In this document: positions 1-35,513 of the stretch, in pieces
Position numbering within the stretch: the stretch's first letter is position 1
Layout of the letters: each line of letters begins with the position of its first letter
NCBI GenBank assembly: GCA_022866045.1
Contig: JALHTW010000001.1
Span: forward strand, 1 to 35,513
Direction of reading: 5' to 3'
Length of the DNA stretch: 35,513 nucleotides
From: Candidatus Aminicenantota bacterium
Lineage (GTDB): Bacteria > Acidobacteriota > Aminicenantia > Aminicenantales > UBA4085
Made by a program: the position numbers and the translations under genes
Notes under the pieces: generated by a model
Seen by the model: only the letters and a program-made list of their open reading frames with translations
What the model was told of the DNA's origin: nothing
Databases searched by the model: none

Positions 1-202
1 ATGAGGAACTGTCCCGGCCGCGCTTCAACCGCTATCTTCGGCGTTTCAATGCGGAAAAGATGATAATCGTTCCAATTCTGCTTGAAGATAATTTTTGCCC
101 GCGAATCCCACTGCATCTCTCTACCGTTCCCCCCAAAATAACAAAATTTCCTGGGATTATCAATATCAGAGTATTCTGACCGTATATCACTTTCAAATGC
201 AA

Positions 203-596
203 GGGGGACACGATACCCTGTCCCTGTCTGGTCGGTAGCGCCCTAAAGGACGAAATCGTTGAAAACCGCCAGGGACAGGGAATCATGCCCCCGAAAGTCA
301 ATTTGGAGGGGGAACCCGCTTCGCGTTTCCCCCTTCCAACGGGCACCGGGAAGACCCGGTCGGACACTCTTGGAAGGAAACCCTGGGAATGGGTTTCCTT
401 CCAACGGTCGCTTCGCTCCCTGCCTTCCTTCCAAGGAGCATTTTCCTACGAATTCTCGCGGGGACATAGAGATCTTCGCTAGAAACGAGGCTCGGGCGGG
501 GCATGAAACCCCGCCCTGCGACCAAGGGGGCGACTCCCCCTTGGATTCCTCTCGAGCGGCTCCCCGTGGCAAGCCACGGGGCATCATCGCCGCTCG
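203..596. repeat. Array of at least six closely spaced inverted repeats (hairpins) in non-coding DNA
   Basis: Direct reading: GGGGG..CCCTGTCCCTG/CAGGGACAGGG..CCCCC (203-292); TTGGAGGGGGAA/TTTCCCCCTTCCAA (303-339); ACCGGG/CCCGGT (345-360); TTGGAAGGAAACCC/GGGTTTCCTTCCAA (370-404); GGGCGGGG/CCCCGCCC (494-516); CCAAGGGGG/CCCCCTTGG (522-544); nested CGAGCGG..CCCCGTGG/CCACGGGG..CCGCTCG (553-596). The overlapping ORFs are low-complexity and conflict with each other. Confidence 0.85.
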
Positions 597-620
597 TAAA
601 TCGGTATGGTGTCGCGCCTT

Positions 621-1253
621 TTATGATCTGGGCTTGTAAAGCCCGGCGGCATTGGCCCCGAGCAGACCGGCTTTGACCAGGGCGGGATCGGTGATTCCAA
701 GGGCCCGGATTTGGGCTCGGGTCATGACCTTGTAATGGCGCGCCCGGTCCAGGGCGTCGCCAATATAACTGAGATCTCTGTCCGTCGTCATCCATTCGTC
801 CTTATCGAACCGCACGAGGTCGAATGGTGGGGAGTATTCCCGCAAGGTTTTCTGGCCGATGGAGTTGAAGAAGACGTCGAAGTAGGACATTATGAGCTCA
901 CGGATCGAGCGATAGACGGGCTCGCGGAAGCGGAGCACCGTATAATTCGACTTGGCCACGCATCCCCAGGCGTCGTTCTGGCGGAACACGGCCAGGACAT
1001 GGTCATCGTCGTTATGAGCGCGCATGTCGACAAGAAGCGGGGGATGGCCGATATGGCGCAGAGCGGCCGCGGCGAACAGGGCGCCTTCGAAGCAATTGGC
1101 TTTCCCTTCCTTCATTACCCGGCGCGGCGAGGCCGTCCTCGGCAGCGGATCATAGGCGAGGCTGTTTAAATAGTTTTGAGTTTTTATCGGCCGGTCCAGC
1201 TTGTTTAATAAGGAGTGTTCTTGTTCTGTCCATGGGAAAAAAGATTTTTTCAT
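621..1253 (-). CDS. Transglutaminase-like domain protein (hypothetical)
   Basis: 210-aa ORF with KANCFEGALFAAAALRHIG (Cys) and NDDDHVLAVF (Asp/His), resembling a transglutaminase-like Cys-His-Asp arrangement. Confidence 0.65.
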   Translation of the reverse strand: MKKSFFPWTEQEHSLLNKLDRPIKTQNYLNSLAYDPLPRTASPRRVMKEGKANCFEGALFAAAALRHIGHPPLLVDMRAHNDDDHVLAVFRQNDAWGCVAKSNYTVLRFREPVYRSIRELIMSYFDVFFNSIGQKTLREYSPPFDLVRFDKDEWMTTDRDLSYIGDALDRARHYKVMTRAQIRALGITDPALVKAGLLGANAAGLYKPRS

Positions 1254-1347
1254 TTTCTCATCCCATTTTATTTAAAGTGACCTCCTCAGGATGGATGAAG
1301 GAACGGCGTTAAAAACCCGGATCGGGAGCGAAGCCATTCTAAGGAGG

Positions 1348-3360
1348 TCACTTTTGCTCCGTGCTCCACTTGAGCCTGCCGTCCGGATGGGCGAAGCGGA
1401 CATAATATCCCCATCCTCCCGCGCCCTGGAGGACCTTGAGCAGCACCTTGTTCCATCCTTTCTTGAGATTGACCCTCACTTTATCCTGGTCGGGATAAGC
1501 GCCGCGGTAGGCGGGGTTTGAATGGACGAGCTCGTCGTTGATCCAGATACGCACGCCGTCATCGCTCCCGAGGAGCATATGCGTCTGCGTGTCGTCGGGC
1601 GCAAAGACATAGCCGAGCGCGTAGATGACGGCCTGCTCGTTCGGCTGGACGAGTTCGGTCAGACGGATATAGCCTGACGGATCGGCTTGGATCTTGCGCC
1701 ATCCGACTTCTTTGTCCGCCTTCCCGAGATATTTCTTATTGAACGCAACTTCTTTTTCCGGGGGATAGGCCGTCGTCAGATAGTCCATGTCCGGAGCATC
1801 GAACGGGCCGATGAGGTTCCACTCCGTGATGAACTTGCGGGAAGCGGGCATGAGGCTGAAGCCGGTGAACCCGAGGTCCATGCCCTGGGCCTGGTCGGCC
1901 TTCCCCGTCACCCGGAAGACGACGGAATTCATCCCCGGCTCAAAAAGAACGTCTTTGAGCGATAGGACGTCGAGTTCTTTCTCTTTCGAATAGCCTTCGA
2001 AGACGGCGGGAGCGATCTTGGCCCGGGTCTTTCCGGTTTCAACGAGGGCCGCTTCGATATTTCCCATGGCCGGCCCCTTGAGAAGATAGAGGTCGATGTT
2101 GTACAGCTCGCCGATCTCGATAGGAAAGACAAGTTCCGCCGAGCTTCCAAGCCCGGCTTTTTCCGTCATCAGGACCGGATAGCGGGCGCCCGTGGAGCCG
2201 TAATAAGACGACAATGAGGAGGTCAGCTTGGCGGCCTTAAACTGCAGGCCGTTTTTTTTATCTTCGAACACCGAGATGTTCCCATCTTTCCTTTCTTCCC
2301 ATTTCGGCAAAAGGAAGTTGGCCGGAGGCTCGAGCGCATAAGGAAGCCTGGCTGCGACCGGAGGGAGGGCGGGGAAGGCCTTGTGCGGCTCGGACTGGTA
2401 CCAGTAAGCGGTCGACGAAAAATAATCAGAGCGGTCGTTGGCGTGACCGTGCTCGATCGTCACCCGGATGGATTCCCGGAACGGGATGGGGTCGGGAATG
2501 TGAAAACGATAGACGGTCGCCTTCGACCCGACCTGAAAGTCTTCTTCCTGGAGCGGACAGCCGTAAAACGGGTTCTCGTCCTCACGCATTCCCCAGGCGT
2601 CAGAGAAATAATCCTCCGAGCCCGTGCCGTGGAGCGACGGTTTGTCCTCGCCATCCACGTAGATCATGTCGTCGCCTTCACCCCACCAACCCATGGCTCG
2701 CTGGAGGATGCTCATGTTGCAGCCGACGTAATGGCCGCGGCCCGCGGCGTCGAGGATGACGTAATTTGTCCCGGGCTTGCACGGCATCTCCTGCCGGTAT
2801 TGGGCATGGAAAGAGGGCGTGTCCGGAGGGAGATCGTTCAATTCGCGGTAATCGACATAATAATAGAAGGCAGGGACGTCACGCGTTCCTTCATTCGTGA
2901 CCAGGGCTGATTGTTTGAACGGCATATACCAGTAGCAGTTCTTCGCCCGGCCTTCCGAGGAGCAGGCGATGGGGATTGAACTGAAATTGCGGTTGAGCCC
3001 GTGACCGACGCCGAAGAAGTCGCCGATCGGGACCTCGACGGACGGCGCTTTTTCGCCGTCCCAGAACATCCTGAGGACGAGCTTCCGGCCGTAGAAAGGC
3101 TCCGCCGAAATCGTAACCCAGAGGTGATGGAGGGCTCCGGCGCCTTTGATGTCGGCGAGAATGGCTGTTTCGCCCGCCTTGATCGTCAGGGAATCCTTGT
3201 TTCCGCCCGTCCGGTCGTAGGACGAGATGCGCTTGCTCGCGTAATTCTGCGGCTGCCCCAGCTTCGTCAGCATGTCCTGAGCGGAAAGGGATGTTCGAAT
3301 TGCAAAAATCGTCAGGAAAAAAATGGCGAAAGATATCGCCCGTTTATTCATTCTTTTCAA
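1348..3360 (-). CDS. DUF2961 (GH172-like) secreted protein with C-terminal PA14/beta-sandwich-like region
   Basis: 670-aa ORF with an N-terminal signal sequence; GAGALHHLWVTI, FGVGHG and LHGTGSEDYFSDAWG are typical of the DUF2961 family. Confidence 0.8.
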   Translation of the reverse strand: MKRMNKRAISFAIFFLTIFAIRTSLSAQDMLTKLGQPQNYASKRISSYDRTGGNKDSLTIKAGETAILADIKGAGALHHLWVTISAEPFYGRKLVLRMFWDGEKAPSVEVPIGDFFGVGHGLNRNFSSIPIACSSEGRAKNCYWYMPFKQSALVTNEGTRDVPAFYYYVDYRELNDLPPDTPSFHAQYRQEMPCKPGTNYVILDAAGRGHYVGCNMSILQRAMGWWGEGDDMIYVDGEDKPSLHGTGSEDYFSDAWGMREDENPFYGCPLQEEDFQVGSKATVYRFHIPDPIPFRESIRVTIEHGHANDRSDYFSSTAYWYQSEPHKAFPALPPVAARLPYALEPPANFLLPKWEERKDGNISVFEDKKNGLQFKAAKLTSSLSSYYGSTGARYPVLMTEKAGLGSSAELVFPIEIGELYNIDLYLLKGPAMGNIEAALVETGKTRAKIAPAVFEGYSKEKELDVLSLKDVLFEPGMNSVVFRVTGKADQAQGMDLGFTGFSLMPASRKFITEWNLIGPFDAPDMDYLTTAYPPEKEVAFNKKYLGKADKEVGWRKIQADPSGYIRLTELVQPNEQAVIYALGYVFAPDDTQTHMLLGSDDGVRIWINDELVHSNPAYRGAYPDQDKVRVNLKKGWNKVLLKVLQGAGGWGYYVRFAHPDGRLKWSTEQK

Positions 3361-3516
3361 GGCCCACCTCCGACTCTGTCTTCTCCGGGCAAAGCCGCTA
3401 TTCGCAAAGCGACCATAAAATATTAAGCTGCGTGTTTTTGGGCCAATCCGTCCGAGCCTTTCATGGCCTAAAAAATCCCGCCAGAGAGCGAGGCTATTCC
3501 GGTCATATTCTCGTTT

Positions 3517-5055
3517 TTACTTCGCGGGCAGGCCCGCTTTCTGGAAGAACTCCGCGGCGGGCGCGATCCTCACCTTTTCCGCTTTGACGTCGAGCGGAAA
3601 TTCCTGGATGACGACATCCTCATCGAGGACGTTCTTGGGCATGTTCGGGTTGGCGTACTTGACCGGCGACGGCGTATTGGCGACGAGGTCGTTCTTCAGG
3701 GAATCGGCGTCCTGGGTGATCACGGCGACGCAGACATTGTCGAAGTTCAGATATTTCTTGATCGCGCGGTTCACGTCCTCCCGCGTCAATTTGAGCAGCA
3801 CGCTCTGTGCTTCGGCGAGAAAATCCTGGCGGCCGTAGGTGTGGGAATCCATCTGCCAGCCGAGCCGTTCGCCAAGGGTCTGGGCGTAAAGCTTGGTGTA
3901 ATTGAGCAAATACGTGCGGACAAGCTGGAAGCGCTCTTCGGAAATGCCCTCATCGACGAACTTCTTCAGCTCCCTCAAGGCCTGGCGGATGACGAAGTGC
4001 CGGTTGGAATTCGCCAGCGGCCGGATCCAGATCGAGAAATATTGCTGCTCCCGGGCGTGGTTCGGCGCCGGGAACTTGTCGCGCCCCTGGACGAAGTGCT
4101 CGATGTAGGCATAATCGCCGTAGTTCTGGCCGCGCTCCTCGCGGATCTTCTGGAAGAGAAGCGAGACCTTCTGGCGGTGCTCTCCGAAGTGCGATCCCGC
4201 GATCCAGAGGGCGAAGAAATCCTTGTCCGCTTTCGTAAGCGAGACCGGGAAGCCCATGGAGATCGCCGAGGCCGGCGTTGGCTTGTCCGCGATCACGAAT
4301 TCCAGGCCCTGCGGCATGTGGGCCGGGGGAAGGCTCAGGCGCGGGGTGAAGCTTTCCGGGAGCTTCGCGAAGTCCGCCGTGATCTTGGCCGGAAAATCCG
4401 CAGGATAGCCGCCCGCGAGCCCGATGACGAAGTTGCCCTGGACGAAATGCTGCTTGTAAAAAGTCTTGACATCGTCGAGCGTCAATCCTTTCACCGACTC
4501 CCCTGTACCGGCTTCGTGGTGTCCGTACGGATGGCCCTCGTAGAGCATCAGGTTCAGGATCTCCTTCCCGAACTGCTCGTCCATGTTGTTGACCAGCGTC
4601 TTTTCGACGAAGTTGAGCTGGTTGGTCTTGAGGCGGTTGTAATCTTCCTCGCGGAAGCCCGGGTCGAGGAGCATGTCCTTGAAGACGGCATAATATTTTT
4701 CGAGGTTGTCCTTGTGGATCGTCCCGGAGAACACGGCCATCTCCTTGTCCATGATAAGGGAAACGCTCGCCGCCATAGGGTAGAACTTCTCCGTGATGTC
4801 CTTGATGGTCATGGTCTTGGACCCGCCGCTGGCGAGCATGCTCCAGGTGAGCTGGCAGAGCCCTTCTTTCCCCGACGGGTCGTTCGCCGAGCCGACTTTC
4901 ACGAGCAGGCGGAAGCTCACGAGCGGATTGCCGTCCACGGGCAGGAGCTCGGAGGTGAGCTTGTTCGAGTTGACTTTGTTGCCGCAGGACGTCAGAAGGG
5001 CCGAGATTCCGATCAAAAGAATGCCAATGAGATACGTTTTGATTGAGGCTCTCAT
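3517..5055 (-). CDS. M16 family peptidase-like protein, probable non-catalytic partner subunit (lipoprotein-like signal)
   Basis: 512-aa ORF with M16 fold motifs (VSFRLLVKVGSANDPSGKEGLCQLTWSML). The HxxEH motif is replaced by LCQLTW. N-terminus LLTSCG resembles a lipobox. ATGA overlap with the upstream M16 gene. Confidence 0.85.
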   Translation of the reverse strand: MRASIKTYLIGILLIGISALLTSCGNKVNSNKLTSELLPVDGNPLVSFRLLVKVGSANDPSGKEGLCQLTWSMLASGGSKTMTIKDITEKFYPMAASVSLIMDKEMAVFSGTIHKDNLEKYYAVFKDMLLDPGFREEDYNRLKTNQLNFVEKTLVNNMDEQFGKEILNLMLYEGHPYGHHEAGTGESVKGLTLDDVKTFYKQHFVQGNFVIGLAGGYPADFPAKITADFAKLPESFTPRLSLPPAHMPQGLEFVIADKPTPASAISMGFPVSLTKADKDFFALWIAGSHFGEHRQKVSLLFQKIREERGQNYGDYAYIEHFVQGRDKFPAPNHAREQQYFSIWIRPLANSNRHFVIRQALRELKKFVDEGISEERFQLVRTYLLNYTKLYAQTLGERLGWQMDSHTYGRQDFLAEAQSVLLKLTREDVNRAIKKYLNFDNVCVAVITQDADSLKNDLVANTPSPVKYANPNMPKNVLDEDVVIQEFPLDVKAEKVRIAPAAEFFQKAGLPAK

Positions 5056-6395
5056 TTCGCTTTCCCTCCCGTCAAAGTGACGACCGTGCTGTTCGCCGGC
5101 TTGAAATATTTTTTGGCCATGTCCTGGATATCCTGGGGCGTGATCCTTTCGTAGAGGTCGAACAGCTTATTCACGGTGCCGGGGTCGGCGGCCAGTTCGA
5201 GGTATCGGGCCAGCGTGCCGGCGACGCCGTCCGTCGTTCCGAGGGCGTCGGCCATCGAGTATTTTATGTTGGACTTGATGTCGGCAAGCTTCGACGCCGA
5301 GGCCGGCTCATTCTTGATCCTTTCCAGCTCTTTGAGGACTTCGCTTTCCACGGTGGCCAGGTCGTCGTCGTTCTTGACGACGGCATTGAAAACGAGAAGG
5401 TGAGGATCGCGGTTGTCGCTGAAGTTCGCGCCGAGCGACGCGCATTTCTGCTCTTCGTTGACGAGCCTCTGATAGAGGGGCGAGGAGGGCGAGAACGAGA
5501 CCTCGGCGAGCAGGTTGAGGGCGGCCTTGTCGATCATCTCGTCGGAGTAGGCCGGGCCGTGAAAGCCGATGGCGAGCCGGGCCAGGGTCTTTGTCGGCCA
5601 GTCATAATGGGCTCGTTTGGGTAGGGTCTGCGGCGGCTCGACTGGCGTCTGGAGTGCGTAGTTCGATTTTTTCCAGTCGCTGTAGTATTTCTTCACGAGC
5701 GTCATGAGCTGGGCAGGGTCGAAATCGCCCGCGACGAGGAGGATGGTGTTGTCGGGCGCGTAAAAACGATTTTTATAGAGGAGGCTGTACTCGTACTGGT
5801 TGGGCATATCCTGGATGTCTTTGAGGTAGCCGAGGGTCGTGTGCTTGTAGGAATGCTTTTCGAACGCCGTGCCGCGGAGGAGTTCGGAGAGCCGGCGGTC
5901 GGGGTTGGAGACGCTCGAATAATACTCGCCTTCGATGACCGGGGCTTCGGTCCTGATCATATCTTCGGTGTAATAGAGGTTGATGAACCGGTCGGCCTCG
6001 ATCTTGACGACCTTTTCCAGGTTGTCCCGTCCGGCAAACACGACAAAGTAGCAGGTAAAATCATCGGTCGTGAAGCCGTTCGTCCCGGCGCCGAGCTGGG
6101 TCAGGAACTCGTCGTAGGCGGCGCTGGGGACCTCCTTCGTGCCTTTGAACATCATGTGTTCGAAGAAGTGAGCGAAGCCCGATTTTCCAGGCTCGATCTC
6201 GTTGCGCGATCCCGAGCGGACGATGGTGTAGTAAGAGATGATGTTCGGGTTGTTAAGGGGAATAGTGACGACTTTGAGCCCGTTTTCCAGCTCCTCGATT
6301 TTGTAGTCGAAGGGGAAAACCTTTGTCTTTTGCGACTCGAGCGGGATCGCGAGGAGCAGGACGGCGGACAGGGCCAAGGCAATGAACTTAGGCAT
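5052..6395 (-). CDS. M16 family zinc peptidase, probable catalytic subunit
   Basis: 447-aa ORF with signal peptide and the HFFEHMMF (HxxEH) zinc motif. Confidence 0.93.
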   Translation of the reverse strand: MPKFIALALSAVLLLAIPLESQKTKVFPFDYKIEELENGLKVVTIPLNNPNIISYYTIVRSGSRNEIEPGKSGFAHFFEHMMFKGTKEVPSAAYDEFLTQLGAGTNGFTTDDFTCYFVVFAGRDNLEKVVKIEADRFINLYYTEDMIRTEAPVIEGEYYSSVSNPDRRLSELLRGTAFEKHSYKHTTLGYLKDIQDMPNQYEYSLLYKNRFYAPDNTILLVAGDFDPAQLMTLVKKYYSDWKKSNYALQTPVEPPQTLPKRAHYDWPTKTLARLAIGFHGPAYSDEMIDKAALNLLAEVSFSPSSPLYQRLVNEEQKCASLGANFSDNRDPHLLVFNAVVKNDDDLATVESEVLKELERIKNEPASASKLADIKSNIKYSMADALGTTDGVAGTLARYLELAADPGTVNKLFDLYERITPQDIQDMAKKYFKPANSTVVTLTGGKAK

Positions 6396-6422
6396 GGATG
6401 AAAACTCCTTTCTTAGAAATAT

Positions 6423-6471
6423 GGGGACATACGCTTCTATCCCCCAAAAAATCGTAAAAAGGGGACGGTCC
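6423..6471. repeat. REP-like GGGGAC palindromic fragments
   Basis: GGGGACATACGCTTCTATCCCC and GGGGACGGTCC in the intergenic gap upstream of the M16 gene. Confidence 0.5.
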
Positions 6472-6508
6472 TATTTTTATTTAAAGGAAAGATTGAACCA
6501 TCGCCTTT

Positions 6509-6967
6509 TTATTTCTCATATTTTTCCATCCATCCTGTCTTGATGTCCGGTTTCCGGTCCTTCCGCGTGTAGGGTTTGATGTCCAGAACCGGCGTTCCCT
6601 CGATCATGTCGAGGCCGGAGATCTTGAGCGTATTTCCGTTCCGGCCGCGCAGCCGGACGATCGTCATCCCGAGCGGATTGGGACGGTGGGGCGACCGGGA
6701 GGCGAAAGCGCCGCGGAGCCGGTCATCGAACGGCGGCTGGGAGAGAAGCTTGCCCTCTCCGGCTTGATGGAAGGCGAAGATCACGATGAGGTGGGAAAAT
6801 TCGTCGATGTCCTTGAGGCCGGCTGAGAATTCCTCGAAAATTTCGATCTTGCCCTTGACGTCATCAAAGCCATTCGGAGCGGCGTTTCGTTCGAGGGGGA
6901 TGTCGTCTTTAGTCTTGAACGGCGAGCGGACAATGCCTATAGGGCTGAAATTAAAAGAAAAAGCCAT
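6509..6967 (-). CDS. trmO: TrmO/TsaA-like tRNA (N6-threonylcarbamoyladenosine(37)-N6)-methyltransferase
   Basis: 152-aa ORF: SPIGIVRSPFKTKDDIP, RSPHRPNPLGMTIVRL and LDIKPY are TsaA/TrmO (UPF0066) signatures. Confidence 0.88.
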   Translation of the reverse strand: MAFSFNFSPIGIVRSPFKTKDDIPLERNAAPNGFDDVKGKIEIFEEFSAGLKDIDEFSHLIVIFAFHQAGEGKLLSQPPFDDRLRGAFASRSPHRPNPLGMTIVRLRGRNGNTLKISGLDMIEGTPVLDIKPYTRKDRKPDIKTGWMEKYEK

Positions 6968-7008
6968 CTCCTTTGCTGCCGGTCAGAGGCTCCTTTATAG
7001 ATTTCTTT

Positions 7009-8457
7009 CTACCAATTTCCTCCGAAGTCCTTTTTAAAGGCATCGCCCAGTTTTCTGCCCCAATTGTCAAGAGCATCCAACTTGCCCAGGAAGAATCTGA
7101 GCACGGGCGGCTCGGAGACAAACTTCAATCCTTTGATCAGCTCACGATTGTTGTATAGCCATTGGAGCCGGTCGATGATATATTCGATATGGGATATCGT
7201 ATAGACTCTTCTCGGGAGGGCGATCCTGGTTAGCTCTAAATCGGCATAGACTTCCTTCCCGTCTTTATCGCGGTCCGTGGAAATGGTGCCTCTCTCCATC
7301 GCTCTTACCCCGGAGGTAATGTAGAGTGCTGCGGTTAAAGCTCCGGCGATATATTGCTCTTTGGGGATATGAGACACAAATTTCCTGGCATCGACATGGC
7401 AGGCCAGCCCCCCCGGAGGAGTGACGACAGGAATGCCCATCCCATCAAGCTTTTCGACGAAATATTTGATCTGCTCAATGGAACATCCGGCGACCGAGGG
7501 GTCGACCATTTCTCTCAATCCCACAGTCATGGCTCCAATCTCCCTCATCGACATGCCGCCATACGTGTAGAATCCTTCATAGAACGGCAGCCAGGGTTCT
7601 AGCTTTTCCATCAAATCTTTTTTATTGGAAGCGATAAATCCGCCTCTGACGCACGTATTTTTTCTTCCACTGAGATAGAAGATATCGGCCAAGCCGGCCA
7701 TTTCTTTGACGATTTCGGCGATGGTCTTGTTCTCGTATCCCTTCTCCCTCTTCCAGATAAAATAGGCATTCTCCGAGATCAAGCTGCCGTCCATGACGAG
7801 GAGGAGGTTGTGTTGATCGCATATCTTTCTGACCTCTTTGAGGTTTTCCATCGAGAACGGCTGCCCGCCGAGGAGATTGGTCGTTGCTTCCATGCGCACA
7901 TAGCCGATCTTTTCCCGTCCCCATTTTTTTATCGCATCCTTGAGTCTCTGGATATCCATGTTCCCTTTAAAGGGATGCGTGCTCTTGGTTTTCAAAGCTT
8001 CGTCCGCATAGAGCTCCAGGCAGGCAGACCCGCCGGTCAGTTCAATATGGCCCTTGGTTGTGGTGAAATGATAATTGGTTATGACAGCGCCGCCCGGTTT
8101 TGCGAATATCTTGGACAATAAATGTTCAGCCGCCCGTCCTTGGTGGACGTTCATCACGTACTGGTAGCCCAAAACATCCTTAACGGCATCGGCAAATTCA
8201 TAAAAAGTCATGCTCCCGGCATAGGCGTCGTCGGCGTTCATAAAACCCGCGAATTGATTGTCACTCATCGCATTGACGCCGCTGTCTGTGAGCATATCCA
8301 GGTAGATATCTTTTGTTTTGAGCAGGAAGGTGTTGTACCCTGCTTCTTGAATGGCCTTGAGCCTTTCTTCAGCAGGCGTGAGCGTGATTTTCTGGACCAT
8401 CCTTGCCTTATGCATCTCGACAGGCAGTTCCTTGCCATTCGATAACTTTATGATCAT
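7009..8457 (-). CDS. Tryptophanase / tyrosine phenol-lyase family beta-eliminating lyase (divergent)
   Basis: 482-aa ORF: AYAGSMTFYEFADAVKDVLGYQYVMNVHQGRAAEHLL, LLGGQPFSMENL, SGRKNTCVRGGFIA, GVRAMERGTIS. Confidence 0.88.
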   Translation of the reverse strand: MIIKLSNGKELPVEMHKARMVQKITLTPAEERLKAIQEAGYNTFLLKTKDIYLDMLTDSGVNAMSDNQFAGFMNADDAYAGSMTFYEFADAVKDVLGYQYVMNVHQGRAAEHLLSKIFAKPGGAVITNYHFTTTKGHIELTGGSACLELYADEALKTKSTHPFKGNMDIQRLKDAIKKWGREKIGYVRMEATTNLLGGQPFSMENLKEVRKICDQHNLLLVMDGSLISENAYFIWKREKGYENKTIAEIVKEMAGLADIFYLSGRKNTCVRGGFIASNKKDLMEKLEPWLPFYEGFYTYGGMSMREIGAMTVGLREMVDPSVAGCSIEQIKYFVEKLDGMGIPVVTPPGGLACHVDARKFVSHIPKEQYIAGALTAALYITSGVRAMERGTISTDRDKDGKEVYADLELTRIALPRRVYTISHIEYIIDRLQWLYNNRELIKGLKFVSEPPVLRFFLGKLDALDNWGRKLGDAFKKDFGGNW

Positions 8458-8486
8458 CCTAAACCTCCTTAATATGTAAAAATATT

Positions 8487-9572
8487 TTAGAGAACTTTTT
8501 TCAAGGCCCTGATCAATTTTCGGTTCTGCTCTTCGGTGCCGATGGTGATGCGCAGGGCATGAGGAAACCCGTATTCTTTGATCGTTCGGGTGATGATTCC
8601 TTCCCTTTGGAGGGCTTCAAAAACAATCTGGCTGTCTCTCGCGAAGTCGACAAAAATGAAATTCGCATACGTGGGAAGATAAAAAAGGCCCAATTTTTTA
8701 TAGGCGTTGTAGAGATATTCTTTCCCGGCCTCGTTGACGGCCTTGCCTTTATGAACATGGCGATCATCATCGAGGGCGGCCATCCCGGCGATTTGAGAAA
8801 GGCGGTTCACATTGAAGGAGATGCGGAGCTTGGCCAGGCTCGCGATGATCTCCTTGGACCCGATTCCATAGCCGAGGCGAACACCCGCCAGGCCGTAGAT
8901 CTTGGAAAAGGTGCGCAGGATAAGGATGTTTTTCCCTTCCCGAAAATATTTGAAGGAATTTGGATAGTGGGGATCATCAATGTATTCAAAGTAGGCTTCA
9001 TCCATGACGACAAGGATATCCCCGGGAACTTGCTCGAAAAATTCTTCGACCTCCTCCTTGGTGGCGATGGTCCCGGTGGGATTATTGGGATTGGCGATGT
9101 AGATCATCCGGGTATTCTTTTTAATAGCCTTCAGCATCGCCTTGAGGTCGTGGGTGTAGTTTCTCAACGGCACTTCAATCAATTCCGCCGCGGCGATATT
9201 GGCCGCGATTTTAAACCAGATGAAGGCACCTTCGCTTCCGATCGCACTGTGCTCAGGATCAAGATAGGCCAAGGTGGCAAGAGGAAGGATCTCAACCGAT
9301 CCATTGCCGACGAAGATATTCTCAGGCTCAACCCTCAATCGTTCGGTCAACTTTTTCCTGAAGTAGTAACAGTTGTCATCGGGGTAAAGGTAGGATTCCT
9401 TCAGAGCTTTCCTTATGGCCCGAAGGGCCAGGGGCGAGGCTCCCAAGGGATTTTCGTTTGAGGCGAGCTTGATGATCTCACCCTTCAAATTCAGCTCCCG
9501 GGCCACTTCTTCTATGGGCCGGCCCGGCTTGTAGGTGATAATCTGCTTCAAAAAGTCCCTTGATTGAATCAC
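8487..9572 (-). CDS. hisC: Histidinol-phosphate / aromatic aminotransferase (class I/II, HisC-like)
   Basis: 361-aa ORF: KLASNENPLGASPLALRAIRKAL, NPNNPTGT, MDEAYFEY, RTFSKIYGLAGVRLGYG. Confidence 0.88.
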   Translation of the reverse strand: MIQSRDFLKQIITYKPGRPIEEVARELNLKGEIIKLASNENPLGASPLALRAIRKALKESYLYPDDNCYYFRKKLTERLRVEPENIFVGNGSVEILPLATLAYLDPEHSAIGSEGAFIWFKIAANIAAAELIEVPLRNYTHDLKAMLKAIKKNTRMIYIANPNNPTGTIATKEEVEEFFEQVPGDILVVMDEAYFEYIDDPHYPNSFKYFREGKNILILRTFSKIYGLAGVRLGYGIGSKEIIASLAKLRISFNVNRLSQIAGMAALDDDRHVHKGKAVNEAGKEYLYNAYKKLGLFYLPTYANFIFVDFARDSQIVFEALQREGIITRTIKEYGFPHALRITIGTEEQNRKLIRALKKVL

Positions 9573-9810
9573 GAGAATTCCTTAAAGGTATGAAATTATA
9601 TCTAAAATTTAAAAAAATGAAAAATAATATATTTTTTGGACAGGATCCTCCTCTTCGAACGTTGAGGGGATGTCTGGCTTAGACGTTATTGATCAGCGGC
9701 TTCTCGGCCTCAGTCATTCACAGACGTGAGCCATTTTCCGTTTGATGATCTCCTCTTGGCTACAGGTCGCGTCCCTTTCATTCGTCCCCATCGGGAAATA
9801 GGCCGCAGAC

Positions 9811-10767
9811 CTATCTCCCGTTTTTTTCATAATAGGTTGACCCCTTGTGCAGGACCGACCTCACTTTTCCTTCTCTTAAAAGACGCAAGAGATGTTTGGA
9901 AATCATTCCGACCGGCTTTCCCAGCGATAGGGAAATTTCGCGCGCGGTGGCCGGCCTCCGGCTGGCCGTGGCGAGGATGGCCTCCGAAATGTCACCGGCC
10001 GCCGCGCTCTGGTCCTTAGCCTTGAAATCGGCGATGATCTCCGCGCTTTCCCCGAAATAGGCCTTGATCCGGTCGAGTTCGGGCAGGCTCAGGGGCCGGG
10101 CGGATGTCTCGGCGGGCGGACGGACGACGGTGTTGAGCTGGACTTTGTCCGGATGGATGCGGGCGACCGCTTCCTTCATCTTCTTGAGGTGGGACGGTCC
10201 GTCATTCATCCCCCTGACCAGCATGATCTCGAGCCAGATCCGACCTTTGTATTCCCGGCGGAACCGAACCAAGCCCGCGATGATCTTTTCGACGCTCAGA
10301 CTGGGGTGCGGTCGATTGATCTTTTCGAAGACCGGCCGGGTCGCCGCGTCCAGGGAGGGGACGACGATGTCCGCTTCGAACAGCGCCTCCCGCCCCTTTT
10401 TATTTATGAGGCACGAGCTGTTGGTCAATATCACGACCGGGATGTCCGTGGTCCTTTTTATTCCCCGGATGATTTTTCTGATGCCGGAATGGAGAGTCGG
10501 CTCGCCCGAGCCCGAAAACGTGACGGCGTCGATCCTCTGGGGGCCCTGGAGAGCGGCCCTAATCTGGGTCAGAATGTCCTTTGCCGGAAAAAACTCCCTC
10601 CTCCGAACAGTCGTTTTCGGCTGGGAGCCGAGCTGGCAGTAAACGCAGTTCATGGAGCACGTTTTGAACGGCAGGATGTCGACGCCCAGAGAAAAACCCA
10701 GGCGGCGGGAGGGGACGGGCCCATAGAGATAATGATTGTCATTGCCCGTTGGTTTTGCGGGGGCCAT
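9811..10767 (-). CDS. Radical SAM protein (COG0731-like) with C-terminal winged-helix-like region
   Basis: Start placed at MAPAKPTGNDNHYLYGPVPSRRLGFSLGVD; CSMNCVYC radical SAM motif; C-terminus resembles a winged HTH (PATAREISLSLGKPVGMISKHLLRLLREGKVRSV). The longer ORF (start 10920) would overlap the upstream Cys-rich ORF. Confidence 0.85.
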   Translation of the reverse strand: MAPAKPTGNDNHYLYGPVPSRRLGFSLGVDILPFKTCSMNCVYCQLGSQPKTTVRRREFFPAKDILTQIRAALQGPQRIDAVTFSGSGEPTLHSGIRKIIRGIKRTTDIPVVILTNSSCLINKKGREALFEADIVVPSLDAATRPVFEKINRPHPSLSVEKIIAGLVRFRREYKGRIWLEIMLVRGMNDGPSHLKKMKEAVARIHPDKVQLNTVVRPPAETSARPLSLPELDRIKAYFGESAEIIADFKAKDQSAAAGDISEAILATASRRPATAREISLSLGKPVGMISKHLLRLLREGKVRSVLHKGSTYYEKNGR

Positions 10768-10771
10768 TCTT

Positions 10772-10969
10772 CTATTTCTTATAGGTTTGGATGAACCGGG
10801 CCAGCGACCGGTCATAGGTCCGCTCGACGGCATCCGGGAAAAGGCAGGCTGGCAGTTCCTTGTTCGTCCAGTGATAGGCCAGGCATTCGCAGCATATGCC
10901 CTTGCGGCCGCAGGGCTCATAGCTGCAGTTGCATTGCCCAGAATTCTTCTGGATCTGACATTCTCTCAA
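10772..10969 (-). CDS. Small Cys-rich protein (DUF6485-like)
   Basis: 65-aa ORF with 8 Cys ([34 protein letters not shown]...), ending 4 nt before the radical SAM gene. Confidence 0.72.
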
Positions 10970-11065
10970 AGGAAACCTCCTGATGTCTTGTGGACTTCGG
11001 CACGCTGGATATTTTTTGATGTTAAAATTATACTATATCCTAAATTTAGACAGAGAGGAAGACAG

Positions 11066-11464
11066 ATGAGCCGCTATTCCGAAAAAGAGGCGAAGGCGGG
11101 CCTCGACGCCCGTCTTCCGGCGATCGGGACCTTCTCCAACCAGTTTCCCGACTACGAGATCAAGATCGAGATCCCCGAGTTCACGTCCGTTTGCCCCAAG
11201 ACGGGCCTCCCGGATTTCGGGACGATCGTGATCCGCTACGTGCCCCGGGCGCGCTGTCTGGAATTGAAATCCCTTAAAGATTACATCCTGGCCTACCGGA
11301 ACCTGGGCATCTTTTATGAAAATGTCGTGAACCGTATCCTCGAGGATGTGGTCAAGGCCTGCCGGCCCGTCCGGGCGTCGGTCGCCGGAGAGTTCAACCC
11401 GAGAGGAGGCATCAAGTCCGTGATCGAAGCGCGCTATCCCCGCTCCCGGAGGCTGTCCGGCTAG
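11066..11464 (+). CDS. queF: NADPH-dependent 7-cyano-7-deazaguanine reductase QueF
   Basis: In-frame ATG at 11066; YEIKIEIPEFTSVCPKTGLPDFGTIVIRYVPRARCLELKSLKDYILAYRN contains the QueF Cys motif. Confidence 0.94.
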   Translation: MSRYSEKEAKAGLDARLPAIGTFSNQFPDYEIKIEIPEFTSVCPKTGLPDFGTIVIRYVPRARCLELKSLKDYILAYRNLGIFYENVVNRILEDVVKACRPVRASVAGEFNPRGGIKSVIEARYPRSRRLSG

Positions 11465-11541
11465 ACCGGCCCGCGCCTGTCTGTCATCGGATTCCCGCCT
11501 GTTTCATCCCAGAAGAAAACCGTTCAATAACGAGCCGTCGA

Positions 11542-12471
11542 ATGAATACCAGAAACAACGCCAATGCCGCGTTCGGCGCGAGCGACGCCTGGATGCTCCT
11601 GGCCATCGTGATGTGGGGCATCAATTTCAGCCTCATCAAGATCGCCCTCCGAGAATTGACGCCGGGCGGGTTTAACGGCCTGCGCCTGCTGGTGACAGCG
11701 GTCATTTTCCTGGGCCTTCTTGCGATCTCGGGGCAGGGATTTCGTCTCGAAAAAAAGGACGCCTGGAGGCTTTTGCTCATCGGTGTCGCCGGGAACACGC
11801 TCTATCAGGTCTTTTTCATCCGGGGGGTGAGCCTGACCTCGGCCTCGAACACGTCGCTCATCCTTTCGATGTCGCCCATCTTCGTCGCCCTCTTGTCCGC
11901 GCTGCTCGGCATCGAACGGATCCACTGGGCCGCCTGGATGGGAATCCTGATCTCGTTCATCGGCCTGTATCTGATCATCACCGAGCAGAACGGCGGCCTC
12001 CATTTCTCGGCGGCGAATTTTAAGGGCGACCTGTCCATTTTCTTCGGGACAATCCTGTGGTCCTCCTACACGGTCTTTTCCAAGCCCTTTCTCGAAAAGC
12101 TTTCGCCGCTCAAGTTCTCGGCCGTGACCGTGTCGTTCGGGGCCTTGTTTTATCTCCCTCTCACGGCCAGGGACGTCCTGGCCATTCCCTGGGCCGCGAT
12201 CTCTTTTAAAGCCTGGGCCTTTCTTGTTCTCTCGTCGCTCTTCGGGTTCGTCTTCGGGTACATCATCTGGTACTATTCGGTCAAGAAAGTGGGCAACGCC
12301 AAGACCGCGATCTATAACAACCTGACGCCCTTCTTCACTGCCGTTTTTGCCGCGATCCTGCTCCAGGATAAAATTCATTCCAGCCAGGTCCTCGGAGCCG
12401 TCGTCATCCTGGCAGGGGTCTATCTGACGCGGGCGGGTTACAGGTTTTTCATGAAGGGCCAGCCTGAGTGA
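11542..12471 (+). CDS. EamA/DMT family transporter
   Basis: 309-aa polytopic ORF with two EamA-like repeats (MLLAIVMWGINFSLIKIALRELTPGGFNGLRLL; ILWSSYTVFSKPFLEKLSPLKFSAVTVSFG). Confidence 0.9.
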   Translation: MNTRNNANAAFGASDAWMLLAIVMWGINFSLIKIALRELTPGGFNGLRLLVTAVIFLGLLAISGQGFRLEKKDAWRLLLIGVAGNTLYQVFFIRGVSLTSASNTSLILSMSPIFVALLSALLGIERIHWAAWMGILISFIGLYLIITEQNGGLHFSAANFKGDLSIFFGTILWSSYTVFSKPFLEKLSPLKFSAVTVSFGALFYLPLTARDVLAIPWAAISFKAWAFLVLSSLFGFVFGYIIWYYSVKKVGNAKTAIYNNLTPFFTAVFAAILLQDKIHSSQVLGAVVILAGVYLTRAGYRFFMKGQPE

Positions 12472-12474
12472 GCG

Positions 12475-12772
12475 TCCGCGCGGCCGGCCGAGTCGGCGCA
12501 AGCACTGTCGGATCTTCTTCTCTGCGTTTTTCTTCTTGAGATATGTCCGGCCGATGGAGAGGGCTTTCTCGAAATAAGCCAGCGCGCCGCGGATCATCCG
12601 TCCCGTTTTCCCGGATTTTCTTTTTTCCTAGGGAAACGATGATGAAATCTTCGGCCCCGGTCGTCTTAATCCCATACTCGTCGATCCCCGCCCGGGTCCA
12701 GATCCAATAGCTGAACCCCCGCAGGTCCATAGTCTTGACCCGCTCCAGATACGGCAGCTCGGGTGATTTTCA
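12475..12772 (-). pseudogene. Probable frameshifted gene remnant (TPR-like C-terminus)
   Basis: Protein-like sequence runs across two minus-strand frames: SPELPYLERVKTMDLRGFSYWIWTRAGIDEYGIKTTGAEDFIIVSLGKKKIREN, then MIRGALAYFEKALSIGRTYLKKKNAEKKIRQCLRRLGR in another frame; no complete ORF. Confidence 0.45.
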
Positions 12773-12817
12773 GGGTAAATTTCCTTCCGTTGCCTCATCC
12801 GCCGGGGTGACGATATT

Positions 12818-13447
12818 TCAGCGGATGTTATAGATCTTATGGAGCTGGAAGGAGACCCTGACGTTCTTAAGGCCCTGCCGCAGGGAGTGGTCCAGCAGCC
12901 GTAGGCTCTTGGCCCTGCTCCAGGGAGCGTTTGTCTCTGGCTGGAGGAGAAGCGGCGCAGCCTCGGGAAATTCCTGGCGCAGTCTTTTCACGGTTTCGAA
13001 CGTCAGAGCCCTCGTGACGACGAGCTTTACTTCTCTGGCTTTCCGTCGGAACCGCGGATGGCAGGCATAATTATTCGGTTTGGGCGAGACCGTGATCCAG
13101 TCTGCGGCCAAGGGCTGAAAGATCGTGCCATTGGTTTCGACTTGGACCTTCAGTCCGTCCTTTTTAAGCCCAAGGATAAGGGCTGCGAGGTCCTGAAAGT
13201 ACGGCTCTCCGCCCGTCACCGAGACCCAGCTGGAGGGAAAACGCTTCCGAATGTCTCGGGCCCTTTTCAAAACCAGGTCGACGGACAAACGGCGTCCGCC
13301 CTGCCAGGCGTATTTGGTATCGCAGAAGGAGCAGCGGAGGTTGCAGCCCGCGAGCCGGATAAAGATCGTGGGCTCGCCCTGCCGCAGACCTTCGCCCTGG
13401 ATGGAGGGGAAGATCTCAACGATCTTCAGTGTATGTGGCTGCGGCAT
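12818..13447 (-). CDS. queE: 7-carboxy-7-deazaguanine synthase QueE (radical SAM)
   Basis: 209-aa ORF: EIFPSIQGEGLRQGEPTIFIRLAGCNLRCSFCDTKYAW, SVTGGEP. Confidence 0.93.
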   Translation of the reverse strand: MPQPHTLKIVEIFPSIQGEGLRQGEPTIFIRLAGCNLRCSFCDTKYAWQGGRRLSVDLVLKRARDIRKRFPSSWVSVTGGEPYFQDLAALILGLKKDGLKVQVETNGTIFQPLAADWITVSPKPNNYACHPRFRRKAREVKLVVTRALTFETVKRLRQEFPEAAPLLLQPETNAPWSRAKSLRLLDHSLRQGLKNVRVSFQLHKIYNIR

Positions 13448-13763
13448 CCTCGGATTCCCAGACGGTCACTTCCTTGACGGGGAACGACTTTTTTAGCTCG
13501 ATGAAAAGCCGGCGGGCGAGGTTCTCGGCCGAAGGATTAAAATCATAGACCTCGTTGAGCAGCGTATGATCGGGAAGCGTTGCGGCCAGCTTCTGCTTGA
13601 TCACGGTGAAATCGATCCCGAGGCCGGCCGAGTCAAGCTCCTGGATTTCGATCGCCACTTCGACCTGGAACGTGTGGCCGTGGATTTTTTCGCATTTGCC
13701 CTTGTATTCCTTGAGAAAATGGGCGGCTTGAAATTTATCGCGGACGCGCAGAACCCAGCTCAT
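13416..13763 (-). CDS. queD: 6-carboxy-5,6,7,8-tetrahydropterin synthase QueD
   Basis: 115-aa ORF: FQAAHFLKEYKGKCEKIHGHTFQVEV, LDHTLLNE-like LPDHTLLNEVYDFNPSAENLA, VWESEDAAATY. Confidence 0.93.
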   Translation of the reverse strand: MSWVLRVRDKFQAAHFLKEYKGKCEKIHGHTFQVEVAIEIQELDSAGLGIDFTVIKQKLAATLPDHTLLNEVYDFNPSAENLARRLFIELKKSFPVKEVTVWESEDAAATYTEDR

Positions 13764-14455
13764 CGGCGTCCCTCCTTTCTGAGTCTTTGGATCAAGGGGT
13801 CGGGCACCCCCGCCTCAGCAAACGCACGCTCGCGCAACAGGCACGACGAGCATGCCCCGCAGGGAATTTCGCCCCCGGCGTAGCACGAGACCGAATGGGA
13901 ATAATCCGCTCCGAGCGAAAGACCCAGCCGGATGATCTCGGATTTCTTCATCTGGACGAAGGGGGCCGTGATCTTTATCTTTTCTCCGCCGAAGGCGGCT
14001 TTTGTCCCGGCGTTGACCGCTTTTTCCATCGCCCGGACGAAGCTTCGCCGGGTGTCAGGATAGTCCGGAGAGTCGATGATGTTGAATCCGCAGACGATCT
14101 CAAGGATGCCGCGGGCTTCGGCCCAGGCCGCGGCCAGGGCGAGGAGGATGCCGTTGCGGAACGGGACGTACGTGGCCGGCGGGCCGGGCTTCATCTCGGC
14201 CAACTTCTTGTAGCGGGTAAGCTCGATCGCTTTATCCGTGAGCGCGGAGCCTCCGACCTGGCCCAGGTCGATCTTCAGGATCGTCTGCGGAACGGCGGCC
14301 TTCCGTGCTGTGCGCCGGGCCAGGCGAACTTCAACGTTATGCCGCTGGCCGTAATCGAACGTCAGGGCCTGGACGTCCCGGCCTTTGGCGAGCGCCCAAT
14401 AGAGCACGGTCGTGGAATCGATCCCTCCGGAAAAAAGGACGACGCACTGGTTCAT
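13760..14455 (-). CDS. queC: 7-cyano-7-deazaguanine synthase QueC
   Basis: 231-aa ORF: LFSGGIDSTTVLYWA, TFDYGQRHNVE, YVPFRNGILLALAAAWAE, SCYAGGEIPCGACSSCLLRERAFAEAG. Confidence 0.95.
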   Translation of the reverse strand: MNQCVVLFSGGIDSTTVLYWALAKGRDVQALTFDYGQRHNVEVRLARRTARKAAVPQTILKIDLGQVGGSALTDKAIELTRYKKLAEMKPGPPATYVPFRNGILLALAAAWAEARGILEIVCGFNIIDSPDYPDTRRSFVRAMEKAVNAGTKAAFGGEKIKITAPFVQMKKSEIIRLGLSLGADYSHSVSCYAGGEIPCGACSSCLLRERAFAEAGVPDPLIQRLRKEGRR

Positions 14456-14477
14456 AAAAACCTTTTATTTCTCTCTT

Positions 14478-17003
14478 CTAACGCCCAGACCCATTTTTTT
14501 CTTCGCAGACGGGGTCCTTGACTTTCCGGTTGGCCCGGCAGAAATTCATCATGGCGCTGATGGCGCGCTGTCCGGCTTCGGCCGAGCCGTCCTGATGGAC
14601 GAAGGCCTCCACGAATTCGAGGAGGTCCGGAGCCGGCGGCCGTTTTCCGTAATCGTGCATCACGTTAACAATCGCCGCGTCCAGGCCGTATTCTTGCGCT
14701 TTGGCCAGGTATGCGCGGCAGACGCCGGTCCTCCGGCCCGGGAGGTCCCGGACGGCGTTGGTGATTCCCAGCGAGAGGTGGACTCCCTTCATCGCCGGGT
14801 CTTTTTTGATCCGGCGGATCGTCTCGAAGGCCCGGTAAGTGTATCCCGGCGTGTCCGGCGTCATCGGCATATCGATGGCCAGCGGGAATACCGTCGAGTC
14901 GAAGAAAATGTCCTCCGGCTTGAAGCCGTACGTTCGGGTCGCAGCCTGGAAGATCGTCCGGGCCATGGCGCAGAGTTCGTCGATGCCGTAGTAGGAGCCT
15001 TCCGAACCCGTGGACTGGATGTCCACGAGCAGCCCGATGAACTTGAAGGGATATTTGGCCCGGAGAGGCAGCAGACGATCCATTGTGTACGTCTTGACCG
15101 AATTCAGGAGAGGCGCGGGAACAGAGGACGCAGCATCCTCATACCACGCTTCGAGACCGGCGATGAGGACCTCCGGAGAGCCGCTGTCCACACAAACCGG
15201 AACACCGTCACTGTGTTGGCGGATGAGCCGGACATAGTCGCGGATCATCCGGACCGTCAGCTCCGGGTTTTTTTCTCCGAAGGCATCCACGTTTACTTCG
15301 ATGTAATCCGCGCCGTGTTTGACCTGGGCTTTGACAAGGGAGATGATGTAGTCTCGGGCCCCGCTCGTTTTTTCCCATGCGCCTTGGCCAAGCCGGAGAA
15401 GCTCTTTCATCGCCGCCGCAGGCCTTGCGATGCTCGCATGGACACTTTCCCCGATCTGGATCAGGCCGGTTTTTTTGGTGTGGTCTTTTTCGAAGAGGTA
15501 GTTTAAAAGAGACGCCGTCCCGTCGAGCGCCGGGATGCGGCGGGGATTGATCGTTCTCTCCAATTTCTTTAATCCATGCGGGCCTTCGCTCGCGGCCGCC
15601 TCGTAAATGAGCTCTCCGACGCACCGCCGCCCTGTGTCGTGGCTGCACATGCCTTCGGCATTCGCGTCCCCGCAGGGAGGGTTCGGCAGCCCTTTCGCGC
15701 ATTCGCCGAGCGTGCAGCGGCCGAAGTTCTCGGGCAGGAAGCAATCGCCGCATTCCTCGCAGTCGAAAAGGACGGTCTTCAGGGCTTTCTCCCCAGCGAA
15801 AAAGATTTTGTAGGGAGCGCCTTTTCCTTGGCGCAGCGAAGAACTGAGGCCGAGGAATTTTTTAACGGCGGGTTCGAGGCCCTGGCCCGGCGTCAGGAGA
15901 GTCCGATGCGTGACGTCGAAGAACTTCTTGTGGAAGTCTGGTCTCGGCCGCGAGGGCTCTCTCCGCTGGCCTCTGTCATCATATAGATAGAATCCTGATT
16001 TTCCGTCGGGAAGCTTCTTTATGGCGAAGTCCAGGTTGTTCTGGAATTGTCTCCAGCCGCCGCCGATGTCCTTGGCCCTCTTCATGATTTTCACGAGCGT
16101 GTCGAAGTCCCAGAGGCCTCCGATATCGACGCCGGCTGCGCCAAGGTCCCGGTACATGGCCACCTGCTCGGCGGCCCGCTCGATATGTTCGCGGACGGAT
16201 TCCTTGGACACTTTTTCAAAGAGATCTTTTGTGACCAAACATCCCGGAAGTTTTCCTTCGTGCATAAGGCGCGGGGCGGGCGTCATCGTGGACAGAAGAT
16301 AGACGTTGCCGAAAACGGGCGCTTCAATATTTTCGTCCTTAAGATACCGGAAGAGCTCTTCGCTTTTGCGCCAATCCCAGCCCATTTGGGTGATCAGGGC
16401 GTCCGCTCCGGCCCGGATCTTCTTTCGCATCTTGGCAACCTGCTGCATCTGGGAGGCTTCCGTGTATTTGAAAGGCGACACGGCGGCGAGGACATAAAAT
16501 TGATGGGTCCGGTCGAAATCACCCGGCGCGGCCCGCTGGAAGGATTCGTTGGACATGTCTTTGATCAAATCGATGAGGCCGACGGAATCGACCTCGAAGA
16601 CGCCTTTCCCCGCGGATGGCTTGTCGCCGGTCAGGGCCAGGACGGATTCAAGGCCCAGCTTCTCCAGTCCGATGAGATATGTCTTTATCGCTTCGATGTT
16701 GTGGTCTTTGGCCGTCACATGGGGGATGACGTCGAGATCAGCCCAGAGGTTCTTCATCTTGAGGAGCGAAAAGACATCGGCCGGGCTCATCGATGCGACG
16801 CCGTTGGGGCTCTGGGGAATCGTGATGCCCGCGAAGCGCACATCATCGGGCAGGCCGGATTTCTTCTCTGCGTATCCTCTTAAGAATTTTTCGAAATTGC
16901 TCAGGTCGTGCCCTGGAAGGGGGACGAGTTCGGCGAGGACGAGGAACCGGCGTTCGTCGGCCGCAGAGTTCACAAGCCTTTTCAGTCGGTTATTCATGTC
17001 CAT
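14478..17003 (-). CDS. Fusion: methylenetetrahydrofolate reductase (MetF) - MetV-like Cys-rich domain - pterin-binding methyltransferase
   Basis: Up to 865-aa ORF; start chosen at MDMNNRLKRLV, upstream ATGs possible. N-term: MetF-like TIM barrel (FLVLAELVPLPG...HVTAKDHN...LALTGDKPS). Middle: CEECGDCFLPENFGRCTLGECAKGLPNPPCGDANAEGMC. C-term: pterin-binding fold (GLIQIGESVHAS...GADYIEVNVDAFGEKNPELTVRMIRDYVRLI...PVCVDSGSPEVLIAGL...LSLGITNAV). Confidence 0.88.
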   Translation of the reverse strand: MDMNNRLKRLVNSAADERRFLVLAELVPLPGHDLSNFEKFLRGYAEKKSGLPDDVRFAGITIPQSPNGVASMSPADVFSLLKMKNLWADLDVIPHVTAKDHNIEAIKTYLIGLEKLGLESVLALTGDKPSAGKGVFEVDSVGLIDLIKDMSNESFQRAAPGDFDRTHQFYVLAAVSPFKYTEASQMQQVAKMRKKIRAGADALITQMGWDWRKSEELFRYLKDENIEAPVFGNVYLLSTMTPAPRLMHEGKLPGCLVTKDLFEKVSKESVREHIERAAEQVAMYRDLGAAGVDIGGLWDFDTLVKIMKRAKDIGGGWRQFQNNLDFAIKKLPDGKSGFYLYDDRGQRREPSRPRPDFHKKFFDVTHRTLLTPGQGLEPAVKKFLGLSSSLRQGKGAPYKIFFAGEKALKTVLFDCEECGDCFLPENFGRCTLGECAKGLPNPPCGDANAEGMCSHDTGRRCVGELIYEAAASEGPHGLKKLERTINPRRIPALDGTASLLNYLFEKDHTKKTGLIQIGESVHASIARPAAAMKELLRLGQGAWEKTSGARDYIISLVKAQVKHGADYIEVNVDAFGEKNPELTVRMIRDYVRLIRQHSDGVPVCVDSGSPEVLIAGLEAWYEDAASSVPAPLLNSVKTYTMDRLLPLRAKYPFKFIGLLVDIQSTGSEGSYYGIDELCAMARTIFQAATRTYGFKPEDIFFDSTVFPLAIDMPMTPDTPGYTYRAFETIRRIKKDPAMKGVHLSLGITNAVRDLPGRRTGVCRAYLAKAQEYGLDAAIVNVMHDYGKRPPAPDLLEFVEAFVHQDGSAEAGQRAISAMMNFCRANRKVKDPVCEEKNGSGR

Positions 17004-17154
17004 ATTCTTCCGAATCATTTTATAGCGGTTTCTTTCCTTCAATTCAATAAAAATTTTTTGCCGATGTCTTGACATAGGCGTACCACCGCGCTACACTTAA
17101 GTTAACTCTGTGATAAAATATCCATGAGACGAAGAGTGAAAAGATTTTTTTTCG

Positions 17155-17958
17155 ATGGACACGCAAAGCGATACAGATCCAGGAAGTCCCGCTGACGCGG
17201 GAGGCGTCATCGTCCGCGACGATCAGTTCGATTTTTATCCCCTCCTTGATTCCGTGAAAGCCTGCCGAAAGAGCGGAAACCGTCTGAAGTTCATCGATTC
17301 TGGAAGGCTCGCCCCCATCGAGCTCGAAGAGCTGGCGAAGGCGGGCGCCGACCTTTACACCTCCGACCTCGCCCGGCAGGACTATCGAGAATTCATTCTG
17401 GCAAACAACGCCGCAAAAAGAGGCGGTGCCGTCATCGCCTATTTCCACCACGGTCCCTTCGTCCTCGAAGAAAAAGAAAAAACCGTTTCGTTCACGTCTC
17501 TCAAAGAGATGGGCCGGAGCGGGATCTGTCTCTATGTCTCCAACGGACGCCTCAAACGCGAGTTCCCCGCGCTCGAGGAACTGGCCTGTGCCTGCGCGAA
17601 GAGCGGCGGCCGATTTGTGGTTTATCATCACGGGCCGCTCGACCCGGCGCTGGAAGACCTCGCCCGCCAAGGCGCATGGATTCACATGTCCGGCCGAAGC
17701 CTCGAGCGGGACGACGATGCCGTTCTTCTCTGCGATTCCGTGCGGACCGCGCGCGAACATGATGCCAACATCGTTCTCCATATCGAAAGCCCGCTGAATC
17801 TGGCCTGGCTCGAAGATATCTTCGAAGCCGGAGCGTTCGTCCTTTTTCAAACGCCGCCGAGCGATTACCGGTCGCCCCAGCGGCCTTTTGAGTTTCGGGC
17901 CAAACGTCAAAAACTCGATTTCAGGACCTCCTATCTCTTTCCCGCATTTATGCTCTAA
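17155..17958 (+). CDS. Conserved-looking hypothetical protein, possibly TIM-barrel-like
   Basis: 267-aa ORF with clean start and stop, divergent from the metF fusion; repeated alpha/beta-type segments (RGGAVIAYFHHGPF; GGRFVVYHHGPLDPALEDLARQGAWIHMSG). Confidence 0.65.
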   Translation: MDTQSDTDPGSPADAGGVIVRDDQFDFYPLLDSVKACRKSGNRLKFIDSGRLAPIELEELAKAGADLYTSDLARQDYREFILANNAAKRGGAVIAYFHHGPFVLEEKEKTVSFTSLKEMGRSGICLYVSNGRLKREFPALEELACACAKSGGRFVVYHHGPLDPALEDLARQGAWIHMSGRSLERDDDAVLLCDSVRTAREHDANIVLHIESPLNLAWLEDIFEAGAFVLFQTPPSDYRSPQRPFEFRAKRQKLDFRTSYLFPAFML

Positions 17959-18043
17959 CATGTCAAAGAATTTTACAGCTCAATGGCTTGGGGGTTATAA
18001 ACGATTTTTCCACCACAGATGGTATCTTTTTTACGAAAAAGTA

Positions 18044-18091
18044 TTGACATTTGGTGAAAATGATATATATATAAAAGATATATATATAAAA
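18044..18091 (+). promoter_or_regulatory. Putative sigma70-type promoter with a tandem 15-bp AT repeat
   Basis: TTGACA at 18044-18049, TATATA/TATAAA 16-20 nt downstream; perfect tandem GATATATATATAAAA at 18062-18076 and 18077-18091; about 100 nt upstream of the ATP-grasp operon. Confidence 0.6.
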
Positions 18092-18190
18092 AGTGAACAG
18101 ACCAAAAAATTGGATGAGAGATATTCGAGCTGACATGATCACGATCCGGGGGACATTCGAGAACCTGAGGCGAAGCCGAGAAAAGCTGCG

Positions 18191-19321
18191 ATGAAGATTG
18201 GCTTGCTCTACAGCTCGAAAGCAGGAATGGGCTCAACGTTGAATCGACGTTTCGCTGAAGATAAAAGAGAAGAGGACGACGAACCTCCACCCGATTTTCT
18301 CGCCGAGTGCGATTCCGATGAAACCATAACAGCCGTCGCGGGCGCTCTCCGCACGCGCTACGATGTCATCCCCATCGAATCCGATGAGCGGGCCTTCGAC
18401 CGGCTGAGAAAAGCGAAGCCCGACCTTGTCTTCAATATCGCCGAGCGGTTGTTCGGCCCCAACCGCGAATCGCACATTCCCACGCTCTGCGAGATCCTGG
18501 ACATTCCCTTTACCGGTTCGGACCCGCTGACGTTGAGCATTTGCCTCGACAAGTCCCGGGCGAAGGAGATTCTCTCGTTCCACAGGATCCCGAATCCCGA
18601 ATTCCGGATCGTTGAGCCGGGCGCCCCGGTGCCGTCGGACATCAAACTGCCGGCGATCGTGAAGCCGCTCTACGAAGGGTCGAGCAAGGGCATCAAGGAC
18701 AATTCGGTCGTGGACGACCGGGACATCCTATGCGCCCGCGTCCGCGAAGTGATGTCCCTCTACAAACAGCCGGTCATCATCGAACGTTTTCTCAACGGCC
18801 GGGAATTTACCGTGGGAGTGCTCGGGAACTTCCCCCACCTCGAAATTCTGCCGATCGTCGAGATCGACCACAGCCTGCTGCCTCAGGGCGCGCGGCCGAT
18901 TTATTCCTACGAAGCCAAGTGGATCTGGGACACGCCCGAGAACCCGCTCGAGATCTTCAAGTGCCCGGCGCGGATCCCGGTCGAGGTCCGGGCGAAGATC
19001 GAGAAGATCGTCACAAAGGCCTGCCGGGTCCTCCGGATTAGGGACTGGTGCCGCATTGATGTCCGCCTTGATGAAAACAGCGAGCCGAACATCCTTGAGA
19101 TCAATCCCCTGCCGGGAATCCTTCCCAAACCCGAGGACAACTCGTGCCTGCCCAAGGCGGCGCGGACGGCCGGATACACCTATAACGAACTCATCTTGAG
19201 GGTTGTGGACGAGGCTTTAATCCGCTACGGCTTCGGCGGCGAAACAAAGAACGAAAAAACGCCCGAGAAGAAGATGAAGAAAAACGAAGAACGAACGGTG
19301 GACTGCCGATGGGCCGAGTAA
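18191..19321 (+). CDS. D-alanine-D-alanine ligase-like ATP-grasp enzyme (1)
   Basis: 376-aa ORF: PAIVKPLYEGSSKGI, VIIERFLNGREFTVGVLG, CRIDVRLDENSEPNILEINPLPG. Confidence 0.88.
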   Translation: MKIGLLYSSKAGMGSTLNRRFAEDKREEDDEPPPDFLAECDSDETITAVAGALRTRYDVIPIESDERAFDRLRKAKPDLVFNIAERLFGPNRESHIPTLCEILDIPFTGSDPLTLSICLDKSRAKEILSFHRIPNPEFRIVEPGAPVPSDIKLPAIVKPLYEGSSKGIKDNSVVDDRDILCARVREVMSLYKQPVIIERFLNGREFTVGVLGNFPHLEILPIVEIDHSLLPQGARPIYSYEAKWIWDTPENPLEIFKCPARIPVEVRAKIEKIVTKACRVLRIRDWCRIDVRLDENSEPNILEINPLPGILPKPEDNSCLPKAARTAGYTYNELILRVVDEALIRYGFGGETKNEKTPEKKMKKNEERTVDCRWAE

Positions 19322-20331
19322 AGGAAAAGAACATCCTGGTCGGCATCGCCTATAATGCATACGACCCGCTGACCAGCCGGAAGATCGAACGGCCCTCGGA
19401 GGAGTCCGTCGAGCAGACAGCCAAAGAGGCCCTGACCGCCATCACCGAACTCGGCTATACGGCCTTCATCCTGCCCCTCCACCGGAGCTTCATGAGCTTC
19501 CTGAACCGGCTCAAGGACCTCAACGCCGACGTGATCATCAACCTCTGCGAGGCGTTCGCGGGATATCCCCAGCTCGAGGCTAACGTGGCCGCGGCATTCG
19601 AGCTGCTCGACGTCGCTTTCACCGGGAACGACTCCCGGACCCTCGCCCTCTGCCTGAACAAGTTCAAGACGAAGGCCGTCCTGAAGCATTGCGGATTGCC
19701 GACGCCGCCGGCGAAACTCATCGATTCTCCCGAGGCGAAATTGGACATCCCGTTTCCTGTGATCGTGAAGCCCAACACCGAGGATGCCAGCCTGGGCATC
19801 CTTCCGGATTCCGTGGTCAGTGACCAGGAAGGGTTGCAGAAGCAGGTCCAGCGGATCCTCGACGTTCATGAGCAGCCGGCCCTCGTGGAGGCGTTCATCG
19901 AAGGCCGGGAATTCAACGTAGCCGTCTTCGACAACGGCAAGCCCGAAGCGCTCCCCGTCTCGGAGATCGATTTTTCCAAGATGCCGGAAGGCTGGACCCA
20001 TATCCTGTGCTATCAGGCCAAATGGCTGACGGACGATATCCTCTATACCAGCACCCTTCCCGTGTGCCCGGCCCAGATTGATGACGCTTTGAAAGCGAAA
20101 TTGCAGGAGACGGCGGTCAATGCGTTTCAGGCCGTCGGATGCCGCGACTACGCGCGCATCGATTTCCGGATGGACAAAAAAGGAAAGATCTATATCCTCG
20201 AGGTCAATCCCAATCCGGACATCAGCCTCAACGCGGGATACGCCCGGGCCCTCGGGGCGGCCGGCATCGAATACAAGATCTTCTGGCAGAGAATGATCGA
20301 GAAGGCCCTGGCGAGGAAGGTGAAGAAATGA
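19309..20331 (+). CDS. D-alanine-D-alanine ligase-like ATP-grasp enzyme (2), paralog of the preceding gene
   Basis: 340-aa ORF: FPVIVKPNTEDASLGI, ALVEAFIEGREFNVAVF, YARIDFRMDKKGKIYILEVNPNPDIS; 13-nt overlap with the preceding gene. Confidence 0.88.
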   Translation: MGRVKEKNILVGIAYNAYDPLTSRKIERPSEESVEQTAKEALTAITELGYTAFILPLHRSFMSFLNRLKDLNADVIINLCEAFAGYPQLEANVAAAFELLDVAFTGNDSRTLALCLNKFKTKAVLKHCGLPTPPAKLIDSPEAKLDIPFPVIVKPNTEDASLGILPDSVVSDQEGLQKQVQRILDVHEQPALVEAFIEGREFNVAVFDNGKPEALPVSEIDFSKMPEGWTHILCYQAKWLTDDILYTSTLPVCPAQIDDALKAKLQETAVNAFQAVGCRDYARIDFRMDKKGKIYILEVNPNPDISLNAGYARALGAAGIEYKIFWQRMIEKALARKVKK

Positions 20332-20819
20332 TCCGGTCCATGGCAAGATCCGATAAGACCGTGGTCATGGAGTTGATCGAAGCAACAAACTTCTTCCGTC
20401 CCGATGAACTCCACGTCGCCGAAGAGCTCGTCGACATCTACCTCAATCATCCGGATCAGAAGGACTACGAGGTCGTGGTTATCGAAAGCGAAGAGCACGA
20501 GGTTGCCGGCTACTTGACATGGGGCTCGACGGCGCTCACGGTCGGCACTTATGATCTTTACTGGATGGCCGTTTCCCCGAAGCACCAGGGAAAAGGGTAC
20601 GGTAAAAAGCTCGTCGAATGGCTCGAGGCGAAGGTCGCGGAGCTCAGGGGCCGGATGATTATCGTCGAGACCTCCTCGATGCCCAAATACGATCCGACCC
20701 GCCGGTTTTATTCAGGCTTGAATTATCGAGAGATTGCCCGCATCCCGGACTTTTACCAGCCCGGCGATGACCGGGTCATATATGTTAAGCAGCTAGGCTT
20801 AAAGGAAAAAGGAGATTAG
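20328..20819 (+). CDS. GNAT family N-acetyltransferase
   Basis: ATG at 20328 with ATGA overlap; LYWMAVSPKHQGKGYGKKLVEWLEAKV acetyl-CoA binding motif; FYSGLNYRE. Confidence 0.9.
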   Translation: MIRSMARSDKTVVMELIEATNFFRPDELHVAEELVDIYLNHPDQKDYEVVVIESEEHEVAGYLTWGSTALTVGTYDLYWMAVSPKHQGKGYGKKLVEWLEAKVAELRGRMIIVETSSMPKYDPTRRFYSGLNYREIARIPDFYQPGDDRVIYVKQLGLKEKGD

Positions 20820-20823
20820 GACG

Positions 20824-21948
20824 ATGGACGAATGGCCGCAAATATTGAGGGGCAGCCTGCGGACGCCCGACGAGATCGCCGCGCACTTCGGCTTGAACAA
20901 AGACGAGATCCGCAAGGTTGCCCGTGCTTTTAAGACACAGATCACGCCGTATTATGCGGGCCTGATCAAACACAAAGGCGATCCTCTCTACCGCCAGGTC
21001 GTGCCCGATGCCGCCGAGCTCGAGCGGAACACCGGCCTCGCCGATCCGTTGAACGAGGACGAGGATTCGCCCGTCCCGAGCGTTATCCATCGCTACCCGG
21101 ACCGCCTCCTGTTTCTCGTCTCGCACTGCTGCGCCTCGTACTGCCGGTTTTGCACGAGAAAACGGAAAGTGGGCGACCCGAGCAAGATCCATCCGCGCTA
21201 CATCGAGGACGGCCTGGATTACATCCGCAGCCATCCAGAGATTCGCGACGTCATCGTTTCCGGCGGCGATCCGCTGATGCTCAGCGACGCCCGGCTCGAA
21301 TATATTTTGAAGGAGCTCCGCGCCGTCCCGCACCTCGAGATCCTGCGCATCGGGACGCGCGTGCCGTGCTTCCTGCCCCAGCGTGTGACGCCGAAGCTTG
21401 CGGCCATGCTCAAGATATATCACCCGCTCTACGTCAACGTTCACTTCAACCATCCGGACGAGATCACGCCCGAAGCGGCGAAGGCCCTTGGGCTGCTGGC
21501 CGACGCGGGCATCCCGCTGGGCAACCAGACCGTTCTCTTGAAGGGCGTCAACGACGACCCGGCGGTCATGCGCCGGCTCATGCAGAAGCTCCTGTTCGTG
21601 CGCGTCCGGCCGTATTATATCTACCAGGCGGACTACGTCCAGGGGACCGACCATCTCCGGACGACGGTCGAGAAGGGCCTCGAGATCATGGACGCCCTGC
21701 GGGGCTGGACCTCGGGGCTGGCCGTGCCGTACTACGTCATCGACGCCCCTGGCGGCGGCGGCAAAATCCCCGTTTTGCCGAAATACGTCCAGACCATCAA
21801 CGATGAGCAAGTCGTCATGCGGAACTACGCGGGCGAGATTTACGCCTACCCGCAGACCCAGTCGGGCCAGAAGAAGAGGTCGAGGAAGGAAAAGCAGCCG
21901 TTCGTGACACCCTGCTATGGTGTGACCAACGCCCCTCCCATCGGATAG
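20824..21948 (+). CDS. KamA family radical SAM aminomutase (lysine 2,3-aminomutase-like)
   Basis: 374-aa ORF: CASYCRFC cluster motif, VIVSGGDPLMLSD, LGNQTVLLKGVNDD, YIYQADYVQGTDHLRT, VIDAPGGGGKIPVLPKYV (PLP Lys). Confidence 0.93.
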   Translation: MDEWPQILRGSLRTPDEIAAHFGLNKDEIRKVARAFKTQITPYYAGLIKHKGDPLYRQVVPDAAELERNTGLADPLNEDEDSPVPSVIHRYPDRLLFLVSHCCASYCRFCTRKRKVGDPSKIHPRYIEDGLDYIRSHPEIRDVIVSGGDPLMLSDARLEYILKELRAVPHLEILRIGTRVPCFLPQRVTPKLAAMLKIYHPLYVNVHFNHPDEITPEAAKALGLLADAGIPLGNQTVLLKGVNDDPAVMRRLMQKLLFVRVRPYYIYQADYVQGTDHLRTTVEKGLEIMDALRGWTSGLAVPYYVIDAPGGGGKIPVLPKYVQTINDEQVVMRNYAGEIYAYPQTQSGQKKRSRKEKQPFVTPCYGVTNAPPIG

Positions 21949-21955
21949 AAAAGAC

Positions 21956-21982
21956 AAGGGGACACAAATGCGTGTCCCCCTT
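21956..21982. terminator. Hairpin between convergent genes, probable bidirectional terminator
   Basis: AAGGGGACAC-aaatgc-GTGTCCCCCTT followed by a T-rich stretch (TTCTTTCTATTT). Confidence 0.7.
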
Positions 21983-21986
21983 CTTT

Positions 21987-24164
21987 CTATTTCAACTTTG
22001 CCAAGGTGGCGGCCAATCCCGTCGTCTTGACTATCTCCAGCGCTTCTTTGGGTGTGACTCCCCGTCTTTGTCTCAATGACTCCAAAATACGGATGATGGA
22101 GAGCGGCACTTCCGCTGCCTGGCCGAGATCTCCAGGACGTTCCTTCATGAAGGCGATCGAGTCGAACAGCACGGCGTTCGCCTCGCCGTAGGAGATCGGC
22201 CGGCGCGTGCCGTACTGACGGACCCACGCCGGATTGCCTAATACGTCATTCACATGAAGCTGGATGAGGTAGGTCGCCCGGCCGATAAGCTTGAGGTTCG
22301 AGGGGCTGACGTTGGTCATGGTGTTGCCGATGACTTTGCCGAGCTTGGCCATGACCGCCGTCGAATGGGCGTTGAGCAGCATCTTGAGGGCAATGTGCTG
22401 TTGGACGCGGAACGGGTCGTTGTCCGGGGGCAGGCTGAATTGAACAATGGCTGGCTCGGGCTTTTTGGGGCCGGCTCCGACGATTCCGATGGCCGCACGC
22501 CCGGCAGGCGCGGCGGCGATGGGCTTATCTTGAATAATAATGATCCCCAATAGGGCTTCGCGGCCGGCGAAGAGACTTCCGAACCGGCTAAAAGACGAGT
22601 TTGGATTTGGCTTAAGAGCCTCTTCAACCTCCGGGCCGAGAAGGACTGTGACGCCGATATCGCCCTGTTTTGGCCCCCGGCTCTTGATGTTTAAGTCGGC
22701 CAACGAGAAATCGTAGAGAAGCTGCTGGTCGTCGCCAGCCTTGGTCAAGCTTGTCAAGGCCTTCTCCCGGAGATAGGGATCGTTGATTTCCTCTTCGAAC
22801 GGCTTTTGATAAATCTCCGGCTTCAGCCCGCGGAAGGGCCGGCCCAAAAAAGCCTGCCAAGCGCTCTTCAGGTCGGGCGCTTCGGTCCAAACCTGGATCC
22901 AGCATTTTCGCTTCGGCTCATTGACGGTGTCGAGGGGATAGAGCCTGAACGTCGGGCTCCGCTCCGTGCTGTCGATAAAGACCGTGATCAGCCCCGCCCC
23001 GGCGAAATAAGTCGAAAAATGACCGGTTTCGTATGTCTTAGCTTCGAAGTCCGTAAGCCTAGCGATGGCGGGAATGTCTTTCTTGATCTCCTGAAGGAGA
23101 AGCGGGAATTTCCGCAGCCGGTTCTCGAGCGTTGTCTCTTCTTTGAATCCGGCGAGGGACATTTCTTTCTTGGAAAGGACTCTCCTTAAAATCCGCTCGA
23201 CCGCGGTCTCGATTGCGCTCCCGATGACGAACGTCTCGATCGTCGTTGCCTGCATCCGCGTCGAGCCCGTGATGGCCTGCGGCCCTGTGGCCAGGTTGAT
23301 CTTGGTGATGCCGGGCTCTTCGATGACCTTGCGACTCCGCTCGAAAGGCTTGAGTCGGTCGTCCGGGTTGTTATAGACGAAGTACAATTTTTTCCGGCTC
23401 TCGGCCGGCGCATATCCAGCTTCGGCCTTCCATTGGTCAAGCGCGCCCAGGACGGTGCCGATGACCGAGGACGTCTCTCCGCCTTCGGTCACGCAGATGA
23501 CGAGGTCGCCTTTTTTGATGCCCCGGTCCGCCAGCTGGAGGCGACCGATGAGCTGGAGGTCCTCGAACCCTTCGAGCGAGCTGATAAGCGCCCGGTCGGC
23601 GCCGGTCATCTCGCCGATGAGCGCGTCTTCGATCGCCGGGCCGATCCGGCTTTTGGCCTTTGACCAGAGGTTGGCCTCAGCCTTGATCCTTCGCCAGAAC
23701 GGCCGCCAGAAACTCGATTCTATCTGCTTGGCCAGGCGTCCGGTCGCGCCGCAGCCATAGACGTAGATCTTCCTCTTGGCGAGGATCGCATACTCGATTT
23801 CCGAGACAAGCTGCTCGAGAAGAGCCTTGTCTGCGGCAAGGGTGTTTAAGCGCGCTGCGATATCCTCATCGACGGAAAAAAGCATTCGCAGTCCAGCCTC
23901 GGTATCTGTCTTGATCTTTTCGCTCAGGCTCCAGGTTTTTTGGTGGCGCTGCTCGGTGAGGAGCGTGTGGAGCTGGAACTGGGTCTTATTGACGACGTAA
24001 TCCACGGATTCCGGCGAGGCCGTGATCCCAAGGAGCTTGAGCAGATTGGCCTCAGCCTGGGTCGAAGCCTGGTCTTGCCCGGCCTTTAAGGATATAAAGA
24101 CGATCGAAATGATAAGAAGAGCAAGGATGAAGGTGCGCGCCTTATCCGTACTGGTGCGTGTCAT
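21987..24164 (-). CDS. Membrane-anchored or exported SIS-domain protein, MurQ/GCKR-like
   Basis: 725-aa ORF; N-terminal hydrophobic segment TFILALLIISIVFISL; LLTEQRHQKTWSLSEKI; IYVYGCGATGRLAKQIE; GDLVICVTEGGETSSVIG; AVMAKLGKVIGNTMTNVSPSNLKLIGRATYLI (MurQ-like). Confidence 0.78.
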   Translation of the reverse strand: MTRTSTDKARTFILALLIISIVFISLKAGQDQASTQAEANLLKLLGITASPESVDYVVNKTQFQLHTLLTEQRHQKTWSLSEKIKTDTEAGLRMLFSVDEDIAARLNTLAADKALLEQLVSEIEYAILAKRKIYVYGCGATGRLAKQIESSFWRPFWRRIKAEANLWSKAKSRIGPAIEDALIGEMTGADRALISSLEGFEDLQLIGRLQLADRGIKKGDLVICVTEGGETSSVIGTVLGALDQWKAEAGYAPAESRKKLYFVYNNPDDRLKPFERSRKVIEEPGITKINLATGPQAITGSTRMQATTIETFVIGSAIETAVERILRRVLSKKEMSLAGFKEETTLENRLRKFPLLLQEIKKDIPAIARLTDFEAKTYETGHFSTYFAGAGLITVFIDSTERSPTFRLYPLDTVNEPKRKCWIQVWTEAPDLKSAWQAFLGRPFRGLKPEIYQKPFEEEINDPYLREKALTSLTKAGDDQQLLYDFSLADLNIKSRGPKQGDIGVTVLLGPEVEEALKPNPNSSFSRFGSLFAGREALLGIIIIQDKPIAAAPAGRAAIGIVGAGPKKPEPAIVQFSLPPDNDPFRVQQHIALKMLLNAHSTAVMAKLGKVIGNTMTNVSPSNLKLIGRATYLIQLHVNDVLGNPAWVRQYGTRRPISYGEANAVLFDSIAFMKERPGDLGQAAEVPLSIIRILESLRQRRGVTPKEALEIVKTTGLAATLAKLK

Positions 24165-24651
24165 CCAGGATATCTCCTTCGCGCCAGGCCTTGGCCCAAT
24201 CCTCTACCGTGAAGACCATGTGCTTCCCGTCCGCCGTCGAGCAGATAACACGGTTCAACCCGGCGTTGATGATCATCTTCTTGCAGATGAAGCAGGGGAA
24301 GGCGCTAATGGCGGCGCCGCTCTCTGGGGACGATCCGAAGATATACATATCCCCGCCGAGGAGGCTCACGCCGGCGCGCGCGGCGTTGATGATGGCGTTC
24401 TGTTCGGCATGGACGCTGCGGCAGAGCTCGTAGCGCTGGCCGTGGGGGATGTTGAGCCGATCGCGCAGGCAGAAGCCGTGCTCCATGCTGTCGCGGGTCT
24501 TTCGCGGTGCGCCGACATAGCCCGTGGATATGATCTGGTCATGGCGAACAATGATGGCCCCGATCGAGCGGCGGAAGCAGGTGCTTCGGCGGGCGACCTC
24601 CTTGGCGATGCCGAGATAATATCCGTCCTTCGAAATGCGTGGGGCGGTCAT
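24142..24651 (-). CDS. dCMP deaminase family (cytidine/deoxycytidylate deaminase)
   Basis: 169-aa ORF: SVHAEQNAIINAARAG and PCFICKKMIINAGL (HAE...PCxxC zinc motif). Confidence 0.92.
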   Translation of the reverse strand: MTAPRISKDGYYLGIAKEVARRSTCFRRSIGAIIVRHDQIISTGYVGAPRKTRDSMEHGFCLRDRLNIPHGQRYELCRSVHAEQNAIINAARAGVSLLGGDMYIFGSSPESGAAISAFPCFICKKMIINAGLNRVICSTADGKHMVFTVEDWAKAWREGDILDDTHQYG

Positions 24652-25190
24652 AGGAGTTCCTCCAGTTTGCGGTGCAGCTCCTCGAGGCTCCCATCGTTGA
24701 CGATGGTCCGGTCAGCCATAGCCAGGCACCGGTCGAGCTGCTGGGCGTCGGGATTGTCGCTTCTTTCTTGAGCCTCTTTCTTGATGAATGCGTCAAGCGT
24801 CGAGGCTGACTCGTTCCGGCCGCGCTTTTGGACCCTCTCGAACCGCAGGGCGGCGGGAGCCACGAGGGCGAGGAGAATGAATCCCGCTTGTCCTTTCAAA
24901 TATTCCATTTCCTTCGGGTTTCGGATGCTGTCGATCACGGCCCTGTCGCGGACCTTTTCCATGATGAGTCTCGCCAGAATATCGGGTCCGCCCTGTTTGC
25001 GGAGGTCGTTGCCTTTCCGGATCAGGTTGTCGCGGCTGGCCTCCAGGCCTTCCTCTTTAAGCTTTTCCCGGATGATGTCCGATAAAGAAAAATAGGCATA
25101 TCCTTTTTTTATGAGAAATGCAGCGGCCTCGCCTTTGCCCGCGCCGTTCGTGCCGGTCAGACCGATGAAGCGATATATCTTTTTTTCCAT
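24648..25190 (-). CDS. P-loop nucleotide kinase-like protein (AAA_18 / dephospho-CoA kinase-like)
   Basis: 180-aa ORF: GLTGTNGAGKGEAAAFL (Walker A), AVIDSIRNPKEMEYLK; ATGA overlap with the deaminase gene. Confidence 0.78.
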   Translation of the reverse strand: MEKKIYRFIGLTGTNGAGKGEAAAFLIKKGYAYFSLSDIIREKLKEEGLEASRDNLIRKGNDLRKQGGPDILARLIMEKVRDRAVIDSIRNPKEMEYLKGQAGFILLALVAPAALRFERVQKRGRNESASTLDAFIKKEAQERSDNPDAQQLDRCLAMADRTIVNDGSLEELHRKLEELL

Positions 25191-25223
25191 ATGGTTACAT
25201 TCCTATTGTCATTGCCAGCTTTA

Positions 25224-26021
25224 TCATCCGGCCAGGTCGGCCTCTGTTTTGTCCGTTCCCCTTTTTTGCGCTCTCCGCGCCTTCCGCTCTTTTCCGAAGA
25301 GGAAGGCGATCAGGATGCTGAAGCTGTAGAGGGCCAGCATCGGCAGGGCCAGGAAGCTCTGGGTGATCATATCGGGCGTCGGCGTGATGACGGCGGCAAT
25401 GATGAAAATGACGAGCACGGCGTACTTGAAATTTTTGAGCATCCATCTCGAGGTAACGAGGCCCATCCGGGAAAGGAAGAAAATCAATGTGGGAGTCTCG
25501 AAAACAACGCCGATTCCCAGGAGCAATTTCAGGATCAAACTGAAATATTCTTCGACCGTGATCACGGCCTGGAATTTCTGGCCCATTTGGAGAAAGAAGC
25601 GGCAAGCATAGGGGAAGACGACGAAATAGCCGAATAGAGCTCCCAGAATAAAAAAGGAGGTCGTGAAGGCGACGAAAGGCCAGACATATTTCTTTTCTTT
25701 CTGGAAAAGGCCCGGCGCGACAAAATACCAAATCTGGAGAAAAATGAATGGCGCGGCGATAAAAGCCGCGGTAAGAAAGGAGACCTTCATGTAGAGCATG
25801 AACGGCGAGGGGAGCTTCAAAAAGGCCATCTTTTGCCCTTCGGGCAGATATTTGGTGATCGGCTTGGCCAGGATGTCATAGATATCGCTGGCGTAGATAG
25901 CGCTCGGGATGACGGCGATGACGATCGCGATCAGGGAATTTATGATTCTCTTGCGGAGATCTTCGAGATGTTCAAGGAAGGTCATCTCGTCAGGAGATTT
26001 TCTTGCCTTCCTCATCCCCAT
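25224..26021 (-). CDS. tatC: Sec-independent protein translocase TatC
   Basis: 265-aa [50 protein letters not shown]; the start could instead be the ATG at 25985, just after the tatA stop. Confidence 0.93.
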
Positions 26022-26244
26022 TCAGGTCCTTTTTGATGTCCTTGATGTCGGTCTGTATATCCTTGAATTCCTCGGCGTTGATCTGCTCTTCGAGCTTGCT
26101 CTTAATTTCTTCTGTGGATTTTTTAAACTCCCGGAGGGCTTTTCCGAGAGACCGCCCCACTTCCGGCAGCTTCTTTGGCCCGAATACGATCAGGGCAACG
26201 GCCAGGATCAGGAGCATTTCCGGCAAGCCGATACTTCCGAACAT
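25990..26244 (-). CDS. tatA: Twin-arginine translocase TatA/TatB-like subunit
   Basis: 84-aa [46 protein letters not shown]. Confidence 0.94.
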
Positions 26245-26371
26245 GTTCCCTGTCTTTTACCTCGATGCTCCTCGAAATATAGTCCTTCGCCTGGGATAAG
26301 TCAAGGAGCCCTCCTCCTCCTTCTTTACTTTGCGTCCCCCCTTTGGTAGAATCGTCTTTCATTTGACAGAC

Positions 26372-27937
26372 ATGAAGAAAAAAATCCTGTTTGTCCTTAT
26401 CCTTGTCGTGGGCCTCGTCCATCTCGGGGCCCGGGACGAGGAGATTTGGGACCAGTCCCTCGAAAAGCTCGCCTCCATGGCGGCCATCGTCGAGCAGAAC
26501 TACTACAAGCATATAGACCCTGACAAGATGATGCAGGAATCGATCAGAGGCATGCTCCAAACCCTCGACCCGCACTCCTACTTCCTTGACCCCGACAATT
26601 TTTCCCGGACGTTCGAGGAGCAGAAGGGAAAGTACTACGGAATCGGCACCCAGATCCAGAAGCAGGAAGACCGTTTGGTCGTGATCTCTCCGATCGAGGG
26701 CGGACCGTCCTGGCGGTTGGGAGTTCAGTCGGGAGATGTCATCACCCATATCAACGGCGAAAGCACGAAGCCCATCTCCTCCCAGGACGCCGTTGACAAG
26801 CTCCGCGGGCCCAAAGGAACGAAGGTCAACATCACCATCGCCCGGGAAGGGCTGGAGAGGCCCCTCGAGCTGACGATCACGCGCGAAGAGATCCCGCTTT
26901 ACAGCGTTCCGTATGCCTTCCTCCTCCAGGAGGGCGTCGGCTATATCTTCATCCGCAATTTCGCCGAGAACACGACCGAAGAATTTGAGCAGAAAATGGA
27001 GTCCCTGGCGAAACAGGGGATGAAGAGCCTGATCCTTGACCTGAGGGGCAATCCCGGCGGGGCGTTGTTCCCCGCTATTGACGTCTCGGACGAGTTTCTG
27101 GCCAAAGGGAGCCGCATCGTTTCCGTCAAAGGCCGGAACCGCACGTATGACCGGGACTATTTCGCTGAGCGCGATAACCAGTATGAAAAGATGCCGGTCA
27201 TCGTCCTCATCAACCAGGGCAGCGCCAGCGCCTCGGAGATCGTGGCCGGCGCCATCATGGACCATGACCGAGGCCTTATCATCGGCGAAGATTCCTGGGG
27301 AAAAGGCCTGGTCCAAACGATGTTCCGCCTTGCCCCGAATATGGCCGTGGCCCTGACGGTCGCCAAATATTACACGCCGAGCGGCCGCTGCATCCAGCGC
27401 GATTACAGCCGTTTCGACGATTACATCCTGGACAATAAGATCACGCCCGACAAACCGAGGGAAGTGAAATACACAGACAAAGGCCGGAAGGTCCTGGGCG
27501 AGGGCGGCATCACGCCGGATTATGAAGTCAAGTTCGAACTTCAGATCTATACGGCCCAGCTGCGCTTCCAGGGCGCGTTCTTCACCTTCGCCCGGAAGTT
27601 CCACGTCCACCAGACGCCGCTTTCGAAAAATTTCGTCTTCCCCCAGGAGGGCCAAGGCCAGCCTTCGGTTTCCCAGGGCAAGATCCAGATCGGGAAGAGC
27701 TTCATCGTCGATGCCGTCGTGCTCGAGGATTTCAAAGAATTTCTCGTAGCCAACAAACTCAACTATGACCCTAAAAAGTTCAAAGAGGCCGAGGGTGAGA
27801 TCAAGCGCGAACTCGAGCGGGAAATGGCCTCGGCCATCTGGAGCCTCGAAGAAGGCTGGAGGGCTTACGAGCTGAACGATCAGGTCATCCTTAAGGCCCT
27901 TCAGGTGATGCCCGAAGCCGCGAAATTCATTAATTGA
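26372..27937 (+). CDS. S41 family C-terminal processing peptidase (CtpA-like, PDZ)
   Basis: In-frame ATG at 26372 (MKKKILFVLILVVGLVHLG signal); PDZ region; LILDLRGNPGG; NQGSASASEIVAGAIMDHDRGLIIGEDSWGKGLVQ. Confidence 0.93.
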   Translation: MKKKILFVLILVVGLVHLGARDEEIWDQSLEKLASMAAIVEQNYYKHIDPDKMMQESIRGMLQTLDPHSYFLDPDNFSRTFEEQKGKYYGIGTQIQKQEDRLVVISPIEGGPSWRLGVQSGDVITHINGESTKPISSQDAVDKLRGPKGTKVNITIAREGLERPLELTITREEIPLYSVPYAFLLQEGVGYIFIRNFAENTTEEFEQKMESLAKQGMKSLILDLRGNPGGALFPAIDVSDEFLAKGSRIVSVKGRNRTYDRDYFAERDNQYEKMPVIVLINQGSASASEIVAGAIMDHDRGLIIGEDSWGKGLVQTMFRLAPNMAVALTVAKYYTPSGRCIQRDYSRFDDYILDNKITPDKPREVKYTDKGRKVLGEGGITPDYEVKFELQIYTAQLRFQGAFFTFARKFHVHQTPLSKNFVFPQEGQGQPSVSQGKIQIGKSFIVDAVVLEDFKEFLVANKLNYDPKKFKEAEGEIKRELEREMASAIWSLEEGWRAYELNDQVILKALQVMPEAAKFIN

Positions 27938-27954
27938 GCCGGGCTGGACAAAGA

Positions 27955-27977
27955 CCCTCTCCTTTGAGGGGAGAGGG
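27955..27977. repeat. Short inverted repeat CCCTCTCC/GGAGAGGG
   Basis: CCCTCTCCTTTGAGGGGAGAGGG downstream of the S41 peptidase, followed by GAGGGGAGAGGGTG. Confidence 0.7.
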
Positions 27978-28073
27978 AGGGGAGAGGGTGAAAATGAAAA
28001 GAATCCCTCTCGCCTTTATCCTCTCCCGGCAGGAAAGAGGCAAAGAGGACCCAGATCATTTTAGGGGGCGCGG

Positions 28074-28526
28074 ATGAAGATTGCACTGGCTTCCGATCAT
28101 GCCGGATATGAACTGAAAGCGGGCGTCGGCCGGTATCTTGCCGAGCAGGCCGTCGAATTCAAAGATTTCGGCTGCGGGCCGAATGAGTCCGTGGACTATG
28201 TCGATTTCGCGGTTAAAGCGGTGACGGACGTCCTCGCCGGCGCCTTCGACCGGGCGATCCTCGTCTGCGGCACCGGCATGGGCATGGCCCTCGCGGCCAA
28301 CAAGTTCAAGGGCATCCGGGCCACTCCCTGCTGGAACGCTTACACGGCCGAGATGAGCCGCAAGCACAACGATTCGAATTGCTTGACGCTCGGCGGCCGG
28401 GTGCTCGCCCTGGAAGAGGCTTTGCGGATCGTCCGGATCTGGCTGGACACGCCGTTCGAAGGCGGGCGCCACGCGAGGCGGGTGGACAAAATCAAAGAGC
28501 TCGAAGAACGTCATTTTAAGCCTTAA
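28074..28526 (+). CDS. rpiB: Ribose-5-phosphate isomerase B
   Basis: 150-aa ORF: MKIALASDHAGYELK, LVCGTGMGMALAANKFKGIRA, RKHNDSNCLTLGGRV. Confidence 0.94.
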   Translation: MKIALASDHAGYELKAGVGRYLAEQAVEFKDFGCGPNESVDYVDFAVKAVTDVLAGAFDRAILVCGTGMGMALAANKFKGIRATPCWNAYTAEMSRKHNDSNCLTLGGRVLALEEALRIVRIWLDTPFEGGRHARRVDKIKELEERHFKP

Positions 28527-28548
28527 CATATTTCAGGAGACCACGACA

Positions 28549-29985
28549 ATGTCATCATTCCAGGAAAAGATTCAAGCCCTCTGCGAAAGGGTGGAGCGCA
28601 ACAATACCTGGCGGCAGAAGGAATCGTTCAACCTCATCCCGTCCGAGTCCACGCCCTCGCTCCTCGTCAAGATGGGCGAGATCTCCGATCCCGCGGGCCG
28701 CTACGCCGAGCACCGGGCGATGAAGGGCGAAGAGGTCTATTTCTACCAGGGCATCGATTTCATCCGCGACGTGGAGATCGAAGCCCAGCGCGAGCTCGCG
28801 AAGTATTTCGACTGCACGGACGTCGAGCTCCGGCCGGTGAGCGGCCAGATGGCGAACGAAGTCGTGTTCAAAGGCATGGTCAAGTTCCTCAATCGCGGCA
28901 AGGCCGAGGGCCAGCCGAGCCGGCGGATGAAACTGGTCATGAACAACGACCTGACCAAGGGCGGGCATCTGAGCTCGCAGCCCATGGGCGCGCTGTTCAA
29001 TTTCGTCGAGGAAGATCCGGCGACGGGCAAGGAGAATGTCGTCCACCTTCCGCTGCTCAAGGACAACCCGTACAAGCCCGACGTGGCCGCGCTGCCCGAC
29101 CTCCTCGACCGGCACAAGCCCGAGCTCATCATCTTCGGCAAGAGCATGGTTATCTACCAGGAGCCGGTCAAGCCTGTCGCCGACATTGTCAGGACCTGGA
29201 ACCGGCGGCCGGTGCTGATGTACGATATGGCCCATGTCCTCGGGCTTTATGGCGCCTTCCAGCCTGCACTCCAGGAAGGGGCCGACATTGTCACGGGCAG
29301 CACCCACAAGACGTACTTCGGAACCCAGCGCGGTGTGATCGCCGGCCGCTTTCCGAAAGAGAGTCAGCTCCGGAACTTGTGGCTCGACATCCGGGCCCGC
29401 GCTTTCCCCGGTTCGACGAGCAACCATCACCTCGGCACGCTCCTCGGCCTGCTCATGGCGGCTTACGAGATGAATGAGTTCAAAGCGGAATATCAGGCTC
29501 AGGTGAGGGCCAATGCCAAGGCGTTCGCCAGAGCCCTCAAGGGGAAGGGCGTTCCGGTCGAGGGCGACGAGAAGGACGGGTTCACTGAAACCCATCAGGT
29601 CCTCATTCGCGTCAAGGCCTTCGGTTCCGGTATGGCGATCGCCCGGCGCCTCGAAGAGAACAACATCGTGGTCAATTACCAGGCCCTCCCGGACGACGAG
29701 ACCTTCCTCGAATCGAGCGGGATCCGCATGGGCGTCCAGGAGATGACGCGCTTCGGCATGAAGGAAAAGCATTTCGATGAGCTCGCCGGCTACCTCGCGG
29801 ACGTCGTCATCCGGAATAAGAAGGTAAAGGACGCGGTTAAAAAGTACCGGCAGAATTTTCTCGAGATGGGCTACTGCCTGCCGGCAAAGGACGCGATTCC
29901 CCTGGCCGCGCGGATCATCTCGACGGTTTTTCCCTATCCCGATTTCGCCGCCCGGTTCGCAGAAAACTTGGAGAAATTGATGTAA
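28549..29985 (+). CDS. Serine hydroxymethyltransferase-like PLP enzyme (divergent)
   Basis: 478-aa ORF: ESFNLIPSESTPSLLV, YDMAHVLGLYGAFQPALQEGADIVTGSTHKTYFGTQRGVIAG; follows rpiB. Confidence 0.82.
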   Translation: MSSFQEKIQALCERVERNNTWRQKESFNLIPSESTPSLLVKMGEISDPAGRYAEHRAMKGEEVYFYQGIDFIRDVEIEAQRELAKYFDCTDVELRPVSGQMANEVVFKGMVKFLNRGKAEGQPSRRMKLVMNNDLTKGGHLSSQPMGALFNFVEEDPATGKENVVHLPLLKDNPYKPDVAALPDLLDRHKPELIIFGKSMVIYQEPVKPVADIVRTWNRRPVLMYDMAHVLGLYGAFQPALQEGADIVTGSTHKTYFGTQRGVIAGRFPKESQLRNLWLDIRARAFPGSTSNHHLGTLLGLLMAAYEMNEFKAEYQAQVRANAKAFARALKGKGVPVEGDEKDGFTETHQVLIRVKAFGSGMAIARRLEENNIVVNYQALPDDETFLESSGIRMGVQEMTRFGMKEKHFDELAGYLADVVIRNKKVKDAVKKYRQNFLEMGYCLPAKDAIPLAARIISTVFPYPDFAARFAENLEKLM

Positions 29986-30000
29986 GTCATTCGCCCTCAC

Positions 30001-30019
30001 CCCCCTTTAGAAAAGGGGG
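30001..30019. repeat. Inverted repeat CCCCCTTT/AAAGGGGG
   Basis: CCCCCTTTAGAAAAGGGGG between the SHMT-like gene and purD. Confidence 0.75.
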
Positions 30020-30044
30020 CGGCAGAAATTGAGGTGAAACGCAT

Positions 30045-31322
30045 ATGAAAGTCCTCGTTGTCGGATCGGGCGGTCGGGAACACGCGATCGCCTGGAAGAT
30101 CGCCAAGAGCCCGCTCGTTGAAAAGCTCTATTGTGCGCCCGGCAACGGCGGCACGCGGCTCGTCGCGGAGAATGTCGCCGTGAGCGATACGGACATTGCC
30201 GGCTTGGCTGGTTTCGCGGCGCGGGAGAGGATTGACCTGACCGTCGTCGGGCCGGAGATTCCCCTCTCGCTGGGCATCGTCGATGAATTCGAGAGACGCA
30301 GATTGCGCATTTTTGGCCCGAGCCAAAAAGCGGCCGAGCTCGAAGCGAGCAAGGTCTTCGCCAAGCAGTTCATGGCCCGCCACAAGATCCCGACGGGGCG
30401 GTTCAGGATCACGGAATTTCCGGAAGAGGCCCTGGCCATCCTGAGGTCCGATGAGTTCGGATTTCCCGTCGTCGTCAAGGCCGACGGCTTGGCCGCCGGC
30501 AAGGGCGTCATCATCTGTGAAAGTCTCGCCGAGGCCGAGCAGGCGGTCGGATCCATCATGATCGATCGGCAGTTCGGAGACGCCGGAAGGAAGGTCCTCA
30601 TCGAGGAGTTTCTGCGCGGCAAGGAAGTTTCGTTCATCATCATTTCGGATGGCACAAAAGCCCTCCCCCTTGTGACCACCATGGACCACAAGACCGTTTT
30701 CGACAGCGATAAAGGTCCGAACACGGGCGGCATGGGCACGATCTCACCCTCGCCGTTCCTCACGCCAGGGCTCTTCGACGAGGTCATGCGGACGATCATT
30801 CGACCGACAATTGCCCGGATGGACGAGGAAGGCCGGACATACAAAGGCACGCTCTACGCCGGCCTGATGCTGACAAGCGAAGGGCCCAAAGTGCTCGAAT
30901 ATAACTGCCGCTTCGGCGATCCCGAAACACAGCCGCAGATGCTCCGCCTCGAAAGCGACCTGGTGGACATCCTGATCTCGGCGATCGAAGGGAATGTCCG
31001 GATCGAGGAGGTCAGGTGGAACGCGGGCGCCTCGGCCTGTGTCATTCTTGCCTCGGGCGGATATCCGGGGCCTTATGAGAAAGGCAAAGTGATCACGGGA
31101 TTGGAGGATGTGATGGGGATCCCCGGCATCACGGTCTTCCATGCCGGAACGAAATACGAGAATGGGCAATACCTCACCAGCGGCGGCCGGGTGCTCGGTG
31201 TCTGCGGGACGGGAGCGACAATCGCTGACGCCAGGAAGACAATCTATGACGCCGTCGGCCTCATCCGGTTCGACGGCATGCATTACCGCCGCGACATTGG
31301 CACCGCCCGCATGGGGGCATAA
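30045..31322 (+). CDS. purD: Phosphoribosylamine-glycine ligase PurD
   Basis: 425-aa ORF: MKVLVVGSGGREHAIAWKIAKSPLVEKLYCAPGNGGT; KADGLAAGKGVIIC; EYNCRFGDPETQ. Confidence 0.96.
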   Translation: MKVLVVGSGGREHAIAWKIAKSPLVEKLYCAPGNGGTRLVAENVAVSDTDIAGLAGFAARERIDLTVVGPEIPLSLGIVDEFERRRLRIFGPSQKAAELEASKVFAKQFMARHKIPTGRFRITEFPEEALAILRSDEFGFPVVVKADGLAAGKGVIICESLAEAEQAVGSIMIDRQFGDAGRKVLIEEFLRGKEVSFIIISDGTKALPLVTTMDHKTVFDSDKGPNTGGMGTISPSPFLTPGLFDEVMRTIIRPTIARMDEEGRTYKGTLYAGLMLTSEGPKVLEYNCRFGDPETQPQMLRLESDLVDILISAIEGNVRIEEVRWNAGASACVILASGGYPGPYEKGKVITGLEDVMGIPGITVFHAGTKYENGQYLTSGGRVLGVCGTGATIADARKTIYDAVGLIRFDGMHYRRDIGTARMGA

Positions 31323-31337
31323 TTCAAAGGAGGCACT

Positions 31338-31829
31338 ATGGATGTTGTGATTTTCATCGGCAGCGAATCCGATTTCGATATCGCCAAAAACGCGATCGAA
31401 ACCCTCAGGAAGTTTGATATACCGTTCGCACTCGAAATCTGCTCGGCCCACCGCTCGCCCGAGCGGACGCTGAAGCTTGTCCGCAAGTTCGAAGACGAAG
31501 GCGCGGAAGTGTTCATCGCTGTGGCGGGCAAGGCCGCCCACCTCGCCGGCGTCGTGGCCGCGCACACGGTCCGGCCGGTCATCGGCGTTCCCGTGGAGAG
31601 CGGCGGGCTGGGCGGGCTGGATGCCCTCCTCTCGACCGTCCAAATGCCCAAGGGCGTCCCTGTGGCGACGATGGGCACGGGAGAGACGGGCGCGGCGAAC
31701 GCGGCGCTGCTCGCGGTCGAGATCCTGAGCCTGAAAAAACCCGCCCTTCGCAAAAAGCTTCTTGAACACAAGAAAAAAATGGCGTCTCAAGTGGAAGCCG
31801 ATTCCGAAAAGCTCAAGAAGACGCTGTGA
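31338..31829 (+). CDS. purE: 5-(carboxyamino)imidazole ribonucleotide mutase PurE
   Basis: 163-aa ORF: IFIGSESDFDIAK, EICSAHRSPERT, VAGKAAHLAGVVAAHT. Confidence 0.95.
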   Translation: MDVVIFIGSESDFDIAKNAIETLRKFDIPFALEICSAHRSPERTLKLVRKFEDEGAEVFIAVAGKAAHLAGVVAAHTVRPVIGVPVESGGLGGLDALLSTVQMPKGVPVATMGTGETGAANAALLAVEILSLKKPALRKKLLEHKKKMASQVEADSEKLKKTL

Positions 31830-31835
31830 GGTTTG

Positions 31836-33092
31836 ATGAACTCGTTCTCGATCCAGAATTTCGGATGCCGCGTCAACCAGGCCGAGTCGTTCGAATGGGC
31901 CGAGGGATTCCAGCGACGCGGGCTGCGGCTTGAGCAGGATTCCGGGCTGGGCGATCTCGTCATCGTCAATACCTGCACGCTGACCGGTCGCGCTGACCGC
32001 GACGCGCGGAAGTTCATCCGGAAGGTCCTCCGGGAAAATCCGCGGGCCCGGGTCGTCGTTGCGGGATGCCTCGCAGAGCGGAATCCCCGGGAGTTCGATA
32101 TGATCCCCGGCGTCTGGAAGGTCATCCCTAACAGCGAGAAAGCTTCCTTGCCGGAGCGGCTTTTCCCCCAAGCCGAAGCCGCCACGGGGATTGATATTCG
32201 TTCGTTCCGGTCCCGGGCCCTTCTCAAGGTCCAGGACGGATGCAGCGGGGCGTGCACCTTTTGCATTATTCCCAAGGTTCGGGGAAAGAGCGCCAGCCTT
32301 CCGAAAGTCGAGGCCCTCAGCCGGATCGAACGCTTCGAAAGCCAGGGATTCAAAGAGATCGTCCTGACCGGCATCCATCTGTGCTCGTATGGTCATGATC
32401 TGACGCCGAGATCCTCTCTTCTGGAATTGCTGGGGGAGGTTGAACGCATGTCCGGCGAATTCAAGGTCCGCTTGAGCTCGCTCGATCCCCGGTGGCTGCC
32501 CCGGCCGCTTCTTGAGCATTTGGCGACTTCGTCCAAGATCTGCCCTCATTTTCATCTCTCCCTGCAGCACGGATCGGAGCGCATTTTAGAGGCCATGGGC
32601 CGGACGAGCACGATTTCGGAATACCGGGAGATCATGGCCTATCTCTGCGGGAGATCTCCCTCGGCCTCGTTGGGCGCCGATATCATCGTCGGATTTCCCG
32701 ACGAGACGGACGAGGATTTTCGGGCGACCGAGGATTTCCTCGACGGATCGCCGCTCTCCTATTTCCACGTGTTCTCGTATTCGCCGCGGCCAGGAACGGT
32801 GGCGTCCGGCTGGAAGCCTGTGGACGAAAAAACGAAAAAGGGGAGAGCATCGTGCTTGAGAAAGATCTCGAAGCGGAAAAACACCGCGTTCCGGAGGAGT
32901 TTTAGGAGCGAGGTTCTCGACGGCATCGTCATCCAGAAGGATGATCATGGAGCCGAGGTCCTGACCGCGAATTATATCGATGTCCGCGTTCCTTTATGCG
33001 CCGCCGGCGAGGGGGAAGCGGTCAAAGTCAAGATCAGAAAGGTCACGGACAGAGAAACCAATGGAGAAATAATCCCCCCTCTCCCTCTATAG
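31836..33092 (+). CDS. mtaB: MtaB-type tRNA methylthiotransferase (radical SAM, MiaB family)
   Basis: ATG at 31836: FSIQNFGCRVNQAESF, IVNTCTLTGRADRDARK, LLKVQDGCSGACTFCIIPKVRGKS, SLQHGSERILEAMGR. Confidence 0.92.
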   Translation: MNSFSIQNFGCRVNQAESFEWAEGFQRRGLRLEQDSGLGDLVIVNTCTLTGRADRDARKFIRKVLRENPRARVVVAGCLAERNPREFDMIPGVWKVIPNSEKASLPERLFPQAEAATGIDIRSFRSRALLKVQDGCSGACTFCIIPKVRGKSASLPKVEALSRIERFESQGFKEIVLTGIHLCSYGHDLTPRSSLLELLGEVERMSGEFKVRLSSLDPRWLPRPLLEHLATSSKICPHFHLSLQHGSERILEAMGRTSTISEYREIMAYLCGRSPSASLGADIIVGFPDETDEDFRATEDFLDGSPLSYFHVFSYSPRPGTVASGWKPVDEKTKKGRASCLRKISKRKNTAFRRSFRSEVLDGIVIQKDDHGAEVLTANYIDVRVPLCAAGEGEAVKVKIRKVTDRETNGEIIPPLPL

Positions 33093-33115
33093 AAAAGAGG
33101 GGCCTAGGGGGGATT
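33071..33115. repeat. Nested inverted repeat AATCCCCCCT/AGGGGGGATT overlapping the 3' end of mtaB
   Basis: AATCCCCCCTCTCCCTCTATAGAAAAGAGGGGCCTAGGGGGGATT; the last mtaB codons (..IPPLPL*) lie inside the repeat. Confidence 0.8.
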
Positions 33116-33135
33116 TGAACAATGAAAGAAGTCGG

Positions 33136-34848
33136 ATGAAACGCATAGCCATCCTTCCGCCCGAGATTTCCCAGAAGATCGCGGCCGGCGAAGTCATCGA
33201 GCGGCCCGCGTCCGTGGTCAAAGAACTGGTCGAAAATTCCTTGGACGCGGACGCAATGGATATCAGGGTCGAGCTCCTCGCCGGCGGGAAAAAGCTCATC
33301 CGCGTCCGGGACGACGGCCAGGGCATGAGCCGCGAGGACGCCGGGCAGTGCTTCATCCGGCATTCGACGAGCAAGATCTCCAAGGAGGAGGACCTCCTCG
33401 CCATTTCCACGTTCGGATTCCGCGGCGAGGCCCTGCCGAGCATCTCCTCCGTTTCCCGCCTGACGCTCAAGACATCGGAAGGCGCGGCCGCTCCCGGGAC
33501 CGAGGTCGCGCGCGAGGGCGAGGACGTGCTGTCCGTCAGAGATATCGCTTTTCCTCGCGGGACGACGATCGAAGTCCGTGACCTTTTCTTTAACCTTCCG
33601 GCGCGTCAGAAGTTCCTGCGCGGCGACCAGTCCGAACTCGGTCAGATCGTCAATTACCTGACGAATGTGGCCCTGGCCTATCCCCATCTCCGGCTCACGC
33701 TCGACCACGGCTCCCGAAACATCCTGAATTGTCCGCCGGTCGGAAGCCTCAAAGAGCGGATCTTTCAACTCTATGGAAGATCCGTGCTGGACAGGTTGAT
33801 CGAAATCGATCACACCGAAAGCGGCAGCCGCCTTTTCGGCTTTTCGTCCCTTCCGCCGGCAGGAAGACCGGATCGAACACGCCAGTTTTTTTTCGTGAAT
33901 CTGCGCCCCGTCCGGGACAAGATTCTATCCTCTGCCTTGAACCAGGCTTACAGGGGGATCCTGGAAAAAGACCTTTCGCCCGAAGCGTTTTTCTTTTTGA
34001 CTGTGCCCTATGAGGACGTGGACGTGAACGTTCATCCGGCCAAGGCCGAAGTCCGGTTTAGCCAATCGTCGTCGGTCTTTCAGCTCGTGCTTCGAAGCAT
34101 CGAGACAGCCCGGAACAAAGTCGGCGGAATCAAGGAGATTTCGGCCGTGTCTCCCGGGATTCCCGGAACCAGGCTGGCCGAACAGATCGACGTTGGGATC
34201 CCCTTCAAGGTTGCCGAGGGAGAGACGCGGTTCGAACATCCTCTCCTTGCCATTCCGGGTATTCCTTCGGCTGAACCGGGGCTAGGGCCGGTGCGGCGTG
34301 TTTTGGGCCAGTTCGCGAACGCATACATCGTGGCTGAAGACGCGAACGGTCTCCTTATCATCGATCAGCACAACGCCCACGAGCGGGTCCTGTTCGAAAG
34401 ATATGCGGACATCGACCGCCAAAAAAAGTGGCCGGTGAAGATGAGCCTCATCCCGCTCCTCTTCGACCTTTCGCCTTCGCAGGCGCTGAGCCTCGAAGCC
34501 AACCAAGAGATGCTTCAGGGATCCGGATTCCGCGTCGAAGCCATGGGCGGCCGGAGCTATGCCCTTCGGGAGTACCCCGATATTTTCAAACCCGAGGAGG
34601 CCCTGTCCGCCCTTCTGTCGCTCCTCGAAGAGATGAAGGAGAGCCTGTCGGAGAGCAAGAAGGAGAGGCTCCTGGCGACGATGGCCTGCAAAACAGCGAT
34701 CAAAGCCGGCCAACCGCTGCCGAGGGAGAAGATGGATTTTCTCGTTCAAGAGCTTTTTATGACGGCCAATCCATCGCTTTGCCCCCACGGCCGGCCGATC
34801 GTCGTCAAAATCGCCAGGTCTCAGATAGAAAAGGGTTTAAAAAGATAA
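33136..34848 (+). CDS. mutL: DNA mismatch repair protein MutL
   Basis: ATG at 33136: MKRIAILPPEISQKIAAGEVIERPASVVKELVENSLDADA; FGFRGEALPSISSV; DQHNAHERVLFER; ACKTAIKAGQPL; CPHGRP. Confidence 0.96.
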   Translation: MKRIAILPPEISQKIAAGEVIERPASVVKELVENSLDADAMDIRVELLAGGKKLIRVRDDGQGMSREDAGQCFIRHSTSKISKEEDLLAISTFGFRGEALPSISSVSRLTLKTSEGAAAPGTEVAREGEDVLSVRDIAFPRGTTIEVRDLFFNLPARQKFLRGDQSELGQIVNYLTNVALAYPHLRLTLDHGSRNILNCPPVGSLKERIFQLYGRSVLDRLIEIDHTESGSRLFGFSSLPPAGRPDRTRQFFFVNLRPVRDKILSSALNQAYRGILEKDLSPEAFFFLTVPYEDVDVNVHPAKAEVRFSQSSSVFQLVLRSIETARNKVGGIKEISAVSPGIPGTRLAEQIDVGIPFKVAEGETRFEHPLLAIPGIPSAEPGLGPVRRVLGQFANAYIVAEDANGLLIIDQHNAHERVLFERYADIDRQKKWPVKMSLIPLLFDLSPSQALSLEANQEMLQGSGFRVEAMGGRSYALREYPDIFKPEEALSALLSLLEEMKESLSESKKERLLATMACKTAIKAGQPLPREKMDFLVQELFMTANPSLCPHGRPIVVKIARSQIEKGLKR

Positions 34849-34960
34849 AGACGTCTTCTAGCTCCTCAAATTGACATTCCTTCGAGGCTTTTGTTAACAT
34901 GATCAAGCTCTTGAACCAAGTGACGTTCTTTTTGGCATAGTTCCTTTAGTCGTCGATTCG

Positions 34961-35035
34961 CGGGGAGTGGCGCAGCCTGGTTAGCGCGCTTGCCTTGGGA
35001 GCAAGAGGTCGTCGGTTCAAATCCGACCTCCCCGA
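34961..35035 (+). tRNA. tRNA-Pro (anticodon TGG)
   Basis: CGGGGAG acceptor pairs with CTCCCCG; anticodon arm CTTGC-CTTGGGA-GCAAG; T-loop GGTTCAAATCC; CCA not encoded. Confidence 0.94.
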
Positions 35036-35060
35036 TTGTCCCCAAGGCGATGAACATGAT

Positions 35061-35134
35061 GCGCCTGTAGCTCAGGTGGATAGAGCATCTGCCTTCTAAG
35101 CAGAGGGTCGGGAGTTCGAATCTCTCCAGGCGCG
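35061..35134 (+). tRNA. tRNA-Arg (anticodon TCT)
   Basis: GCGCCTG acceptor pairs with CAGGCGC; anticodon arm TCTGC-CTTCTAA-GCAGA; T-loop AGTTCGAATCT. Confidence 0.94.
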
Positions 35135-35256
35135 CTCCTTATTTTTTTCCTTTCAATAGATCTCCACAGGTTTGAGTTTAAATTTGCCTATCCCCCAGCC
35201 TGCTTTTTGGATATTAAATTGGATAGATAAAAAGTCTTGTGAAGGAGACGCTTAGA

Positions 35257-35432
35257 CTGAATTATTCATAAATTTCGTCGTTTCCTCGAGAAGAGAATTC
35301 GCAGATGGCGCCGAATTCAAGACGAGGGGGACACGATCCCAAATTCCGGAGAATTTGGGTCACGTCCCCGAATTCAGCGCCCGTCTGCAAATTCGCGACC
35401 TGGAGAGATAACGTAATTCATGAATAATTCAG
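35257..35432. repeat. Long imperfect palindrome (~176 nt), MITE/REP-like
   Basis: Outer arms CTGAATTATTCATAAATT / AATTCATGAATAATTCAG (17 of 18 complementary); GAATTC-containing inner arms; centre CCCAAATTC-CGGA-GAATTTGGG. Confidence 0.85.
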
Positions 35433-35470
35433 ATTAATACAAACGCAATTACTAAAGTGACAATGTATGA

Positions 35471-35513
35471 GCGGCGCCTAGGCCGCCCTCAAGCCCCCGT
35501 AGCGGAGGGGGGC
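35471..35513. repeat. Additional GC-rich hairpins at the window edge (probably truncated)
   Basis: GGCGCCTAGGCCGCC and GCCCCCGTAGCGGAGGGGGGC. Confidence 0.6.

Follow-up and report, generated by a model that had tools for sequence, protein, structure and literature searches.

A MetF-MetV-methyltransferase fusion in Candidatus Aminicenantes as a probable part of a split cobalamin-dependent methionine synthase

There are a number of described systems to which the gene reported here can be compared. In Phaeobacter inhibens, a three-part MetH encoded as separate proteins makes methionine together with a RamA-like activase (PMC5764234). In Ruegeria pomeroyi, MtgC and MtgD are required for methionine synthesis and for the demethylation of glycine betaine, and metF2 lies directly downstream of mtgD (PMC12478193). 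Acetogens possess MetVF reductases, which are reported to use reduced ferredoxin in vitro and whose MetV and MetF are separate subunits with no methyltransferase attached (PMC8760232). The fusion described here shares the MetF barrel and the MetV-type Cys domain with these reductases, but carries them in one chain with a methyltransferase (MeTr). It resembles the split MetH of Phaeobacter inhibens and the MtgB, MtgC, MtgD, and MtgE proteins of Ruegeria pomeroyi in that the homocysteine, corrinoid, and pterin proteins are separate. However, MtgD and MetF are separate in those bacteria, whereas here they are joined in a single chain, separated by a MetV-type domain.

Other proteins share parts of this arrangement. 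PRK08645 is also an MTHFR fused to one half of methionine synthase, but it carries the homocysteine module N-terminally, whereas the fusion carries the folate module C-terminally. MetH has the folate module that gives the best fold match to the third domain (5voo). Its chain also contains homocysteine, corrinoid, and activation modules, none of which is in the fusion. AcsE (2e7f, 2yci) is similar in its fold and its pterin-ligand positions. It is, however, a stand-alone protein of 262-271 aa that serves the corrinoid iron-sulfur protein, and the fusion falls below the curated AcsE cut-off. A split MetH is already known, and the folate module fused to MetF-MetV is a new variation on it. The initial annotation had asked whether such a fusion is common and already characterised. 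It proved to be common in Sedimentisphaerales, and no description or characterisation of it was found in the literature searched, which was open-access and took in few subscription papers.

The fusion was found in the window, the whole stretch of 35,513 nucleotides that was analysed, which belongs to a 3.28-Mb draft MAG of Candidatus Aminicenantes that is 94% complete. The named close relatives of this genome are also Candidatus Aminicenantes MAGs. The gene is a single unbroken ORF, and its longest form encodes 865 aa from the first ATG (Table 1). The likely start is the in-frame ATG at 17003, near which the starts of homologues cluster, and this gives a protein of 841 aa. Three domains lie above the Pfam curated cut-offs. 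These are MTHFR (PF02219, 68.3 bits against a cut-off of 24, residues 112-272 of 865), DUF5981/MetV (PF12225, 50.9 bits against 23, residues 424-498 of 865), and Pterin_bind (PF00809, 43.8 bits against 25.5, residues 575-804 of 865). The initial annotation had read the ORF as a MetF, MetV-like, and pterin methyltransferase fusion with no B12-binding or homocysteine-binding domain, and the Pfam scan agrees on both points; PF02574 (homocysteine methyltransferase) is likewise absent from the chain. The fusion is a genuine chain and not an assembly artefact, because the identical architecture occurs in many independent genomes.

Table 1. Positions in the window of the fusion gene, its domains, and its nearest neighbours.
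Feature	Position	Strand	Basis or remark
MetF-MetV-MeTr fusion gene	14478..17075	-	ORF, Pfam, NCBIfam, homologue starts, structure model
MetF-like TIM barrel	16098..16946	-	residues ~20-302 (841-aa form); Pfam, fold match, conserved residues
MetV-type Cys domain (DUF5981)	15579..15767	-	residues ~413-475 (841-aa form); Pfam, conserved Cys
MeTr/pterin-binding domain	14523..15467	-	residues ~513-827 (841-aa form); Pfam, PDB match, fold, ligand positions
queC	13760..14455	-	22 bp downstream of fusion; genomic neighbour, outside proposed function
Divergent conserved gene	17155..17958	+	next to fusion in several related contigs

The third domain was also compared with NCBIfam models and known structures. 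Its best NCBIfam model is an AcsE-type domain model (82.7 bits), and the closest PDB match to the fusion by sequence is the AcsE-type methyltransferase 2yci. The fusion does not reach the cut-offs of the curated AcsE model (38.9 bits, cut-off 370), the PRK08645 bifunctional HcyMT/MTHFR model (99.8 bits, cut-off 453), or the MetH model, which it matches in the folate module alone (56.4 bits, cut-off 1010). An AlphaFold2 model of the fusion, built from an alignment of 50 rows, is of high confidence, with a pLDDT of 90.7 and a pTM of 0.88. By Foldseek, its N-terminal barrel matches the Thermus MTHFR 1v93 (TM 0.77). The C-terminal barrel matches 5voo, the methyl-THF-bound folate domain of MetH (TM 0.82, rmsd 3.5), more closely than it matches AcsE 2yci (TM 0.73, rmsd 8.7). 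In the predicted structure, the third domain therefore fits the folate domain of MetH better than AcsE.

The active sites are well conserved. In an alignment of 72 distinct fused proteins, E25, D127, and Q206 of the MetF barrel are invariant. These are presumably the active-site acidic and Gln residues, going by Escherichia coli MetF. The Cys-rich segment seen in the initial annotation holds eight Cys that are kept in all 72 fused proteins and in 6/6 MetF-MetV proteins without the third domain. The methyltransferase site is intact in the source protein; when aligned with 2yci, D606, N634, D702, and N749 (841-aa numbering) are all present. We take these positions to be the pterin-binding residues in AcsE. 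The D/N/D/N set is complete in 64 of the 72 fused proteins and in all 18 stand-alone MeTr relatives. At least one position is lost in the other eight fused proteins and in a ninth, truncated one (L152).

Eight of these nine proteins come from genomes with an intact MeTr copy elsewhere. The intact copy is the adjacent gene in G297, a stand-alone protein in G339, G379, G393, G396, G408, and G417, and another fusion in G409. This pairing suggests that methyltransferase activity would be required even in genomes whose fused domain has decayed. In the remaining genome, G416, the fused domain has decayed as well, and a search for an intact MeTr copy found none. The decayed copy in G409 (L191, C1:2603978-2606437) is the second fusion of that genome. 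ORFs near it were read as hydrogenase or formate-dehydrogenase accessory genes.

In a set of 297 genomes from the phylum, the complete fusion chain was found solely in the family of the source genome, where 11 of 12 genomes have it (one copy is truncated at a contig end). Elsewhere in the Acidobacteriota, MetF-MetV occurs alone, at two loci (L008 and L018) next to a separate MeTr gene. A whole-genome search of Sedimentisphaerales (Planctomycetota) found the fusion in about 75 of 118 genomes, a hand count from a table that includes a few fusions cut by contig ends, at 43-63% identity. In a tree of the MeTr domain, the Aminicenantes fusions form one clade (100/100) nested inside Sedimentisphaerales sequences, and several stand-alone proteins are interspersed among the fused ones. 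This suggests that the fusion may have been transferred into Aminicenantes and that splitting or duplication may have occurred repeatedly, with the details unsure given the long branches. In one relative, L004, the ORF is intact and in-frame stops sit upstream of its start. No relative was found among viral contigs and no full-length relative on plasmids, and viral origin and plasmid carriage were both rejected. A match on a Roseinatronobacter plasmid, considered as a possible MtgD and set aside as uninformative, falls between metF and metK where no gene is annotated.

In the draft source genome, the fusion is the sole MTHFR match and the only MeTr found. The genome has two Pterin_bind proteins, the fusion and a strong match on contig C20 that was taken for dihydropteroate synthase by its score and neighbours. 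The MetE C-terminal domain was not found in any of eight fusion genomes, and PF02574 is present in all eight. When 32 genomes were scanned with the MetH model, its cut-off was unreached in 31. Only G314 reached it, with a full MetH, and this genome lacks the fusion. Pieces of the model were matched in the source genome by separate proteins, none of which reaches the MetH cut-off. Model positions 5-324 (homocysteine module) match a 297-aa protein on C41, and positions 314-608 (folate module) match the fusion. The corrinoid module is matched by a 207-aa protein on C179 (636-864) and at C41:54002 (646-835), and the activation module weakly at C41:51886 (1113-1168, E 9e-4). The source genome encodes separate homocysteine, folate, and corrinoid proteins, and no full MetH or MetE was found in it. 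A split MetH lacking the pterin domain had been proposed in the initial annotation as something to look for, and the search bore it out, weakly so for the activation-like piece. The genes are dispersed in the genome and do not form one operon with the fusion.

Contig C41 holds a row of genes for an amino-acid permease, RACo, a corrinoid protein (221 aa), an MttB-family methyltransferase, and an activation-like protein. This row has no MtgA of its own. The 207-aa corrinoid gene on C179 stands alone, away from any MttB. It has relatives in G146, G298, G300, and G301 at 75-85% identity and in G297 at 57%; it was not found in G296 or G299. The acceptor of the methyl group had been left unknown in the initial annotation and can be narrowed to these two candidate stand-alone corrinoid proteins. 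For the homocysteine methyltransferase on C41, the HcyMT-MTHFR and BHMT models outscore the MetH model, and therefore it could use another methyl donor. MttB is present in seven of the eight fusion genomes; in G301 no MttB match accompanies the fusion, and G297 has a distant MttB only.

The fusion is probably a MetF-MetV-type methylene-THF reductase joined to the folate module, in the role of MtgD, of a split cobalamin-dependent methionine synthase. We infer the reactions, partners, and directions of the route as follows. The MetF barrel would convert methylene-THF to methyl-THF, with electrons entering via the MetV domain. The C-terminal MeTr would then methylate Co(I) in a stand-alone corrinoid protein: the 207-aa protein on C179, the 221-aa one encoded in the MttB operon on C41, or both. 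The stand-alone 297-aa homocysteine methyltransferase would take the methyl group from the corrinoid to make methionine. The RACo-type activase and the short MetH-activation-like protein could hold the corrinoid in its reduced state. Where a genome has the MttB operon, these MeTr and MetF parts may also run in reverse, from methylamine methyl to corrinoid, methyl-THF, and methylene-THF. It is plausible that, by virtue of the fusion, methyl-THF is handed directly between the two folate sites. A fully bidirectional chain, which would link methylene-THF and methyl-corrinoid without release of methyl-THF and serve as sole MTHFR, as folate half of the split MetH, and in MttB demethylation, is proposed only tentatively and seems somewhat doubtful. 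Such a fusion would be expected if neighbours like mtgD and metF2 had merged, here with a MetV-type reductase.

Several observations were counted for a split MetH, among them the separate MetH pieces, the lack of MetE matches, the sole-copy status of the fusion in the source genome, the fold match to 5voo, the retained ligand positions, and the published parallels in Phaeobacter and Ruegeria. The sole genome with a full MetH among the 32 lacks the fusion. Both G319 and G324 have a homocysteine methyltransferase-MTHFR gene with an unfused MeTr relative (44-45% identity) 11 bp upstream of it. In G417, same-strand genes ahead of the fusion were read by eye as tRNA thiolase, cysteine synthase, and sulfite reductase. 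Counted against it were the draft state of the genomes, the scattered genes, the model scores of the homocysteine methyltransferase, the missing 207-aa corrinoid protein in G296 and G299, the case of G416, and the CODH/ACS setting in G346.

The fusion could instead be purely catabolic, with the MeTr taking the methyl group from the MttB-operon corrinoid, MetF-MetV oxidising methyl-THF, and methionine being made otherwise or imported. The C41 row without an MtgA and the frequency of MttB among fusion genomes agree with this, and MetF2 of Ruegeria is thought to run in the oxidative direction (PMC12478193). However, this explanation is unlikely in view of G301 and G297 and of the 207-aa corrinoid gene, isolated as it is from any MttB. 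In addition, the MttB cluster of G325 brings its own 265-aa MtgA-like MeTr, which falls on another tree branch and shares 29% identity with the fused domain. It would be more economical to assume two roles, as in Ruegeria, than catabolism alone. It is also quite improbable that the third domain is a noncatalytic module for methyl-THF binding or dimerisation. The domain is retained in L152 and the eight other proteins with decayed ligand positions, but nearly all of these are paired with an intact copy, the four positions are kept in most fused proteins, and the source protein has them in a genome where no other MeTr was found.

The initial annotation had placed the fusion near the AcsE step of acetogens, in which the methyl group goes to the corrinoid iron-sulfur protein of the Wood-Ljungdahl pathway. 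The top NCBIfam model of the third domain points that way. So do a formate-THF ligase gene that precedes the fusion in G425 and an unfused MeTr relative in G346 whose neighbours in a CODH/ACS cluster include MetV and formate-THF ligase. This setting did not hold up. An AcsE role is very unlikely and was rejected because no CdhD-type (CODH/ACS) corrinoid subunit was found in the source genome. The fusion is also far from the curated AcsE cut-off, its third domain fits 5voo better than 2yci, and the cluster in G346 has its own AcsE-like gene. Matches to CdhD in sister genomes were rejected as evidence of CODH/ACS, since those examined are HgcA. Another reading is that the fusion delivers methyl groups to HgcA, the corrinoid protein for mercury methylation found in several sister genomes. 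HgcA scores 334-449 bits (cut-off 275) in four fusion genomes tested (G296, G300, G301, and G146), HgcB is downstream of HgcA in G296, and no MeTr besides the fusion was found in G300 or G301. However, the source genome has no HgcA match and S-adenosylmethionine is the methyl donor to HgcAB named in biochemical work (PMC11588087), which leaves this the least probable of the explanations considered. The HgcA loci of the fusion-bearing Aminicenantes are L166 (G296), L168 (G300), L169 (G301), and L171 (G146). The HgcA cap-helix motif is present in G306 (L167).

The fusion places two consecutive one-carbon enzymes in one chain, and searches for a whole MetH or MetE would see an incomplete methionine route in its hosts. 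Two distant groups of bacteria, most of them uncultured, have conserved the fusion, and it is seemingly unstudied. If confirmed, a split MetH of this kind would explain methionine synthesis in one Aminicenantes family and in much of Sedimentisphaerales. It would also offer a natural system for studying how methyl-THF is passed from one site to another, and it would show that methionine synthesis and methylamine use are linked in other bacteria as well as in marine aerobes.

Other genes surround the fusion in the window. After it lie queC, queD, and queE (12818-14455, minus strand), whose order is kept in several relatives and which have no evident functional link to it. The divergent conserved gene on the other side encodes a 267-aa product with 48-66% identity in several Aminicenantes contigs and no convincing Pfam or NCBIfam match. 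Beyond it (18191-21948, plus strand) are ORFs that were read by eye as two tandem ATP-grasp proteins (D-Ala-D-Ala ligase-like), an acetyltransferase-like protein, and a lysine 2,3-aminomutase-like protein.
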